Positions 1 to 64,000 of a stretch of DNA of 64,000 nt are shown here, piece by piece; positions within the stretch are counted from its first letter, which is position 1, and each line of letters begins with the position of its first letter. The stretch spans positions 5,208,001 through 5,272,000 of the forward strand of contig NZ_CP139559.1 in the NCBI RefSeq assembly GCF_034263275.1, given 5' to 3'. This DNA is from Mucilaginibacter sp. cycad4 (GTDB taxonomy: Bacteria > Bacteroidota > Bacteroidia > Sphingobacteriales > Sphingobacteriaceae). The position numbers and the translations under genes are program-made. The notes under the pieces are model-generated. The model was not told where the DNA came from and did not search any database. It was given only the letters and a program-made list of their open reading frames with translations.

Positions 1-773
1 CCCTGGCAAATAGTTATAACCGATGCCGCAGGCGATGGAGGAGGCGGGGGTGTTGAAACCTTAAGGAGCACTACATTACTAAGCACCGGAGTTGTACATG
101 CTCCCGATGAAACCATACGGCGATAATAAGTATCATTATTTAACACCGGCGGATCATAATTTTTTGATACAGCACCCGAAATATCATTAAATGTTGCGTT
201 ATCTGTAGATGATTGCCATTGATATGAAAAAGTACCATCGCCCCCTCCGGGCACACTCCCTGTAATAGCTGTTGGATTGCCTGTTGAACAAAATTGGGTA
301 ACAGTTGGCGCTACTATCGTATTGTTATTTACTGCTGCTATCGGCCTTACGGTAACATCATAATAAGAATCAAAATCCACTACGCCGGCGGTAGAGATCC
401 TGCGGCGCAGGCTGTATACAATACTTGAAGCAGATGTATTTGTTAATGAAGATGTGATATAATCTTTTTGAGTATTTGCCGACGGTGCATTTACCCAGTT
501 CCCGTTGTTATTTATTTGCCATAGATAACTGTCAGGTGCCGGAGTTTTTACGTCGCCGTTGAGAACAGCGGCAGCGGCTGAACAAATAGTAATTGCCTGC
601 AGGGGGGCAACTGTAATATGGTATGGAGTAAACCGTGGCTCAACAGACCGCGGCTCCATGTTAACTGGCAATGAGATTTCAAATGTCCTGCTAAAACCAG
701 CGAACGGGAGAAAAGACAGGCAAAATATTGCCCATAATACTATTTTATATAGAGGTGCAGGTTTAGGGTGCAT
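1..773 (-). CDS. Secreted Ig-like repeat protein, 5' part (cut by window edge)
   Basis: An open frame with no stop runs from an ATG at 773 to the window start, giving about 257 residues of a longer protein. The N-terminus has a hydrophobic stretch (residues about 9-30, YKIVLWAIFCLSFLPFAGFS) that fits a signal peptide. Two similar modules of about 85 residues follow. Each has the pattern 'ICSA/FCST..., YxWQ, ...S, YxRR' typical of the Ig-like repeats of Bacteroidota secreted proteins, including the second-module motif SYQWQSSTDNATFNDISGA. A Pro-rich linker (STPPPPPSP) precedes what looks like a third module. Such proteins are usually exported adhesins with a type IX secretion signal at the C-terminus, but that end is outside the window. 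The coding call is firm; the adhesin role is inference. Confidence 0.85.
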   Translation of the reverse strand, partial: MHPKPAPLYKIVLWAIFCLSFLPFAGFSRTFEISLPVNMEPRSVEPRFTPYHITVAPLQAITICSAAAAVLNGDVKTPAPDSYLWQINNNGNWVNAPSANTQKDYITSSLTNTSASSIVYSLRRRISTAGVVDFDSYYDVTVRPIAAVNNNTIVAPTVTQFCSTGNPTAITGSVPGGGDGTFSYQWQSSTDNATFNDISGAVSKNYDPPVLNNDTYYRRMVSSGACTTPVLSNVVLLKVSTPPPPPSPAASVITICQ

Positions 774-1209
774 AGCTTAAATTAACGGATAATGATAATA
801 ATTATCTTTCATATTATTAAACTTTCAGAATATTTTAATCGGTAACGAAACGATTTCAAAGCCAGTCAGCGTTGAGTTAACCCAACCAGTTATGTTAATT
901 AATGATTTTATTGTTAATTCAGGTTTATCAGTAACGTTACATTGCAACGGTATCTACGCTCTTCTACGATACAATTAATTATAATGTTCACATTATAATT
1001 AAACTTTTAAACTATACTTTGCAGCAACTGAAGTTGTTACAAATCCTCAACGGCTAAATGTGTGGGCAAACCTGTGCCGGGTTAGGTAGGCGGCGCAAAA
1101 AATATAACTTATGGATAGCTCAAACCCTCCTGTGGCGGTGTACAATGCTATGGCAACCTGCTCCTTAAATTGCGGCCCGCTAACAGTATACCGACTTAAA
1201 ATCTGGCAT
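774..1209. other. Intergenic spacer
   Basis: About 430 bases without a supported gene lie between the Ig-like gene and the flippase gene. The DNA is AT-rich and should carry the minus-strand promoter of the Ig-like gene. The only open frame is a 35-codon one at about 1111-1218 with no ribosome binding site or recognisable family. I see no hairpin terminator or strong TAnnTTTG box. Confidence 0.5.
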
Positions 1210-2700
1210 TTATCTTAAAATACCTTTTACCTTGCTTAATATGGAATCTATTTTTTCGTTAAGATCGTCCGAAATATGGCAATAATAGGTAATTATAACG
1301 TACACCAGTGCAGTTATGCCGCTCCTCACCATAATGTCCAGGTACAGGTTCGGCATTAGCCAAAGGTATTTTCCGACAAAGAAACTGGCTGCAGAGATGA
1401 GTATGATTAAAAGATGCTTGTGGTCAAAAGGCTGCATTTTAAACCTGTATTTGATATAGAACCAGGTGCAGAAATTTAGCAATATCATGGTAACAAGATA
1501 GGCTATTGCGGCCCCCATGCCTTTATAGCCGGGTATGAGCAGGTAATTAAGTCCGATGCTGAACACACTGGCAAAAAGGACAAATAAAGTAACCAATTTA
1601 TATTTGTGCGAAGTGGTTACAATGTACGTATTTAATCCGCCGGTTATATCAACTAAAAAGCCAAGGCCGATAACTATGATCACATTAAATTGAGCACTCT
1701 TTTCAGGGTCATGCACAATACCAAGCAAATTATTTTTATTGATGATAATCCCAACAAAAAGCAGGCAGCCAATTACCATTTGAATGATGGATGTTTTGCG
1801 ATATATGCCGGCAATGTTCTGCATATCTTTTGATTTCCATGAATCGGCTACAATTTGATAGGTAGTGCGGCTGAGGGCCTGGGCAGGAACGCTGATCACT
1901 ACTGCAATATTGAAATACCAGCTGTAAACCCCCTGTATGGCATCGCCGGCCATGGAGCTAAGCATAACCACGTCAACCTTTTGCAAAAACACATAAATGG
2001 CAACAGATATAAAAGTAAACAAGCCGTAATTAAGGGCCTCGCTCTTTTTTATACCGCTAAATTTCAGATCATCTAACCTGTGTGAAAACTCGCCCGATAT
2101 AAATAAGCTAATCATCAATAAGACTGATATTACCCCCCATGATGCTATGTATAACACAATAAAGCCATCAAAATTCAGCCATTTTAATGCCATCATTACC
2201 AATAAAGCCGTTGTTATGAGCCTAACCAGTACATCACGTAAAAAACTGGAGAAAATAGTTTTATAAATTATCCTGCCGGTTATTTCCAGGTAATTAAAAA
2301 CTACGGTAAAAAAAGCCAGTGGAATGAGGTAGTAATAATACTTTACAAATAATGGCGAATTTTTAATGTATGCAGCCAGGATAACCGGTCGTAATAAAAC
2401 AAACAAGCCTGTTAATACCACAAAACCCAGCAGCGATAATCCGGCTGTCCAATGCATAAAGCCATTGTGCTTACGGTCGGCCGTGCGATAAAAGGGGAAA
2501 TATTTAGCTATAACCCCGGGTATCCCAAAAGACGCAACCAGCGAGTACAATACCGACATGTTGATGAGCAGGTTATAAAGCCCATACTGCTCATTAGTTA
2601 TAAAAAAAGGGAATAGTAGAATAGTATTTATATACGCTATCGCCATACCCGCGTATGATACCATCGTATTTTTATAAACCTGTTTTTTTACAATTCCCAT
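1210..2700 (-). CDS. Polysaccharide flippase (Wzx/MATE-like)
   Basis: A 496-residue polytopic membrane protein with about 12-14 hydrophobic segments across its whole length and short basic loops. It matches the oligosaccharide flippase / polysaccharide biosynthesis family of the MOP superfamily. These proteins move lipid-linked oligosaccharide repeat units across the inner membrane before polymerisation or export. It is the last gene of a tight minus-strand operon: the TylF-like methyltransferase ends 10 bases upstream, and two more sugar-modifying or transferase genes precede it. This context supports a surface-polysaccharide or O-antigen role. The substrate cannot be read from the sequence. 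Length and hydrophobic pattern are normal for the family. Confidence 0.88.
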   Translation of the reverse strand: MGIVKKQVYKNTMVSYAGMAIAYINTILLFPFFITNEQYGLYNLLINMSVLYSLVASFGIPGVIAKYFPFYRTADRKHNGFMHWTAGLSLLGFVVLTGLFVLLRPVILAAYIKNSPLFVKYYYYLIPLAFFTVVFNYLEITGRIIYKTIFSSFLRDVLVRLITTALLVMMALKWLNFDGFIVLYIASWGVISVLLMISLFISGEFSHRLDDLKFSGIKKSEALNYGLFTFISVAIYVFLQKVDVVMLSSMAGDAIQGVYSWYFNIAVVISVPAQALSRTTYQIVADSWKSKDMQNIAGIYRKTSIIQMVIGCLLFVGIIINKNNLLGIVHDPEKSAQFNVIIVIGLGFLVDITGGLNTYIVTTSHKYKLVTLFVLFASVFSIGLNYLLIPGYKGMGAAIAYLVTMILLNFCTWFYIKYRFKMQPFDHKHLLIILISAASFFVGKYLWLMPNLYLDIMVRSGITALVYVIITYYCHISDDLNEKIDSILSKVKGILR

Positions 2701-2710
2701 TTGGGTGCAA

Positions 2711-3475
2711 TTAGTACTTAACGCCTATACGGCCGGTATAATCTATCCTGTTTAACAGCAACGGTAATTTGTTGCCTTCAATATATTCGTCAACTGCTTT
2801 ACGTGCACCTTCCCAATGGCCGTAATCATCAATGATGATGACACCGCCGGGTACTAATAACGGATACAAATGTTCCAGTTCATGCTTAGTTGATTCGTAC
2901 CAGTCCGTATCAAGCCTTAACAGGGCAATTTTACCCGGCAGGGTTTGGGGGATGCTATCCTCAACCTTGCCTTTTACATAATGTACCAGTTGCTTTGGAT
3001 ACTTCAGGGTACCAACATTAGCCTGCACTTCCTCTAATGCCGAATAACACCATACTGATGTAGGGTCTTCTTTCCGGCTGCTGTTCATCAGCTCATCGGC
3101 ACCTGTACCGGTGAAAACCTTGTCAAGTTCTGTAGGTTCAGACATACCCTCAAAAGTATCATACAGATAAATATCCCTCCTGGTATCCCCCGCTTTAATC
3201 AGCGTATCAATAGCCGCCATAGTGCTGCCGCCGCGCCATACGCCGCACTCCACAAAATCACCCTGAATGTTGTTTTTAACCAGGTAGTTTACCGCGTTAC
3301 ATAGCGATGCAATACGTTCGGGCGTGGTCATAGTATAGGGCTTTACCTTATGATAGGTATCCAGCGTAGCTTTATCAAAATCGGCAGGCAGGCCATCAAC
3401 AACCAGGCGGGGATCCGGTTTAACCAGGTCATAGCCTAAATTTTTAATAACCGAGTGCATCAGTTTCTTTAACAT
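2711..3475 (-). CDS. TylF/MycF-type O-methyltransferase
   Basis: A 254-residue protein of the macrocin-O-methyltransferase family (TylF). The SAM-binding segment ECGVWRGGS is at residues 76-84, followed by YDTFEGM at 105-111, the acidic LDTDWYES at 188-195 and IDDYGHW at 215-221. In characterised relatives the Asp residues near these positions bind Mg2+ and help deprotonate a sugar hydroxyl. In polysaccharide loci the family probably methylates a sugar of the surface glycan. Only 1 base separates it from the upstream glycosyltransferase stop, so it is translationally linked to that gene. The exact sugar is unknown. The family call is confident, the substrate is inference. Confidence 0.9.
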   Translation of the reverse strand: MLKKLMHSVIKNLGYDLVKPDPRLVVDGLPADFDKATLDTYHKVKPYTMTTPERIASLCNAVNYLVKNNIQGDFVECGVWRGGSTMAAIDTLIKAGDTRRDIYLYDTFEGMSEPTELDKVFTGTGADELMNSSRKEDPTSVWCYSALEEVQANVGTLKYPKQLVHYVKGKVEDSIPQTLPGKIALLRLDTDWYESTKHELEHLYPLLVPGGVIIIDDYGHWEGARKAVDEYIEGNKLPLLLNRIDYTGRIGVKY

Positions 3476-3476
3476 G

Positions 3477-4601
3477 TTAGTCTTTTTTTATTGCTTGCTT
3501 AAGTATGTTCGTTAATATATCTATCCTATCGTGGATGTCATAATTTTTACGGATATGCGCAGCCTCTTTGGCCCCGAGCTCAACGGCCAGTTGTACGTCT
3601 TCGGCAATTTTTATCATATATGTGGCCATTCCGTCAATATCATGTTCTGGTACAAGGTAGCCTGTTTCGCCATTAATTACGGCCTCCCTGATCCCCGCGT
3701 GCTGCGTGCTGACAATTGCAAGGCCTGATGAACCGGCTTCCAGTATAGTGTTAGGGGTACCTTCCATATCGCCATCTGCGGCCGTTACGGAATGTTGTAC
3801 GTAACACCGCATTTTTTTCATTAACTTATGGATATCGCCGCTTGTTAATACTCCGGTTAAAGTAACCTGATCGTTTAAATTCAGCCGTTCAATTGTTGCT
3901 TTTACATCTTCATACAGCGCACCCGTACCAACCATCCACAAACGCGCTTCAGGATGTTTTTCATGTACTTTTTTAAATGCGCGTACGGTAGAAACCGGCG
4001 ATTTTTTTTCAACAAACCTTCCGATAGTCAAAAAGTCAGGCCCGGATTGCGATATATCTATCTGAGGGAATTTGGCGGCATCAACCCCGTAAGGATTAAG
4101 AACAATTTTCTTAGCGGGTGCGCCCAAACCTTTCAAGGCCTCAACCATATCGTTAGAAACTGCAATGATTGCAGAAGAATAGCTGAACGCCTTTTTGTAA
4201 AGTTTTTTATAGGTGCTTATAGTTTTGTTATGATGGGCATCGGCTCCATGAAAATGCACAACTAATGGTATACCTGCATGTTTGCATGCAGCAGCTACCA
4301 TTGCTCCTACCATGCCGTATTCGGCAAGCACCACATCTATATTATTTAATTTTAAATAACGGGCCAAAGCCTTTGTACGTACGTTTATCTCTTGTTTTTT
4401 AAATATCCTTTTTTGGATAAAATAACTTAACAGTCCTATCTTTGATCTGATAAGAAATTTTCCATCATCATCATAAAGCGGAAAAGCGCCTCCATAAAGC
4501 ACCTTTTTATTTGCTTTTATACGGTCAATGTGTTCCTGTATAAAAGTTTCTGAAAAAGCATTTTTATTGGGCTTTATAATGCATAAATTAAACATATCCA
4601 T
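3477..4601 (-). CDS. Glycosyltransferase, GT4 family
   Basis: A 374-residue GT-B fold glycosyltransferase. The N-terminal acceptor half contains HFHGAD (116-121). The C-terminal donor half starts near NPYGVD (169-174), continues with GRFVEKKSP (194-202), and has the E-x7-E signature EGTPNTILE (280-288) of retaining GT4 enzymes. It should transfer a nucleotide-activated sugar to a lipid-linked glycan at the cytoplasmic face of the membrane. The start ATG overlaps the stop of the upstream methyltransferase by one base (TAATG), a coupling arrangement. A second ATG two codons later is also possible. Donor and acceptor are not identifiable. Confidence 0.92.
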   Translation of the reverse strand: MDMFNLCIIKPNKNAFSETFIQEHIDRIKANKKVLYGGAFPLYDDDGKFLIRSKIGLLSYFIQKRIFKKQEINVRTKALARYLKLNNIDVVLAEYGMVGAMVAAACKHAGIPLVVHFHGADAHHNKTISTYKKLYKKAFSYSSAIIAVSNDMVEALKGLGAPAKKIVLNPYGVDAAKFPQIDISQSGPDFLTIGRFVEKKSPVSTVRAFKKVHEKHPEARLWMVGTGALYEDVKATIERLNLNDQVTLTGVLTSGDIHKLMKKMRCYVQHSVTAADGDMEGTPNTILEAGSSGLAIVSTQHAGIREAVINGETGYLVPEHDIDGMATYMIKIAEDVQLAVELGAKEAAHIRKNYDIHDRIDILTNILKQAIKKD

Positions 4602-5293
4602 TACAAAGTACTGATTGGCTTTTGGGCAATCACAACATATAGTGATGCATCTCTGTCACGCTGCGGCTGCGAATGGATCTTATCAAACAAACGGATAAAG
4701 CTTTGCATTACAAAAGCAAATGGGGGTACCATAAATTTAGGCATTTTTAGCAATATGGCATCTTGAAACAGTTGGATACCACTTGCAGCAAGGCCCATAA
4801 TGCCATGAAATGAGGTGATTTTAAAATCTTCGGCTTCGATGGTTTTACGTAATCCGGCACTTGTCCACCTCCAGTAATCGTAAGGCGTTGGATGATAATA
4901 CCAATAACCATGAGTGGTACATATGATACTGCCGCCAGGCTTTAAAATCCGCAATGCTTCTGAAAGATAGCTATGGGGAGAGTCAACATGTTCCAATACC
5001 TGGTTTGAAAGAATAATATCGCAAAAATTATCAGGCAAAGTGGTTTTGCTATCATAATCAATATGATAATCGGCCTGAGGATTAATATCCAGGTCAACGC
5101 CAATGTATTTATCCACCATGGGCTCAATAACCGAGCGATATGGCATATCTCCACAACCAAAATCTATAAGTGTAAGCTTTTTATTATCAGCAGTGAGTGC
5201 CTGCATGGCCTGCAGCGTGGCATCCCTAAGTTTGGTCAAATGCACATAACGTGTAGAGAATAAGGTAGGGTTAAGCCTGGTATTGCTATTCAT
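4601..5293 (-). CDS. Class I SAM-dependent methyltransferase
   Basis: A 230-residue methyltransferase of the type-11/23 superfamily. Motif I DFGCGD is at residues 44-49, the acidic end of strand beta2 at GVDLD (65-69), motif VLEHV at 99-103, and LKPGG at 117-121. The C-terminal third is hydrophobic (MVPPFAFVMQSFIRLF region), so it may associate with the membrane. It is the first visible gene of the four-gene polysaccharide operon and overlaps the GT4 gene by one base. By context it modifies a sugar or lipid carrier intermediate, but methyl-acceptor identity is unknown. The short spacer upstream carries the terminator of the neighbouring blaR1 operon. Confidence 0.88.
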   Translation of the reverse strand: MNSNTRLNPTLFSTRYVHLTKLRDATLQAMQALTADNKKLTLIDFGCGDMPYRSVIEPMVDKYIGVDLDINPQADYHIDYDSKTTLPDNFCDIILSNQVLEHVDSPHSYLSEALRILKPGGSIICTTHGYWYYHPTPYDYWRWTSAGLRKTIEAEDFKITSFHGIMGLAASGIQLFQDAILLKMPKFMVPPFAFVMQSFIRLFDKIHSQPQRDRDASLYVVIAQKPISTL

Positions 5294-5402
5294 GGCTGCA
5301 AATGTAACTGTTTTTACACATCCCTTAAAATACCTGTTATACTGTAGATTGCCTTTTATTTAATACTTAGTATTTAACAGCATAGCATAACTTATTAAAA
5401 GT

Positions 5403-5435
5403 AAAAAGACCAACGAATTATCCGCTGGTCTTTCT
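5403..5435 (-). terminator. Intrinsic terminator after blaR1-like gene
   Basis: The arms AAAGACCA (5405-5412) and TGGTCTTT (5426-5433) form a hairpin. On the minus strand it is followed by a T-rich run (TTGGTCTTTTTA), so it fits termination of the M56 gene that ends at 5566. The plus-strand side is also moderately T-rich. Confidence 0.7.
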
Positions 5436-5565
5436 ACTTATTGCTATTTGCAAATTTTACTGCCTTTTTGCAGCAAATAATTTATGGACTTCACAGGCAA
5501 ACATGATACTACTTCAGGACTTACCAAAAACCGGGGGCGTTAAATTATCGGAAGGGAGTAAAAGA

Positions 5566-7569
5566 TCAATTATTTCTTACCGGACTACTGTTAGCCTTCT
5601 TCCTGGCGGCCGTTTTTGTAGTAACCAATACAACACCATTTGCAGCCTTTTCGCCATAAATAGCGATAGCGTTTTTATCTTTTAACACATTTATTTGTTC
5701 AATATCATTCGGATTAATTTTACTCAAAGACGTACCCTGTGCCAAGGCTACCCCATCGATAATAATTAATGGGGCCAATTTGCTATTATACCCGTCACCA
5801 ATGATTATATGGGATTTTGTAGTATCAGTGATCACTCTACCGGAGTAAATAACCTGGTTATCGGTGGACGGATTTACAACAGCGCCAGTTTTATTTTCGC
5901 CGGGTTTTGCAGATTTGCTATCGGCCAGTGAAAAGCTTATCGGAACGGAATACTGTACTTTCACCGGCTTTCCATTTTGAATGCCCGGTTTCCAGGCCGG
6001 CGATATGCTAAGCACCCTCACAGCTTCTTCGTCGCAACCTGAACCGATCCCCCTTAACACCTTCATATTTGATAATGACCCATCCTTTTCAACAACAAAA
6101 GTTATGATCACCCTACCCTGAACATTATTATCGCGGGCGGCCTTTGGATATTTGATATTAGTTGCTAAAAATTTGCCAAATGCCTCTAATCCTCCCTTAA
6201 ACTCAGGTACCTGCTCCACCGATGTAAATACAGGATCAGCGCCGGATTGGGTAGAAGCTATTGAAAATCTCGTCGGTGCAGCTGTCTTTGTAGTATCTGC
6301 ATCAGGAGCAAGTGCAAAATTAATCGGTACTGAATACTGCACCCTTACCGTGCGATTGCCCTGCATGCCTGGCTTCCATTGCGGCGATAGTTTCATTACC
6401 CTTAAGGCTTCATTGTCAAGGTCGCCGGTAATACCTCTAACCACCTTTTCGTTTGAAAGCGTACCATCCCGTTCAACTACGAAAGTGATGATCACCCTTC
6501 CCTGAATTTTTTGCTCACGAGCAGCAGCCGGATATTTGATATTAGTGGCCAGAAATTTGCCAAAAGCTTCCAGGCCGCCCGGAAATTCGGGCACACGCTC
6601 AACAGAGGTATAAACCGGTGTGGTATCGGGAGCGGCAACCGGCCTTTCATCAGTTTGAGCCGGTCCATCAATAGTTATTTCGGTTACTTTACTGGCAGGG
6701 GTTGAAAATACTTTATCGGCTTTAGTGTTTATAACAGAGATGGTATCACTGTTATTAATCGTAGCCGATGAAAGCACCATCATCAAAATAAATAAAGGTG
6801 CCGAAAGCCCATATTTGATGAGCGCCATGCGATGTGATTTATTTTTTTGCAGCATAATGATCCGTTCTTTCAAGAGACTTTTGTTAAAAAAAGAATTAAC
6901 AAGGCCATGTGTCGGTGTATGAAATGTTTGGCTTAACAGCAGCATAGCATAATCGGTCTTATCGGTACCGGCTTCAACAGCGTGCCTGTCGGCAATAAAC
7001 TCATGGATATGTTTTATTGCCCTGCGATAGAAATATACCACCGGGTTAAACCAGTTAATGATCATCACCAGTTCAACTAACAGCACATCGGCCGAATGCC
7101 ATTGCCTGGCATGCACATCCTCATGCGTTGCTATGGCCGCATTCTCTTCACCATCGGCATTGAGTTTTACTTTTTTGAAAAAGGAATATGACACAGGAGA
7201 TTCGGGCTGGCTGATCACTTTCTTTAATTTAAATAGCTGCCAGATCAATCTGCCCGATAAAAAGACAATTCCTGCAAGATAGAAAATCAACAATACCTCT
7301 CCTATGCTAACAGGCGATTCCTCTATCGGCTTAAAATGATAAACCAGTACCGGGCTGCTGTACAAGGTATATTTTACCTGCTGGGTGATGAACAGGTTTT
7401 GCACCCAGCTGGCTTGTATAACCGGTATCATGAATGATAACAAAGCGGCACTTACCAGGTAAAGCCTGTTAAGCTGAAAAAAGGTTTCTTTACGAAGCAA
7501 AAGCACATAAAACCCGTAAAACAGCAACAGGTATATGTTTACCAGTAATAAATATTGCCACCAGCTCAT
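5566..7569 (-). CDS. BlaR1/MecR1-type M56 peptidase fused to two TonB domains and a plug-like tail
   Basis: A 667-residue membrane protein. The N-terminal third has transmembrane helices near residues 5-25, 37-55 and 88-110, then a zinc-peptidase site HEDVH (149-153) and the third-ligand motif HEFIAD (189-194), and another helix at about 252-270. This is the M56 antirepressor metalloprotease layout. The periplasmic part is not a penicillin-binding sensor. It holds two tandem TonB C-terminal domains (about 322-420 and 449-548; both share GGLEAFGKFLATNIKYP) and a C-terminal segment (about 585-652; LIIIDGVALA, DIEQINVLKD, YGEKAANGVVLVTT) resembling the plug of SusC-like TonB-dependent receptors. 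The start lies 2 bases after the blaI-like stop, so the two form one operon. The likely role is membrane sensing that cleaves the BlaI repressor; the signal is unknown. Confidence 0.9.
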   Translation of the reverse strand: MSWWQYLLLVNIYLLLFYGFYVLLLRKETFFQLNRLYLVSAALLSFMIPVIQASWVQNLFITQQVKYTLYSSPVLVYHFKPIEESPVSIGEVLLIFYLAGIVFLSGRLIWQLFKLKKVISQPESPVSYSFFKKVKLNADGEENAAIATHEDVHARQWHSADVLLVELVMIINWFNPVVYFYRRAIKHIHEFIADRHAVEAGTDKTDYAMLLLSQTFHTPTHGLVNSFFNKSLLKERIIMLQKNKSHRMALIKYGLSAPLFILMMVLSSATINNSDTISVINTKADKVFSTPASKVTEITIDGPAQTDERPVAAPDTTPVYTSVERVPEFPGGLEAFGKFLATNIKYPAAAREQKIQGRVIITFVVERDGTLSNEKVVRGITGDLDNEALRVMKLSPQWKPGMQGNRTVRVQYSVPINFALAPDADTTKTAAPTRFSIASTQSGADPVFTSVEQVPEFKGGLEAFGKFLATNIKYPKAARDNNVQGRVIITFVVEKDGSLSNMKVLRGIGSGCDEEAVRVLSISPAWKPGIQNGKPVKVQYSVPISFSLADSKSAKPGENKTGAVVNPSTDNQVIYSGRVITDTTKSHIIIGDGYNSKLAPLIIIDGVALAQGTSLSKINPNDIEQINVLKDKNAIAIYGEKAANGVVLVTTKTAARKKANSSPVRNN

Positions 7570-7571
7570 AA

Positions 7572-7943
7572 CTATTTTTCTTTTAGTTTTTCAATCAGTT
7601 TCATGATCTCGTCGGCCTCTTTCAGGTCGATCTTTTCCTTCTTCACAAAAAATGAAAACATGCGGTTAACGGAGTTGTCAAAGTAGCCGCTCAGCAGTTT
7701 ATCTGTGGCAAAATTCTGGTATTGCTCTTTGCTGATCACAGGGTGATATTCATGGCTTTTACCAAACGCGGTATGGCCAGCAAAACCTTTGGTTTCCAGG
7801 ATGCGGATAATTGTCGACACCGTGTTATAGGCAGGCTTGGGCTCAGGCAACTGGTCGATAACGTCTTTAACATACCCTTTTTTCAATTGCCAGAGCACTT
7901 GCATAATCTGCTCTTCGGCGCGGGTTAACTCTTTAATTTCCAT
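7572..7943 (-). CDS. BlaI/MecI/CopY-family repressor
   Basis: A 123-residue winged-helix repressor of the penicillinase-repressor family. It begins with the conserved LTRAEEQIMQVLWQLKKGYV segment, followed by the recognition-helix region PAYNTVSTIIRILETKGF, and ends in a helical dimerisation tail rich in Lys/Glu. Family members bind palindromic operators as dimers and are cut by the partner M56 protease when inducer is sensed. It is the first gene of the operon with the M56-TonB fusion. A palindrome 15 bases upstream of its start is the probable autoregulatory operator. Target genes elsewhere are not visible. Confidence 0.95.
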   Translation of the reverse strand: MEIKELTRAEEQIMQVLWQLKKGYVKDVIDQLPEPKPAYNTVSTIIRILETKGFAGHTAFGKSHEYHPVISKEQYQNFATDKLLSGYFDNSVNRMFSFFVKKEKIDLKEADEIMKLIEKLKEK

Positions 7944-7957
7944 GTGCGTACTTTTAA

Positions 7958-7978
7958 ATTAATACCTCGTGTATTAAT
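7958..7978. promoter_or_regulatory. Palindromic operator for the BlaI-like repressor
   Basis: A perfect inverted repeat, ATTAATAC (7958-7965) and GTATTAAT (7971-7978) around CTCGT, lies just downstream of the predicted transcription start and upstream of the blaI start codon. BlaI/MecI family operators are dyads of the TACnnn...GTA type, so this is the expected position and form for autorepression. Binding is inferred. Confidence 0.7.
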
Positions 7979-7995
7979 ATATTTAATTGGTTAAA

Positions 7996-8026
7996 CTAAG
8001 GTAAGGGATGTATTTTATATTTGCAA
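7996..8026 (-). promoter_or_regulatory. Promoter of the blaI-blaR1 operon
   Basis: On the minus strand a TTG (complement of 8024-8026) is followed after 20 bases by TACCTTAG (complement of 7996-8003), a 7/8 match to the Bacteroidota -7 box TAnnTTTG. The start point would fall near 7989, so the palindrome at 7958-7978 would block early elongation or initiation. Confidence 0.6.
8016..8023 (+). promoter_or_regulatory. -7 box of the MBL nuclease gene
   Basis: TATATTTG is a perfect TAnnTTTG box 75 bases upstream of the plus-strand ATG at 8099. No TTG is seen at ideal spacing, so only the -7 part is supported. It overlaps the divergent blaI promoter region, making the two genes physically linked at this site. 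Confidence 0.5.
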
Positions 8027-8098
8027 CTAAATTTTTAGTTATTAATTTCTTAAACTTTTAATCGCCATCTTCGTTAAGTTGATCACATCAAATTATAC

Positions 8099-9502
8099 AT
8101 GAATATAACCTTCCATGGTGCTGCCCGTAACGTAACCGGCAGCAAGCATTTACTTCGCTTAAACGACGGTACCAGCATATTATTAGACTGCGGCATGTTC
8201 CAGGGACTGGGCGAACAGACCGAAGAAATGAACGAACATTTTGGCTTTAACCCCAAAGGCGTTACGCACATGATCCTTTCCCACGCCCATATTGACCATT
8301 GCGGTTTAATTCCGCGGCTGGTTGCCGAAGGGTTTGAGGGGAACATTTACTGCACCTCGGCCACCATGGATCTTACGCGCATCCTGCTGCTCGATTCGGC
8401 AAAGATCCAGGTACAGGACACCGAGTATAGCAACAAACACCGTATCCGCAAAGGTTTGCCGCTGCTTAACCCTTTGTACACCGAAGATGATGTAATGGAG
8501 GCCCTGCGCCTGTTTAAAATTGTTGAATATGGCGAAGAGTTTGAAATTACCCCCGCCGTAAAATTCAACTTTACCGATGCCGGGCATATTCTGGGCAGTG
8601 CGGCAGTGCATATCACCGTTACCGAAAACGGCAAAGACACGCATATTACTTTTAGCGGCGACGTTGGCCGCTATGGTGATCTGTTACTGAAAAGTCCGCA
8701 AACTTTTGAGCAGGCCAATTATATTTTACTGGAATCAACTTATGGCGATTCGCTGCATAAAGAATTGGAGCCTATTGAAGAGTCGTTGCTGGAGATCATT
8801 AAGCAAACCTGCGAAGTAAAAAATGGCAAAGTGATTATCCCGGCATTCAGCGTTGGGCGTACGCAAGAATTACTGTATGCATTAAACAGCCTTGAGCTAA
8901 AAGGCACGCTCCCGGATGTTCCTTATTATGTAGATAGCCCTCTATCGGAAAAAGCAACCGAAGTACTGATGAACCACCCCGAGGTTTATAATAAAAACGT
9001 GCAGGAGGTTTTAAAAACAGATGCCAATCCATTTGGCTTTAAAGGTTTGCGGTTTATTGAAAGTGTGGAGGAATCAAAAGCGCTGAACAATGACCCGCGG
9101 CCATGTGTTATTATCTCATCATCGGGCATGGCTGAAGCCGGAAGGGTAAAGCACCACATTAAAAACAATATCAATAACCAAAAGAACACCATTTTGATGG
9201 TTGGTTATTGTGAGCCAAATTCATTGGGCGGGCGGTTATTGAGGGGCGATCATGAAGTGCATATTTTTGGTGAAACATATGAGGTTAAAGCCGAAGTTCG
9301 CTCCATCAAATCCATGAGCGCCCACGGCGATTATGAAGACCTGCTCCATTTTCTGGCCTGCCAGGACCCGGCACTGGTAAAAACCGTTTTCCTTGTTCAC
9401 GGCGAGTACGATGTACAGCAGCATTTTGCCGGGAAAATAAAGGCACATGGTTTTCATCATGTTGAGATCCCGTATCAGCATCAGAAGATTAATTTGGAGT
9501 AA
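8099..9502 (+). CDS. MBL-fold beta-CASP RNA-processing exonuclease-like protein
   Basis: A 467-residue metallo-beta-lactamase protein with the zinc motif SHAHIDHCG (61-69), a further ligand region DAGHILGS (160-167), a beta-CASP insertion (about residues 190-380), and the C-terminal RMMBL part with SMSAHGDYEDLL and FLVHGE. This is the arrangement of CPSF73/RNase J-like and YSH1-type bacterial proteins, which act on RNA as endo- or 5' exonucleases. The enzyme is cytoplasmic. It is a single gene with its own promoter box. Some members may act on other phosphodiesters, so the RNA role is known for the family and inferred here. Confidence 0.9.
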   Translation: MNITFHGAARNVTGSKHLLRLNDGTSILLDCGMFQGLGEQTEEMNEHFGFNPKGVTHMILSHAHIDHCGLIPRLVAEGFEGNIYCTSATMDLTRILLLDSAKIQVQDTEYSNKHRIRKGLPLLNPLYTEDDVMEALRLFKIVEYGEEFEITPAVKFNFTDAGHILGSAAVHITVTENGKDTHITFSGDVGRYGDLLLKSPQTFEQANYILLESTYGDSLHKELEPIEESLLEIIKQTCEVKNGKVIIPAFSVGRTQELLYALNSLELKGTLPDVPYYVDSPLSEKATEVLMNHPEVYNKNVQEVLKTDANPFGFKGLRFIESVEESKALNNDPRPCVIISSSGMAEAGRVKHHIKNNINNQKNTILMVGYCEPNSLGGRLLRGDHEVHIFGETYEVKAEVRSIKSMSAHGDYEDLLHFLACQDPALVKTVFLVHGEYDVQQHFAGKIKAHGFHHVEIPYQHQKINLE

Positions 9503-9536
9503 CCATTATAGTTATCAATACCGGTTTACTCCAACC

Positions 9537-9634
9537 GTCGTCCTGAACTTGTTTTCAGGATCCCACAGGACAGGTCATCCACATGCATGGTTTACACCTT
9601 GCATGTGGGGTGCCGAAATAAATTCGGCATGACG
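9537..9634. repeat. Dispersed inverted repeat, CGTCATGCCGAACTTGTTTC type
   Basis: Imperfect arms at about 9537-9573 and 9605-9634 both contain the 'CGTC-tgaACTTGttt-...GATCCCAC / GTGGGGTGCCGAAATAAATTCGGCATGACG' theme. The same theme recurs twice at 41.6-42.0 kb. It lies between the convergent MBL and HIBADH genes and may also act as a terminator hairpin. Confidence 0.7.
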
Positions 9635-9650
9635 TAATGCATGTTAATCC

Positions 9651-10508
9651 TTATTTTCCTCCTACCTGCTTCATCACTGCAATAATATCCTCCTCACCAA
9701 AAGCTGCTTCGGCATCCTGGTAGGTTTGATATGCAGTTTTACCCAGCGGGGTAGCCAAACCGAGATCCTTAGCCAGGCGCAAGTCTTTAGCGATGTGTTT
9801 TAAAGCAAAAGCCGCCTGGTAATTATCATTAACAATGGCATCACCTTTTATTTTGATGAACGGACTGCCCAATGCACTGTTACCGATCAGCGTGGTTAGT
9901 GCTTCGGCTTCAATGCCATTTTGCTGAGCCAATGTTACTGTTTCGGCAAGGCCCTGTGCAACAATACCAAGCAAAGTATTGATGGCCAGTTTAGCTACGT
10001 TGCCCGCACCGGTTTCGCCTACCAGCATAACAAGCTTGCCCATTTTTTCGAGGATTGGTTTAGCCTGCTCAAATGCACCGGCCTCGCCTCCAACCATAAT
10101 AACCAGCATAGCATCCTCCGCTTGCTTTACACTGCCTGATACCGGGGCATCTAAATAATGATTGCCTTGTTCTTTACAAGCCCATGCCATCTCCTTACTG
10201 ATAGCAGGTGAAACGGTGCTCATGTTAATGATGATCTTGCCGCTTACGTTTGCAGCTAACAAACCTTCATCTCCATGAAAAATATCATTAATGGCCTTAT
10301 CGTCCGATACCATGATGAAAACAACATCAACGTCATTCAACAATGATGCAGGCGAAGCAGCTGTACCAATGCCCTGTGCCTTAAATGCCTCTTCCTTATC
10401 CTTACTTCGGTTATAAACACTAAGCGGATATCCCGCTTTGATCAATTGCTGCGACATAGGAGCCCCCATTTTCCCTAATCCTATCCAACCTGTTTTTACT
10501 GTATTCAT
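9651..10508 (-). CDS. 3-hydroxyisobutyrate dehydrogenase-family oxidoreductase
   Basis: A 285-residue beta-hydroxyacid dehydrogenase. The Rossmann motif GLGKMGAPM is at residues 10-18, the substrate-binding DAPVSGS at 120-126, and the catalytic Lys in GNVAKLAIN (K173). Family members oxidise or reduce beta-hydroxyacids (3-hydroxyisobutyrate, tartronate semialdehyde, or succinic semialdehyde as in GLYR types) with NAD(P). It is soluble. It lies downstream of a GNAT gene and a Crp/Fnr regulator on the same strand, but the 98-base gap makes operon membership uncertain. The exact substrate cannot be assigned. Confidence 0.9.
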   Translation of the reverse strand: MNTVKTGWIGLGKMGAPMSQQLIKAGYPLSVYNRSKDKEEAFKAQGIGTAASPASLLNDVDVVFIMVSDDKAINDIFHGDEGLLAANVSGKIIINMSTVSPAISKEMAWACKEQGNHYLDAPVSGSVKQAEDAMLVIMVGGEAGAFEQAKPILEKMGKLVMLVGETGAGNVAKLAINTLLGIVAQGLAETVTLAQQNGIEAEALTTLIGNSALGSPFIKIKGDAIVNDNYQAAFALKHIAKDLRLAKDLGLATPLGKTAYQTYQDAEAAFGEEDIIAVMKQVGGK

Positions 10509-10606
10509 GATAGCTATTATGTTTTTAATTTATATAGATTTTATTGATGCCGCTTTTATCATTATCCAAGCAGTATTTTAACCACTGATAAGAAACCTTG
10601 TTTACA

Positions 10607-11092
10607 CTAAAGCTTGCGGTACATGATATAGGCATTGGTGAACCCATTTTGCTGATGGTTAAAAGCATCCGGGATTTCACCGATGATGTCAAAGCCTAAT
10701 TTTTGCCACAGCTGTACTGCCCGCCGGTTACTTTTAACCACGAAGTTAAATTGCATGGCTTTATAGCCCAGGTGCTTTGCTTCCTGTAAAGAATACTCGC
10801 CCATAAGCTTTCCTATTCCCCTGCCGGCAGCTTTTGAGGAAATCATATACGCCCCGTTGGCCACATGAGCACCCAGATCGGGCTGGTTATCCCTGATCAC
10901 GAAAGTGCCTGCAACATCGTCATTATCAACAGCCACATAAGTATGTTTTTCGGGATCGAACCAATAGGCCAGCATTTTCTCCTTAGGTGATGCAGGGTCA
11001 AATACATAGGTATCGCCGCCGGATATAACCTCACGGATGATCTGCCATACCGGGTCACGATCTGCAACGGTTGCTTTTCTAATAGTTATCAT
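10607..11092 (-). CDS. GNAT-family N-acetyltransferase
   Basis: A 161-residue acetyltransferase. The acetyl-CoA-binding motif A appears as AGRGIGKLM (89-97), and the C-terminal QLWQKLGFDIIGEIPDAF segment gives the usual beta6-beta7 region. It probably acetylates a small molecule or a protein N-terminus with acetyl-CoA in the cytoplasm. It begins 18 bases after the stop of the Crp/Fnr-like gene upstream on the same strand, so the two are likely co-transcribed. No substrate can be named. Confidence 0.88.
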   Translation of the reverse strand: MITIRKATVADRDPVWQIIREVISGGDTYVFDPASPKEKMLAYWFDPEKHTYVAVDNDDVAGTFVIRDNQPDLGAHVANGAYMISSKAAGRGIGKLMGEYSLQEAKHLGYKAMQFNFVVKSNRRAVQLWQKLGFDIIGEIPDAFNHQQNGFTNAYIMYRKL

Positions 11093-11110
11093 AGGTATGT
11101 GATTTTTATG

Positions 11111-11683
11111 TTAGCGAATATTTTTTCGGATCCTGCTCAACGATTGCGGGGTTACACCAAGGTAAGATGCGACATCAGTGAGCGACACCCTCATAGCTAT
11201 CCCGGGCTGCCGCTCCAAAAACAACCGGTACCTTTCTGATGAGTCATAACCGAGATAAGTGTTCCGCGTTTTTATTTTCTCCATAAGGGTATGCTGCGAA
11301 ATCTGATCGATCATTCCTTTGAGATAAGGCAGCTTTTCATATAAAGCAAGCAGGTTGTTTTTACTGATAGCCAATAGTTCCGTATCGCAGGCGGCCTGGA
11401 TACTTTCCTCTGCAATCGTATTGTTATTAAAACTGTAAAGGATGGTGCAAAACTGGTCCTCTTTTAAAAAGAAGTAGGTTACCTCGCTCCCTTTATCATT
11501 CTGTGCCATAATACGCAGCACACCATTGGTAATAAAAAACAATTGTCGTGCCACACGCTTCAGAGGCAATAGCGTATCTCCTTCTTTAACCCTTATCGGC
11601 TCAAAGGCTTTCACAATGAGTTCCTGATCCTCAACCGGGATGGGCTTTAACTGCTGTAAGCGGGCAATGAGTTGCTGTTGCAT
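11111..11683 (-). CDS. Crp/Fnr-family transcriptional regulator
   Basis: A 190-residue regulator with an N-terminal cyclic-nucleotide-binding-like beta barrel (about 20-115) and a short C-terminal helix-turn-helix (VSLTDVASYLGVTPQSLSRI, about 166-185). There is no cysteine cluster of the FNR type. Bacteroidota carry many such short Crp-like proteins, and most have no known ligand. The gene heads a probable operon with the GNAT gene 18 bases downstream. A dispersed hairpin element starts 42 bases upstream of its start codon, close enough to overlap its promoter region. Confidence 0.92.
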   Translation of the reverse strand: MQQQLIARLQQLKPIPVEDQELIVKAFEPIRVKEGDTLLPLKRVARQLFFITNGVLRIMAQNDKGSEVTYFFLKEDQFCTILYSFNNNTIAEESIQAACDTELLAISKNNLLALYEKLPYLKGMIDQISQHTLMEKIKTRNTYLGYDSSERYRLFLERQPGIAMRVSLTDVASYLGVTPQSLSRIRKNIR

Positions 11684-11724
11684 GATACAAAGATCAGATA
11701 AAGAAATATAAATTTTTTCTTAAG

Positions 11725-11806
11725 CGTCATTGCGAGGTACGAAGCAATCCCCTATCAACAGTTAAGCCCTGTATAGTTCGCGATTGCTTCGTACCTCGCA
11801 ATGACG
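11725..11806. repeat. Dispersed 25-base inverted-repeat element, copy 1
   Basis: Perfect 25-base arms at 11725-11749 and 11782-11806 (beginning CGTCATTGCGAGGTACGAAG) flank a 32-base asymmetric interior. A second copy in the opposite orientation is at 56987-57066. The shared interior (GCGAACTATACAG next to one arm) shows that the unit is one mobile or amplified element rather than two chance hairpins. No coding capacity. Confidence 0.9.
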
Positions 11807-11828
11807 TGATGAATAGAAAAGGGCGATT

Positions 11829-12257
11829 TCAATAACTCGCCTTCCCTATCTCCAATTTGCTGACCTTGCCATCAGCACCAACCGTAAACTTGAAATAAGT
11901 TTTAAAATCGCCCCACTGATCACTATGGAATTTACCATAAACATGCAGGCCGTTTTGCTCCACCTTATCAATACTAATAAATCGTTCGTGGCCTAAAGCT
12001 TTTTCAAAAAAACTTTTAAAGTTCATTTTATTACCATCATCAAAAAGCTGGGCATCGTTAGTGAACAAAGCAAACCAGGCTTGCCGATCACCGTTTTGCA
12101 GGGCATCGATGGCTTGTTTTACTACCGGGTTACTTAGCTTTTCGGTATTCATGGCATTGACGTTTTGGATAATTGAAGTAGTTGCTTTTACAGCCTGAGC
12201 GTTTACAGTAGAGGTAATTAACGTACCGTATATGATATAATGATTAAGCGTTTTCAT
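11829..12257 (-). CDS. SnoaL/NTF2-like protein
   Basis: A 142-residue protein with a hydrophobic N-terminus ending near VNAQA that resembles a signal peptide. Its body matches the SnoaL-like NTF2 fold (AIDALQNGDRQAWFALFTND, FFEKALGHERF, and a final beta strand VSKLEIGKASY). Family members are small ligand-binding or isomerase-type cones. It sits between the Crp/Fnr gene and two SDR genes, all on the minus strand, which is a common context for poorly studied SnoaL genes in Bacteroidota. Function is not assignable beyond the fold. Confidence 0.75.
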   Translation of the reverse strand: MKTLNHYIIYGTLITSTVNAQAVKATTSIIQNVNAMNTEKLSNPVVKQAIDALQNGDRQAWFALFTNDAQLFDDGNKMNFKSFFEKALGHERFISIDKVEQNGLHVYGKFHSDQWGDFKTYFKFTVGADGKVSKLEIGKASY

Positions 12258-12358
12258 GGCATGGTAGATGTATAAATCAAATAATGCTACTTTTTTAATA
12301 CGGGCAGCAGTTTATAGCTAAGACTATAACCTGCAACCCTATGTTACTAAACTGATAA

Positions 12359-13111
12359 TTAATTTGTTGCGCCGCCGTTTACCAACAGATGCTGTCCGTT
12401 CACAAATGATGAAAGATCGCTGGCGAAAAACTCGGCCACATTGGCCACATCTTCAACTTCGGCCAGGCGGCCCATCGGACAACTGTCAAGCAATTGTTTT
12501 CTTAATGCGGGGTAACTATCAGCTTCGGCAAAGATACCTGAATGATCAACAGCAAACGGTATGATGGAGTTAACTGTTACACCACGGTGACCAATCTCCT
12601 TTGAAAGGATATCAACCAGGTACCTCGGGGTGGTTTTGCTGCCTCCGTACACGGCCATTCCGGGTACAGGGAATGAGGTAGTGCTGGAGGCGATGTAAAT
12701 GATCCGGCCATTATCTTCTACATTCTTAGCTGCCTGCTGCATGGTGAAGTAGGTACCTTTAGTGTTGATGCCGAACACACGGTCAAACTGTTCTTCTGTA
12801 AAATCAGTTACCGGAGTTTCAACCAGCTCGATACCGGCATTAGCTACCACGATATCAATCTTGCCAAATGCGTCTTTTGCTTCTTTAAACAGTCTTTCGA
12901 TATCAGCCACTTTACTTACATCGGCTTGTACGGCTATCACCTTTGCCCCCATGGCCTTGATATTGCTTACCACTTCATCTGCTGATGCTTTATCGCGCGA
13001 ATAGTTGATCACGATGTCGGCGCCTAATGCGGCATAACGTTCTGCAATTGCTTTACCTAAACCACGGGCTGAGCCGGTTATTACTGCTACTTTATTATTT
13101 AGTGAGTTCAT
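12359..13111 (-). CDS. Short-chain dehydrogenase/reductase (SDR)
   Basis: A 250-residue classical SDR. The cofactor motif TGSARGLG lies near the N-terminus, ANAGIE stands in for NNAG, and the catalytic Ser (IASSTT) and YxxxK (YGGSK) are present. The start is placed at the ATG at 13111 (MNSLNNKVAVITG). A longer frame to 13270 would read through a low-complexity CT-rich repeat into Lys/Arg-rich nonsense, so it is rejected. It is a cytoplasmic NAD(P)-linked oxidoreductase of unknown substrate, separated from the second SDR by the repeat tract. Confidence 0.92.
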   Translation of the reverse strand: MNSLNNKVAVITGSARGLGKAIAERYAALGADIVINYSRDKASADEVVSNIKAMGAKVIAVQADVSKVADIERLFKEAKDAFGKIDIVVANAGIELVETPVTDFTEEQFDRVFGINTKGTYFTMQQAAKNVEDNGRIIYIASSTTSFPVPGMAVYGGSKTTPRYLVDILSKEIGHRGVTVNSIIPFAVDHSGIFAEADSYPALRKQLLDSCPMGRLAEVEDVANVAEFFASDLSSFVNGQHLLVNGGATN

Positions 13112-13164
13112 GATTTTTATGTTTTTGATTGTGATGATTTTTTGATTACACCGATTTCTTTGAT

Positions 13165-13240
13165 CCTGGATTCTTGACTCGTGATTTCTTACTTCTTGAT
13201 TCTTCCTGTCCTGCTTCCTGACTCTTGATTTCTTGCCTCT
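13165..13240. repeat. CT-rich TCTTGATT repeat tract
   Basis: Degenerate units of the type TTCTTGACTC/TGATTTCTTG fill the spacer between the two SDR genes. A longer tract with the same units is at 35405-35490, and a weaker one is in the 23S-tRNA spacer near 63450-63520. It is non-coding. Confidence 0.7.
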
Positions 13241-13244
13241 CCAC

Positions 13245-13985
13245 TTACGCCATTGCCCCGTTAGCTCCAATATTTTGTGCCGAGATCCATTTGGCTTCGT
13301 CGCTTGCCAGGAAGGTTACTATTTTGGCAATATCCTCGGGTTCGCCGATGCGGTTAAAGGCAGATAGCGATGCCAGGCGGTCAATCAGTTCCTGGGGTTT
13401 GCCTTTGGTAAACAGTTCGGTATTTGTTGGGCCCGGAGATACTGTGTTTACATTGATGCCCCTTGCGCCAACTTCTTTGGCAAATACGCGGGTTAATTGC
13501 TCTACCGCGCCTTTGGTTGCAACGTAGGTAGCGTAAGTTGGCATCATAACGCGGGTAGTAGTTGATGAAAAGTTGATGATGCTACCGCCATTGGCCAGCT
13601 TAGTTGCGGCTTCACGCATGGTGTTAAATGTACCGCGAACGTTGATATCAAACTGGCGGGTAAAATCCTCGTCGGTGGTGTCTTTTATCAATTTGGTGAT
13701 CATGATGCCGGCATTGTTAACCAGTACATCTATTTTGCCGTAGTGAGCGATGGCTGCATCAAACATGGCTGCCACTTCACCGGCCTTGCTTACGTCGGCC
13801 TGCAAGGCAATGGCATCGCCACCTTGTTGTTTGATAGAATTTACGGTTTGGTCGGCAGCTTCTTTGCCGCCCGCGTAATTGACAATTACTTTAGCGCCTT
13901 CGGCTGCTAATTTGTGGGCTACTGCTGCACCGATGCCTCTTGATGCGCCGGTTACTAATACTACTTTTGATGCTAATGTGTTCAT
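13245..13985 (-). CDS. Short-chain dehydrogenase/reductase (SDR)
   Basis: A 246-residue classical SDR with TGASRGIG, NNAG, and the YxxxK pair YVATK. The start is the ATG at 13985 (MNTLASKVVLVTG). The longer frame to 14072 adds a Cys-rich stretch with no family resemblance. It is similar in plan to the neighbouring SDR and may be an older paralogue. It is probably a 3-oxoacyl-ACP reductase-like or sugar/quinone reductase type, but the substrate is open. The AraC-type regulator lies beyond the IS110 element and might once have been its neighbour. Confidence 0.92.
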   Translation of the reverse strand: MNTLASKVVLVTGASRGIGAAVAHKLAAEGAKVIVNYAGGKEAADQTVNSIKQQGGDAIALQADVSKAGEVAAMFDAAIAHYGKIDVLVNNAGIMITKLIKDTTDEDFTRQFDINVRGTFNTMREAATKLANGGSIINFSSTTTRVMMPTYATYVATKGAVEQLTRVFAKEVGARGINVNTVSPGPTNTELFTKGKPQELIDRLASLSAFNRIGEPEDIAKIVTFLASDEAKWISAQNIGANGAMA

Positions 13986-14127
13986 GGTTTCCCTTGTTAT
14001 ATTGTTTATGTTTTGTTGTCGTTGATTGACAATACAAAGGTGGCAAGAGCAAGGCCCCTGAATGATACACATATCAAAGCATTACATACGAATATTTAAG
14101 ATTGGGTAATGGTAATATAAAAAGTTT

Positions 14128-14160
14128 GTCATTTCGACCGTAGGGAGAAATCTCCTATGA
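14128..14160. repeat. GTCATTTCGA dispersed repeat, left half
   Basis: GTCATTTCGACCGTAGGGAG plus AAATCTCCTAT is one arm of a common Bacteroidota intergenic hairpin. The opposite-strand arm (AGATTTCTC...TATCGAAATGAC) lies at about 15830-15888, on the far side of the ncRNA and the IS110 element. The repeat may have been split by insertion. Confidence 0.6.
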
Positions 14161-14253
14161 TGAAAATAATCTAAAGCAAGGCTGATATTCCAGAATTGGG
14201 TTAATAGATTTTTTATAAAGTTATAATTTATAAATAATTAAGCAAAGCGTTGC

Positions 14254-14276
14254 CATGTTTTCTTAACTTTCCTTTG
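14254..14276 (+). promoter_or_regulatory. Probable promoter of the small RNA
   Basis: TTG (near 14250-14252) and TTCCTTTG (14269-14276), a 7/8 match to TAnnTTTG, are separated by 16 bases, a little short for Bacteroidota. The predicted start falls at about 14280, exactly where the first helix of the small RNA begins. Confidence 0.45.
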
Positions 14277-14278
14277 CA

Positions 14279-14376
14279 GATCAGAAGAGGAAACAGGCTC
14301 TGCTGAGGAGCAACCTGCCAGCAATATGATCCGCCGAATTAGATAAAAGAAGTCTCTGTAACAGGAGACTTTTTTA
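14279..14376 (+). ncRNA. Probable structured small RNA, about 97 nt
   Basis: A promoter-like site is followed by a compact structured segment and an intrinsic terminator, with no open frame. GATCA (14279-14283) can pair with TGATC (14327-14331). Inside, CAGG...CCTG enclose a small hairpin, which can be drawn as CTC-TGCT-GAG or as GCT-GAGG-AGC. CAGG (14294-14297) and AGCA (14309-14312) sit on opposite sides of the hairpin, as in the symmetric loop of small SRP RNA, but the GGAA tetraloop and long rod are missing. It could be a divergent 4.5S RNA, a 6S-like RNA, or a new sRNA. No gene follows on the plus strand for about 10 kb, so a riboswitch is unlikely. Confidence 0.5.
14350..14376 (+). terminator. 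Intrinsic terminator of the small RNA
   Basis: AGTCTC (14351-14356) pairs with GAGACT (14365-14370), followed by a run of T (14370-14375). This is a classic rho-independent terminator on the plus strand. Confidence 0.7.
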
Positions 14377-14464
14377 TTGTCTATCTTTTTCGCCCATGGC
14401 TAAGAAAACCTTCACCGACTTTTAGTGATGTTAATGCATCGATAAACAACAATCAATCTCCTAT

Positions 14465-14628
14465 AAGCGGACACCATAACGGGCCGCAGCATCGCGTTTA
14501 AATTATTAGATAAAATGATAACCGTAGTCTTATACAAGCAGACACCTCAAAAGGGCTGCGGATTTCTCATTCCGGTTTATCATCAGATAACAAAACAGAT
14601 TGTTTTATCCTGCATTATTAGTTCTATA
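14465..14628 (-). ncRNA. Candidate bridge-RNA region of the IS110 element
   Basis: Two related segments, 14465-14487 and 14536-14559, share the pattern AAGC(G/A)GACACC...GGGC(C/T)GC. On the minus strand each folds as a hairpin GCxGCCC-loop-GGTGTCxGC. A longer helix, TGATAAaCCG with CGGTTATCA, encloses the second hairpin, and GATAAAA/TTTTATC extends it. IS110-family elements encode a bridge RNA on the transposase strand in a non-coding end. IS1111-type members place it downstream of the gene, as here. The assignment is inference from position and structure. Confidence 0.35.
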
Positions 14629-15693
14629 TTATTGCACTACAGCTATTACATACGGAGCCTCGTTCTTCATCACATAACGGATCCGGTTGAGGATTTTTTT
14701 AGCTATCCTGATGATGGCATTATTCTTTTTCATCCGCTTGCAATAATCGTTAAATGCCATTGTCATAGCCGGATCGGTACGTATAGCTGTCCAACTGGCT
14801 TCAATAAGTTTTTCCCTGAGCTGGTGATTGGCCCTTCTGGTCAGGCCTGATACTTTTTCCTTGTCCCCGGTACTGTGAGTATTTGGCACAAGGCCAACAT
14901 AATCGCATAAAGCGTCAAGTGATTTAAACCGGTTAACATCTCCCACCTCTGTTACAAACCATAAAGCGGTGATCTCACCCACGCCTGGAATTGTCCGGAT
15001 CAGGGTTATTCTTTTCTTATACCGTTCCTGTTTGGACAGGATGCGAACTTGCCTGGTTGCAGCCAGCACCATATCCCGGGCCTGCTGGTAGCCCTGTAGC
15101 TTCAGGTCAAGTGCTGTCCTCGCCGATGGATTCAGTGACAGTTCTTTAAGCCAACGGGTAAAAACATTAGACCAATACCGGCTCTCTGATTCACCGAATG
15201 TTATCCCCTGGAAGTTAAGCCATCCCCGGATCCTGTTTTTATAACGCGTCTGGTCTTTTACCATCTGATTATAAGTGCGGATGATATCCCTGTCATCCTG
15301 TTGTTCAATGCCGGGAATAAAAATACCAGTGAGCTGACCTTTACTCAAGGCCTGACCCAATTTCCGGCAATCTACAAGGTCTGATTTGCGTTGCTTTTCC
15401 TTGCCTGTAGTCGGAACATCAGCCGGGTTAACCACGATGCAGTTAATCCCCGCCTCGTTAAATTTCCGCTGATGGAAGAAACCACAAAAGCCTGCCTCGT
15501 AAACAACATGATAATCCGCTAAAGGGTAATTGCGCTTCAGGTAAGCACTTAATTCTTCTGCCGATGGATTTTGCGAAAACGTCTTCAGTTCCATCTGCTC
15601 ACTCCGGATATTCACCTTCCATGACTTTTTATGAACATCTATGCCTGCAAAAATCTTTTGTCCGCTAAAATCTAATTGTGTAACTTGTTTCAT
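14629..15693 (-). CDS. IS110-family transposase (DEDD recombinase)
   Basis: A 354-residue transposase. The RuvC-like N-terminal domain has the four acidic residues D19 (AGIDVH), E66 (YEAGF), D105 and D108 (KSDLVD). The C-terminal transposase-20 domain starts near IPGVGEITA (235-243) and has the likely catalytic serine in THSTG (S274) followed by TRRANHQLR. Length and motifs are normal for a full, active-looking enzyme. It acts as an RNA-guided recombinase in characterised relatives. The start codon lies directly against one arm of a long inverted repeat (15694-15760) that could hide the initiation region. It has no accessory gene. Confidence 0.95.
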   Translation of the reverse strand: MKQVTQLDFSGQKIFAGIDVHKKSWKVNIRSEQMELKTFSQNPSAEELSAYLKRNYPLADYHVVYEAGFCGFFHQRKFNEAGINCIVVNPADVPTTGKEKQRKSDLVDCRKLGQALSKGQLTGIFIPGIEQQDDRDIIRTYNQMVKDQTRYKNRIRGWLNFQGITFGESESRYWSNVFTRWLKELSLNPSARTALDLKLQGYQQARDMVLAATRQVRILSKQERYKKRITLIRTIPGVGEITALWFVTEVGDVNRFKSLDALCDYVGLVPNTHSTGDKEKVSGLTRRANHQLREKLIEASWTAIRTDPAMTMAFNDYCKRMKKNNAIIRIAKKILNRIRYVMKNEAPYVIAVVQ

Positions 15694-15760
15694 GAGTTCT
15701 TGATTTAAAGTGTTTGTTCTTAGTTTTCACTTTAATCTACAACCTTTTTTTCAAGAACTC
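15694..15760. promoter_or_regulatory. Inverted repeat abutting the transposase start
   Basis: GAGTTCTTGA (15694-15703) and TCAAGAACTC (15751-15760) are perfect 10-base arms. An inner pair TTAAAGTG / CACTTTAA lengthens the helix. The inner arm touches the transposase ATG, so in the mRNA the initiation region would be paired. This could limit transposase translation or form part of a structured end of the element. Confidence 0.55.
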
Positions 15761-15829
15761 TTCTTTAACTAATTCATGCATACGATCTTATACAAGGCGT
15801 AAACTGTATGTATGTTTGTTTAGCGGCGT

Positions 15830-15888
15830 GCATAAGATTTCTCTTTCGCCCCAACACACTTTCCCTCTGCTTGCTCTATCGAAATGAC
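15830..15888. repeat. GTCATTTCGA dispersed repeat, right half
   Basis: ATAAGATTTCTC...TATCGAAATGAC is the reverse-oriented arm of the repeat whose left half is at 14128-14160. The two arms are 1.7 kb apart with the small RNA and the IS110 element between them. Confidence 0.55.
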
Positions 15889-15897
15889 AATTTTTTA

Positions 15898-16836
15898 TTA
15901 AGAGGTTACCTTATTGTGCCCCTTCCTGAACAATGCTGGTGAGGTATCGGTATGCTTTTTAAAATAATTGCTGAAATGGGTAGCTTCTGAAAAGCCCAAA
16001 CGAAAAGCGATCTCTTTAATAGACAGCTTTGAATTTTGCAACAGTGCCTTGGCCTCGGCTATGGTTTTTTCGGCTATCCAGGTGCTGATGGTTTTGCCTG
16101 TTTTTATTTTGATAACGGTACTCAGGTAATTGGGGTGAAGGCTTTGCGCATCGGCATAGTCCTGCACCCGGTAGGCTTGTTCGGCAATTCCGTTACTTAA
16201 ATCGCGGTAATGTTTTTCGAGCAGGCGTTTAAAGTTCTTTACAATTTCCGAGCTCCGGTTACCTTCATATATCGGGTTATAATCCTTCCAGAAATACTCT
16301 TTAAATTTTAGCAGCACCACTACAAACAGGCTGCCGATAATGCGATAGCGATATGGACTATCCGAGTTATACTCTTTCAGGATCTGATGATACAAAACAT
16401 CAAACTCTCCAAAAACTTCAGGCGTAAGTACGCGGGCCGGGAATGTTTCGGCCAGCAGGAACGGGAACTCATCAAAGATATTGGCGTGTACATTTTCCTT
16501 TAAAAACGATTCGCTGAGCGTAAACAGGTACACATCGCCAATGCGTTCCCAATTGAATGATCGAAAATGCCCGGGATTGGTAAAGTAAATGGCTCGGGGC
16601 TGCAGTTTATAATTCTGTTCATCAATGGTGTAATCACCATCCCCATCTTTTATAAAGGCAAAAACAAAAAAGTTAAGCCTGCTCAAGGGTGATTTAAACG
16701 GCACAGGCTGATTAATATCCTTCAGGTTAAAAACCGTAAAATCGGTATGCTTAATCAGTTCAAGCGGCAGACCCAGGTGCTTATACTGATCATAAAGGGT
16801 ATTAAAGATCTGCTTTTCATTATCCTGGTGATGCAT
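15898..16836 (-). CDS. AraC-family transcriptional regulator
   Basis: A 312-residue regulator with an N-terminal cupin-like ligand-binding part (about 40-130) and a C-terminal double helix-turn-helix of the AraC/XylS type (about 220-305; LSIKEIAFRLGFSEATHFSNYFKK is split over helices 6 and 7). It probably activates nearby catabolic or reductase genes. The two SDR genes lie beyond the IS110 element on the same strand, and could have been its targets before the insertion. The inducer is unknown. It is a single gene with an ordinary AT-rich upstream spacer. Confidence 0.93.
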   Translation of the reverse strand: MHHQDNEKQIFNTLYDQYKHLGLPLELIKHTDFTVFNLKDINQPVPFKSPLSRLNFFVFAFIKDGDGDYTIDEQNYKLQPRAIYFTNPGHFRSFNWERIGDVYLFTLSESFLKENVHANIFDEFPFLLAETFPARVLTPEVFGEFDVLYHQILKEYNSDSPYRYRIIGSLFVVVLLKFKEYFWKDYNPIYEGNRSSEIVKNFKRLLEKHYRDLSNGIAEQAYRVQDYADAQSLHPNYLSTVIKIKTGKTISTWIAEKTIAEAKALLQNSKLSIKEIAFRLGFSEATHFSNYFKKHTDTSPALFRKGHNKVTS

Positions 16837-16902
16837 GATGAGAGGTTTGCATCAAAGCTATGAGGGATGGAGGAGATTTGCAAGAACGGGGTGATCAATA
16901 AA

Positions 16903-16937
16903 AAACGGCGTATCAATTACGACACACCGTTTTTTTA
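16903..16937 (-). terminator. Intrinsic terminator after the DUF4097-like gene
   Basis: AAACGGCGT and ACACCGTTTTTTT form a hairpin around TATCAATTACG, with one mismatch. On the minus strand it ends in a T-run. It lies 14 bases past the stop at 16951 and should end the sigma-factor operon. Confidence 0.7.
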
Positions 16938-16950
16938 CGTCTAATATATT

Positions 16951-18408
16951 TTAATCAAAGCTTACACTGCCATAACTTGTACTGATGGTAATGGTTTTAT
17001 CACTGCCGCCTTTGCCTAAATGCCCTTTGTAGGTTTTTGTGGGACTATAGCCACGTTCACCATCGGCAGGGGTTTTGCTGGTGATGTTAACATCATGGCC
17101 GCCGTAGTTAAAGCTCCCATAGTGCACCGTAATATCAAAATCGGCATTCTGGCCGTCGCTTACACCTAACTTTACGCTTGAGTAGGACGAATTAACCGAA
17201 AGGTTTTTCACATTTTTATCAACCTCGCCAATATTTAGCGCACCGCTAAATTTCACGTTGATATTACCTGATGTGGTGATGCGGCCAATTTTTGCTGAAC
17301 CGTAGCTTACATCGGCATTGAGCTTATCGCAATCACCAAGATTAAGGCTGCCATAAGCTACATCCAAATCGCTGCCTGTAAGCGTACCAATGGTTGCACT
17401 GCCATATTTAACCCTGATCTGGCAAGCTGGGTTGCTTAAGGATTTGGCGTTAAGGCTGCCATATGAGTTATTGATATTGAGTTTACCGCTCAGGTCTGGC
17501 AACTCGGTACTGCCGTATTTGTTGGTGATGGTAAGCGGGTTTTTAGCCGGCATATAAACGGTATAATTGATCTCCATTTTACGCACAGAGTTTTTCTTAC
17601 CAAACAAGTTGCCCCAGCTGCCGTTGTCATCATCATTTTGACTGATAGACGTCCTGAACGATACGCCCGAACCATCTTTACTATCTTTGATAGTTACATT
17701 GTCCAGTAGTTTTTGGGCCTTATCTTCATCATTAGCTCCAACCTTGATCTGTACATCAACCTTAACTTCGTTTTTAGCCCAGGTAATTACGGTGATCTTG
17801 CCAAATTTGTTATCAATGTTAATCACATCGTTGCCATCAACATTATAGCTTTTGCTGTAGCTTTTTGTTTTTTCAACTATATCGCCGTTTTGTACCTGCT
17901 TTTCATAGCGCTCGTTACCCTCGTAACTGTAGCTAAAGTTCTGATCAAAGTTTTTAAAACCGAAGTTAATATTAGGGCTAAGCATCTCAAACTTATCGGC
18001 AAACTTCAAGCTATCAAATCCCTTAAACTTCATTTTAAACTTCAGGCTATCAAAGTTTTTAAGCTTCAGACTATCCTTAAACTTAAAAGCAAGCTGTTTG
18101 TTGAACTTCAGCATATTTTGCATTTTAAGATGGATCTGCTTTTGCTGCTGTACCCGCAGGTTGCTCATTTCCTTTTGCAGTTCGCGCATTTTGACATTCA
18201 GCTCCTTCATTTTTTGCTGATACTCCTTGCTGTCGGTTACCGAAGTCCAATTATCCATGTTTAACCCGGCAGCAGGCGGCGTAGGTGGTAATTGGGGTTT
18301 TACCGGCGCAGGCGGGGCCGCAGGACTTACCTGTGCAAAGTTTGCTGTACTTATGGTTAGCAGGACGATAAGCGTAAGCAGGGCCGGACTAAATATTTTT
18401 GGTTTCAT
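16951..18408 (-). CDS. Secreted DUF4097-like beta-solenoid protein
   Basis: A 485-residue protein with a signal peptide (cleavage near TANFAQ), a Pro-rich linker (about 28-47), a Gln/Lys/Met-rich coiled region (60-110), and an odd repeat block at about 110-140 built from KFKDSLKL/FDSLKFK units. The C-terminal 280 residues consist of short beta strands with recurring YGS motifs (NKYGSTEL, NSYGSLN, VKYGSATIG, VSYGSAKIG, VHYGSFNYG), as in DUF4097/DUF2807 adhesin-like folds. It overlaps the anti-sigma gene by 20 bases, so it is the output or partner gene of the sigma/anti-sigma operon. It probably sits in the periplasm or on the outer membrane. The function is unknown. Confidence 0.75.
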   Translation of the reverse strand: MKPKIFSPALLTLIVLLTISTANFAQVSPAAPPAPVKPQLPPTPPAAGLNMDNWTSVTDSKEYQQKMKELNVKMRELQKEMSNLRVQQQKQIHLKMQNMLKFNKQLAFKFKDSLKLKNFDSLKFKMKFKGFDSLKFADKFEMLSPNINFGFKNFDQNFSYSYEGNERYEKQVQNGDIVEKTKSYSKSYNVDGNDVINIDNKFGKITVITWAKNEVKVDVQIKVGANDEDKAQKLLDNVTIKDSKDGSGVSFRTSISQNDDDNGSWGNLFGKKNSVRKMEINYTVYMPAKNPLTITNKYGSTELPDLSGKLNINNSYGSLNAKSLSNPACQIRVKYGSATIGTLTGSDLDVAYGSLNLGDCDKLNADVSYGSAKIGRITTSGNINVKFSGALNIGEVDKNVKNLSVNSSYSSVKLGVSDGQNADFDITVHYGSFNYGGHDVNITSKTPADGERGYSPTKTYKGHLGKGGSDKTITISTSYGSVSFD

Positions 18409-18964
18409 TGTTTTGTTCCTTTTTCATCTGGTTAAACTGTTCAATTACATTTAATTGCTGAGTTAGCACCTCGGTTTGTATTTGCAGGTTCCGGATCATT
18501 GCACGTAAAACACGTTCCTGGTTAGGGCTGGTGGCTAAATCACTGTTTAGTTTTTTATAGGTGGAATCCATCTTAGCTATCTCGGCGCTGAACTCCTTGT
18601 ATAGCTGCGGATCATTTTTAGATGCTGACTTAAGTTCGGTAAGCTTGGTTTCAACAAGCGATGCATAGCGCACCTGCTGTTGTGCGTACTCGGGATTAAT
18701 AGCGGCAAGGTCAACGCCTTTTGTGCCTTTTTGGCTTTGTATATATATGCCGAAGCCTATTCCCATTACGATGATGACCGATGCGGCTACTTTTAGCACG
18801 AAGCCCAGCGAAAAAGTCTTTGCTTCCCGCTTTTTTGGTTGCCCGTGCTCCTGGTCCAAAAAATTGAGCTGCGCCTCAATTTTACCCCACAAATCTGCCG
18901 ATGGTTCTATTTCGTTAAATTCTTCGTTATTGTCGTGCATGAAATCTTCAAATCGCTTGCTCAT
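18389..18964 (-). CDS. Anti-sigma factor-like membrane protein
   Basis: A 191-residue protein with a cytoplasmic N-terminus (MSKRFEDFMHDNNEEF... IEPSADLWGKIEAQL), one transmembrane helix at about 50-72, and a periplasmic helical tail of about 115 residues rich in charged residues and Gln. The 'PSADLWGKIE' segment is common to Bacteroidota anti-sigma factors without the zinc motif. It overlaps the upstream sigma gene by 4 bases (ATGA) and the downstream gene by 20 bases, showing strict co-expression. It probably holds the ECF sigma factor at the membrane. Direct homology to RseA is not evident, so the role rests on context. Confidence 0.8.
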   Translation of the reverse strand: MSKRFEDFMHDNNEEFNEIEPSADLWGKIEAQLNFLDQEHGQPKKREAKTFSLGFVLKVAASVIIVMGIGFGIYIQSQKGTKGVDLAAINPEYAQQQVRYASLVETKLTELKSASKNDPQLYKEFSAEIAKMDSTYKKLNSDLATSPNQERVLRAMIRNLQIQTEVLTQQLNVIEQFNQMKKEQNNETKNI

Positions 18965-19521
18965 GATTCTGTTCCTTTCCTGTTTAAAATTTCAATTAAC
19001 TTTCTTTTGGCTCTCAAAAACTGGGTTCTTGATGTGTTTTCTGATATATTCAATATTTGTCCTATTTCTTCGTGGTCATATCCTTCCAGCAGATATAATG
19101 ACAGTACAATGCGGTACCCATCGGGCAACTGGTTCATGCCTTCTTTTACCCTGGCAACCTGGTATTGCAGGTCTTCATCATCCCAGCTCTCGTCATCGGC
19201 AATATTTTCAAGATAGCCGTCTTCCAGCTCAACAAGTTCCAGCTTGCGTTTGCGAAGCAGGTTGATCGACCGGTTCACAACAATCTGCTTAAGCCAGAGG
19301 CCAAATGTGGTATCCTGCCTAAAGTCCTTCAGCTTGGCAAAGGCATCCACAAAAGCTTCCTGCAGCACATCTTCTGCTTCGGCAATATCGCCCACTATCC
19401 GAAAGGCCACGTTCAGCATAGCTTTCGAATACAAACGGTAAAGCTCATAACAGGCTTTTTTGCTCCCCTGCTTGCACTCAATTACCAGGTTGTAATGTTT
19501 ATCAATATATATTGCTTCCAA
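18961..19521 (-). CDS. ECF RNA polymerase sigma factor
   Basis: A 186-residue sigma-70 family protein with region 2 (ACYELYRLYSKAMLNVAFRI, EAEDVLQEAFVDAFAKL, TTFGLWLKQIVVN) and region 4 (MNQLPDGYRIVLSLYLLEGY, DHEEIGQILNISENTSRT). An acidic linker lies between the two. It directs RNA polymerase to alternative promoters and is likely released when the downstream membrane protein is inactivated. It is the first gene of a three-gene operon with 4- and 20-base overlaps. The inducing stress is not readable. The -10 region recognised is unknown. Confidence 0.95.
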   Translation of the reverse strand: MEAIYIDKHYNLVIECKQGSKKACYELYRLYSKAMLNVAFRIVGDIAEAEDVLQEAFVDAFAKLKDFRQDTTFGLWLKQIVVNRSINLLRKRKLELVELEDGYLENIADDESWDDEDLQYQVARVKEGMNQLPDGYRIVLSLYLLEGYDHEEIGQILNISENTSRTQFLRAKRKLIEILNRKGTES

Positions 19522-19656
19522 ATTCGTGACCGGCTTCAGGTTAATAGACGCAAGGCATTTTGCAACGTTGCACGTATGGGGAAAAATATTTTTTTAATTA
19601 TTGATAATTTTTTTGACGGTTTTAAGTTAGGGGCAGATGTACAGGTTGAACGATGA

Positions 19657-19759
19657 GCAAATTTCAGATGTGCAGATATGTAAATGATCTTGTCTGAACC
19701 TGAATTTGTATTAATGAATTTACAGAATAATTGAATCAATCTGCACATCTGAAATTTGC
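19657..19759. repeat. Dispersed TGTGCAGAT inverted repeat
   Basis: Perfect 21-base arms at 19657-19677 and 19739-19759 (containing AAATTTCAGATGTGCAG) flank 61 bases. Shorter relatives occur at 26396-26428 and 32028-32040. The unit lies in the spacer upstream of the sigma gene and may overlap its promoter. Confidence 0.8.
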
Positions 19760-19792
19760 ACATCTCCACATCATCCCGGCAATTCCTTAATC

Positions 19793-20323
19793 CTAAAAAT
19801 CACGGTTCAGGTACTCATCCACCGTTTTCACCGCATTATCATACCTATCCTGTCCAAGGCCTGATATTACCACATACCGGGCGTTGAGCGCCTGAAGTTC
19901 GTGGTGCCAAACGTTCATGAAATATGCGCGCTTGGTTGGGAAATTACGTAAAGGGTCATCCTGCCAGGGCAGATCGATATCCAGGAGCAAATAAAAATCG
20001 TAAGGATGGCGGGGCAATTCGTCAAGAACCTCCTGCGGGGCACTGCCAAACATTTCCTCGCTCCAGATCTTCACCGTTAAAAAAGTGGTATCACAAATCA
20101 GGATCCCGTTGGCCTGCGGCAACAGCTTTTTTTCAAGCGCCACCTGACCGTGAAACATATTTATCTCGTCCTGCCAGGTACAATCGCCCTTAAGGTTTGC
20201 ACAATACCCGCGCGAATACTCCGGCACAGCTATCGTATTATAATGCGCCGCCAGGTATTCAGACATGGTTGATTTCCCTGTCGATTCGGGGCCTACAACT
20301 GCTATTTTGAGTATTTTGTTCAT
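19793..20323 (-). CDS. NadR-type nucleoside kinase (AAA_28)
   Basis: A 176-residue P-loop protein with Walker A GPESTGKST (11-19). Its sequence resembles the C-terminal ribosylnicotinamide kinase domain of NadR (PEYSRGYC, ICDTTFLTVKIWSEEMFG, DIDLPWQDDPLR). Stand-alone forms are common in Bacteroidota and are thought to phosphorylate nicotinamide riboside in NAD salvage. No adenylyltransferase domain is fused. It is flanked by repeats on both sides and is probably monocistronic. Confidence 0.85.
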   Translation of the reverse strand: MNKILKIAVVGPESTGKSTMSEYLAAHYNTIAVPEYSRGYCANLKGDCTWQDEINMFHGQVALEKKLLPQANGILICDTTFLTVKIWSEEMFGSAPQEVLDELPRHPYDFYLLLDIDLPWQDDPLRNFPTKRAYFMNVWHHELQALNARYVVISGLGQDRYDNAVKTVDEYLNRDF

Positions 20324-20353
20324 AGACTATAAAGGAAAAGCGCCGGAAAGTGC

Positions 20354-20473
20354 GATTCCCTCCCCTGGGAGGGTGTAGGGAGGGGTTTCGCCGACAAACT
20401 TATTCGCTTTAATAACGCAGAAACCCCTCCCTGCACTACGCACACCCAACGCACCCCTCCCGAGGGAGGGAAT
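20354..20473. repeat. CCCTCCC-rich inverted repeat
   Basis: Arms carrying CCCTCCC-CTGGGAGGGT...GGGAGGGG TTTC and GAAACCCCTCCC...CCCTCCCGAGGGAGGG face each other across about 20 bases. The unit is GC-rich against an AT-rich spacer. It is a dispersed intergenic element. Confidence 0.75.
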
Positions 20474-20498
20474 TAAAAAGTCATTCTTTTAATCGGGG

Positions 20499-20575
20499 CG
20501 TTGCCTGCGGCCGGGCTATCCGCTCATACTGCACAGGCATTAACCACATGGCCGGTATCCGCTTCTAACCTAACG
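20499..20575. repeat. CGTTGCCTGCGGCCGGGCTA repeat, copy 1
   Basis: A 77-base unit shares CGTTGCCT-CGGCCGGGCTAT-CGCTCATAC and GGCCGGTA-CCGGCT-CTAAC with 59918-59993. Both copies are intergenic, and this one abuts the 3' end of the M28 gene. It is a dispersed repeat family distinct from the others. Confidence 0.8.
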
Positions 20576-20591
20576 CAAAGGTTGTCTCCCC

Positions 20592-21899
20592 CTACTCCGT
20601 CTTCTTCGGCACCCGCGTCGGCGTATCCTGCCCCGAAACTATGGTACGTGAGCTTAACGCTATCGCGCGGATGGCCGAAGTGATATTATCCACATCCAGC
20701 GAACTAAACTCATCGCCAACAGTATGGTATAGCTTGTCTATATCGATCTGGTCGGTTGAGATAGTGTGGGCCGGTACGCCAACTTCAGCCAGCGACGCGT
20801 TATCACTTCTGTAAAACAGGTCCTGGTCCGGGTATGGGTCCGGGTAAAACTTAAAGGCTGTACCTTCCAGGTTCTTCTGCAATATCTTGCCAAAATCCGA
20901 TCTGTCGAACCCGGTAATAAATGCCGAGTTGGTGCCGAATTTGGAGGCCTTACCTATCATTTCGATGTTGAACATGGCAACTACCTTATCTGCATCTATT
21001 TGTTTAGCAAAATACTGCGACCCATATTCGCCAATCTCTTCGGCAGTAAAGGCTACAAAAATAAGTGTGCGGGCATTGTTATTAAGCTTTTTATAGTATT
21101 TAGCCAGGCTCAACACAGCTGTTGTGCCCGAAGCATCATCATCTGCTCCGTTAGCAATAGTATCAGTTACACCGGGTTTATCGGGTTTGATAATGCCCAA
21201 ATGGTCATAATGGCCCGAAAATACCACATATTCATTGGGCTTGGTTTTACCGGGGATGATACCGGCAACATTAAACAGCGGCAGTTCCTCATTTTTTATA
21301 TCGCAGCTAACATCAAGCGATGTTGTGCCATCAAACTTACCTAACACAAACACCAAAGGCTGTTTTACTTTGCCTTTAAAGTTTGTGCTGCCCGCCCCTA
21401 AATACGACTTAACCCTGCTAAACAGATCTTTAAACTTAGGATCGATCAGCAAAAGCGTTTTTTTGCCGCTTTGCAAGGCTGCCCGGTACTCGGTCCTGAA
21501 ATTTTTATCCGCACCCACGGTAAGTACCTGTACATCTTTATCACTCGCCCATTTAAACGAATCTGTACTGCTGGCAAATATGCTGTCGGCAGCTACAGTT
21601 TTGCCGTTAATGCTCACGGATAAGCTAACAGGAGTTGAACGGACCATCGTAAAGTTCTGACGGTAACCGGTATTGCCTTCCATAGGCTTAAGGCCGGCCT
21701 TTTTATATTCGCTCTCAATAAATTGAGCCGCCTTTTCAATGCCCGGAGTAAAAGTCGCCCGGCCCTGCATATCATCGGCCGATAGGGTTTTGATAATGCG
21801 GGTTACGTCATCTTTACTAATCAGCTTATTAACATCCTGCGCAAAACTGTAAGCCGAAATGCTTAATAATGCCGTTGTTACTATATAAATCTTCTTCAT
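20592..21899 (-). CDS. Secreted M28-family aminopeptidase
   Basis: A 435-residue zinc peptidase with a signal peptide (MKKIYIVTTALLSISAYSFA, cut before QDVN). A PA-like domain sits at about 85-215. The metal site is visible as SGHYDHLG (H230), GADDDASG (D253-D255) and TAEEIGEYGS (E287/E288). M28 enzymes remove N-terminal residues from periplasmic or extracellular peptides. The stop of the upstream M61 peptidase is 2 bases before its start, so the two form a peptide-degrading operon. The C-terminus ends in a short basic tail and shows no type IX sorting domain. Confidence 0.94.
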   Translation of the reverse strand: MKKIYIVTTALLSISAYSFAQDVNKLISKDDVTRIIKTLSADDMQGRATFTPGIEKAAQFIESEYKKAGLKPMEGNTGYRQNFTMVRSTPVSLSVSINGKTVAADSIFASSTDSFKWASDKDVQVLTVGADKNFRTEYRAALQSGKKTLLLIDPKFKDLFSRVKSYLGAGSTNFKGKVKQPLVFVLGKFDGTTSLDVSCDIKNEELPLFNVAGIIPGKTKPNEYVVFSGHYDHLGIIKPDKPGVTDTIANGADDDASGTTAVLSLAKYYKKLNNNARTLIFVAFTAEEIGEYGSQYFAKQIDADKVVAMFNIEMIGKASKFGTNSAFITGFDRSDFGKILQKNLEGTAFKFYPDPYPDQDLFYRSDNASLAEVGVPAHTISTDQIDIDKLYHTVGDEFSSLDVDNITSAIRAIALSSRTIVSGQDTPTRVPKKTE

Positions 21900-21901
21900 A
21901 A

Positions 21902-23779
21902 TTATTTGACTTTTGATTGCAGCCAGTTGTTACGGAAAGTTTCCTGCTCTTTGCTCAATTGCTTGCCTGCCTTTTCAAAGCTTACTACCTCAAAGTTCGG
22001 GTTTTCTTCAAGTGTGATAGTGGTTTCATGGGCGCCGGTTCGGTTTTTGTAGCTTACGGCAACTTTATCGCCCGGCTTTTTATCGGCAATGGCATCGTTA
22101 AACCCTTTCTGGTCTTTTACATCTTTACCATCAACTTTCAGGATTATATCACCGGCATCAAGGCCTGCTTTGTAAACCGGGGTGCCAATGGTTGTGCTCG
22201 AAAGTATGGGCAAGCCTTCTGCATCAGCCGCACGTACCTGACCTGCACGGCCACGGCCAGGTGTAACTGCCAGCGGACCAGCCCAGCCTTTGCCCGGCTG
22301 TACTTTACGCAGCACCAGGCCCGCTTTAGCCAGCAATTCTTCGTAATTGTTTTTGTCGGTTCCGTTGATGTAACGCTTAAAGAAATCTGCCGCAAACTTG
22401 GGATTGTTGGTTACTTTACCTAAATCGCTTTGCAGATCGGGAATGGTATATGGCTTCATCACCTTACCACGGCTAAGCCAAACAGCACGCATGTAATCAT
22501 CAAGCGTCATGTTAAAATCGCTGCGGAGGCGAAGGTCGAGCGCTAACGCGATAGCCCCGCCGTAAGTATAGTAACTGGTAAAATCGTTAACGTTATTGTT
22601 CGGGTCGATAGATACACCGGCATCGGCAAAAACCGAATAGCGGCTCATCTGGGCGGCCGAATATTTGGCAGCAGCAGGTGTATTTAATATTTGATTTACT
22701 AAACCGGCAATGGTTTTGGTATAATCATCAACCGTAACAAAACCCGCGCGGGCAAGTAATAATTCGCCATAATACTGCGTAAAACCTTCGGCAAACCAAA
22801 GCTCACTGCTCATGTTGGCGTGTTCAAAGTTAAAGGGCTCCAATGATTTGGGGCGGATGCGTTTCACATTCCAGCTATGGAAATATTCGTGCGCATAAAC
22901 GCCCATCAGGTAACTTTCATTCCCTTCAACTTTCGGAGCGGGAATAGTTATGGAAGTTGAATTACGGTGCTCCATACCATCGCCGGATACCGCCGGGTTT
23001 ACATCGCTCACAAAAGTATACTCGCCAAAATCATAGGTGGGCAATTCGCCAAATACTGCTTTTTCTTCCAGTACCAGTTTCTGGATCATCTTACCGAAGT
23101 TATCAATCACCGCCTGGTTATCGTCCGAGTGCATGGTCAGGTTTATTTTTTCTTTCTTGCCATCGGTATTGACTACGTCCCAGCTACTAACATTATAATT
23201 AGACAGTTCGGTAGGGCTATCCATCATATATTGCAAATTTGGAGCGCTGTACACATTTGAGCCCTGGTGTTTAAGCTGTGTAGCTACTTTCCAGCCGTAT
23301 TTATCAATGTCGTTAAATTCAAAGGTAAGGGGGCGTTTGTCCTGGCCTACCACCCACATAAACGTAGCGGGCATATTCAGGTGGGCATGACTTGGATCAA
23401 TAGAAGCATAAGTGCCATCGGTCCAGTTGCCAAAAAGAGTGTAGCTTACTTTTACAGCGGCCGGGTGGTCCCCCACTTCGTAAACATCACCTTCAATTTG
23501 GGTTAATGGCAGTTCCTTACCGTCAACATCGGTAGCTTTAACGTTGTAAACATTTTTACCAAACTCATGGGTTGCATAACGGCCGGCAGACGAGCGGCTC
23601 ATCCGCACCCTGAAAGCGCCTGATGGTGCCTGCGGAATGGTCATGCTGATCTCGGCCTCATGATGGGCCGCGTTTGGAAATGATATGGAATAGTAAATGG
23701 CTTTTTGTGGTTCCTGCTGTGCCATAACACTGCATGCAAGTACCGAGGCGGCGGTAAAGAGTAGTAATTTTTTCATCAA
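21902..23779 (-). CDS. M61-family metallopeptidase with PDZ domain
   Basis: A 625-residue exported peptidase with a signal peptide ending near SVMAQ. The gluzincin motif HEYFHSWNVKR (297-307) and third ligand E331 (ELWFAEG) match the glycyl aminopeptidase family. An N-terminal beta domain precedes the catalytic part. A C-terminal PDZ domain (about 500-590; GTPVYKAGLDAGDIILKVDG) probably binds peptide ends. Its start is separated from the truncated HepT gene by 44 bases. It is followed by the M28 gene with a 2-base gap, which suggests joint peptide processing in the periplasm. Confidence 0.94.
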   Translation of the reverse strand: MMKKLLLFTAASVLACSVMAQQEPQKAIYYSISFPNAAHHEAEISMTIPQAPSGAFRVRMSRSSAGRYATHEFGKNVYNVKATDVDGKELPLTQIEGDVYEVGDHPAAVKVSYTLFGNWTDGTYASIDPSHAHLNMPATFMWVVGQDKRPLTFEFNDIDKYGWKVATQLKHQGSNVYSAPNLQYMMDSPTELSNYNVSSWDVVNTDGKKEKINLTMHSDDNQAVIDNFGKMIQKLVLEEKAVFGELPTYDFGEYTFVSDVNPAVSGDGMEHRNSTSITIPAPKVEGNESYLMGVYAHEYFHSWNVKRIRPKSLEPFNFEHANMSSELWFAEGFTQYYGELLLARAGFVTVDDYTKTIAGLVNQILNTPAAAKYSAAQMSRYSVFADAGVSIDPNNNVNDFTSYYTYGGAIALALDLRLRSDFNMTLDDYMRAVWLSRGKVMKPYTIPDLQSDLGKVTNNPKFAADFFKRYINGTDKNNYEELLAKAGLVLRKVQPGKGWAGPLAVTPGRGRAGQVRAADAEGLPILSSTTIGTPVYKAGLDAGDIILKVDGKDVKDQKGFNDAIADKKPGDKVAVSYKNRTGAHETTITLEENPNFEVVSFEKAGKQLSKEQETFRNNWLQSKVK

Positions 23780-23823
23780 CTTAAATTATCTGCGCTGAAA
23801 TTACTATTAAATCGGCAAAAAAA

Positions 23824-24078
23824 TTATATCAATATTATTACTTGATGCCGCATCTCAATGATCTGCTTCCATTCCAAATCCGTAAATAAAGTTTTTGTTT
23901 CAGGAGTAATGTAGTTGGCAGCCTCACCAATTATTTCAATTTGCTTAACGCAGGCAAACCGCATCATTGAATTTGAAAGAAATGTTGTCAAGTCGGTATT
24001 TAAAGTATAAGAATGGATCTCGTCAATTGCTTCTAAAATATGAAGCAATCTTTGGCTATCGCCCATCTTACCTCTCAT
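23824..24078 (-). pseudogene. Truncated HepT/DUF86 HEPN protein
   Basis: An 84-residue open frame that matches the N-terminal two-thirds of HepT toxins (HILEAIDEIHSYTL, FACVKQIEIIGEAANYI). It stops right after WKQIIEMRHQVIILI, where family members continue with the Rx4-6H RNase motif and a final helix. The catalytic His is therefore missing. It overlaps the MntA-like partner by 11 bases, as intact modules do. After the stop there is only 44 bases before the M61 start, so the 3' part has been lost rather than frameshifted. The remnant probably lacks RNase activity. Confidence 0.75.
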
Positions 24079-24361
24079 AAATCAGGATTTTGTCTTTTTC
24101 GATAAATGGCGAAAGGTATTTAGATATAGCTTTTGACGAAACAAGGTCAACCTTCTTATGGAGTCTTTGCTGTATATCATCTTGCATCGATACAAACCCC
24201 AAACCAATATGCTTTGAGTAGTCAAGATCAACCAGGATGTCAACATCGCTTTCATCGCCGGCCTCATTGCGCGAATAGGAACCAAACAGATATGCCTTTA
24301 TTACGGGCTGCCCCGAAAAGTAATCTTTCAGTATTTGTATGTCCTTAGTTGATAACTGCAT
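24068..24361 (-). CDS. MntA-like nucleotidyltransferase (antitoxin of HepT)
   Basis: A 97-residue minimal nucleotidyltransferase with the motif GSYSRNEAGDESDVD (27-41), giving the two metal-binding Asp. In characterised HepT/MntA pairs, MntA adds AMP groups to a Tyr of the HEPN toxin. The start is the ATG at 24361 (MQLSTKD); the longer frame to 24385 adds a short Cys-containing stretch without family support. It looks intact even though its HepT partner is truncated, so the module survives as half a system. Confidence 0.85.
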   Translation of the reverse strand: MQLSTKDIQILKDYFSGQPVIKAYLFGSYSRNEAGDESDVDILVDLDYSKHIGLGFVSMQDDIQQRLHKKVDLVSSKAISKYLSPFIEKDKILIYER

Positions 24362-24459
24362 CGCAATACAAATATAGCTAATCAATTGCTAAAACTACAT
24401 CCTTCAAGCCTCGCTGCTACTTCATTTAAAACCCCTAATCCGGCCCCATTCATTTTATT

Positions 24460-24771
24460 ATGTGTACATTTAAAGAAATTTGCCGGCTTATGATCCTTTT
24501 TTCAAGAAGAAACCTACATTACACCGATTATAAATGGACTGCTTACATCCCGAATGATCCGCGTGTAAATGGCAGGCCCGATCATACTGCGTTTGATAAG
24601 AACGAAGGGAACGAGATGGTATACCTGATCAATAAATTAATGGTGATATGGGATTACCGTTTTGCCAATACCGGCAATAAAATGGAAAAACTGATTCACG
24701 ATAAACTTCCTGCCGATATCACCAGCCAGGAAGGCGTACAAGAATGGCTTAAATTAAATTTAAAGTTTTAG
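24460..24771 (+). CDS. Conserved hypothetical protein
   Basis: A 103-residue protein with a charged body (DPRVNGRPDHTAFDKNEGNEMVYLINKLM) and a C-terminal KLPADITSQEGVQEW segment. The general pattern is seen in small uncharacterised Bacteroidota proteins. No motif for catalysis or membrane insertion is visible. The start could also be the ATG 10 codons later (MILFSRRN). It is a single plus-strand gene between two minus-strand blocks. I do not assign a function. Confidence 0.6.
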   Translation: MCTFKEICRLMILFSRRNLHYTDYKWTAYIPNDPRVNGRPDHTAFDKNEGNEMVYLINKLMVIWDYRFANTGNKMEKLIHDKLPADITSQEGVQEWLKLNLKF

Positions 24772-24908
24772 GCAAAGAAGCGGAATGCTGAAAGCCAAAA
24801 GCAAAGCGCGTCCTGTTCTAAAATAGGTTGACCAAAAGGTTAACGACTAAACAGGAAGCAAGAGTTAATCGCCTTTCAATTTGGGCGTTCGGCTTTAAGC
24901 TTTCGCCT

Positions 24909-26387
24909 TTATCCAAACAACAAGCCAAAAACCTCTTCAATACTGCTTACAATTTTGATGTCGATATTGTAGCGGGAAAGATCCATACGCTTCTTATCCT
25001 GGCCACTGGCGGGGAGGTTATATTTGGAAATAAAGATCTGGTTGAAGCCAAGCTTCTGAGCTTCGGCAATGCGCTGTTCAACCCGGTTCACAGCCCTGAT
25101 CTCGCCCGAGAGACCGAGCTCGCCTGCAAAGCAGGTTTTGAACGGGATTGGCATATCCTCATGCGAGGATATGATAGCCGCGGCGAGGCCGAGGTCAATG
25201 GCAGGATCTTCAACTCTTATGCCGCCGGTAATATTCAGGAATACATCTTTTGCACCCAGCCTGAAACCACAGCGTTTTTCCAATACCGCCAGCAGCATGC
25301 TCATGCGTTTGGTATCAAAACCCGTAGCGGTGCGCTGCGGCATACCATACGCCGAAGTACTAACCAAGGCCTGGGTTTCAATCAGCATTGGCCTCATACC
25401 CTCTAAGGTAGCCGAAATAGTGATGCCGCTCAATGGTGTTTCCCGGTGCGAGAGCAAGATCTCCGACGGATTGGACACCTCCCTCAGGCCCTCACCCATC
25501 ATTTCATAAATGCCCAGTTCAGATGATGAGCCGAAACGGTTTTTGATGGTCCGCAAAATCCGGTAAACATGGTGCCTGTCACCCTCAAACTGCAGCACGG
25601 TATCAACCATATGCTCCAATATTTTCGGGCCTGCAATCATGCCGTCCTTGGTAATATGGCCAATCAAAAATACCGGGGTCGAAGTCTCTTTAGCAAAACG
25701 AAGCAGTTCGGCAGTACATTCCCGAACCTGAGATACGCTGCCGGGTGTTGATTCGATATGTGCCGAGTGCAGGGTTTGGATGGAATCGATCACCACGAGG
25801 TCGGGTTCTAATGATTCTATTTGCTTAAATATATTTTGGGTTGATGTTTCGGTAAGGATATAACAAGCGCCGCCCCCCCCGCCCCCTAAAGGGGGAGCTT
25901 GTTTATCATCAAAATTTGTTGAAGCGCTATTTTTAGCCCCCCCTTTAGGGGGCGGGGGGGGCGATAACCTTTCCGCCCTCATCTTAATTTGCCGGTCACT
26001 TTCTTCACCCGATACATAGAGCACCTTTTGATGGGGCATGTTAAGCGCCAACTGTAACATCAGCGTTGATTTGCCTATACCGGGTTCCCCACCTATAAGC
26101 ACCAGTGAGCCGGGTACTATACCACCGCCCAAAACGCGGTTAAACTCTTTATCCGGCGTAGGTACACGATGTTCTTCGGCATAGGTGATATCAGCCACCT
26201 GCACGGGTTTATTGGCCCGCTGCTGGCTGGTTGACGCGGGTTTCCAGGCCGGTACCGATGCATTACCTTTTTCAATCACCTCCTCAACAAAAGTGTTCCA
26301 TTGCTGGCATGACGGGCATTTACCCAGCCATTTGGGCGATTCAAAGCCACAGCTTTGACAAAAGTACGCGATCTTTGATTTGGCCAT
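24909..26387 (-). CDS. radA: DNA repair protein RadA
   Basis: A 492-residue RadA with the N-terminal C4 zinc finger (C10, C13, C24, C27), the Walker A GEPGIGKST, the RadA-specific KNRFG (IKNRFGSSSELG) and a Lon-protease-like C-terminal domain. It promotes branch migration and processing of recombination intermediates in the cytoplasm. One oddity: residues 142-172 are a foreign insertion (PPPPPKGG...KQAPPLGGGGGG) encoded by a perfect palindromic repeat at 25871-25963. It lies between the ATP-binding and KNRFG parts in a spot where other RadA proteins have a short loop. The reading frame continues across it. The rest looks normal. Confidence 0.95.
   Translation of the reverse strand: MAKSKIAYFCQSCGFESPKWLGKCPSCQQWNTFVEEVIEKGNASVPAWKPASTSQQRANKPVQVADITYAEEHRVPTPDKEFNRVLGGGIVPGSLVLIGGEPGIGKSTLMLQLALNMPHQKVLYVSGEESDRQIKMRAERLSPPPPPKGGAKNSASTNFDDKQAPPLGGGGGGACYILTETSTQNIFKQIESLEPDLVVIDSIQTLHSAHIESTPGSVSQVRECTAELLRFAKETSTPVFLIGHITKDGMIAGPKILEHMVDTVLQFEGDRHHVYRILRTIKNRFGSSSELGIYEMMGEGLREVSNPSEILLSHRETPLSGITISATLEGMRPMLIETQALVSTSAYGMPQRTATGFDTKRMSMLLAVLEKRCGFRLGAKDVFLNITGGIRVEDPAIDLGLAAAIISSHEDMPIPFKTCFAGELGLSGEIRAVNRVEQRIAEAQKLGFNQIFISKYNLPASGQDKKRMDLSRYNIDIKIVSSIEEVFGLLFG
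25871..25963. repeat. Palindromic repeat inserted in frame inside radA
   Basis: 25-base perfect arms at 25871-25895 (CGCCCCCCCCGCCCCCTAAA plus GGGGG) and 25939-25963 face each other across 43 bases. The unit reads through in the radA frame and adds about 31 residues. Family members usually lie between genes. Confidence 0.85.
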
Positions 26388-26395
26388 TATTCAGT

Positions 26396-26428
26396 TGTGC
26401 AGATTACAGATGTGCAAATATGCAGATT
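26396..26428. repeat. Partial TGTGCAGAT repeat upstream of radA
   Basis: TGTGCAGATTACAGATGTGC followed by AAATATGCAGATTA resembles the arms at 19657-19759. It lies 9 bases upstream of the radA start and so overlaps its leader. Confidence 0.5.
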
Positions 26429-26487
26429 ATTTTGATTTTTACTAAATTAATTAGCAAAACACATTGATGAATGCTACTCAATTACCT

Positions 26488-28773
26488 TTATTTCTTATCC
26501 GCATAGATCCTGAAATACCCACACTCTTTCAGCACTTCTTTATAGTAGGCCGTTTTACTATATTTCTCTTTTAGCTCGGCAAAATAATTGTAGTACGCCC
26601 CGGTAACAGGCTGACTGGCTTTTATGTCGGCAAACTTGTCGGCACCTTTAAAGCTTGGGTCATTGTAAATTTCATTCAGCGCGCATTTGCTCAGCATGAA
26701 TGTACAAAGGGCACGTTGCTCGTCAGTCGCTGCGTTTTTCCGTGCCAGTTCATAATACCTGATAGCTGTACGCATGGAAGTTAGCTTATCATCCATCCTT
26801 TCTTCGCCCTCATAATAATAACGACTGGTAGGGCCCGAAGCAACCACGTCTCCCTCATAAAACAGCCTCGCGTTACCGTAATAGGTAATGTTATAATAGG
26901 CATTGGCAACCGCGTAAGCATTACGATAAATGTTTTTCCCGTTTTTAATATCGGCATCCATGGCATACAATGTTTCTAAAAAGTTTAATGGTGTAAACTT
27001 TTTCATCTTCATAGCCGCATGGTCACAATCATGACAGTCAACTAACCTGCCGGCAAAAGGGTTACCGGCAAGCACAAAATCTTCGGGCTTCATTTTCTTA
27101 AGCTGAACAATGGCTTCAGGTAATTTTTGCTGATAGGTTAATGCGACAGCCTGATGGTAATATAAATTGTTTAGTGTTATCGGGTAGTACCGTAGCATTG
27201 CCAGCTCAAAGGCGGTTTTATCCGGCTTATTCAGCAGATCAATCATTTGCTGCACCCGGGCGCTATCCGCATAAAAATATTGTACGCTACCATTAAAACA
27301 TTCTTCCCTAAGAAGATTACCTTGCTTTTTATAAAGCCGCGATATGGCAAAGTTGCAAACCGAAATGGCGTTATCAAACCGCAGGTCTTTTATCTTAATC
27401 TTATTATCGCGCAGGTTGGCAAGCCAGTTAAGGGGCTCCGTTAATTTTGCCTCCGCAACGGCATCCATTTTTTTAAGGTTTTTGATATATAACATCAGGT
27501 CAAGCAACTTGCCCTGCGCTATAATCATTTTATCGCCGGCAGGGAACTGGCTTTTTGCCGCAGCGTAAAACTTACCGGCTGCGGAGTAGTTGCTATCCAA
27601 AAAGTTAAGGTAACCAGCGGCGAGGTTCCAATAGTAAGGCTTGGCTGTATTATTTTTAAGGGCGATGTTTTCAATAAGCCGTTTACCATCGTTATCGGAT
27701 TTTATTACCGAATCGGCAGGTTTACCGGCTCCTGTTGCGGCCTCCCTGATATTAATCAGACGACTTAACAGCAGGTCCAGCTTTTCGGATTTTGGATTGA
27801 TGGCCGCGATAGATTTTATAGCCCTTGCGGCATCATATTGTACCCCCATCATATGCCACAAGGTTATTTTCTCTTCGGGCGTTTTGGCAAGCCTGAGTGT
27901 AGCGTTCCAATCACTTTCATTTTGCGGGTGGAAGCTCCAGAAACTCGGGATCTTTAATTTATAAGTGTAATCATAACAAAAGCTGTACAGGTAGTTTGAT
28001 AGGGCGTAGTTTTTTTGCCTGTAATAATATCCGGCTACATAGCCCATTGTGCGGTAGTAAATGAGGTTTTTGGGGAAATGCTCCTTAAACTGATTGAACA
28101 ATTTCACAGTTGTTGCCGACGACGAATTATCCAGGAAGTAATAATAACGAACGGCTTGAAACCATAACCGCTCTTTGATAAAAGGATCTGTTTCGGCGTC
28201 GAAGGCACTGATCAGCGTTGAAGCCAGCTTTACCGGCGAATGATTAGGCTTTACTTTGTCCCACGAATAATATTGATCGTTTACCGAATAAACCTCAGTG
28301 CTTTTGGCCAGCTTTAGGTAGCTATAAAAAGCGTTGAGCATTTTTGCCGATACGGTACCGGTGCTCATAGCCGGATATTTAGCGGGCAATACTTTGAGCG
28401 CGCCGGCTGATTTACGGGAAATGGAATCAACAGCGCCGGCACTGGCTTTAATAAGCAGGTACTGAAGTGATGCTTTGCTGAATTGATGGCTAAAATGATC
28501 GTACCATTCGTCAACAATAATATCGTTATACCAGGTATTGCTCCCATCGGTATAGCCCAGGCCATAGTAAACTTCGTTGCCCGTGTAAAAGAAGGGAGAG
28601 TATTGTTTGTTAACAAAATATTCGGGGGTAAAAACTGAATATTCTTCCTCATACGAATCGGCACAGGCCCAGATCACTCCTGCTATCGTTAGCGTGCATA
28701 AACTAAAAACGAGCAGAAATTTGCGTAATGGTTTCCTGGTTAAATTTTGAAAGGTCGATATTGGCCAGCTCAT
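26488..28773 (-). CDS. Uncharacterised secreted helical-repeat protein
   Basis: A 761-residue protein with an N-terminal hydrophobic segment (FLLVFSLCTLTIAGVIWAC, about 19-37) that fits a lipoprotein or signal anchor with Cys37. The body is alpha-helical with many Tyr and Leu/Ala repeats, suggestive of a TPR-like solenoid (KSNYALSNYLYS, YYELARKNAATDEQRALCTF). A CHDCDH motif occurs near the middle of the C-terminal half. I do not recognise a named family. It overlaps the preceding gene by 71 bases, an unusually long same-strand overlap, which points to translational coupling and a shared role. Confidence 0.65.
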   Translation of the reverse strand: MSWPISTFQNLTRKPLRKFLLVFSLCTLTIAGVIWACADSYEEEYSVFTPEYFVNKQYSPFFYTGNEVYYGLGYTDGSNTWYNDIIVDEWYDHFSHQFSKASLQYLLIKASAGAVDSISRKSAGALKVLPAKYPAMSTGTVSAKMLNAFYSYLKLAKSTEVYSVNDQYYSWDKVKPNHSPVKLASTLISAFDAETDPFIKERLWFQAVRYYYFLDNSSSATTVKLFNQFKEHFPKNLIYYRTMGYVAGYYYRQKNYALSNYLYSFCYDYTYKLKIPSFWSFHPQNESDWNATLRLAKTPEEKITLWHMMGVQYDAARAIKSIAAINPKSEKLDLLLSRLINIREAATGAGKPADSVIKSDNDGKRLIENIALKNNTAKPYYWNLAAGYLNFLDSNYSAAGKFYAAAKSQFPAGDKMIIAQGKLLDLMLYIKNLKKMDAVAEAKLTEPLNWLANLRDNKIKIKDLRFDNAISVCNFAISRLYKKQGNLLREECFNGSVQYFYADSARVQQMIDLLNKPDKTAFELAMLRYYPITLNNLYYHQAVALTYQQKLPEAIVQLKKMKPEDFVLAGNPFAGRLVDCHDCDHAAMKMKKFTPLNFLETLYAMDADIKNGKNIYRNAYAVANAYYNITYYGNARLFYEGDVVASGPTSRYYYEGEERMDDKLTSMRTAIRYYELARKNAATDEQRALCTFMLSKCALNEIYNDPSFKGADKFADIKASQPVTGAYYNYFAELKEKYSKTAYYKEVLKECGYFRIYADKK

Positions 28774-29728
28774 AGTAGATGATAGTTGTATGTTTTTGTT
28801 TAGGCAGATGCTGTGTTAATTGTTTGGCAGCAGCGTTCAATGTATTGCTGTCCGTTTCTTCAAGCTTAAAAATATCATTTTGTTTGATATAAATTCCATC
28901 AAGGAAAAAGCTTGTTCTGGCCCGGTAATTTGCCAGCCCTTCTGTTGGTTCAAAACGGGCCGGATCGGCAAGTTGTCTTCGCGCTATTTTTCCATATATC
29001 TGGATCACCCGGCCATCCCTGATGTGAACAGACCAGGAAAACAAAGGCAAGGCAATATCCAGCTTCAGTGGATAGCTGCCCAAGTAAGCGACATATTTAT
29101 CGGCATCATCGCTATTGTATATTGAACTGGGCTGCTGAAGATCGGCATTGAGCTTGCCCATGTTATAAAACATCAGTACGCCTGCATCAACGGGTGGCAC
29201 ACCTGTGCGGTCCTTAAATTTAACCTGGTGCAGGCGGATGGTAGCCTCCAATTGTTTTTTACTAAGCTTTTTAAATGCCTTAAGGAAGCTGAAGTATTTG
29301 TCCCGGGTACTTAATGACCAGTCGCAGTCAACCTGTACTTTGGTATAGCTGATCTTCTTTTCCGCGGACAGCTCATTTATTAGTTTATTGCAATGGCCGG
29401 CAAGGGTGGTTACGGCAGTATCAGCAATATTTTCGAAAGTTTTGTTGGTGATGTAGATAACCGGGGTAATGTTCAATCCTTTTGGAATGTCGCTAAACCG
29501 CACAACCGCATTGGGATAGGAGCGTTGCTCTTTATCATTCCAGCTTACATCAAAAAAACGGAGATAGACATTATTGCCGGTTTGTTTTAATAAGCCGGCT
29601 TGTTGTTCATTGAGCTTGAAGCCGGTTTTCCAGTAATAGAATGCAGTTGTGGCATTGCCGGGTTTTTTACAGGAAGTTAACGGAAATAGCAAAACTACAA
29701 CTGTAAACCAACCAAGAGATTTAAACAT
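28703..29728 (-). CDS. Uncharacterised lipoprotein, possibly TIM-barrel-like
   Basis: A 341-residue protein with a lipoprotein signal (FPLTSCKK, Cys20) and a body with alternating hydrophobic strands and helices (LRFFDVSW, VQVDCDWSLSTRDKYFSFLK, VLMFYNMG, LDIALPLFSWS), as in glycosidase-like barrels. The strong spacing of Asp/Trp after strands suggests carbohydrate or polymer binding, but no catalytic pair can be proven. Its 3' end overlaps the next gene by 71 bases. The pair is likely co-translated and exported together. The function is unknown. Confidence 0.6.
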   Translation of the reverse strand: MFKSLGWFTVVVLLFPLTSCKKPGNATTAFYYWKTGFKLNEQQAGLLKQTGNNVYLRFFDVSWNDKEQRSYPNAVVRFSDIPKGLNITPVIYITNKTFENIADTAVTTLAGHCNKLINELSAEKKISYTKVQVDCDWSLSTRDKYFSFLKAFKKLSKKQLEATIRLHQVKFKDRTGVPPVDAGVLMFYNMGKLNADLQQPSSIYNSDDADKYVAYLGSYPLKLDIALPLFSWSVHIRDGRVIQIYGKIARRQLADPARFEPTEGLANYRARTSFFLDGIYIKQNDIFKLEETDSNTLNAAAKQLTQHLPKQKHTTIIYYELANIDLSKFNQETITQISARF

Positions 29729-29891
29729 AATAAAGCAGCAGACTATTTTATCGGGAGTAAAGTACGGGATTTTTCGATAGATTGCTGAAGGGAAATAACT
29801 GCAGGGGTCGAAGTTTAGCGACCGCGTAGCTTCGTCCTAAAATGGGTTAAGCTTTCAGCTTAACCTCGACCAGTACCAGACCATTAAGAGC

Positions 29892-30059
29892 TTACTTATT
29901 CAATTTCTTTTCAACTGCACTCCGTTGGTTGGAGCCTGCTGATTTCTTTGCCGCTTCCACCTTTTTTGCGGTTGTACCTTCTTTGCGTGCTTCATAGTTC
30001 AATTCGTGTGGCTGCTCTGATACAGAGTTCCTTTCCACTTTTACGCCTCTTTTTGACAT
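29892..30059 (-). CDS. Small Lys/Glu-rich protein
   Basis: A 55-residue basic protein beginning MSKRGVKVERN and ending in a Lys/Ala-rich helix (KKVEAAKKSAGSNQRSAVEK). The start at 30059 has an AAGAAAAG purine run just upstream. A longer frame to 30248 exists but its N-terminus is a hydrophobic jumble that overlaps the divergent gene, so it is rejected. Similar tiny basic proteins occur in soil Bacteroidota, but I do not name a family. It is divergent from the small membrane protein. Confidence 0.6.
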   Translation of the reverse strand: MSKRGVKVERNSVSEQPHELNYEARKEGTTAKKVEAAKKSAGSNQRSAVEKKLNK

Positions 30060-30192
30060 AGCTTTTCTTATTAGATGTAACTGATTAACAACGGCACACT
30101 TCAATGGTTTTAACCACCGGGTAAATAATTGTCTTTTTAAATTAATTACAACTAAATGAAATGTAGCTTGTTCAGCTATAAAGAAAAAAGCT

Positions 30193-30432
30193 ATGAAAAA
30201 CCTATTTGCACAAAAAAACAATACCGGATTATGGATCACAGCCGGCATAACAGGAGTTTTGGCAGCAGGCGCGGGGATCTGGTTTTACTTCCGTGGCAAA
30301 AGATCAGATGACACAGCCGGCTCCCAACAGGAACACGTTCAGGATTATCTTGAAGCCAAACACCCCAAAAAGAAAAAACATAAAACCGATGTAGACGAGT
30401 TGGCAGACCTGGTGCATCATCAGGCAACCTGA
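30193..30432 (+). CDS. Small membrane-anchored protein
   Basis: A 79-residue protein with one transmembrane helix (GLWITAGITGVLAAGAGIWF, about 12-31) and a polar, Lys-rich tail (HPKKKKHKTDVDELADLV). The start has an AAGAAAAAAG ribosome site six bases upstream. It looks like the YtxH-type single-span stress proteins in layout, though no sequence match can be claimed. The divergent start of the 55-residue basic protein lies 133 bases away, so the two may share a control region. Confidence 0.6.
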   Translation: MKNLFAQKNNTGLWITAGITGVLAAGAGIWFYFRGKRSDDTAGSQQEHVQDYLEAKHPKKKKHKTDVDELADLVHHQAT

Positions 30433-30452
30433 AAAGATTGTATACCCCTAAC

Positions 30453-30486
30453 TGGTCGAAGTTAAGCGGTCGGCAAACTTCGACCA
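30453..30486. repeat. TGGTCGAAGTT inverted repeat
   Basis: TGGTCGAAGTT (30453-30463) and AACTTCGACCA (30476-30486) form a perfect hairpin with a 12-base loop. A related GGTCGAAGTTTAGCG stretch is at about 29807-29820. It lies 20 bases past the small membrane gene and may act as its transcription end. Confidence 0.6.
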
Positions 30487-30591
30487 ACAGGGTTTGCAGC
30501 GCGAAGCAACCGGAAAGCAGCACGATAACTATTATTAAGTAAACGTTTTTATTTAATGTGAGGAAGACGTACCTGCACTTAAAACAAGTAT

Positions 30592-30831
30592 TTACTCTTC
30601 TGATGTCAGCATTACAGCACACAGCGCTCTTATTGTTTCAGCTAACTTACCTTCCGCGTTTAATTGTACAAGTTCTGTCTCTCTAAAAACCCGTTTATGT
30701 GATTTCCCCTCGTGCTTTGCCTCTATGGTAATAAAGGCTTCAGGGTTTAAGCTATCAGGGCCTGATCTCGTTACCTTCAAAACCTCGAAGTTTGGTTCGA
30801 AAATCTCTTTTATTTTATCAACTATCTCCAT
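30592..30831 (-). CDS. Small hypothetical protein
   Basis: A 79-residue protein with alternating strands and a helix (MEIVDKIKEIFEPNFEVLKV, AFITIEAKHEGKSHKRVF). It has no signal peptide. Family unknown. The coding call rests on codon pattern and a good upstream spacer. It is probably a stand-alone gene between the small membrane protein and the methyltransferase. Confidence 0.5.
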   Translation of the reverse strand: MEIVDKIKEIFEPNFEVLKVTRSGPDSLNPEAFITIEAKHEGKSHKRVFRETELVQLNAEGKLAETIRALCAVMLTSEE

Positions 30832-30897
30832 ATCTCAAAAATAAATGTATTGGTTTTAAAAAACATCAGATCCGACCGGGCTATTTTTCACATTTGC

Positions 30898-31581
30898 TTA
30901 TATCTCGCTTTTAATAATTAACATTTGATTACCCCCTTTTTGAAATTCGTAGTCTACTTTTTGTATATCAATATTAAAATCGCGGCCGAGCACGGCAAGT
31001 AGTTCGTCAAAAAATGGAGGCGCCCCGGCATTGAGGTTTAATATTGGGAAGATTCGCAATTCGGAGCATATGCGCATGATCTCGTGTATAGTCTCTATAT
31101 GAAATTTTAACCCCAGATTATCATACAGCAACAAAAAATGAGAGCTTAAGCCCAACTCAAATGCGTTATCCGCGAAAGAGGTTTTAGCGGGCATGGTATG
31201 TTTAATATATCTCTGCCGGAAGCAGTCCTGCTCAAAATCCCGCAGAAAGTGGTTCATCGCGGCCATTCTTATTTCCTGCAGTTCTTCCACATCTCTAATA
31301 TTGTTCCAAACAAACTTATCGGTGTTGGCCCTCATCTGGCCTATCACTTCTAAACAGGTTTCATCAATCCGTTTTCGGATATCATCAGTCGAAAATTGGT
31401 ATAAAGGATCGATGGAGGTAACCCGCTTGCCCATCGCATGCATTTCAGCATTAAAGCTTGCCGGACCATCGCCTATACTGACGATCTTTTTGGTAACATC
31501 ACCGGCACTGAGGTTAAACATTTGCTGATACTCGGTAAACGTACGGCCCCAGGGCACAACACTATTTAGTTCAAAAGCCAT
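30898..31581 (-). CDS. SAM-dependent methyltransferase-like protein
   Basis: A 227-residue protein with a Rossmann-like methyltransferase core. The segment VSIGDGPASFNAEM resembles motif I (GDGP), followed by VTSIDPLYQF, where the Asp should bind the ribose of SAM. The VPWGRTFTEYQQMFNLS opening is typical of this uncharacterised family. The start is placed at the ATG at 31581 (MAFELNS); the longer frame to 31620 adds 13 residues of unlikely sequence. The methyl acceptor is unknown. A 376-base spacer lies upstream. Confidence 0.75.
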   Translation of the reverse strand: MAFELNSVVPWGRTFTEYQQMFNLSAGDVTKKIVSIGDGPASFNAEMHAMGKRVTSIDPLYQFSTDDIRKRIDETCLEVIGQMRANTDKFVWNNIRDVEELQEIRMAAMNHFLRDFEQDCFRQRYIKHTMPAKTSFADNAFELGLSSHFLLLYDNLGLKFHIETIHEIMRICSELRIFPILNLNAGAPPFFDELLAVLGRDFNIDIQKVDYEFQKGGNQMLIIKSEI

Positions 31582-31957
31582 TATAATAATTTTTGTTATG
31601 GATAAAAAAGGTACCCGCATATAATGTGCGGCCGGATGGGTATTGAAAAAGGACTAATACTTAATAGTCGTTATAATCCCGGCTGCACAAAGCTGTGACG
31701 CCACCAATTGAGTTTGGTTATGTGGGAGTTGATCATTGATGGACAAGATATGATTAAAGGCCGGCAATAGCAAAGTTTATTACATATTCGAAATGCTAAC
31801 CGACACGGGTTGCATTTTAGCGAAAGGTAATCTCTTGCTACCGTAAGGTTATATTTTGTGGTAGATATCCCGCACTTAGCCTTGCGGTGGCGACGGCCAG
31901 TCTGACAGCAGCGATAGGTAACTCTGTTCTGAATAGATTTAAGGTAGTCCCAAAACC
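31582..31957. other. Intergenic spacer
   Basis: About 376 bases without a supported gene lie between the methyltransferase start and the RNase G terminator. Sequence complexity is normal. It should hold the minus-strand promoter of the methyltransferase, but I see no clear TAnnTTTG box. A small RNA cannot be excluded, though no terminator-type hairpin is present on the upper strand. Confidence 0.5.
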
Positions 31958-31996
31958 AAAAAGAGCAGATGCTCATCCAAACATCTGCTCTTTTTA
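31958..31996. terminator. Bidirectional terminator after RNase G gene
   Basis: AAAAAGAGCAGATG (31958-31971) and CATCTGCTCTTTTT (31982-31995) form a 14-base hairpin with A/T flanks on both strands. It lies about 50 bases past the stop of the RNase G gene. Confidence 0.85.
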
Positions 31997-32027
31997 AAGA
32001 TCTTTAATTTTGTGCCCTTTTCAAACT

Positions 32028-32040
32028 TTGCACATCTGAA
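32028..32040. repeat. TTGCACATCTGAA repeat fragment at the RNase G stop
   Basis: A short piece of the TGTGCAGAT dispersed repeat lies 5 bases from the RNase G stop codon. It shows how close the repeats approach coding sequence in this genome. Confidence 0.4.
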
Positions 32041-32044
32041 GTTT

Positions 32045-33595
32045 TTACAGTTTAATTTCTTCGTCTTTTGAGGAGAAGAAATGGAACTCGGTGATTTGGT
32101 AGGATGGGTTATTTTTAACCTTGATCCATTGGCCATATTTGATAAACCACTTCATTTGGCGGTTATAGATGCCCTTTTTAATAAAGGCCTCAATATATGG
32201 GTGTACACACAGGGTTATACCTTTTTCGTTTTGCTCGGTAAGGATGTAATTGAAATTATTTTCAATATCGTCCATCAGCAAAATGGTTGGCCTGATAGTG
32301 CCGGTTCCGTTACAGGTAGGGCAAACCTCGCTGGTAACAATGTTCATTTCGGGCCTCACACGCTGACGGGTGATCTGCACCAGTCCAAATTTGCTCGGAG
32401 GCAAAATGGTGTGCTTGGCACGGTCGTACTGCATTTCGGCACGCAGAAAATCAAAGAGCTCCTTGCGGTTTTGCGGTTTGTGCATGTCGATAAAATCGAT
32501 CACCACAATGCCGCCCATATCGCGCAGGCGTAATTGCCTTGCAATTTCTTTGGCCGCTTCCTTATTTACCTGGTAAGCGTTCTCTTCCTGGTTTTCTTTG
32601 CTGGCTGTACGGTTACCGCTGTTTACGTCAATAACGTGCAGGGCTTCGGTATGCTCAATTACCAGGTAAGCGCCGCCGGCAAGGTTCACGGTTTTACCAA
32701 ATGCGCCTTTGATCTGCTTTTCGATACCGAAATGGTCAAATATAGGCTCCTTATGCTTGTGCATGCGGACTATACTTTCCATATCAGGCGAAATTTCATG
32801 AATGTATGACCGAATTTCTTCGAACATACTATTGTCATTGGTATAAATGTGCTGAAAATCGGGGTTCAAAATATCCCTGAGGATAGTTGATGTACGCCCT
32901 ATTTCGCCCAATACCTTTTTTGAAGGCTCAACAGAAGGCAGCTTGGTAATAAACTGCTCCCATTTCGAGATCAGGTCAAGCAGGTCTTTCTGCAGCTCAT
33001 CAACCCCTTTACCTTCGGAAACTGTACGGATGATAACGCCAAAATGCTTTGGCTTAATGCTCTCAACTACTTTACGGAGCCTGTTACGCTCGGTATTGCT
33101 TTTTATCTTTTTCGAAATAGAAATAGCTTCCGAAAAAGGTACTAAAACAACGTACCGCCCCGCTATTGACAGGTCGGAACTTAAACGCGGCCCCTTGGTT
33201 GATATGGGTTCTTTGGCTATTTGTACCGGGATAAGCTGGTTTTTGGTTAATATCTCAGAGATCTTGCCTCCTTTATTGATATCGGCCTCAAGCTTAAACC
33301 CATCCAATAGCTTTGACTGATATCCCCCGCTACGTACTTGCTTGGTCAGCTTAAGCAGGCTTTGTACCTGCGGACCAAGATCAAGATAATGCAAAAAGGC
33401 ATCCTTCTCATAGCCAACGTCAACAAAGGCGGCATTTAAGCTGGGCATGATCTTTTTGATGCGGCCCAGGTAAATATCGCCAACTGTATAGTTGTTGCTT
33501 ACCTGTTCTTTGTGAAGCTCTACGAGTTGTTTATCCTGTAATAATGCAATGGTAGCCCCGTTGGGGGATGAATCGATAATTAATTCTTTTATCAA
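32045..33595 (-). CDS. rng: Ribonuclease G/E-family endoribonuclease
   Basis: A 516-residue RNase G-type protein. An S1-like RNA-binding domain (about 35-120) precedes the catalytic DNase I-like part with D323 (HVIDVNSG) and D367 (VVIDFIDM), and a zinc-link CPTC (C425, C428). It has no long RNase E-type tail. It cleaves single-stranded AU-rich RNA and helps mature rRNA and tRNA. It ends the HU-TPR-COX24-like-RNase G array on the minus strand. The gap to the COX24-like gene (196 bases) contains repeat sequence, so it may have its own promoter. Confidence 0.95.
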   Translation of the reverse strand: MIKELIIDSSPNGATIALLQDKQLVELHKEQVSNNYTVGDIYLGRIKKIMPSLNAAFVDVGYEKDAFLHYLDLGPQVQSLLKLTKQVRSGGYQSKLLDGFKLEADINKGGKISEILTKNQLIPVQIAKEPISTKGPRLSSDLSIAGRYVVLVPFSEAISISKKIKSNTERNRLRKVVESIKPKHFGVIIRTVSEGKGVDELQKDLLDLISKWEQFITKLPSVEPSKKVLGEIGRTSTILRDILNPDFQHIYTNDNSMFEEIRSYIHEISPDMESIVRMHKHKEPIFDHFGIEKQIKGAFGKTVNLAGGAYLVIEHTEALHVIDVNSGNRTASKENQEENAYQVNKEAAKEIARQLRLRDMGGIVVIDFIDMHKPQNRKELFDFLRAEMQYDRAKHTILPPSKFGLVQITRQRVRPEMNIVTSEVCPTCNGTGTIRPTILLMDDIENNFNYILTEQNEKGITLCVHPYIEAFIKKGIYNRQMKWFIKYGQWIKVKNNPSYQITEFHFFSSKDEEIKL

Positions 33596-33791
33596 TTGCT
33601 ACTCCATTTCTTATAACGGTAAAAACCGTGTGTTAATAAGTGGGTAAAAAAACACTAATAATAAAAAGTTACCCGCCCCGTATTGAGGCAGGTAAAACAA
33701 TGTTTAGTCTTAAGTCATTAGTCGAAAGTTTAAAGTCAGGAAAGAAAGACTTTGTACTTAAGACTAAGTACTATCGACTTAACATAAATGC

Positions 33792-33881
33792 TTATTTCTT
33801 TTTATGTCTGTTTTTTCTTAAACGTTTTTTACGTTTGTGGGTAGCCATTTTGTGTCTTTTACGTTTTTTACCGCTCGGCAT
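33792..33881 (-). CDS. AURKAIP1/COX24-domain small ribosome-associated protein
   Basis: A 29-residue extremely basic protein, too short for standard gene finding. It reads MPSGKKRKRHKMATHKRKKR, then a further short basic stretch ending in KKK. The K/R-rich helix with the HKMxxHKRKKR motif is the signature of the AURKAIP1/COX24 (bS22-like) family, which sits at the ribosome decoding region in other bacteria. It lies between the TPR gene (22 bases upstream) and the RNase G gene, the arrangement expected of an accessory ribosome or RNA-decay operon. The start has an ATTATTATT spacer and no strong Shine-Dalgarno site, usual for this phylum. Confidence 0.9.
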   Translation of the reverse strand: MPSGKKRKRHKMATHKRKKRLRKNRHKKK

Positions 33882-33903
33882 AATAATAATTTTTAAATGT
33901 GTG

Positions 33904-34758
33904 TTAGTTATTTAATTCCTTGATATATCCATCAATGCGCTGACTGAATACAGGGTCAGGCATCATTTCTTTGCATTTCTGGTAAGCATCAATAGCTTCC
34001 TTTTTCATACCTAATTGCTTGTAGCTTTCGGCTAAATAGAAAGTAGGCTCCAGTTCCTGCTTTTGTGCAAGCAGTGTTTTAAACCTGCCTACCGCTTTTT
34101 CATACTGACCCGATTTCATGGCAAACATCCCTAAGTTAAGGTTAGCGTTCCAGTTGTTCGGGTCTTTTTTAACAACTTCAAGCAGTAGCGCAATGCCCTG
34201 CATAGGGCCTGCTGCTCCATTTACATAAGCTATGCCCAACCCGGTTTTGCCTTCAAGGCTTTCGGGCTGTAATTTCAAAGCATTTTGAAATGCTTCGGCT
34301 GCGTTGCTTACAAAAGCGGGCTGCAATAAAGTATCTTGTGTAAGTTTATAGGCATCATTAAAACGGTTACCTGCGCTGATCCAATCTTGCGCCTTGTTAT
34401 CCTTACGGGCTAATGCCTGATAGTAAAACGCTGCGGGTGCAGGTTGGTTAACATCGTCCCAGTGAGTGGCCAGCTGCTTTTGCAAAGCCGGCGCATCTGC
34501 GTCTGATGCTTTCTTTAGCTGGGTTTCAAGGTCATTTATCTTAGCTGCCAATGCATCCCCAATAGCTGCTTTGGCAGGGGCCGATACCATATCAACAGTA
34601 ACGTTAGCTGCCGGCTTAACGGCGCCTGCTGAGGCGGCCATCGCCGGTTTGCCGTTTTTATCGTCTTTTGGTTTTACCAAACCTTTAACGGGCAACCAAT
34701 ACAAATAGCCCATAATAACAACTACTGCTGCACTAACGACTATTTGCTTTTTATTCAT
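33904..34758 (-). CDS. TPR-repeat membrane-anchored protein
   Basis: A 284-residue protein with an N-terminal transmembrane anchor (IVVSAAVVVIMGYLYWLPV, about 6-24), a low-complexity Ala/Lys linker, and C-terminal tetratricopeptide repeats (DPNNWNANLNLGMFAMKSGQ, EPTFYLAESYKQLGMKKEAI). TPR domains mediate protein-protein contacts. It starts 12 bases after the HU gene stop and ends 22 bases before the COX24-like gene, so it belongs to that operon. The role with HU and RNase G is unknown. Confidence 0.88.
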   Translation of the reverse strand: MNKKQIVVSAAVVVIMGYLYWLPVKGLVKPKDDKNGKPAMAASAGAVKPAANVTVDMVSAPAKAAIGDALAAKINDLETQLKKASDADAPALQKQLATHWDDVNQPAPAAFYYQALARKDNKAQDWISAGNRFNDAYKLTQDTLLQPAFVSNAAEAFQNALKLQPESLEGKTGLGIAYVNGAAGPMQGIALLLEVVKKDPNNWNANLNLGMFAMKSGQYEKAVGRFKTLLAQKQELEPTFYLAESYKQLGMKKEAIDAYQKCKEMMPDPVFSQRIDGYIKELNN

Positions 34759-34770
34759 GATGGCGTATAA

Positions 34771-35067
34771 TTATTTTTTGCTGGTTTTGTTACCTGACTT
34801 TACTTTCTCAACAAAAGTTTTAGCTGGCTTAAAGCTTGGTACAAAATGTTCAGGGATAATGATGGCAGTATTTTTTGAAATGTTACGTGCTGTTTTCTTA
34901 GCTCTTTTTTTAACCACAAAACTACCGAACCCTCTTACATAAACATTTTCGCCGCCAACCATTGAGCTTTTAACAACCTTGAAAAACGCCTCAACAGTTT
35001 CCTGCACGTCTACTTTCTCTATACCTGTCTTTGATGAGATTTCAGTTATAATTTCTGCCTTAGTCAT
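34771..35067 (-). CDS. HU-family DNA-binding protein
   Basis: A 98-residue histone-like protein. It has the typical HU/IHF opening (TKAEIITEISSKTGI), the conserved GFGSF (VRGFGSFVVKKRAKKTARN) and the flexible beta arm (NISKNTAIIIPEHFVPSFKPAK). It dimerises and bends DNA. It is the first gene of the HU-TPR-COX24-like-RNase G array and is divergent from mutY. A perfect -7 box for it is at 35118-35125. Confidence 0.95.
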   Translation of the reverse strand: MTKAEIITEISSKTGIEKVDVQETVEAFFKVVKSSMVGGENVYVRGFGSFVVKKRAKKTARNISKNTAIIIPEHFVPSFKPAKTFVEKVKSGNKTSKK

Positions 35068-35117
35068 ATCTTATTTACTTAATTTAATTTTATAAATACT
35101 TAACTGTTTTGGGGTTG

Positions 35118-35125
35118 CAAAAGTA
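35118..35125 (-). promoter_or_regulatory. -7 box upstream of the HU gene
   Basis: On the minus strand TACTTTTG is a perfect TAnnTTTG box, 51 bases upstream of the HU start. No strong -33 TTG at ideal distance is seen. It probably drives the HU-TPR-COX24-like array. Confidence 0.6.
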
Positions 35126-35505
35126 TTGCTTTATCCGTTAACAGCGAAATATTTATCCGTTTTTTTTTACCAATGGCGCAAAACCTACATTTTCGTTACA
35201 ATTTTGAGTATGAGAGGCTTATAAATTACTGGTTAAACACCAATTTGCCAATGTAAAGAAGTGTGAAAAAAAGTGTGAAAATCCATCATTCCAGCCCGTG
35301 GCGAAGGCTTGCAATTTCACAGGTATGCAGCCCGCATTTATCCCCGGTTTTTTAATTTTGATCCCTCACAATTTCTTACTTTCCGGCTCATTCCCCCTCC
35401 AATCCTGCCTCTTGATTCTTAATTTCTTGCCTCTTGATTTCTTGCCTCTTGATTCTTGATTTCTTGACTCTTGACTCCTCTTGATTCTTAATTACTTTTA
35501 CACCA
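35126..35505. other. Intergenic spacer with CT-rich repeat tract
   Basis: About 380 bases between HU and mutY. A run of TCTTGATTCTTAATTTCTTG-like units fills 35405-35490 and resembles the tract at 13165-13240. The rest is AT-rich without a recognisable gene. The mutY promoter must lie within or beside the repeat. Confidence 0.6.
35405..35490. repeat. CT-rich TCTTGATT repeat tract, longer copy
   Basis: About nine degenerate TCTTGATT/TCTTGACT/TTTCTTGCC units end 15 bases before the mutY start. The same units occur at 13165-13240 and in the 23S-tRNA spacer. Confidence 0.75.
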
Positions 35506-36552
35506 ATGAATTTTACCGACGAAGTGGTACAATGGTACTTAAACAACAAACGCGACCTGCCCTGGCGTAATACTACTGATCCTTATGTGATCTGGCTATC
35601 TGAGATCATCCTGCAGCAAACCCGGGTAGAACAGGGCATGCCTTATTTTTACCGCTTCCTTGAAAAATATCCTGATGTAAGCAGTTTTGCCGCCGCCCAT
35701 GAGGATGAGATCCTGAAGCTATGGCAGGGATTGGGTTACTACTCAAGGGGGCGCAATATGCTCAAAACAGCCCGGCTTGTACAGGAACTCCATAACGGCC
35801 ACTTTCCTGACAGCTATAATGAACTGATAAAACTAAAAGGTATTGGCGAATATACAGCCGCCGCTATCGCGTCGTTTGCGGCTAATGAAGCCAAAGCTGT
35901 GGTGGACGGTAACGTTTATCGTGTACTGGCACGCTACCTGGGTATTTATGAGCCCATCAACTCAACCGGGGGTAAAAAAACATTTCAAAAGGCTGCCGAT
36001 GATTTTCTTAATAAGAAAATGCCGGGACTGCACAATCAGGCTATGATGGAGTTTGGCGCTATGCTGTGCAAACCTAAAAATCCAGCCTGCGGTATTTGCC
36101 CTGTCCGCCTGGGTTGTGTAGCCTTTAACACCGATGCTGTTGCCGATCTCCCGGTGAAATTAAAAACAGTAAAAGTACGTGAGCGCTTTTTTAATTATTT
36201 CCTGGTAACTAACGGCAATACCGTTTTGATGAGCAAAAGGGGCGATAAAGACATCTGGGCCAATATGTTTGATTTACCCATGGTAGAAACAAGCTCACTT
36301 TTAACCCTGGAAGAGCTATTGAAACAACCTGAAGTTTTAGCTGTTTTTGGTAATGATATTAAAGCTATTGAAGTTTCGACGGTGCATAAACACATCCTTA
36401 CCCATCAGCGGCTTTTTGTAAGGCTGATAAAAATTGAAAACCAGCCCCTCAAAACAAACGAAAACTGGGTTAAAATCAACGTTCAAAACCTGCCGGAGTT
36501 AGCATTGCCAAAAATCATTTTTATATTATTAAAAAATATTTTTAATTTGTAA
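35506..36552 (+). CDS. mutY: A/G-specific adenine glycosylase MutY
   Basis: A 348-residue glycosylase. The catalytic Glu (E33) lies in SEIILQQTR, the helix-hairpin-helix LKGIGEYTAA at 110-119, and the catalytic Asp at 134 (VVDGNVYRV). An iron-sulphur cluster is bound by C188, C195, C198 and C204. The C-terminal NUDIX-like domain reads 8-oxoguanine. It removes adenine mispaired with 8-oxoG. It is followed 24 bases later by ssb on the same strand. HU lies divergently upstream. Confidence 0.95.
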   Translation: MNFTDEVVQWYLNNKRDLPWRNTTDPYVIWLSEIILQQTRVEQGMPYFYRFLEKYPDVSSFAAAHEDEILKLWQGLGYYSRGRNMLKTARLVQELHNGHFPDSYNELIKLKGIGEYTAAAIASFAANEAKAVVDGNVYRVLARYLGIYEPINSTGGKKTFQKAADDFLNKKMPGLHNQAMMEFGAMLCKPKNPACGICPVRLGCVAFNTDAVADLPVKLKTVKVRERFFNYFLVTNGNTVLMSKRGDKDIWANMFDLPMVETSSLLTLEELLKQPEVLAVFGNDIKAIEVSTVHKHILTHQRLFVRLIKIENQPLKTNENWVKINVQNLPELALPKIIFILLKNIFNL

Positions 36553-36576
36553 AATAATTTTGCGTTAATTTATGGC

Positions 36577-36987
36577 ATGTCTGGAATAAACAAAGTAATA
36601 CTCGTTGGTCACTTAGGCAAAGACCCTGAAGTACGGAATTTAGAAGGTGGCGTATCCGTTACGAGTTTCCCTTTAGCTACTTCCGAAACCTTTAATAAAG
36701 ATGGCCGCAAGGTTGAACAAACCGAATGGCATAACATTGTAATGTGGCGTGGCCTGGCCGAAGTTGCAGCCAGGTTTCTTTCAAAAGGAAAACTGGTGTA
36801 TATTGAAGGAAAGTTGCGTACCCGCTCATTCGAGGATAAGGAGGGCGTTAAAAAGTACACTACCGAAGTTGTGGCCGAAAACTTTACCATGCTTGGCCGC
36901 AAAAGTGATTTTGAAACCGAGCCGTTAAAATCACCCTTAAAAAACGGGGATTCGTTTATCGATCATTTAGATGCCGAAGATTATTAA
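36577..36987 (+). CDS. ssb: Single-stranded DNA-binding protein
   Basis: A 136-residue protein with the OB fold opening GINKVILVGHLGKDPEVRNL, the LATSE and WHNIVMWRGLAEVAARFL segments, and GKLVYIEGKLRTRSF. The C-terminal tail ends in DHLDAEDY rather than the DDLPF type of many bacteria, so the hydrophobic end that binds repair partners is unusual. It coats single-stranded DNA as a tetramer. The next genes are convergent, so it ends its operon, and a hairpin at 37018-37052 follows. Confidence 0.93.
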   Translation: MSGINKVILVGHLGKDPEVRNLEGGVSVTSFPLATSETFNKDGRKVEQTEWHNIVMWRGLAEVAARFLSKGKLVYIEGKLRTRSFEDKEGVKKYTTEVVAENFTMLGRKSDFETEPLKSPLKNGDSFIDHLDAEDY

Positions 36988-37017
36988 ATTACCGATACTT
37001 ACTAAAACATCCCAAAG

Positions 37018-37052
37018 AAAAAATGCCGGTAACGCTTGTCACTGGCATCTTT
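37018..37052 (+). terminator. Terminator-like hairpin after ssb
   Basis: AAAATGCCGGT and ACTGGCATCTTTT face each other with two mismatches. It stands 30 bases past the ssb stop and is followed by T-rich DNA. Confidence 0.6.
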
Positions 37053-37077
37053 TATGTCCCGGAGAATTATAAATCTG

Positions 37078-37572
37078 TTATTGCTTAAAATAGCTCACAC
37101 CCTGCGGCGGGGTACAATCTTCGGCTGGTCCGCATATATATGTCAGCGTAAGTACATTCCCGCCTGCATTTAAAACCATATTGTAATTGGCCGTTACTGC
37201 AATAATATTATTAACTGCCGCCAGTTCGGAAACCGGGCCAAAAGCATTGTTTTTGTTTTGATAATCAGTTATATCATACAAGGTTAAGACCGAATTCTGG
37301 ATCTTATATTTTCCAACCCTTTTTGACGATGTTCCGATAAGCTTTTTAGAAACCGAGTCGATACTGGTTACCGTACCTTCAAATGTATGGTCGGTTTTAA
37401 AATCGTATTCATATTGTGTCCCTTGTTTTGAAAATGCAGCAGGAACAATCCATTTTCCGGATATATTTAGCTCACTATTTGTTACCGTCTCTTTATGACA
37501 GCCCCAAAAAACCGTTACTAAAACAATGGCTAACAAGCCTAACACTTTTGCAGGATTCGTAATCTGTTTCAT
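37078..37572 (-). CDS. Small lipoprotein, lipocalin-like domain
   Basis: A 164-residue protein with a lipoprotein signal (MKQITNPAKVLGLLAIVLVT, lipobox FWGC). The body has alternating strands (GKWIVPAAFSKQG, YEYDFKTDHTFEGTVTSID, RVGKYKIQNSVLTLYD) in the manner of the small lipocalin-like domains common in Bacteroidota. The start at 37572 is preferred; a longer frame to 37707 would read through the terminator hairpin of the S9 peptidase gene. The function is unknown. Confidence 0.75.
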   Translation of the reverse strand: MKQITNPAKVLGLLAIVLVTVFWGCHKETVTNSELNISGKWIVPAAFSKQGTQYEYDFKTDHTFEGTVTSIDSVSKKLIGTSSKRVGKYKIQNSVLTLYDITDYQNKNNAFGPVSELAAVNNIIAVTANYNMVLNAGGNVLTLTYICGPAEDCTPPQGVSYFKQ

Positions 37573-37636
37573 ATCAATGGTTACGCTTATAAAAAGCATA
37601 ATGATACAGCCGCATATTCTTTTTTTGGTAAAAGCA

Positions 37637-37671
37637 AAAGCCCTCATATAATGGACTATTATGAGGGCTTT
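37637..37671 (-). terminator. Terminator after the S9 peptidase gene
   Basis: AAAGCCCTCATA (37637-37648) and TATGAGGGCTTT (37660-37671) form a strong hairpin, ended on the minus strand by T-rich DNA. It lies 14 bases past the peptidase stop. Confidence 0.8.
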
Positions 37672-37685
37672 GCCTGTTAATACGT

Positions 37686-39875
37686 TTATCTTCCTCCCGG
37701 AGGGCATTTAGCTTTCAGATACTGTGTGAACAGCGTACGCAGGTGCTGTGTTGTGCCTTCACCTTCTGATATCGAATGCGTACGGTTAGGGTATGACATC
37801 AGCTGAAACTGCCGGTTGTATTTTACCAGTTCGTCAATCAGCAGCTCGGCATTTTTGTAATGTACATTATCATCGCCCGTACCATGAATGTAAAGCAGGT
37901 TACCTTTCAAATTCTTAGCATAAGTAACCGGCGAACCTTTGACAAACACAGCACGGCCGGCATCATCTGTAGGTACGCCCATATAACGCTCCTGGTAAAT
38001 GTTATCATAAGTAAGCTGGTTGCCTACCGCTGCTACCGCGATACCGGTTTTATAAACATCACCATACTGGAACATCAGGTTAAGGGTTGATGAACCGCCG
38101 CCGCTCCAGCCGTGTACCGCTATACGGGTTGAGTCGACAAAAGGCCATTTGATGATCTCTTTGGCAGCCATAGCCTGGTCGCGGATGTTGATGATGCCAA
38201 TATTTTTGTAAATAGCCTTGCGCCAGGCGGTGCCTTTAGGGGCAGGAGCGCCACGCCCTTCAACCGACATGTAAATATAGCCGTCGTCGGCCATGCTGCC
38301 TTCATACAGCCTGTTACGGCCAGTACCCCAGGTATCTGTTACGGTTTGCCCAGCCGGTTCGCCATAAACGGTAAACAGTACCGGGTATTTTTTATTCGGA
38401 TCGAAATTGGTTGGCTTTACCATCCAGCCGTCCATTTCAATACCATCAACAGTTTTTACCTTGAAAAACTCAGGTTTATTTTTAGCGTTTTTATCAACGG
38501 TTATTACAGTACCGCCGATATGTTTGTGGGCGGGCAAACTGATCACCTCGCTTTGCAGGCGGGTATAGCTGTTGCTGAAATTATGCAGCGCAACCTTGCC
38601 ATTAGGCGAAATATCATAGCTATGTGTGCCCGGTTCATCGGCAGGTGAAACGCGCTCGGCCGTACCGCCGCTTAATTTTATTTTGTAAAGATATTTCTGT
38701 GTAGCATTATCCGGCGATGCAATAAAATATACATAACCCAAAGCTTCATCAATCATATCAATACCGATCACATCATAGTTGCCTTTGGTGATCAGGCTTT
38801 CCTTGCCTTCGCGGGTTATTTTATATAAATGACGCCAACCATCCTTCTCGCTCAGCCATAAAAAGCTTTTGCCTTTTTCAATCCAGCCCCAGCCTACCGG
38901 GTCGCCGCCGGCTACACGTGCTTTAACATCAATCCATGAATCGTTATGCTCTTCGCGGATTACACGGGTTGCACCGTTTAATACGTTACCGATAAACACG
39001 CGGCTTTCATTTTGCGCGCGGTTCAACTGTTCAAGAATAACTTCGTTTGAGTTATCGGCCCATTCCATATTAGGAATGTAATGCTGTACAGCATCACCCG
39101 GAACATTGATCCAGGTAGTTGTACCAGTGGTGGTATTAACAACACCCACTTTGCATGAGCTTGGATCTTCGCCTGCAACAGGGTACTCAACCGGCACAAC
39201 ATATGGATAAACCGAATCGGTAGTGTTCAGCATTAAATAGGTTTTGATCTTGCTGGCGTCAATCTGCCAGTAGGCTATCGATTTGCTATCCGGCGACCAG
39301 CGGAAACCATCGCGGCAGCCAAACTCTTCTTCATAAGCCCAGTCAAAGGTACCGTTGATAAGCTTTTGGGTACCATCGGTAGTTAATTGCTTTACCGAAC
39401 CATCGGCCAGGTCTTCCATATAAATGTTATGGCCGCTTACATAAGCTGCTTTAGTACCATCCGGCGAAAATTTGGCGAACATCAATGATGATGCCGGCAG
39501 GTTTTTGCCCAACTGCCAAAGCTTTTTGGTATTGGAGTCATACACCCAGTAATCGGCGCGGGTATCGTAGCGCCATACCTTTTTTGTATTGGTATTGATG
39601 AGCACTTTTTTGTTATCATCGCTCACTGTAAACCTTTTAACGCTGACAGGTGCTTTGCCTGCTGGCGTCAATTCTTCTTTAGTGATAAAAACAGTTTTTT
39701 TTGAGGTGTCACGGGCATCAATCATGATGATCTGCCCGCCGGTGATGCGGTAATACTGATAGCCGTCTTTTGTCCAGTTAACGGCAGCACGTTGCGCCCG
39801 GGCAGTATTTTGCTGGATAATTAACAGTAGCGCAGTAAGGAAAAATAATCCCGAACGGTAAAATTTCATATACAT
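37686..39875 (-). CDS. Secreted prolyl oligopeptidase-family peptidase (DPP4-like, S9)
   Basis: A 729-residue exported serine peptidase. The signal peptide ends near RAQRA. A beta-propeller DPP-IV N-terminal domain (about 60-440) precedes the alpha/beta-hydrolase domain with the serine in HGWSGGGSS (S591), Asp in GTGDD (D668) and His in RTHS (H700). It probably releases X-Pro dipeptides in the periplasm. The elbow GWSGGG is a slight variant of the usual GWSYGG. A terminator follows. The divergent serine hydrolase starts about 100 bases upstream of its start. Confidence 0.93.
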   Translation of the reverse strand: MYMKFYRSGLFFLTALLLIIQQNTARAQRAAVNWTKDGYQYYRITGGQIIMIDARDTSKKTVFITKEELTPAGKAPVSVKRFTVSDDNKKVLINTNTKKVWRYDTRADYWVYDSNTKKLWQLGKNLPASSLMFAKFSPDGTKAAYVSGHNIYMEDLADGSVKQLTTDGTQKLINGTFDWAYEEEFGCRDGFRWSPDSKSIAYWQIDASKIKTYLMLNTTDSVYPYVVPVEYPVAGEDPSSCKVGVVNTTTGTTTWINVPGDAVQHYIPNMEWADNSNEVILEQLNRAQNESRVFIGNVLNGATRVIREEHNDSWIDVKARVAGGDPVGWGWIEKGKSFLWLSEKDGWRHLYKITREGKESLITKGNYDVIGIDMIDEALGYVYFIASPDNATQKYLYKIKLSGGTAERVSPADEPGTHSYDISPNGKVALHNFSNSYTRLQSEVISLPAHKHIGGTVITVDKNAKNKPEFFKVKTVDGIEMDGWMVKPTNFDPNKKYPVLFTVYGEPAGQTVTDTWGTGRNRLYEGSMADDGYIYMSVEGRGAPAPKGTAWRKAIYKNIGIINIRDQAMAAKEIIKWPFVDSTRIAVHGWSGGGSSTLNLMFQYGDVYKTGIAVAAVGNQLTYDNIYQERYMGVPTDDAGRAVFVKGSPVTYAKNLKGNLLYIHGTGDDNVHYKNAELLIDELVKYNRQFQLMSYPNRTHSISEGEGTTQHLRTLFTQYLKAKCPPGGR

Positions 39876-39977
39876 TTAGTTTGAATTAATTGAGCGGCGT
39901 TATTTTTATTTATTAAGTAACGTCACTGTAAATTTTGCGTTAAATTAGCACAATAAAGAAATCTAAAGCCATCTGTA

Positions 39978-41510
39978 ATGAAAAAAATACTTCTATTCCT
40001 TGCTGTCTGCACCTTGTTTTTTACGTCAGTAAATGCCCAGCGGGCCGACAGGAGCAAGTTCATTAAAGACAGTTTAGACCTTTATATCAGCAAGGCCTTA
40101 ACCAACTGGCGCGTGCCCGGCATAGCTGTTTGTATTGTGAAAGACAATAAGGTTGTGCTGATGAAAGGTTATGGCATTAAAGAGCTTGGCCTCATGAACA
40201 AAGTTGATGAAAACACCTTGTTCATGATAGGCAGCAATACCAAGGCTTTCACCGCCACCGCGCTTGCTATGCTGGAGGCAAATAAAAAACTGTCGTTAGA
40301 TGACAAGGTAACCAAATACATACCGGAATTTAAACTGGAAGACAAAAACGCAAGCGACCAGGTAATAGTGCGTGATCTCCTTTGCCACCGCCTCGGCTTC
40401 CGAACCTTCCAGGGCGATTTTACCTTTTACAATACTAACCTTACCCGTCAGGAGGTGATCCAGCGTTTGGGCAAGCTCAAAGCTACTTATCCGTTCCGCA
40501 CACGCTGGGGTTATACCAACGCTGCATTTTTAACCGCCGGCGAGATCATTCCGAAGGTAACCAACGGGCATTCATGGGAAGCTTATTTAAAGGAAGCCAT
40601 TTTTGCGCCGCTGGGCATGGGCAACACACTGGCTTTAAGCAAAGATTTGCCAACATCCTTAAACCGCACCGTGCCGCATACTATCGTTGATGGCAGGCTT
40701 ACCCCAATCCCTTATTGCCAGATAGATGGCATCGCACCTGCAGGGTCTATCAGCTCGTCGGTAAATGATATGAGCAAATGGGTGCTTGCTTTACTGAACG
40801 ATGGCAAGGTTGGACAGCGCCAGGTGATCCCTTCTGCAGCCATCCAGGCTACACGTGTGCCGCAGGATATTGTGAGCAGTGTTCATCACATGAACGGAGA
40901 AAACAACTTTGAACTTTATGGCTTAGGCTGGTTTATCCAGGATTATTCGGGCCACAGGCTGGTGATGCATGATGGCGGGGTTAACGGCTATCTGTCGTCT
41001 GTAACGCTTTCGCCGCAGGATAACCTGGGCGTCATCATATTAACCAATACCGACCAGAACGAGCTGTTTGAGGCCCTGCGCTGGGATATTTTAGATGCTT
41101 ACTTTAAACAGCCCTTCCGCAATTACAGCGAGGGTTATTTAAAACAATATAAAGCCAATACTGCAACCGCACAGGCCGAAGATAAAAAGCTGAAAGATTC
41201 GGTTGCCTTGAATCCCAAACCTTTATTGTTGCCCAATAAATACATTGGCAAGTACAGCAATGATTTTTATGGCAGCATGGAGGTTACCCAGGGCGAAGGC
41301 AGCAACCTTGAAATGCGCTTTGAGCACCACCCCAAAATGTATGCCTTGCTAAAACCGCTTGGCGGCAACCGCTTTTATGTAACTTTCTCTGATCCTACAC
41401 TTGGGAAAGCTGTATTTCCGTTCACGGTACAAAACGGTGAGGTGACAGGAGTACGCGTAAAAGTGGCTGATTTTGTGGAGCGGGGCGCGTATGATTTTAA
41501 AAAGAATTAG
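39978..41510 (+). CDS. Secreted serine hydrolase (beta-lactamase class C-like)
   Basis: A 510-residue exported protein with a signal peptide cut near NAQR. The SxxK motif SNTK (86-89), Tyr-x-Asn YTN (179-181) and an HDGG motif further on match class C-type esterases and D-peptidases. A C-terminal DUF3471-like beta domain (about 400-505) follows. Such proteins often act on peptides or esters rather than beta-lactams. The start codon lies about 100 bases from the divergent S9 peptidase, so the two may share regulation. The substrate is unknown. Confidence 0.92.
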   Translation: MKKILLFLAVCTLFFTSVNAQRADRSKFIKDSLDLYISKALTNWRVPGIAVCIVKDNKVVLMKGYGIKELGLMNKVDENTLFMIGSNTKAFTATALAMLEANKKLSLDDKVTKYIPEFKLEDKNASDQVIVRDLLCHRLGFRTFQGDFTFYNTNLTRQEVIQRLGKLKATYPFRTRWGYTNAAFLTAGEIIPKVTNGHSWEAYLKEAIFAPLGMGNTLALSKDLPTSLNRTVPHTIVDGRLTPIPYCQIDGIAPAGSISSSVNDMSKWVLALLNDGKVGQRQVIPSAAIQATRVPQDIVSSVHHMNGENNFELYGLGWFIQDYSGHRLVMHDGGVNGYLSSVTLSPQDNLGVIILTNTDQNELFEALRWDILDAYFKQPFRNYSEGYLKQYKANTATAQAEDKKLKDSVALNPKPLLLPNKYIGKYSNDFYGSMEVTQGEGSNLEMRFEHHPKMYALLKPLGGNRFYVTFSDPTLGKAVFPFTVQNGEVTGVRVKVADFVERGAYDFKKN

Positions 41511-41518
41511 GATTCAGC

Positions 41519-41714
41519 CGAAGCTACAGTCCGGATTTACAGTTTGTAAGGATAATTGGCAAAGCCGGGGCCTCCAAAAAGATAAATGACAGCCAACAGC
41601 GTCTTGCCGAACTTGTTTCGGCACCTCACAAGAAAGGTAGACGGCTTGATTTGCAAGCGGCTTAGCAAATGGGGTGTTGAAACAAGTTCAACATGACGAT
41701 AACTTTTTAATCAT
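41519..41714. repeat. Long direct repeat, copy 1
   Basis: The unit starts GAAGCTACAGTCCGG, includes CTTGCCGAACTTGTTTCGGC and AACAAGTTCAACATGACGA, and ends TTTTTAATCAT. Copy 2 at 41866-42050 matches it over nearly the whole length with small indels. Its core is the same repeat family as 9537-9634. Confidence 0.85.
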
Positions 41715-41718
41715 CCCA

Positions 41719-41858
41719 GCCGTTGTTGGTGTTGTCACCAACAACTCTGCTCCATGCATTTGCGGCATTACATAAACAACTAACGGCGTAATATTGTAAA
41801 TATGAAAAACGTGATTAAAAGGCCGTTAGGGATTGTTGGTGACAACACCAACAACGGC
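41719..41858. repeat. MITE-like element with 26-base terminal inverted repeats
   Basis: Perfect 26-base arms at 41719-41744 and 41833-41858 (beginning GCCGTTGTTGGTGTTGTCAC) flank 88 bases without coding capacity. Each arm is itself palindromic (GTTGGTG-TTGT-CACCAAC type). It sits exactly between the two copies of the 185-base direct repeat. Confidence 0.85.
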
Positions 41859-41865
41859 GAGGGGG

Positions 41866-42050
41866 CGAAGTTACAGTCCGGATTTTACAGTTTGTTAAGG
41901 ATAATTGGCAAAGCCGGGACCTTCAAAAGATAAATGACAGCCTCCGGCTTCTTGCCGAACTTGTTTCGGCATCCTACGGGACAAGTAGGCGGTTTGCTTA
42001 GCAAATGGGGTGTTGAAACAAGTTCAACATGACGATAACTTTTTAATCAT
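41866..42050. repeat. Long direct repeat, copy 2
   Basis: It matches copy 1 at 41519-41714, including TTACAGTCCGG, AATTGGCAAAGCCGGG and the AACAAGTTCAACATGACGA core. Copies lie in the same orientation on both sides of the MITE-like element, as expected if a duplication enclosed it. Confidence 0.85.
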
Positions 42051-42198
42051 CTCACAGGTAGGAATGAAGCTTTTACTTCACGCTGTATAGCACCTGTGTA
42101 CCATGAAGAAGATCCTTCGCTATCGCTCGGGATGACAAAGGCCCATCTACTGTACTTTACCTCTCCTAAAATAAAATAGCAAAACCCCACAAAAAATC

Positions 42199-42241
42199 AG
42201 CGCCATAATATCTTCCTAAAATGGAAGCTGCCATGGCGCTT
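42199..42241 (-). terminator. Terminator after the NHL gene
   Basis: AGCGCCAT (42199-42206) and ATGGCGCT (42233-42240), with an inner TTCC/GGAA stem, form a hairpin ended on the minus strand by GATTTTTTG. It lies 24 bases past the NHL gene stop. Confidence 0.75.
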
Positions 42242-42264
42242 AAAAATATCTAACCGATTAAAGT

Positions 42265-43635
42265 TTATGGCAGTACAATCTTGCGGATGCGGTTGTTATA
42301 ATAATCGGCTACATACACATTATTGCTCGCATCAACCGCAATACCCTGCGGCGAATTAAAGATCCCTGCCGTGCCGACACCCTCCGCAAAACCGGCCGTT
42401 GAGTTCCCGGCAATTGATTTCAATACTTTACTCTTGGTAATTTCCATGATCCTGCCATTCTGATCGGCTATGAACAGGTTGCCGCTTTTGTCAAACGCGA
42501 TTGCTGATGGGCTGCCAAGAAGAGCGGTTTGTTTATTGCCGCCGGCAAAGGTAGTAACAACACCTGCCGGGGTTATTTTACGAATGGCATGGTTAAGCGT
42601 TTCGGCTACGTATATATTATTATCAGCATCGATAGCTATGCCGTTAGGCTTGTTGAAAGTAGCGCTGGTTGCCGTTGCATTATCCAGGTAACTTGCCCCC
42701 CTGCTGCCTGCAAATGTGGTAACAACACCGGCCGGCGTTATTTTGCGGATCAGGTTATTGCCCATATCGGCAACAAAAATATTTCCGGAGCCATCAATTG
42801 CCAAACCGCGCGGACTGTTAAATGTTGCTGCGGTACCTGTACCATTCGTATATCCCGCATCGCCGCTGCCTGCAAAAGTGCTTACCACACCGGCCGGGGT
42901 AATTTTACGGATATTGTTGTTACCATAATCGGCAACGTAAATATTGCCCGATGCATCGGTAACTAAACTTTGCGGGGCATAAAACTGAGCGGTAGCAATA
43001 GGGCCATCAACATAACCAATGGCACCATTGCCCGAAAGCGTAGTAACATCTCCTGCTGTGGTAACTTTGCGTATGGCACTGTTAAATGAATCAGCCACAT
43101 AAATATTGCCGTCGGTACCCACACTTATTCCCTGCGGACTGTTAAAAAAAGCGGCGCCGCCCAAACCGTCAACAAAGTCGGCCGCGCTATTACCGGCCAA
43201 TGTGCTAACTGTGCCCCCTGTTGATGTTGTACCTTCGCCGGTAGTAAATTGCACCACTTTGCCGTAGCCTGTACCCGCACTGTTTACAGCATAAGCGCGC
43301 GCATAATAAGTGGTTTTAGGGCTTAAACCGGTAAGTTTTGTAGTATAGGCGTACAAAATTACTGTATCTGTGGTTTTCTTATCGGCAGTGGTAGGAGTTT
43401 GATTGGTGGCGCTGTAACAAATACCGTAGCTGCTCAGGCTTATATCAGTTGATCCGTTAAATAAACCACCTGTATAGGCAATGGTTCCACTTTCGGTAGT
43501 CACCACATCCATTGTGGTTAAATCAGGTACCGTTACGGGTGTAACATCTCCTTTTTTACCACAGCTTGTGCCAGCCAAAGCAACGGCAAATAAAAACGCG
43601 GCAAATAAAATTGTTTTAGTAAAGCTCTTTTTCAC
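42265..43635 (-). CDS. Secreted NHL-repeat beta-propeller lipoprotein
   Basis: A 456-residue lipoprotein (lipobox GTSC). A fibronectin type III-like domain (about 35-130) precedes six NHL repeats of the type 'F..P.GIAVDASGNIYVADxxNNRIRKI.PAGVVTTFAGS' (about 140-455). NHL propellers bind proteins, sugars or cations. It is an exported binding protein, and no enzyme motif is visible. It has its own promoter box (43670-43677) and a terminator, so it is probably monocistronic. The ligand is unknown. Confidence 0.9.
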   Translation of the reverse strand: MKKSFTKTILFAAFLFAVALAGTSCGKKGDVTPVTVPDLTTMDVVTTESGTIAYTGGLFNGSTDISLSSYGICYSATNQTPTTADKKTTDTVILYAYTTKLTGLSPKTTYYARAYAVNSAGTGYGKVVQFTTGEGTTSTGGTVSTLAGNSAADFVDGLGGAAFFNSPQGISVGTDGNIYVADSFNSAIRKVTTAGDVTTLSGNGAIGYVDGPIATAQFYAPQSLVTDASGNIYVADYGNNNIRKITPAGVVSTFAGSGDAGYTNGTGTAATFNSPRGLAIDGSGNIFVADMGNNLIRKITPAGVVTTFAGSRGASYLDNATATSATFNKPNGIAIDADNNIYVAETLNHAIRKITPAGVVTTFAGGNKQTALLGSPSAIAFDKSGNLFIADQNGRIMEITKSKVLKSIAGNSTAGFAEGVGTAGIFNSPQGIAVDASNNVYVADYYNNRIRKIVLP

Positions 43636-43669
43636 GAGTTAGTTTAAAAGTTATATGTAGTAAAGTAAG

Positions 43670-43696
43670 CAAAATTAACTCATCAATACGTAGCAA
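43670..43696 (-). promoter_or_regulatory. Promoter of the NHL gene
   Basis: On the minus strand TTG (complement of 43694-43696) is followed after 16 bases by TAATTTTG (complement of 43670-43677), a perfect TAnnTTTG box. The spacing is slightly short. It lies 35 bases upstream of the start codon. Confidence 0.6.
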
Positions 43697-43862
43697 ATTA
43701 CTTTAAAGTAACATTTTAACAAATATTAACATACTTATTACTTACCAAAAGATTTCGCCGCCCCGCAAACGCAAATAAAAGCGGTTAACCGCTCTTAAAC
43801 AGGGGTAAAGCAGTTCAAAAAACCCGGCAACATTTTTGGCGCAGGCCTGTTACTCATTTATT

Positions 43863-44327
43863 ATGAAACTAATAATGCTGTTCATATCCATTTTGATAGC
43901 CAATACGGCTATTGCACAAAAACATGTGCCCCTGCCCCACGGGATGATATTTGGCGATAAACCCGACACGATAGCCTTGATGCCTGCCTCAAAACTGGAA
44001 GCTTTTATGGGGAAAAAAACACGGGTCACCACTGCCATTAGCGGCAGGATTATTAAAGTAACTAAAGAAAAAGGCGGCTGGTTTGAAATGGATGCGGGTA
44101 ACAACCGGGTTATTACAGCGCATTTTACCAATGCAGGGATAAACCTGCCCGGGCAACTGGCGGGCCGTATGGTAATCATTTCGGGAATAGCAGCCAAACA
44201 ATTCATTGCCGATGACCTGCAACATATGGCCGGCGATACGGTTAATGGCAAAAAGCAGCACAAAGTAAATACCAACCCAGGCCGAAAGGTTAGCTTTGAG
44301 GTAAAAGGATTGATGATAGATAAATAA
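43863..44327 (+). CDS. DUF4920-like secreted protein lacking the usual cysteines
   Basis: A 154-residue exported protein with a signal peptide ending near TAIAQ. The body has the beta-rich plan of DUF4920 (ISGRIIKVTKEKGGWFEMDAG, HFTNAGINLPGQLAGRMVII). The position where relatives carry a VC...GCW pair here reads VTKEKGGW, so the Cys are missing. The start at 43863 (MKLIMLF) is preferred to a longer frame at 43836. It ends 1 base before the stop of a convergent gene. Confidence 0.6.
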   Translation: MKLIMLFISILIANTAIAQKHVPLPHGMIFGDKPDTIALMPASKLEAFMGKKTRVTTAISGRIIKVTKEKGGWFEMDAGNNRVITAHFTNAGINLPGQLAGRMVIISGIAAKQFIADDLQHMAGDTVNGKKQHKVNTNPGRKVSFEVKGLMIDK

Positions 44328-44328
44328 G

Positions 44329-44847
44329 CTATTCAAGCCGGGTAAATGAAAAGCTGTAAATAAGCCTGATCCCGGCAAAAGGCGTGGCCTGGGACCCCTT
44401 TTTCAAATAATCGCCATGAAAGTTGAGATCGAGTGTTTGATGACGTCCTGACAGCAGGATTAAACCTGCTCCACCGGTACCGCCGTAGCCGCTATAATCA
44501 GAATCAAAGTAACCGAAGGCACCCGCCGATGCGTAAATTATTTTATTGAAATAATACCTGCCCGAAAGGCCCCCCACTACGTAGTATGGCTCTTCCACGC
44601 TCAAATACGGCGTAACACTTACAGCTTTTGTTATTTTAATTTCACCTTGTAAAAGGCCGCCGTAGCCGATGCTTTTTTCACGGGAGGTATTAAAACCCAA
44701 CCCAAGGCCGATAGCATTTTTAGCCTGGGCATGAACTTTCACTGCCCCGCATACCAGCAGGGCAAAAAGCAGGATAAAAGTAGTTTTCAAAGCAGGATAG
44801 ATTAATCGTTTAAAGTTAACGTTGTCTGTTAACCCTGACGATAACAC
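44329..44847 (-). CDS. Small outer-membrane beta-barrel protein
   Basis: A protein of up to 172 residues with alternating aromatic strands (AIGLGLGFNT, YGGLLQGEIKITKAVSVTPY, VGGLSGRYYFNKIIYASAGAF, LDLNFHGDYL, GIRLIYSFSF) typical of an 8-stranded barrel. The upper limit is a GTG start at 44847, directly after the upstream stop. A TTG start at 44790 gives a much better signal peptide (KTTFILLFALLVCGAVKVHA) and is likely the real one. The start is therefore uncertain. It ends 1 base from the plus-strand DUF4920-like gene. The function is not known. Confidence 0.6.
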   Translation of the reverse strand: MLSSGLTDNVNFKRLIYPALKTTFILLFALLVCGAVKVHAQAKNAIGLGLGFNTSREKSIGYGGLLQGEIKITKAVSVTPYLSVEEPYYVVGGLSGRYYFNKIIYASAGAFGYFDSDYSGYGGTGGAGLILLSGRHQTLDLNFHGDYLKKGSQATPFAGIRLIYSFSFTRLE

Positions 44848-45495
44848 CTACACGTTTGTTACAATGAGCTGCCTTAATTTTTCAGAAACCTCGTTTTTGT
44901 TTACCGCGGACGCCTCACGTTTACATTTCATGTAGTGCTCCCGGGCAATTTTTTCGGCCAGGTCGCCGATCGTTTTTACGTGCATCTCTTTGCCAAAACG
45001 TCCGGCCAGTTTTAAACCTATCCCCGCTATTACCATACCGGCAATACCAATGGCCAGGTAATAAAAGGCCAAAACAAAGCTAACTACCAATATCATGGAA
45101 AACAGGTTAACTATCCATTGCTTCGGCTGAAGCAAACGGATCTGGAAACCCATCTCTTCTTCAATGGCAGCCACAGCCTCAATACGGCTATCGCGCGGAA
45201 AAAGATCAGCGAGTTTGGTTTGGGGCTTTATGATATCCTTATCATGCCCCGATGATGCATTGATGGCATTACGGAGTTTGTAAAACGCCTGCTGTGTAGT
45301 ACAGCCATCATTTGTTTTTTTTACCTTTTCAACAACAACGTCGCAAAGTTTACCAAAGTTTTGTACATCATTTACCGATGTATCGTTTAAACTGATGTTA
45401 AATGATTTTTCAATTTTCACTAAAACATCATCCATATCTTCAGGATCAACACTTTTAAGGTTGATTTCCTGACCATTAGCCGTATTAACTTTCAA
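44848..45495 (-). CDS. Acyl-carrier-like protein with transmembrane segment
   Basis: A 215-residue protein whose N-terminal 65 residues resemble an acyl carrier fold (DVLVKIEKSFNISLNDTSVN, FGKLCDVVVEKV). No DSL phosphopantetheine-attachment motif is visible. Two transmembrane helices follow at about 125-165 (IVNLFSMILVVSFVLAFYYL). A basic tail ends it. The stop is followed directly by the barrel gene. The role is unknown; membrane-linked carrier is a structural guess. Confidence 0.5.
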   Translation of the reverse strand: MKVNTANGQEINLKSVDPEDMDDVLVKIEKSFNISLNDTSVNDVQNFGKLCDVVVEKVKKTNDGCTTQQAFYKLRNAINASSGHDKDIIKPQTKLADLFPRDSRIEAVAAIEEEMGFQIRLLQPKQWIVNLFSMILVVSFVLAFYYLAIGIAGMVIAGIGLKLAGRFGKEMHVKTIGDLAEKIAREHYMKCKREASAVNKNEVSEKLRQLIVTNV

Positions 45496-45594
45496 TCTAT
45501 AGCAACTAAGTACAACAATAGTGAACCTGCAATTAGGGTTGCAGGCTCACGTTATTAGCAATTAAACTACAAAGGCTGCAATTTAATGTTTTAA

Positions 45595-48411
45595 TTATCT
45601 GCTCAAATACATTGATTTCTCTTTGTACAGATGCCTGAAGTATGGGTCCTGCAGGTTAGGGATAAAGCGGATAGCCTCACCTGTCGATTTCATTTCAGGG
45701 CCAAGCTCCTTGGTAACTTCAGGGAACTTATCAAACGAGAACACCGGTTCTTTGATGGCATAACCCCAAAGCTTGCGTTCGATGGTAAAGTCGCTCAGCT
45801 TATTAGCTTCAAGCATAACTTTTGTTGCTATGTTGATGTATGGCACATCATAAGCTTTAGCAATGAAAGGCACGGTACGTGAAGCACGCGGGTTAGCCTC
45901 AATCACATACACCTTATCATCCTTAACCGCAAATTGTATGTTCAACAAACCGCGTACATTAAGCGCCGTGGCTATCTTTTTGGTATATTCTTCTATCTGG
46001 TGGATTACATTGTCCGACAGATCGAATGGAGGCAATACAGCAAATGAATCGCCCGAGTGGATCCCGGCAGGCTCAATGTGCTCCATGATCCCTACAATGT
46101 GTACATCTTCGCCATCGCTGATCGAATCAGACTCGGCCTCGGCGGCACGGTCAAGGAAGTGGTCGATCAGTACGCGGTTGCCCGGCAGGTTGCGCAGCAG
46201 GCTTACCACAGCTTTCTCCAGGTCTTCGTCATTGATCACAATGCTCATGCCCTGCCCGCCTAATACGTAGCTTGGGCGTACAAGTACCGGGTAACCAACC
46301 TTGTGGGCAACTTCAAGCGCTTCTTCTGCACTTTCGGCAACACCATATTTAGGGTATGGGATGTCAAGATCTTTCAACAAATCAGAGAAACGGCCGCGGT
46401 CTTCCGCAATGTCCATGTCATTGAATGATGTACCAATAATCTTGATACCATGCTCATGCATCTTCTCGGCCATTTTAAGGGCTGTTTGGCCCCCCAGCTG
46501 TACAATTACCCCATAAGGTTTTTCAAGCTCTATGATCTCGCGTACATGTTCCCAGTAAACCGGCTCAAAGTACAGCTTATCGGCCATGTTAAAATCGGTT
46601 GATACAGTTTCAGGGTTACAGTTAACCATGATAGCCTCAAAACCGGCTTCCTTGGCGGCAAGCAGGCCGTGAACGCAGCTGTAATCAAACTCAATGCCCT
46701 GGCCTATGCGGTTAGGGCCCGAGCCCAATACGATGATCTTTTTCTTATCGGATGCTACAGATTCGTTTTCTCCCTCATAGCTTGAATAGTAGTATGGGGT
46801 TTTAGCAGGGAACTCGGCAGCGCAGGTATCAACCATTTTGTAAACCCGGTGCATGCCCAGTGCTTTACGGCGCTGATAAACATCTTCCTCGGTTACGTTA
46901 CCCAAAATGTGGGCTATCTGCACATCCGAAAATCCTTTTTGTTTCAGCGTATACAGGAACTCTTCAGGAACGTTGTTCAATGAATAACGGCGAAGCTCTG
47001 TTTCAAGGTTAACCAATTCCTGGATCTGGTTCAGGAACCAGCGGTCGATTTTGGTTACTTTACGTACCGATTCGATCGGTACGCCCAGGCTTAACGCGTC
47101 ATAAATGTGGAACAACCTGTCCCAGCTCGGGTGCTCAAGGCTGGCCATGATTTCTTCGAGGTTACGGCTCTGGCGACCATCGGCACCTAAACCGGCGCGA
47201 CCAATCTCCAAACTCTGGCAGGCTTTCTGCAAGGCTTCGGTGAAGCTGCGGCCAATGCCCATCACCTCACCTACCGATTTCATCTGCAGGCCAAGCTCTT
47301 TGTTAGCGCCTTTGAACTTATCAAAGTTCCAGCGCGGTATTTTCACGATCACGTAATCCAGCGTAGGCTCAAAGTAAGCCGATGTTGTTTTGGTGATCTG
47401 GTTTTCAATTTCATCAAGGTTATAACCTATGGCCAGCTTTGCAGCTATTTTAGCGATAGGGTAACCGGTAGCTTTTGATGCAAGCGCTGATGAGCGTGAT
47501 ACACGCGGGTTGATCTCGATAGCGATGATGGCTTCATCGGCAGGATTTACCGAAAACTGCACGTTACAACCGCCGGCAAAGTTACCGATGGCGCGCATCA
47601 TTTTAATGGCCTGGTTACGCATTTCCTGGTAGCAGCGATCGCTCAGGGTCATGGCAGGGGCCACGGTGATCGAGTCGCCGGTGTGGATGCCCATCGGGTC
47701 AAAGTTTTCGATAGAGCAGATGATGATCACGTTATCGTTGCTGTCGCGCAGCAATTCAAGCTCATATTCCTTCCAGCCAAGCACAGCCTGTTCAACCAGT
47801 ACCTCATGGGTTGGTGAGGCTTGCAAACCGCGGTTAAGGGCTGCATCAAAGTCTTCCTTTTTATGAACGAACCCTGCGCCTTTACCACCCAGCGTATAGC
47901 TTGGGCGTATTACCAGCGGGAAACCTATTTCCTGTGCACCTTCTTTACCTTCAAGGAACGAGTTGGCGATCTTTGATTTGGCAACCCCTACGCCGATATC
48001 AACCATCAGCTGGCGGAAAGCCTCACGATTTTCGGTTTTTTCGATGGCGGCAATATCTACACCGATAACTTTAACGCCATATTTTTCCCATATGCCGCGT
48101 TCAGACGCTTCGATACAAAGGTTCAACGCGGTTTGGCCGCCCATGGTAGGCAGTACAGCGTCTATCTGCTGTTCAGTTAAAATTTTCTCAATGCTTTCGC
48201 AGGTGAGCGGCAGAAGATAAACATGGTCGCTGATAACTTTATCCGTCATAATGGTTGCCGGATTGCTGTTAATAATAGAAACGGAGATGCCTTCTTCTTT
48301 TAGCGAGAGAGCGGCCTGTGAGCCGGAATAATCAAATTCGCAAGCCTGGCCGATAATGATTGGGCCGGAGCCAATGATCAGAACGGATTTGATGGAGGTG
48401 TCTTTGGGCAT
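45595..48411 (-). CDS. carB: Carbamoyl-phosphate synthase large subunit
   Basis: A 938-residue CarB with two ATP-grasp halves, each with its phosphate-binding and metal motifs (GPIIIGQACEFDYSG, PSYTLGGKGAG, GSGPNRIGQGIEFDYS, PSYVLGGQGM). It stops after the second ATP-grasp (YFRHLYKEKSMYLSR) and lacks the C-terminal MGS allosteric domain that E. coli CarB carries, so it is about 135 residues shorter. It makes carbamoyl phosphate for pyrimidine and arginine synthesis. CarA is not adjacent in this window. A leader with a -7 box (48524-48531) and a hairpin precedes it. Confidence 0.95.
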   Translation of the reverse strand: MPKDTSIKSVLIIGSGPIIIGQACEFDYSGSQAALSLKEEGISVSIINSNPATIMTDKVISDHVYLLPLTCESIEKILTEQQIDAVLPTMGGQTALNLCIEASERGIWEKYGVKVIGVDIAAIEKTENREAFRQLMVDIGVGVAKSKIANSFLEGKEGAQEIGFPLVIRPSYTLGGKGAGFVHKKEDFDAALNRGLQASPTHEVLVEQAVLGWKEYELELLRDSNDNVIIICSIENFDPMGIHTGDSITVAPAMTLSDRCYQEMRNQAIKMMRAIGNFAGGCNVQFSVNPADEAIIAIEINPRVSRSSALASKATGYPIAKIAAKLAIGYNLDEIENQITKTTSAYFEPTLDYVIVKIPRWNFDKFKGANKELGLQMKSVGEVMGIGRSFTEALQKACQSLEIGRAGLGADGRQSRNLEEIMASLEHPSWDRLFHIYDALSLGVPIESVRKVTKIDRWFLNQIQELVNLETELRRYSLNNVPEEFLYTLKQKGFSDVQIAHILGNVTEEDVYQRRKALGMHRVYKMVDTCAAEFPAKTPYYYSSYEGENESVASDKKKIIVLGSGPNRIGQGIEFDYSCVHGLLAAKEAGFEAIMVNCNPETVSTDFNMADKLYFEPVYWEHVREIIELEKPYGVIVQLGGQTALKMAEKMHEHGIKIIGTSFNDMDIAEDRGRFSDLLKDLDIPYPKYGVAESAEEALEVAHKVGYPVLVRPSYVLGGQGMSIVINDEDLEKAVVSLLRNLPGNRVLIDHFLDRAAEAESDSISDGEDVHIVGIMEHIEPAGIHSGDSFAVLPPFDLSDNVIHQIEEYTKKIATALNVRGLLNIQFAVKDDKVYVIEANPRASRTVPFIAKAYDVPYINIATKVMLEANKLSDFTIERKLWGYAIKEPVFSFDKFPEVTKELGPEMKSTGEAIRFIPNLQDPYFRHLYKEKSMYLSR

Positions 48412-48743
48412 AGGGCTTTTTTTAAGTCAAAAGTTCTAAGTCAAAAGTTAAAGGCCTTTAAGCCTTTAAACGGTTTTTCCTATGCGCTGAAAGCCAAGAA
48501 ATCCCGACTTCAGCGTCGGGGTGCAAAGATAGAGTTTTAATAAACACCATTCATGTTTTTTTTCAGATTTAACATTGTCGCAATAACACCCGGCTTTTTT
48601 TATGTTTCGGGGCGCATTTTATTAAAACAATAGGCTTACTATTTCCGTAAAATCTCACTATATTTACTTACAGCCCGGCCTGTAATTTCCAATTGAACCT
48701 GTAATTGCGCTAACCCGCAAATACTTTTATATATTTAAGGACT
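48412..48743. other. Divergent control region of carB and a small lipoprotein
   Basis: About 330 bases. On the carB side lie a CAAAGATA box (48524-48531, TATCTTTG on minus) and a CCCGAC...GTCGGG hairpin (48503-48519). Next to the carB start are AAGTCAAAAGTT-type repeats (48424-48450). The remaining AT-rich DNA should drive the lipoprotein gene. No further gene. Confidence 0.55.
48503..48531 (-). promoter_or_regulatory. carB promoter box and leader hairpin
   Basis: TATCTTTG on the minus strand is a perfect TAnnTTTG box. The transcript would begin at or just before a CCCGACGCTGAAGTCGGG hairpin (complement of 48503-48519). The hairpin at the extreme 5' end could stabilise the mRNA or control carB; this is inference. 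Confidence 0.45.
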
Positions 48744-49271
48744 ATGATAAAGAAGCCTGTTTTTCCGTTGCTTGCGGCTATTTTATTTTGGGGCAGCTGC
48801 GCCATGCTGCAATCGGTTGTTAAATCAACCTTTCCTTATACAGCAATGATGGTAATCCCGGCATCGGCTAAAGTTGATGAGCCTCAAACCGCCATAAGCA
48901 CCGGCAACAGTTTTGACCAGGATTTTACCAAAGACGGCAATAATGCCGGCAAAATAAGCGAAGTTCGGATTATATCGGCCAAATTGCAATCGAGCGATCC
49001 ATCAGATTATAATATTGGCAATATAGCGTCATTAAGAGTATACATGGGTAAAAAAGATGGCAGTGAAGAAGTAATGGTAGCTATCCGTAAAGATATCCAA
49101 CCCAACGCCGGCAACAGCATTGTACTGGATATAGACAACTCGCACTTTTTAGATGAGCTGGTACGTGAACCAGGTGTGCGCATACGGATGGTTTACCGCC
49201 TGCGTAAAGCTGCAGCAACTGATGCCAGCCTGAAAGTATCGTTGGGAATAGGATCTTACCCATCTAACTAA
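48744..49271 (+). CDS. Small secreted lipoprotein of unknown family
   Basis: A 175-residue protein with a lipoprotein signal (FPLLAAILFWGSC). The body has beta strands and a conserved-looking core (GKISEVRIISAKLQSSDPSD, RVYMGKKDGSEEVMVAIRKD, GVRIRMVYRLR). No enzyme motif is visible. A TATATTTA box lies 13 bases upstream of the start, a weak promoter match. It is convergent with the TonB gene, ending 1 base from it. The function is unknown. Confidence 0.65.
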   Translation: MIKKPVFPLLAAILFWGSCAMLQSVVKSTFPYTAMMVIPASAKVDEPQTAISTGNSFDQDFTKDGNNAGKISEVRIISAKLQSSDPSDYNIGNIASLRVYMGKKDGSEEVMVAIRKDIQPNAGNSIVLDIDNSHFLDELVREPGVRIRMVYRLRKAAATDASLKVSLGIGSYPSN

Positions 49272-50240
49272 TCATTTCAAAGCAAAGGTAACCGGCACGC
49301 TATATATTACTCTTACCGGTAAACCAAACTGCGTGCCCGGCAACCATTTAGGCGAGTTATTAAGCACCCGCACAGCTTCATCATCAATAACAGGGGCAAC
49401 AGACTTACTCACTTTAATATCTGTTAATGCTCCATCTTTTTCTACAACGAACGAAAGGATCACGGTACCTTCAATCCCCCGGCGAAGGGCATCATCGGGA
49501 TATTTGATATTGTTTGATAAAAACCTGCCAAACCGCTCAAGCCCGCCTTTAAATTGCGGAGGTACCCCACGAGATTTCAGGTAGGTGTTTACTTTTCCAT
49601 CTTTAGTTGTAGCTGTGCCTGATATCAACACCCCGCTATCATAAATTTCGATAAAAGTAGTCTTGAAGTCTTGAAAATCACCTTTCCACTGCCCATCGCG
49701 TTTGCCGCCTTTTACAGGGCCTTCTTCTTCAACATAAGCAAATTTGTTATCGTAGCCCTTAAAGTAGCCATTACCTTCGGAAACCTGGTCGTTTCCTAAT
49801 GAATCTTTATTGGCCATGATGAGGTAATTGCCAGACCTCCCGGCAGTACGGTCTTTATTATCCCCGGGATACGAAAACTGCGCGTATAAGCTGCCATTGG
49901 GATAAAATTCCATATCCTCACCGGCCTTTACCCCGTTTTTATAGCTGATGACTGATTGCCTTTTGCCATTGGTATAGTAGGTAACGCATTGCCCTTCAAA
50001 TTGTGGCGGATCGATCTTTACAGATTTGCCAATGAGTTTTTGAGTTCCGCTGGGATAAAATTCAAAAACATTATATAACGCCGAAGCCGAGTCCGGCTCA
50101 CGCACCACACGGATATAATCGGCGCTATCGCGTGTATCAACATATTTACCGTTATTTTTGATAAAATAAACGTTTTGGCGTTGGGCAAAAACTCCGGTTA
50201 CAGTAACAAGAAAAAGGGTGATTATAAAAAGTGTTTTCAT
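49272..50240 (-). CDS. TonB-domain protein with MORN-like repeats
   Basis: A 322-residue exported protein. The signal peptide ends near VFAQ. The middle has short antitoxin YwqK/MORN-like repeats (EFYPSGTQKLIGKSV, TYYTNGKRQSVISYKNG, EFYPNGSLYAQFSYPG). The C-terminal TonB domain (about 225-320; GGLERFGRFLSNNIKYP, VVEKDGALTDIKVSKSV) is similar to the ones in the BlaR1 fusion. TonB domains usually transfer energy to outer-membrane receptors, but orphan secreted forms without a membrane anchor may instead act as signalling modules. Confidence 0.85.
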   Translation of the reverse strand: MKTLFIITLFLVTVTGVFAQRQNVYFIKNNGKYVDTRDSADYIRVVREPDSASALYNVFEFYPSGTQKLIGKSVKIDPPQFEGQCVTYYTNGKRQSVISYKNGVKAGEDMEFYPNGSLYAQFSYPGDNKDRTAGRSGNYLIMANKDSLGNDQVSEGNGYFKGYDNKFAYVEEEGPVKGGKRDGQWKGDFQDFKTTFIEIYDSGVLISGTATTKDGKVNTYLKSRGVPPQFKGGLERFGRFLSNNIKYPDDALRRGIEGTVILSFVVEKDGALTDIKVSKSVAPVIDDEAVRVLNNSPKWLPGTQFGLPVRVIYSVPVTFALK

Positions 50241-50265
50241 AAATTGCGGCTTAGGCGCCGCTAAT

Positions 50266-50616
50266 TTACTTAATCAGTTTGTTATCTGAATCGGGGAATA
50301 TTAAAATAGGTTCGTAGTTGCGGGCCTCTTCAACCTCCATGTAAGCATATGACATAATGATCACGATATCGCCAACCTGTGCCAGGCGGGCGGTAGCGCC
50401 ATTAAGGCATACGGTGCCTGTTCCGCGTTCGCCTTTGATAACGTAGGTTTCAAAGCGGGCGCCGTTATTATTGTTCACTATCTGAACCTTTTCGTTGGGG
50501 ATGATATTTGCAGCCTCAATCAGGTCTTCATCAATAGTGATACTGCCCACATAGTTCAACTCGGCCTGTGTTACCTTAACCCGGTGAATTTTGGACTTTA
50601 ATATTTCAATTATCAT
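50266..50616 (-). CDS. panD: Aspartate 1-decarboxylase
   Basis: A 116-residue pyruvoyl enzyme. The self-cleavage site G24-S25 is seen in [12 protein letters not shown]25 becomes the pyruvoyl group. Also typical are [17 protein letters not shown] and the ENGARFETY-like [11 protein letters not shown]. It makes beta-alanine for pantothenate. panC lies about 200 bases further on the same strand, and dispersed repeats fill the space between the two. The start is a clear ATG at 50616. Confidence 0.95.
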
Positions 50617-50639
50617 GGCGCAAAGTTAGGAATATTTAG

Positions 50640-50817
50640 TTCATGCGAACAAGTTCATAGTTAATGGTTCATGGTTCATAGCAGTAAGTTTACAGTTAAA
50701 TGGAAGTTAGCGGGTTATAATCAATCATTATCAAGAATTACCGCTCTAACTCAGCCCATAAACTATAACCTATGAACCACCAAATACTATGAACTATCAA
50801 CTATGAACCATAGGCTC
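50640..50817. repeat. TATGAACCAT repeat cluster between panD and panC
   Basis: Short units AGTTAATGGTTCATGGTTCATAG and their complements TATGAACCACC, CTATGAACCATAGG occur several times and can pair. They take up the space between two genes of the same pathway and may separate their transcription. Confidence 0.55.
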
Positions 50818-51675
50818 CTAATCAATCAACACATTATCAATCAATCTTGTTTTACCTACGCGTGCTGCAACAAGGGCAACAACGGTTTCGGATGCCGGGG
50901 TGGCGGGGTGCAGCGTTTTGCCGTCGGCTATTTCAAAATACTCCAGCTCAACGCCGGGCTCGTTGCTGATCATTTGGGCTGCCTGTTGCTGCAGTTCGTC
51001 AATTTTGTTAATGTCGAAGTTTTCTTTAACCAGGTTCAGGGTTTTGGAAAGGATGAGCGACTGTTCCCTGTCATACGGAGTGAGGTGAATATTTCTTGAG
51101 CTCATGGCCAGGCCGTCGGGCTCACGCTCAATCGGGCACATCACCAGCTTAACGGGCATCTCCAGCACCTCAACCATTTTGCTGATCACCATAAACTGCT
51201 GGTAATCCTTCTGCCCAAAAAAAGCGATGTCGGGCTTTACAATATTGAACAATTTATTTACCACCTGCGTTACCCCCTGGTAATGCCCGGGCCTGAATTT
51301 CCCTTCCAGCAGGTATTCCAGATCGCCCATGTCAAAATGCCATTTCTCATTATCAGCATACATTTCGGTAACCTGCGGATTGAACAAAATATCGCAGTTA
51401 ACTTCCTCCAGGCGGCGGATATCATCGGTTATGGGGCGGGGGTATTTTTCAAGGTCCTTAGGATCATTAAACTGGGTGGGGTTCACAAAAATGCTGCAAA
51501 CAACCTGGGTGCTTTGCTGCTTAGCCAGTTCAATTAAACCCAGGTGCCCTTTATGCAATGCGCCCATGGTTGGTACAAAGCCAATTACTTTTACCGGTTT
51601 ACGGTTAAAATAATCGGTTATCTCATTTTTAGTGCTGAATATTTTCAACGTAATAGGTGTTACAAAATTTGGCAA
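50818..51675 (-). CDS. panC: Pantothenate synthetase
   Basis: A 285-residue ligase with the nucleotide-binding PTMGALHKGH motif, the FVNPTQFN and DIAFFGQKDYQQ segments, and SSRNIHLTP. It joins pantoate and beta-alanine with ATP. panD, its partner, follows on the same strand. The start could be slightly internal (the first residues MPNFVTPIT are weakly conserved), but the main body is clear. The divergent GT5-like gene lies 127 bases upstream. Confidence 0.95.
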   Translation of the reverse strand: MPNFVTPITLKIFSTKNEITDYFNRKPVKVIGFVPTMGALHKGHLGLIELAKQQSTQVVCSIFVNPTQFNDPKDLEKYPRPITDDIRRLEEVNCDILFNPQVTEMYADNEKWHFDMGDLEYLLEGKFRPGHYQGVTQVVNKLFNIVKPDIAFFGQKDYQQFMVISKMVEVLEMPVKLVMCPIEREPDGLAMSSRNIHLTPYDREQSLILSKTLNLVKENFDINKIDELQQQAAQMISNEPGVELEYFEIADGKTLHPATPASETVVALVAARVGKTRLIDNVLID

Positions 51676-51722
51676 AGGTGTACAATTGCTTAAAATAAAC
51701 CAAAAGTTACTTGCATAATTCG

Positions 51723-51753
51723 TTGGCAGTTTATATAATAATAGTTATATTTG
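51723..51753 (+). promoter_or_regulatory. Promoter of the GT5-like/DUF4270 genes
   Basis: TTG (51723-51725), a 20-base spacer and TATATTTG (51746-51753) give a perfect Bacteroidota promoter. Transcription would start near 51760, about 40 bases before the start codon at 51802. Confidence 0.8.
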
Positions 51754-51801
51754 CAAACTCAAATTTTTTGACTTCTTTACATTTTAAATACTGATTTAGT
51801 G

Positions 51802-52626
51802 ATGGGTAAATCTAAGCTTTTGTTTATAACTCATGAAATGTCCCCTTTCCTTGAACTCACAAAAATTGCTGAAATAACACGCCAACTTCCGCAGGCCATG
51901 CAGGAGAAAGGTTACGAGATCCGTATCCTTATGCCGCGTTTCGGCAATATCAATGAGCGCAGGAACAGGCTTCATGAAGTGATCCGGTTATCAGGTATGA
52001 ATATTATTATCGACGATAATGATAACCCGCTGATCATCAAAGTAGCATCTATCCCGGCGGCGCGTATGCAGGTGTATTTTTTGGATAATGAAGAATATTT
52101 TCAGCGTAAACATGTGTTTGCAGACAAAGAAGGTAAATTTTACGCCGACAATGACGAGCGCATGATCTTCTTTTGCAAAGGTGCATTGGAAACTGTTAAA
52201 AAATTAGGCTGGGCGCCGGATGTGATCCATTGCCATGGCTGGATGAGCGCGCTTGTGCCTGCTTATCTGAAAACAACCTACAAAGACGATCCTACATTTA
52301 AGCACTCAAAAATCATTTACTCCATTTATGAAAATGATTTTAAAGAGAAATTGCACAATGACTTTGCTACAAAAGCCATCATGAGCAATATGAACGAGCA
52401 GCATGTTGAGCCGTACAAAGGCGGCACTAACTCAGCATTGTATGCAGGTGCAATCCACTACTCAGATGGTATCGTTTTAGGCAGCCCCGATATTGATGCA
52501 GATGTGTTAAATAATGTTAAAAACAGCAATAAATCGGTTTTAGAATTTGATTCTACCGCAGATTTCGAAAATTATTACAATTTTTACGACGAAATTACCA
52601 ACGACGAATTGGTGGATGTTGCATAA
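51802..52626 (+). CDS. GT5-like (starch/glycogen synthase catalytic) domain protein
   Basis: A 274-residue protein with the N-terminal GT5 part only (LFITHEMSPFLELTKIAEITR, RIRILMPRFG, DVIHCHGWMSALVPAYL). The C-terminal GT1 half, including the E-x7-E donor motif, is absent, so it should not be an active glycogen synthase. The lysine of the normal KTGGL motif is replaced by the ELTKIAEI stretch. It starts at ATG 51802 (a GTG one codon earlier is in frame). It is followed 15 bases later by a DUF4270 lipoprotein, a pairing seen in Sphingobacteriaceae. The role is unknown. Confidence 0.85.
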   Translation: MGKSKLLFITHEMSPFLELTKIAEITRQLPQAMQEKGYEIRILMPRFGNINERRNRLHEVIRLSGMNIIIDDNDNPLIIKVASIPAARMQVYFLDNEEYFQRKHVFADKEGKFYADNDERMIFFCKGALETVKKLGWAPDVIHCHGWMSALVPAYLKTTYKDDPTFKHSKIIYSIYENDFKEKLHNDFATKAIMSNMNEQHVEPYKGGTNSALYAGAIHYSDGIVLGSPDIDADVLNNVKNSNKSVLEFDSTADFENYYNFYDEITNDELVDVA

Positions 52627-52641
52627 GACTTAATATTATAT

Positions 52642-54045
52642 ATGAAATTTTTCCGATTAGACTTATTGACCCTGTTAATAAGTCTTTTTATTTTGAACAG
52701 TTGTAAACGCCAGGATGGTATTGGTTTGGGCGTCAATGATCAAAACGAGATCAATGGCAGCCTGATAGTTGATACCAACATCGTTATTAACACTGTTGCT
52801 GATGATACTGCGGCTACCTCCGGCCAGACCAGGACACCGCTTGCCAACTTTACCGACCCGGTATTCGGCACAACAAAAAGTATTGTTGCTTTAGGTGTTA
52901 ACCTGCCTAATGGCGCCGCTTATACTGTACCTGCAGGTACGTTGACAATCGACTCGGCTGTGCTTGTGCTTAAATATTCTGACGGTTTTTATGGCGATTC
53001 GCTGGCTTCACGCTATAAAATAAACGTGTATCAGCTTCAAAAGAAAGTAGAAAGCAAAACCTATTACAGTAACAACCACTGGGATGCCGACCTGGGCAAT
53101 TTGCTTGGTTCCAAAACCTTTACAGCCCGTACGCACGACAGTATTACCATAGCCCGCATCCGTACCGACACATTAGATACCGTTCAGCGTGTAGCCCCTC
53201 AGTTACGTGTGCCGCTTAGTAAAGCTTTTATCTATAACAACCTGTTTAATGCAAGCGGCGCTGTACTTGCGTCACCAACAACTTTTCAAAGTACTGTAAA
53301 AGGGCTTTATCTTTCATTAGACAAGGCACAGGCCAGCGACGCCGGCGGTATCATCCAGCTTGATCTTGCCTCATCGCAAATTGATGTTTTTTATAAGGTT
53401 GTTACAGCTGCCACCAGTACAACAACCAGTACCATTGATACGGCATCGGTAACCCTGCCGTTCTTTAACCGTGCTGCCGAAATTACGCATACCTATAGTA
53501 CCACTATCCAGGCAGCCTTGAATAATACAACAACATCACAAAATACGGTTTACCTTCAGGGCCTTGCAGGCTTAAGGGCCAAGCTCAGTTTCCCCGGCCT
53601 TGACAAACTTATTGATTCATCAATTGTGTTAAACCGTGCCGAGATCGTTATAACCCCGCGTGCGGGCTCGGGTGTTCCTTATGCGCCTTTACCCAAGCTA
53701 ACTATGTACAAGCTGGATATAGCCAAACAACGGGCTTTGATACAGGATGCCTCCGCGAGTGACCCGCGTTCGCAAACAAGTTTGTTTGGCGGCAGATATG
53801 ACCGTACAAAAAAAGAATACCACTTCCTGGTTACGGCTTTTGTACAGGACCTGATCCGCAAAAAAACAGTCGATTACGGCACTTATATCGCCCCTGTTGA
53901 TACTACCCTTGTTAATGTCACAACAGGTATCGACGTAGGCCCGTCAACACAAACGGCAGCCCGTACGGTGATAGTGGGCAGTGATAAGGCAACTCCGGGT
54001 TATAGCATCCGCATGAATATCATTTACACCAAAATTCGCAAGTAA
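52642..54045 (+). CDS. DUF4270 lipoprotein
   Basis: A 467-residue protein with a lipoprotein signal (FILNSCKRQ) and a large beta-rich body (GLGVNDQNEI, DPVFGTTKSIVALGVNLP, LDSAVLVLKYSDGFYGD type segments). DUF4270 is a Bacteroidota-specific secreted family with no known activity. It is co-transcribed with the GT5-like gene and ends at a clear terminator (54068-54091). It probably sits on the outer leaflet or in the periplasm. Confidence 0.88.
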   Translation: MKFFRLDLLTLLISLFILNSCKRQDGIGLGVNDQNEINGSLIVDTNIVINTVADDTAATSGQTRTPLANFTDPVFGTTKSIVALGVNLPNGAAYTVPAGTLTIDSAVLVLKYSDGFYGDSLASRYKINVYQLQKKVESKTYYSNNHWDADLGNLLGSKTFTARTHDSITIARIRTDTLDTVQRVAPQLRVPLSKAFIYNNLFNASGAVLASPTTFQSTVKGLYLSLDKAQASDAGGIIQLDLASSQIDVFYKVVTAATSTTTSTIDTASVTLPFFNRAAEITHTYSTTIQAALNNTTTSQNTVYLQGLAGLRAKLSFPGLDKLIDSSIVLNRAEIVITPRAGSGVPYAPLPKLTMYKLDIAKQRALIQDASASDPRSQTSLFGGRYDRTKKEYHFLVTAFVQDLIRKKTVDYGTYIAPVDTTLVNVTTGIDVGPSTQTAARTVIVGSDKATPGYSIRMNIIYTKIRK

Positions 54046-54067
54046 GATATCTCTCAATAAACAAAAG

Positions 54068-54091
54068 AATCCCCGCTTAGGGGATTTTTTT
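54068..54091 (+). terminator. Terminator after the DUF4270 gene
   Basis: AATCCCC-GCTTA-GGGGATT followed by TTTTTTT is a textbook rho-independent terminator on the plus strand. Confidence 0.9.
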
Positions 54092-54234
54092 GTTTAAGAC
54101 AATACACTTCTTAAAATACTTTTCTAAGTATTTTAAAACTTCTCCTTTTTTGAAAAAAATCAAAATAATTATTGCTGATATGTGTTATATAGCTGTTTAT
54201 TTTGCGGCGTTTAACATTTATACTTGATTATTTT

Positions 54235-56070
54235 ATGTGCGGAATTGTTGGTTATATAGGATTCAGGGATGCTTACCCTATAGTTATAAAGGGACTTCAC
54301 AGGCTCGAATACCGGGGCTATGACAGTGCCGGCGTTGCCCTGCTTGATCATGACCTTAAAGTTTATAAAAAGGCCGGCAAGGTTGAAGACCTCGAAAATT
54401 TTGTGAAGGGGATTGACCTGAAGGGGACAATTGGAATGGGCCATACCCGCTGGGCAACCCACGGCGAACCGAGCGACCGTAACTCGCACCCGCACTCATC
54501 GGGCGACAGGAAGCTTACCATTATACATAACGGCATTATTGAAAACTATGGAGTGATCAAGGAAACCCTTGCAGCTAAAGGCCATGTTTTTAAAAGCGAT
54601 ACGGATACCGAGGTTTTAATACACCTGATTGAGGATATCCAAAATGCAACCGGCCTTGATTTGAAAGACGCCGTGCGCGTGGCTTTAAATAAAGTAATAG
54701 GCGCATATGCCATCGTTATCATGAGTGCCGATGAGCCCGACCTGCTTATTGCGGCCCGCAAAGGCAGCCCCATGGTAATTGGTGTAGGCAAAGGTGAGTA
54801 TTTCATAGCTTCAGACGCCACGCCCATTGTGGAGTACACTAAAAATGTGATCTACCTTAACGATAACGAAATTGCCTATGTACACCGTGAAAGCCTGCTG
54901 GTAAAAAATATCGACAATTCGGTACAAACACCCTATATCCAGGAACTGGACTTAAAACTGGAAATGCTGGAGAAAGGCGGCTACGATCATTTCATGATGA
55001 AAGAGATCTATGAGCAGCCCCGTTCCATCCGCGACTGCCTGCGCGGCCGTATTTACCCCCAGCAGGGCAAAGTTCAGCTCGGTGGCATTAAGGAATACAC
55101 CGAGAAGCTTAAAAACGTGGACAGGATCATTATTGTGGCCTGCGGCACCTCATGGCATGCAGGTTTGGTAGGCGAATATTTAATTGAAGAATACGCGCGT
55201 GTGCCGGTAGAGGTAGAATACGCCTCCGAGTTCAGGTACCGCAACCCTATCATTACCGAAAAAGACCTGGTGATAGCCATATCTCAATCAGGCGAAACAG
55301 CCGATACCATGGCCGCCATTGAACTGGCTAAAGAAAAAGGGGCAACTATTTTTGGGATATGTAATGTGGTTGGCGCATCTATTCCGCGTTTAACGCATGC
55401 CGGCGTTTATACCCATGCCGGACCTGAAATAGGGGTAGCATCAACCAAGGCCTTCACCGCCCAGGTAAGCATGTTAACGCTGATAGCTTTTTACATAGCC
55501 CAGCAGCGCGGTAAAATTACCCAAAGCAAAATGGTTGAGTATTTAACCGGCTTAAACGAAATCCCGAACCTGGTACAGGAAGCGCTGAAATCAAACGAAC
55601 ATATCCGGCAAATTGCAGCCCGGTTTAAAGATTCGACCAATTGCCTGTTCCTGGGCAGGGGCAGTTCGTTCCCTGTAGCCCTTGAAGGCGCTTTAAAGCT
55701 CAAGGAGATCTCTTACATCCACGCCGAAGGTTATCCGGCCGCCGAAATGAAACACGGCCCTATCGCTTTAATTGATGATGAAATGCCGGTAGTGTTCATC
55801 GCCACCAAACATTCATCGTACGAAAAAGTGATCAGTAACATACAGGAAGTAAAAGCCCGTAAAGGCCACGTAATTGCCATTGTTTCCGAAGGCGATACCG
55901 AAGTAAAAGGTATGGCCGATTATGTGATAGAGATCCCGCAAACCAATGAGGCATTTGTACCGCTGGTGGCAACCATCCCGCTGCAGTTACTGGCTTATCA
56001 CATAGCCGTAATGCGCGGCTGTAATGTTGATCAGCCCCGTAACCTGGCCAAGTCGGTTACGGTAGAATAA
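54235..56070 (+). CDS. glmS: Glutamine-fructose-6-phosphate aminotransferase
   Basis: A 611-residue GlmS. The start is the ATG at 54235, which makes Cys2 the nucleophile (MCGIVGYIG); a longer frame at 54202 would bury it and is wrong. The glutaminase domain has the HTRWATHG and HNGIIENY motifs. The isomerase half has two SIS domains (CGTSWHAGLVGEYLIEE, SQSGETADTMAA, GRGSSFPVALEGALKLKE). It makes glucosamine-6-phosphate for peptidoglycan and lipopolysaccharide. A terminator at 56103-56127 follows, so it is transcribed apart from terC. Confidence 0.97.
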   Translation: MCGIVGYIGFRDAYPIVIKGLHRLEYRGYDSAGVALLDHDLKVYKKAGKVEDLENFVKGIDLKGTIGMGHTRWATHGEPSDRNSHPHSSGDRKLTIIHNGIIENYGVIKETLAAKGHVFKSDTDTEVLIHLIEDIQNATGLDLKDAVRVALNKVIGAYAIVIMSADEPDLLIAARKGSPMVIGVGKGEYFIASDATPIVEYTKNVIYLNDNEIAYVHRESLLVKNIDNSVQTPYIQELDLKLEMLEKGGYDHFMMKEIYEQPRSIRDCLRGRIYPQQGKVQLGGIKEYTEKLKNVDRIIIVACGTSWHAGLVGEYLIEEYARVPVEVEYASEFRYRNPIITEKDLVIAISQSGETADTMAAIELAKEKGATIFGICNVVGASIPRLTHAGVYTHAGPEIGVASTKAFTAQVSMLTLIAFYIAQQRGKITQSKMVEYLTGLNEIPNLVQEALKSNEHIRQIAARFKDSTNCLFLGRGSSFPVALEGALKLKEISYIHAEGYPAAEMKHGPIALIDDEMPVVFIATKHSSYEKVISNIQEVKARKGHVIAIVSEGDTEVKGMADYVIEIPQTNEAFVPLVATIPLQLLAYHIAVMRGCNVDQPRNLAKSVTVE

Positions 56071-56102
56071 ATATCTGTACCGATACAATCTAATTTTTCC
56101 AG

Positions 56103-56127
56103 CCCCTGCCAATAACGGCAGGGGTTT
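56103..56127 (+). terminator. Terminator after glmS
   Basis: CCCCTGCC (56103-56110) and GGCAGGGG (56117-56124) around AATAAC, followed by TTTTG. A strong hairpin on the plus strand, placed before the terC start. Confidence 0.85.
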
Positions 56128-56162
56128 TGTTATTTTTGAGAAGAAACAAATACCTGCTGCCT

Positions 56163-56933
56163 ATGAGTTTTGAAATGTTTAGCCAGGCCGAGTCCTGGAT
56201 CTCCCTGATCACACTTACGCTTTTGGAGATCGTTTTAGGGATCGACAACGTGATATTTATCTCCATCCTGTCTGATAAATTACCGGCCAACCAGCAAAGC
56301 AGGGGCAGGAGGATTGGTTTGGGCATGGCCATGATCACCCGTATCCTGTTGCTGTTATCTATTAGCTGGGTAATGACGCTTACCGCCCCCTTGTTTAACC
56401 TGAGTTCGGTTTTGAGTATTACCAACCCCGAATGGGTTGAAAAACTGGCTATCTCCGGCCGTGACCTGATCCTGATCATCGGCGGCCTGTTCCTGATCTA
56501 TAAAAGCACTGCCGAGATCCACCATAAAATTGAAGGCGAAGAAGAAGACGAAGGAACCATAAAAAAACATTCGTTCTGGGGCACCATCATCCAGATCATG
56601 CTGCTGGATATCGTTTTCTCGCTCGATTCGGTGATCACTGCTGTAGGGATGGCCAGCCATGTAGAGATCATGATCCTGGCGGTTGTAATAGCCGTAGGTA
56701 TTATGATGTGGGCCTCAAACGGGGTGGCCTCATTTGTAAACAAGCACCCAACCGTAAAAATGCTGGCACTATCATTTTTGTTATTGATAGGTGTTTCGCT
56801 TTTAGCCGAAGCTTTTGAACAGCATATCCCTAAAGGGTATATCTATTTTGCCATGGCTTTCTCAGTTTTGGTAGAGATGCTGAATTTGAAAATGAAAGCG
56901 AATAAGGGTAAGAAAGTGGTGAGCAAGGAGTAA
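56163..56933 (+). CDS. TerC-family membrane protein
   Basis: A 256-residue integral membrane protein of the TerC family with seven hydrophobic segments. The two conserved acidic segments EIVLGIDNVIF and DIVFSLDSVITAVGM carry the transmembrane aspartates. The family handles Mn2+ or other metal ions, and some members confer tellurite tolerance. The start at 56163 (MSFEMFSQ) is preferred because a frame to 56127 overlaps the glmS terminator. It is a single gene. The exact metal is not assigned. Confidence 0.92.
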   Translation: MSFEMFSQAESWISLITLTLLEIVLGIDNVIFISILSDKLPANQQSRGRRIGLGMAMITRILLLLSISWVMTLTAPLFNLSSVLSITNPEWVEKLAISGRDLILIIGGLFLIYKSTAEIHHKIEGEEEDEGTIKKHSFWGTIIQIMLLDIVFSLDSVITAVGMASHVEIMILAVVIAVGIMMWASNGVASFVNKHPTVKMLALSFLLLIGVSLLAEAFEQHIPKGYIYFAMAFSVLVEMLNLKMKANKGKKVVSKE

Positions 56934-56986
56934 TAATCAAATAGCATTTGCGTACGTTTATAATTAACGTAAACTATAAAAAAACA

Positions 56987-57066
56987 GTCATTGCGAGGTA
57001 CGAAGCAATCGCGAACTATACAGATCGGATCTGCTTATTGGGGATTGCTTCGTACCTCGCAATGAC
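56987..57066. repeat. Dispersed 25-base inverted-repeat element, copy 2
   Basis: The 24-base arms GTCATTGCGAGGTACGAAGC plus AATC at 56987-57010 and their complement at 57043-57066 match copy 1 (11725-11806). The interior (GCGAACTATACAG at the left) is the reverse orientation of that of copy 1. It lies between terC and the GH31 gene. Non-coding. Confidence 0.9.
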
Positions 57067-57125
57067 GGTTTATAAATTGTTGGCCAATAAATTAAGCTAA
57101 TGACCCAATGATATTCAAATGACCA

Positions 57126-59552
57126 CTAAAGGGCTACCGCCAACGCTTTCCCGCTATACTTAACCACCTTATCAGCCTTAGCGGTCAAAGCCACATCCGA
57201 ACCATGTGCGCCTTTAACCAGTACCACATTAAATGTGCGGCTTTTTAACTGACCTGGGAAATGTCCCTTAGTATCTGAAATGCTTAACTTATGTGTTTTA
57301 TCGTTCCAGTTTAACGTAAACGTAGCCGATTGTCCTTTTTCGTAGTTATAGTTATCGTTCTCATCCTCATAAAACTTGAATGAGGCATCGGCACCGGGGT
57401 AAATACGCAGTTCGATATTGCTGTTTGGTTTTTCGGTTGCATACTCAACATCAGGGCCCATTGGTATAATTGAGCCCGCTTTTACATACAGTGGTAAGAT
57501 CTCGATAGGCGCAGCTGCACTAATGGTTTGGCCACCATCGAGCAGTTCGCCTGTCCAAAAGTTATACCATTTGCTGGCGGCAGGAAGGTAAACCTGGCGG
57601 GCCTTGGCTTTTCTGTCGGCATCGCTTGAGGTATAAAGTTGCTCGGTTACCGGGTTTACCATAAAGGCCGGCCCAAACATATACTGGTCCGGAATACCGT
57701 AAACCTTGCTGTCGCCGCGGTAATCAAACGCCAGCGAACGCATAATGGTATAGTTATCCTTAGTTACACGACCTGCCAATGAATAAATGTATGGCATCAA
57801 ACGGTAACGGAGCTTATCAAAATTAAGCAGGATCGACCTTGTATTTTCGTCCCAGTTTTTGCTGAAGATGGCACGCTCGCCTTTACCGTGGATGCGGAAA
57901 ATAGGGCAAAATGTACCGAACTGGAACCAACGGGTAAACAATTCGCGTTTATCCGGCTGCGACCAATCGGCAGGTTTCCAGTGGTAATGATATCCGCCGA
58001 TGTCTGACGTCCAGTAAGGAATGCCCGATGTACAGGCGTTGATGCCCTGCGGTACCTGGTCTTTAAAATCATGAAAAGTACACTCAATATCACTCGACCA
58101 TAATGTAGAGGCGTTGCGCTGCTCACCGGCAAAGGACTGCCTTACCAAAAAGAAGGCGCGCTTACCGGGAATATCCCTGCGCCAGCCCTCATATACGCCT
58201 TTGGTATGCTGCAGGGAGTAGGTATTAAAATAATCAATGCCCTTACCTATAGCAAAATTACTTTGGCGGCGGGCGTCAAGCAACGCTCCATTATCAGGCT
58301 CGCACTGGTCAATCCACCAGGCATCCCAACCGTAACGCTTAATGAGGCTGTCGCGGGCCTGGTCCCAGTAAAGTTCCCGGGCTTTAGGATTGTGGGCATC
58401 GTAATAAGTATCAAAAGTGTGGGTAACCACGTTATCCCAGGTAATATCGGTAAGACCGCCCATTTTATCCAGTGCATCATAGTTAGGAGTGCCCTTGCCA
58501 AACACCGGCCAGATAGAGATCATGGCATGGATATTTGCATCATGCAAAGCGTCAACCAGTTTTTGTGGGTGTGGATAGCGTTCCGGTTTCATTACATGTG
58601 AGCCAATTGGCAATGGGTCCCAGTAGTACCAGTCCTGCACAATTACGTCAACCGGGATGTGGTTATTGCGGTAATTGTCCTTTACAGTAAGGATTTCGTC
58701 CTCGCTCAGGTATCGGTCCTGCGATTGAAACAAGCCGTAAGCCCATTTACCAAACATCGGCGCTTTGCCGGTGGCGGTACGGTACAGATCGATGATGTGA
58801 TCAAAACCCGGGCCGTAAAAGAAGAAATAATCAACCTGTTTACCGCTTTCGGATACATATTTGAATTTGGTATTATCAGCCTCGGCACCATAAAAATTAC
58901 TGGCCGAGTAGTTATCCCACATCAAGCCATAGCCCTTTGTTGATAACAGCACCGGGATAGCGCCGGTAAGATACTTAATAGCCAGGTCCTGGTTGCGTCC
59001 CTTGTAATTGATTGACATAGAATCTAAAGGATGGCAGCCCAAACCAAACAAGGCCTCATCCTTTGGCGACGTAAACTGTGTAGTTACGTTATAAGTGCTG
59101 ATCCCTGCGATGGTTGCCGGAATAATGGATTTATTGTCGCTGTCTTCGGCAATGATCACGTTACCTTTCAAATCGGTATAGGTGATGGCGTTGGTAGTCT
59201 TATTAATCTTTATTTTCAGCTTCGCAGTAGTAATAACCACCTCGGTTTTACCATCAGTAACCTGGTAGGCTGAATGCTGAAGCCATTTATTATTAACAAC
59301 CAGCGAAGGCTTGGCCTCAAAAGCATCAAAGATGGTATATTTCACTTCGATGATATCATCTCTGCGGATAAGCACCTTCATCAAACCTTTGTCGAGCGTG
59401 AAAGTAACGCCATCAGCTGCTTTTTTGAAAGATTTAATAACTGCCATAGCCGGCACAGCTGACATGCCAGCCAAAAGGAAAACGAGCCACGCAATCGATT
59501 GCCTAACTTTTGCGCCTTTTTGAGATAATTGTTTAAACATCATGAGTATCAC
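57126..59552 (-). CDS. Secreted GH31 glycoside hydrolase
   Basis: An 808-residue exported enzyme. The signal peptide ends near VPAMA. A beta-sandwich N-domain (about 40-240) precedes the TIM barrel. The nucleophile D415 lies in AWWIDQCEPD, and an upstream DWYYWDP segment (307-313) shapes the -1 subsite. A C-terminal beta domain (about 700-790) follows. GH31 covers alpha-glucosidases, alpha-xylosidases and sulfoquinovosidases, and WIDQCEPD is closest to alpha-xylosidase-type sequences. It is a single gene. The start could also be the ATG at residue 5. Confidence 0.93.
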   Translation of the reverse strand: MILMMFKQLSQKGAKVRQSIAWLVFLLAGMSAVPAMAVIKSFKKAADGVTFTLDKGLMKVLIRRDDIIEVKYTIFDAFEAKPSLVVNNKWLQHSAYQVTDGKTEVVITTAKLKIKINKTTNAITYTDLKGNVIIAEDSDNKSIIPATIAGISTYNVTTQFTSPKDEALFGLGCHPLDSMSINYKGRNQDLAIKYLTGAIPVLLSTKGYGLMWDNYSASNFYGAEADNTKFKYVSESGKQVDYFFFYGPGFDHIIDLYRTATGKAPMFGKWAYGLFQSQDRYLSEDEILTVKDNYRNNHIPVDVIVQDWYYWDPLPIGSHVMKPERYPHPQKLVDALHDANIHAMISIWPVFGKGTPNYDALDKMGGLTDITWDNVVTHTFDTYYDAHNPKARELYWDQARDSLIKRYGWDAWWIDQCEPDNGALLDARRQSNFAIGKGIDYFNTYSLQHTKGVYEGWRRDIPGKRAFFLVRQSFAGEQRNASTLWSSDIECTFHDFKDQVPQGINACTSGIPYWTSDIGGYHYHWKPADWSQPDKRELFTRWFQFGTFCPIFRIHGKGERAIFSKNWDENTRSILLNFDKLRYRLMPYIYSLAGRVTKDNYTIMRSLAFDYRGDSKVYGIPDQYMFGPAFMVNPVTEQLYTSSDADRKAKARQVYLPAASKWYNFWTGELLDGGQTISAAAPIEILPLYVKAGSIIPMGPDVEYATEKPNSNIELRIYPGADASFKFYEDENDNYNYEKGQSATFTLNWNDKTHKLSISDTKGHFPGQLKSRTFNVVLVKGAHGSDVALTAKADKVVKYSGKALAVAL

Positions 59553-60064
59553 TGATTTGGTTTATATTGAGTGTGAGATTAACACCTAATTCGACAGCGT
59601 GAATATAGCGTACTTTTTTTAATTGGAGTAAATTTTTTTGATGTTGAATTATCAGTTGGCACTATAAACTCCAAATATTAAGTACATTTTACGATGACGT
59701 AATTTACCATGCGGTTTTACCAAAGTGGTAGCAATAAATTGTCAGCGCCCCCCTTTATAAAACAGCGTGTTCCACTAAAGGAGGCTTAATTTGTAAGTTA
59801 TTGATTATTAATATACATTTACCCATCCCGGCTTTGAGGGTGTTTCAGTAAATTTATAATAAGCTGATTATCAAGCGCTATGATTTTCAGAATAGTGGAA
59901 CAGTAGTTTATCCGTGACGTTGCCTTCGGCCGGGCTATGCGCTCATACGCCTGCAGACTTTAGGCGCTTTGGCCGGTACCGGCTACTAACGCGGTGTTCT
60001 GGGCAGTGGTAAATGGTGAATGATGAGTGGTTGGCACGGGGGGACTTACGAAAAGGCCGTTAAC
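59553..60064. other. Intergenic spacer between GH31 and the rRNA operon
   Basis: About 510 bases without a gene. The GH31 promoter should lie near 59560-59640. A copy of the CGTTGCCT repeat is at 59918-59993. The remaining DNA is AT-rich. I see no other element. Confidence 0.6.
59918..59993. repeat. CGTTGCCT...GGCCGGGCTA repeat, copy 2
   Basis: Shares CGTTGCCTTCGGCCGGGCTA and GGCCGGTACCGGCTACTAAC with 20499-20575. Slightly longer interior (CTGCAGACTTTAGGCGCTTT). A second family member in the same strand orientation. Confidence 0.8.
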
Positions 60065-60098
60065 GCAAAAAGCCTTAGGGATTAGCTAAGGCTTTTGC
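60065..60098 (-). terminator. Terminator of the rRNA operon
   Basis: GCAAAAAGCCTTAG and CTAAGGCTTTTGC face each other across GGATTAG. On the minus strand this hairpin ends in T-rich DNA about 25 bases past the 5S gene, as expected for the end of the rRNA operon. Confidence 0.85.
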
Positions 60099-60123
60099 AA
60101 TGTTGCACCATTAAAGGTGATAA

Positions 60124-60235
60124 AGGTTGGCACCGACCTACTCTCCCACGTTTTACCGCAGTACCATCGGCTCTGGCGGGCTTGACTTCTCTGTTCGGAA
60201 TGGGAAGAGGTAGACACCGCCGATATAGGCACCTG
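60124..60235 (-). rRNA. rrf: 5S ribosomal RNA
   Basis: The minus strand reads AGGTGCCTATATCGGCGGTG, then CATTCCGAACAGAGAAGT and CGATGGTACTGCG, the usual 5S core motifs. The ends are set by the terminal helix and are accurate to a few bases. It follows 23S by about 280 bases and precedes the operon terminator. Confidence 0.95.
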
Positions 60236-60512
60236 AATATTTTTAAGTTAGTGGTTGATTGGGTGAGTGGTGAGTGGTTCTTGTATGGTGTATAGCTTTT
60301 AAACTACTCACCTAATGAACCTAATCAACTATTCACCCCCATTAACATGACATATTATTGAAAGAAGTACTTGATTGAAGAGAAAACAACAGCTTTTGTT
60401 GTTTATCTGTTTGTTTTGTTTCAGATGAGTGATCGCTTTGGTTTTTTATTTGTGTAGTCTTGCAACCACTCTCCTAATCAACTTAATCAACCACTCACCT
60501 TAATCCGTCACG
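60236..60512. other. 23S-5S spacer with GAGTGGT repeats
   Basis: The spacer holds GGTGAGTAGTT/AACCACTCACC-type units in both orientations (about 60248-60345 and 60458-60500), similar to dispersed repeats elsewhere. It separates 23S from 5S by an unusual length for a rRNA operon. Confidence 0.6.
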
Positions 60513-63395
<2,883 letters not shown>

Positions 63396-63673
63396 TGCGC
63401 CTTTTGCGCCGCATGGTATGTCTTTATTTTAGATAATTGTTTGTTAGCGTCAAGAGATCAGGAATCAAGAACCAGGACCGAAGTCTTGTCTCTTTTTTCT
63501 TGCAATCTTGCCTCTGAGCAAACAACGTCTCTATCTGTTGTTTTCTCTTGTTTCAATTACTTCTTCCAATATGTCAAAGAACGTTTTGATCCTCCGTCAT
63601 TCTTTCATTTAGTCACTACGTCATTTTTCAATGACTCAATGACCAGATGACTTAATGACTTCCGGTTCAATGT

Positions 63674-63747
63674 GGAGAATAACGGATTCGAACCGTTGAC
63701 CCCCTGCGTGCAAGGCAGGTGCTCTAGCCAGCTGAGCTAATCCCCCC
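63674..63747 (-). tRNA. tRNA-Ala (TGC)
   Basis: The minus strand reads GGGGGATTAGCTCAGCTGGC, anticodon loop CTTGCAC, T-arm GGTTCGAATCC, acceptor end ATTCTCC plus A. CCA is not encoded. A standard 74-base gene in the 16S-23S spacer. Confidence 0.97.
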
Positions 63748-63841
63748 TAAGATGAATTATCGAATTATTGATTTTTTGAATTATTGATTATTTTTCACTC
63801 AATAATTCAGTAATTCTATAATTCAATCATCGCCTCTTTTG

Positions 63842-63916
63842 TAGTCCCGAGCAGATTTGAACTGCTGACCCCTACATTATCAGTGTAGTGCTCTAACCAA
63901 GCTGAGCTACAGGACT
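63842..63916 (-). tRNA. tRNA-Ile (GAT)
   Basis: The minus strand reads AGTCCTGTAGCTCAGCTTGG, anticodon loop CTGATAA (GAT), T-arm AGTTCAAATCT, acceptor end CGGGACT plus A. CCA is not encoded. Together with tRNA-Ala it marks the 16S-23S spacer; 16S lies beyond the window end. Confidence 0.97.
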
Positions 63917-64000
63917 TTTTTGTATTTCGGATCTCCGATCTTCGATTTTAGATTTTTTTATTCTTCAAATCGTCAATCGTAATCTCTTACAATCCCGCCT

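What the first reader, a model, noticed from the sequence alone, without database searches (positions are those of the whole stretch)
14460..15796. IS110 element with a candidate bridge RNA in its downstream flank
The transposase keeps all DEDD residues and a plausible serine. The flank after the gene has two related hairpin segments (14465-14487, 14536-14559) and long-range helices on the transposase strand. The 11-mer TCTTATACAAG occurs in this region (14528) and again at the far end (15786). In IS110 elements the bridge RNA contains donor guides that match the element ends, so this shared 11-mer is a candidate donor guide.
Basis: partly seen in the sequence, partly recalled or inferred. Interest (0 to 1): 0.7.

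Follow-up and report, generated by a model that had tools for sequence, protein, structure and literature searches.

The report
Jumping gene carrying two RNAs
This is a jumping gene whose guide RNA appears to steer it into a repeated sequence of its host genome, and it also carries a second structured RNA, found in several unrelated kinds of jumping gene, that we could not match to any known RNA.

Summary
Four near-identical copies fix the element at 14152-15786 (minus strand, 1635 bp). All four sit inside one dispersed palindromic repeat, at GTATAAG|ATTTCTC. A bridge RNA (about 14448-14610, minus) lies after the transposase gene. It covaries across 28 relatives, and its two target guides match relatives' own flanks far better than permuted flanks. 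The shared 11-mer at 15786 is almost entirely flanking target DNA, so it marks a TARGET guide; the donor guide is 14457-14464. This is an IS1111-type member of a known kind.

Between the bridge RNA and the right end lies a second structured RNA on the opposite strand (14275-14413, plus). It shows strong covariation, a promoter-like box, a terminator-like hairpin and a covarying long-range pairing. No Rfam 15 family matches it convincingly. Similar RNAs lie near the ends of IS110, IS3, IS256, IS256-Zn, IS481 and IS30 elements in Bacteroidota, usually antisense to the transposase. Its function is unknown; I favour a transcription-control or regulatory RNA borne by mobile elements.

The parts
14152..15786 (-). 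whole IS element (IS110 family, IS1111 type), 1635 bp
   Evidence: four copies with the same ends, 1635 bp each; flanks differ outside
14629..15693 (-). transposase (recombinase) gene, 354 aa, DEDD
15787..15788 (-). core AG at the left junction (target side); the other core copy is 14152-14153 at the right end
   Evidence: AG[N4]TATG found at the left end of 33 of 42 elements examined
14448..14610 (-). bridge RNA (target loop, then donor loop); true RNA ends not mapped
   Evidence: A5, 28 relatives: 95.1% of cells paired, 13 of 17 pairs with two-sided changes
14561..14568 (-). right target guide GAGAAATC, complementary to right flank GATTTCTC
14457..14464 (-). left donor guide ATAGGAGA, matching the right end CATAGGAG
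14490..14498 (-). putative right donor guide AACGCGATG (only CGAT pairs directly with left-end ATCG)
   Evidence: inspection; weak
14275..14413 (+). second structured RNA, antisense strand relative to the transposase; true RNA ends not mapped
   Evidence: model R1 (built with this copy), 77.6 bits; covariation; strand test
14350..14375 (+). terminator-like hairpin plus T-run inside the second RNA
   Evidence: set statistics
14396..14410 (+). conserved tail ATGGCTAAGAAAACC; GCT (14399-14401) pairs with core AGC (14320-14322)
   Evidence: core/tail covariation; positions
15789..15897 (.). left part of the dispersed palindromic repeat that is the target
   Evidence: repeat matches (15807-15897); empty copies

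Best explanation
It is an IS1111-type IS110-family element. Its recombinase is guided by a bridge RNA read from the right non-coding end, in the order right target guide, hairpin, left target guide, then right donor guide, hairpin, left donor guide. The RNA pairs with the circular element's joined ends and with GTATAAG|ATTTCTC inside a host palindromic repeat; recombination is centred on an AG core and leaves no target duplication. The guide-flank and guide-end matches and the ends are shown by sequence; RNA expression, RNP formation, the circle and recombination are inferred from the family. The element also carries, convergent with the bridge RNA, a discrete structured RNA with promoter-like and terminator-like signals. 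I infer it to be a regulatory RNA that many Bacteroidota mobile elements share, perhaps one that controls or stops antisense transcription running inwards from the element end. That last function is a guess (about 0.35). The confidence given here is for the element and its bridge RNA.
For: Ends: 4 of 4 copies, 1635 bp each, flanks GTATAAG | ATTTCTC; TATAAGATTTCTC occurs 9 times uninterrupted in the genome, the pattern read backwards 0 times. Bridge RNA: 95.1% of cells paired, 83 two-sided cells against 29.0 shuffled, 0 of 500 shuffles as high. Guides: right guide against own flank, n=42, 8.29 of 10 matches against 6.04 permuted (5000 permutations, maximum 6.62); left guide, n=33, 6.97 against 5.89 (maximum 6.39). 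Near relatives L059 and L061 carry changed guides with correspondingly changed targets (for L061 only the right flank is held). Second RNA: 92.1% paired, 89 two-sided cells against 33.1 shuffled, 0 of 500; G.U 53 against A.C 9 in favour of the antisense strand; promoter-like box in 54 of 64 against a shuffled mean of 18.7; terminator-like hairpin in 53 of 64 against 13 and 11 in controls; core AGG with tail CCT 16 of 17 and with GCT 0 of 17, core AGC with GCT 36 of 43; six NCBIfam transposase families beside it.
Against: The window's own bridge RNA folds no better than its shuffles (z -0.18), so the case rests on relatives; one of five covariation measures is not unusual (134 of 500). The right donor guide match is weak. 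The SG-motif residue is Thr, so activity of this very copy is unproven, although four near-identical copies suggest recent movement. 8 of 42 elements have fewer than 8 of 10 matches to their right flank; L123 and L158 rank poorly; only 7 of 33 reach 8 on the left. In the second RNA the GCTG/CAGC helix hardly varies within IS110 and is not kept in several other loci (L181, L184); 18 of the 53 G.U cells come from one column pair; the terminator-like hairpin comes before the conserved tail, which argues against simple termination; among AGC loci the loose tail pattern CCT also turns up in 11 of 43; no expression data exist here.
Confidence: 0.9

Rival explanations
1. One reading: the element ends near 14460 and 15796 and the shared 11-mer is the donor guide.
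For: The 11-mer is present at both places.
Against: Four copies share 1635 bp ending at 14152 and 15786; the 11-mer at 15786 lies almost wholly in flanking DNA, which is unrelated between copies further out.
Confidence: 0.02
2. The hairpins are only 3' untranslated hairpins or terminators and the guide matches are coincidence.
For: The fold of this copy alone is no better than its shuffles.
Against: Two-sided covariation and own-flank matching outside the range of 5000 permutations for both guides.
Confidence: 0.03
3. The second RNA is a trans-acting small RNA of mobile elements that acts on a host factor rather than on its own element.
For: Own promoter-like box; shared by several transposase families; also found without a transposase nearby in contigs that look plasmid-, phage- or otherwise unlike an IS (L176; L184, L191; L262; contexts judged by eye).
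Against: In the IS110 and most IS3 and IS256 loci seen it keeps a similar place and antisense orientation beside the transposase, which suggests a local role.
Confidence: 0.35
4. The second RNA is a cis insulator or attenuator at the element end that controls transcription entering the element.
For: Position inside the end, reading inwards, with a terminator-like hairpin.
Against: IS481-like loci and L201 (IS3) carry it on the transposase strand downstream of the gene, IS30 upstream in sense; an insulator would not need a conserved tail after the terminator.
Confidence: 0.35
5. The second element is DNA, for example a binding site or cruciform used by transposases.
For: It lies near element ends.
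Against: G.U against A.C imbalance 53 to 9 favours RNA; it serves unrelated transposases; promoter-like and terminator-like signals.
Confidence: 0.08

Closest known systems
IS1111-type IS110-family elements with downstream seekRNA/bridge RNA (ISEc11, ISPa11; PMC11187229, PMC11208160, passages read)
   Same: long non-coding region after tnp; the guide complementary to the top strand comes before the bottom-strand match; subterminal inverted repeat; no target duplication; natural retargeting among relatives
   Different: 354-aa Bacteroidota transposase, 29-37% identical to the 15 best plasmid-borne relatives listed; AG core; short, bulged subterminal repeat in this copy; extra antisense RNA in the right end
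IS621 (IS110 group; PDB 8wt6)
   Same: DEDD recombinase with PF02371 domain; bridge RNA with target and donor loops; insertion into REP palindromes
   Different: the IS110 group carries its RNA in the left end and its target matches in the reverse order (passages of PMC11208160 and PMC11187229); only distant sequence similarity here (E 1.2e-6)
Antisense RNAs of insertion sequences (RNA-OUT of IS10, art200 of IS200; recalled)
   Same: small RNA on the strand opposite the transposase gene
   Different: as I recall, those are element-specific and overlap the start of tnp; this RNA has one conserved structure beside six transposase families and lies beyond the tnp stop codon in most loci seen
'Transposase-resistance' candidate motif (PMC2864571, seen only as a table row)
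   Same: named after transposase genes
   Different: structure not available to me; listed as possibly cis-regulatory in several phyla; could not be compared

Membership tests
IS110 family | DEDD (RuvC-like) N-terminal domain plus PF02371 C-terminal domain | tested here: met
IS110 family | serine in the C-terminal SG motif | tested here: inconclusive
   the serine column of ISCro4 falls on Thr275 of HSTG; a serine (274) stands one residue earlier. 5 of 89 genes scanned, this one included, have Thr there, each preceded by Ser. The curated NCBIfam cut-off is passed
IS110 family | bridge RNA with target and donor loops | tested here: met
   by sequence only, expression not tested
IS1111 group | long non-coding region and guide RNA downstream of tnp | tested here: met
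   right end 477 bp, left end 93 bp
IS1111 group | guide order: top-strand complement before bottom-strand match | tested here: met
   criterion from PMC11187229 (passages)
IS1111 group | subterminal inverted repeats, usually 11-13 bp | tested here: inconclusive
   about 9 bp with one bulged base in this copy (TATG(C)ATGAA); about 12 bp with one bulge in relatives such as L089, by inspection
IS1111 group | transposase falls with IS1111 in a tree | not tested
   no tree with named references was built
known Rfam RNA family (second RNA) | match to a covariance model at its gathering score | tested here: not met
   no match at gathering score over the element in the window; in E-value scans of the window region and 10 loci only sub-threshold hits to sraA, mir-87 and Phe_leader

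The most novel reading that the evidence does not exclude
The second RNA (14275-14413, plus) belongs to an undescribed class of structured RNA carried by mobile elements of Bacteroidota. One conserved fold, with its own promoter, a terminator-like hairpin and a long-range pairing that changes in step (AGC/GCU, AGG/CCU, single cases AGU/ACU and UGC/GCA), has been taken up by elements of at least six transposase families, several of them unrelated, and apparently by some phages and plasmids. It acts as a shared regulatory module, independent of how the element moves.
Probability: 0.6. Interest if true: 0.8.

Novelty: new variant of a known kind. Interest (0 to 1): 0.62.

Why it matters
The element gives a clean natural example, with about 40 relatives, of bridge RNAs retargeting by guide change, mostly in Bacteroidota, which could supply new programmable recombinases. 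The second RNA, if confirmed, would be a regulatory module shared by transposons that otherwise have little in common. That would raise a testable question: what do such different mobile elements gain from the same RNA?

Tried and rejected
Folding the bridge RNA of this copy alone gave no signal over shuffles, so I used relatives. Rfam: at gathering score only rRNA and tRNA in the window; E-value scans gave three sub-threshold hits, sraA in L163 (33.3 bits against 56; it overlaps the second RNA region, on the other strand), mir-87 in L124, and Phe_leader at 14343-14465 minus (21.4 bits against 55; overlaps the second RNA, on the other strand), and none in six more loci; I took these as chance. 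I considered an HDV-like ribozyme for the second RNA because of a recalled resemblance of its tail to HDV J4/2, and rejected it because the order of helices differs; no test was run. I considered a peptide start in ATGGCTAAGAAAACC and rejected it because the ATG or frame is broken in several loci. A plasmid search with the B. finegoldii copy gave no match. A DNA-only reading was judged unlikely on the G.U/A.C test. I could not test how common the RNA is outside Bacteroidota.

Rows dropped or chosen: in the guide tests, 89 elements gave 51 with two motif hits; L105, L110, L125 and L141 were dropped by hand because the second hit did not look like a right end, leaving 47. Three with under 12 bases of flank and two duplicate Draconibacterium copies were dropped, leaving 42. 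33 of these 42 had a findable left end. A5 uses 28 of the 89, picked by me; A2 and A3 use 28 and 26 sequences. The second-RNA statistics use 64 distinct loci picked by me from loci (66 sources). P1 pairs were taken at the register that maximised pairing. The 33-of-80 count of second RNAs in IS110 loci is a lower bound, since many contigs end early.

Full report
What is there. The window comes from a 7.11 Mb single-contig genome of, by inference, the genus Mucilaginibacter: genome G054, listed as the same genus, has a 65,780-base contig with the same element as a 65,780-base record named Mucilaginibacter sp.. A search of the genome with the region found four copies of the element. Over a 1,400-base comparison on the transposase strand, copy B has one mismatch to the window copy and C and D none. 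The shared block is 1635 bp, window 14152-15786, in 4 of 4 copies, with left flanks ending GTATAAG and right flanks starting ATTTCTC.

Target. All four flanks belong to a dispersed palindromic repeat; one search lists 31 further short matches, all within its left part. TATAAGATTTCTC occurs uninterrupted nine times in the genome; the pattern read backwards occurs zero times. Intact repeats read straight through the junction, for example TTGTATAAGATTTCTCCCTACGGTCGAAATGACA in L021. No target duplication beyond the shared core is seen. This resembles IS621 and other family members that insert into REP elements (PMC11208160, passages).

Bridge RNA. An alignment of the right non-coding end of 28 relatives gives a consensus of a target-loop stem, a target-loop hairpin and a donor-loop hairpin: 95.1% of cells paired, 13 of 17 pairs with changes on both sides, 83 two-sided cells against 29.0 in shuffles, none of 500 as high. 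One measure, further pair types, is not unusual (134 of 500). Counted by hand from the pair tables, G.U outnumbers A.C by 31 to 3, which puts this RNA on the transposase strand. The fold of this copy alone is unremarkable in energy (z -0.18), though it shows the target-loop stem and both hairpins.

Guides. In the two nearest relatives (67% and 63% identity) the donor side is constant, while the target guides differ in step with the flanks; for L061 the contig starts inside the gene, so only the right flank and empty repeats in the same contig can be compared. For 42 relatives, the best match of the complement of the right flank in the RNA's 5' part averages 8.29 of 10, against 6.04 when flanks are permuted (5000 permutations, maximum 6.62); 34 of 42 reach 8, and 31 of 42 have no better RNA in the set. 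For the left flank, 33 relatives average 6.97 against 5.89 (maximum 6.39); 7 of 33 reach 8, and 15 of 33 have no better RNA; this copy has 10 of 10. L158 and L123 fit badly. The left donor guide resembles the right element end in the 47 relatives that were selected for having both motifs. The right donor guide is weak.

Group. The right end (477 bp) is longer than the left (93 bp), and the guide complementary to the top strand comes first; both are IS1111-type features (PMC11187229 and PMC11208160, passages). The subterminal repeat is short and bulged here, longer in relatives. No tree with named references was built. Solved relatives are ISCro4 and IS621, both distant. The serine column of ISCro4 falls on threonine 275 here.

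A second RNA. Between the bridge RNA and the right end lies a block more conserved than its surroundings in many relatives. Read on the plus strand it forms an outer helix, an inner hairpin with an AAC bulge, a second stem capped by a terminator-like hairpin, and a conserved tail. In 26 sequences 92.1% of cells pair, 12 of 21 pairs have two-sided changes (3 of 500 shuffles as high), and 89 two-sided cells compare with 33.1 in shuffles (0 of 500), with sharp loss on sliding. Four inner pairs (GCTG/CAGC) hardly vary and are unproven. G.U outnumbers A.C by 53 to 9 on this strand, or 35 to 9 without one column pair, so the RNA is antisense to the transposase. This copy's own fold has z -2.41. A TANNTTTG-like box (at least 5 of 6) ends within -12 to +3 of the model start in 54 of 64 loci, against 20 and 16 in the next windows upstream and a shuffled mean of 18.7 (maximum 27 in 200 shuffles), peaking at one spacing. 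That TAnnTTTG is the Bacteroidota -7 box is recalled. A hairpin plus T-run follows in 53 of 64, against 13 on the opposite strand and 11 of 64 further downstream. The core triplet and the tail change together: AGC with GCT in 36 of 43, AGG with CCT in 16 of 17 and with GCT in 0 of 17, plus single cases AGT/ACT and TGC/GCA; two loci had no readable core, and among AGC loci CCT also occurs by the loose pattern in 11 of 43. Both states occur within IS110 (AGG in L073, and in the weak hit L100), within IS256 (L183 AGG, L189 AGC) and within the IS256-Zn variant (L196 AGC, L216 AGG) (families), so the switch is unlikely to be one inherited event.

Where it occurs. In this genome: four hits, exactly the four IS copies. 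In samples that overlap and include this genome: 63 of 395 genomes of the class, 12 of 395 of the phylum, 24 of 301 of the family (strict filters that lose weak matches). In 80 named IS110 loci: 33 with a hit at E up to 0.1 (one weak), all 33 antisense to the transposase. In the one-contig genome G069: 13 hits, of which 11 were checked and are antisense to an IS110 transposase gene or, in two, a degraded piece of one; the other two sit at a pair of nested copies. Outside IS110, neighbouring proteins pass NCBIfam cut-offs for IS3 (L201, L210, L212, L215, L220), IS256 (L183, L189), IS256-Zn variant (L196, L216), IS481 (L168) and IS30 (L174); IS3 and IS481 resemble each other, as do the two IS256 types (cross-hits in the same calls). 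In the multi-copy cases that show an element end, the RNA starts roughly 40-60 bases inside it and reads inwards; in this window the distance is 123 bases. Exceptions: IS481-like loci L168, L169, L179 and the IS3 locus L201 carry it on the transposase strand downstream of the gene, and in the IS30 locus it lies upstream in sense. Of the 26 class loci opened, 14 show a transposase gene or piece next to it; several of the other 12 are cut by contig ends. Some loci have no transposase recognised nearby (L176 plasmid-like, L260, L262, phage-like L184 and L191; contexts by eye). Of 11 viral contigs with the exact core pattern, R1 matches all 11, but only 6 over all 63 positions, plus one cut by a contig end; two of the weakest (L188, L194) look like chance.

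Novelty. The element is a well-documented new IS1111-type member. The second RNA has no Rfam 15 match at gathering score in the window and only weak sub-threshold hits in E-value scans, and ten paper searches listed nothing that I recognised as describing it; I saw listings, starts of abstracts, and passages of three papers. Subscription papers and supplements were not searched. The 'Transposase-resistance' motif of PMC2864571 could not be compared. What the RNA does is open. I favour control of transcription at element ends or a small regulatory RNA, at about equal odds. Because of this second RNA I file the whole as a new variant rather than a plain new member.

Noticed in passing
window 14275-14413 and loci L168, L174, L180, L183, L196, L212, L216: Similar structured RNA near the ends of IS481, IS30, IS256, IS256-Zn and IS3 elements; treated in the report as the second RNA.
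   Followed up: yes
window 15693-14629, residues 273-276 (HSTG): Threonine at the column of the SG-motif serine; 5 of 89 genes scanned, this one included, have Thr, each preceded by Ser.
   Followed up: partly
L112, L116, L154 (after the bridge RNA): A different block in the same place, with a strong hairpin (in L154 with a loop that looks like a tRNA T-loop on the opposite strand) and a conserved CCGAAGG-like motif.
   Followed up: no
L092:3841-4051: Two tandem copies of the second RNA, 149 bases apart, in Bacteroides timonensis.
   Followed up: no
L060, G069:C1:848576-851594: One IS110 copy appears inserted inside the bridge RNA region of another identical copy.
   Followed up: no
G000, e.g. 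C1:3519426-3519491: Large family of palindromic intergenic repeats (GTCATTTCGA...) used as the target; several intact copies seen.
   Followed up: partly
G000:C1:222623, 896266, 4245265, 6726785, 7050551, 7092605: Six places with a distant IS110-like match (33% identity over 79 residues), perhaps another multi-copy element.
   Followed up: no
L187, L190: Phage-like contigs with the inner hairpin of the second RNA between what look like small and large terminase genes (gene names by eye).
   Followed up: no
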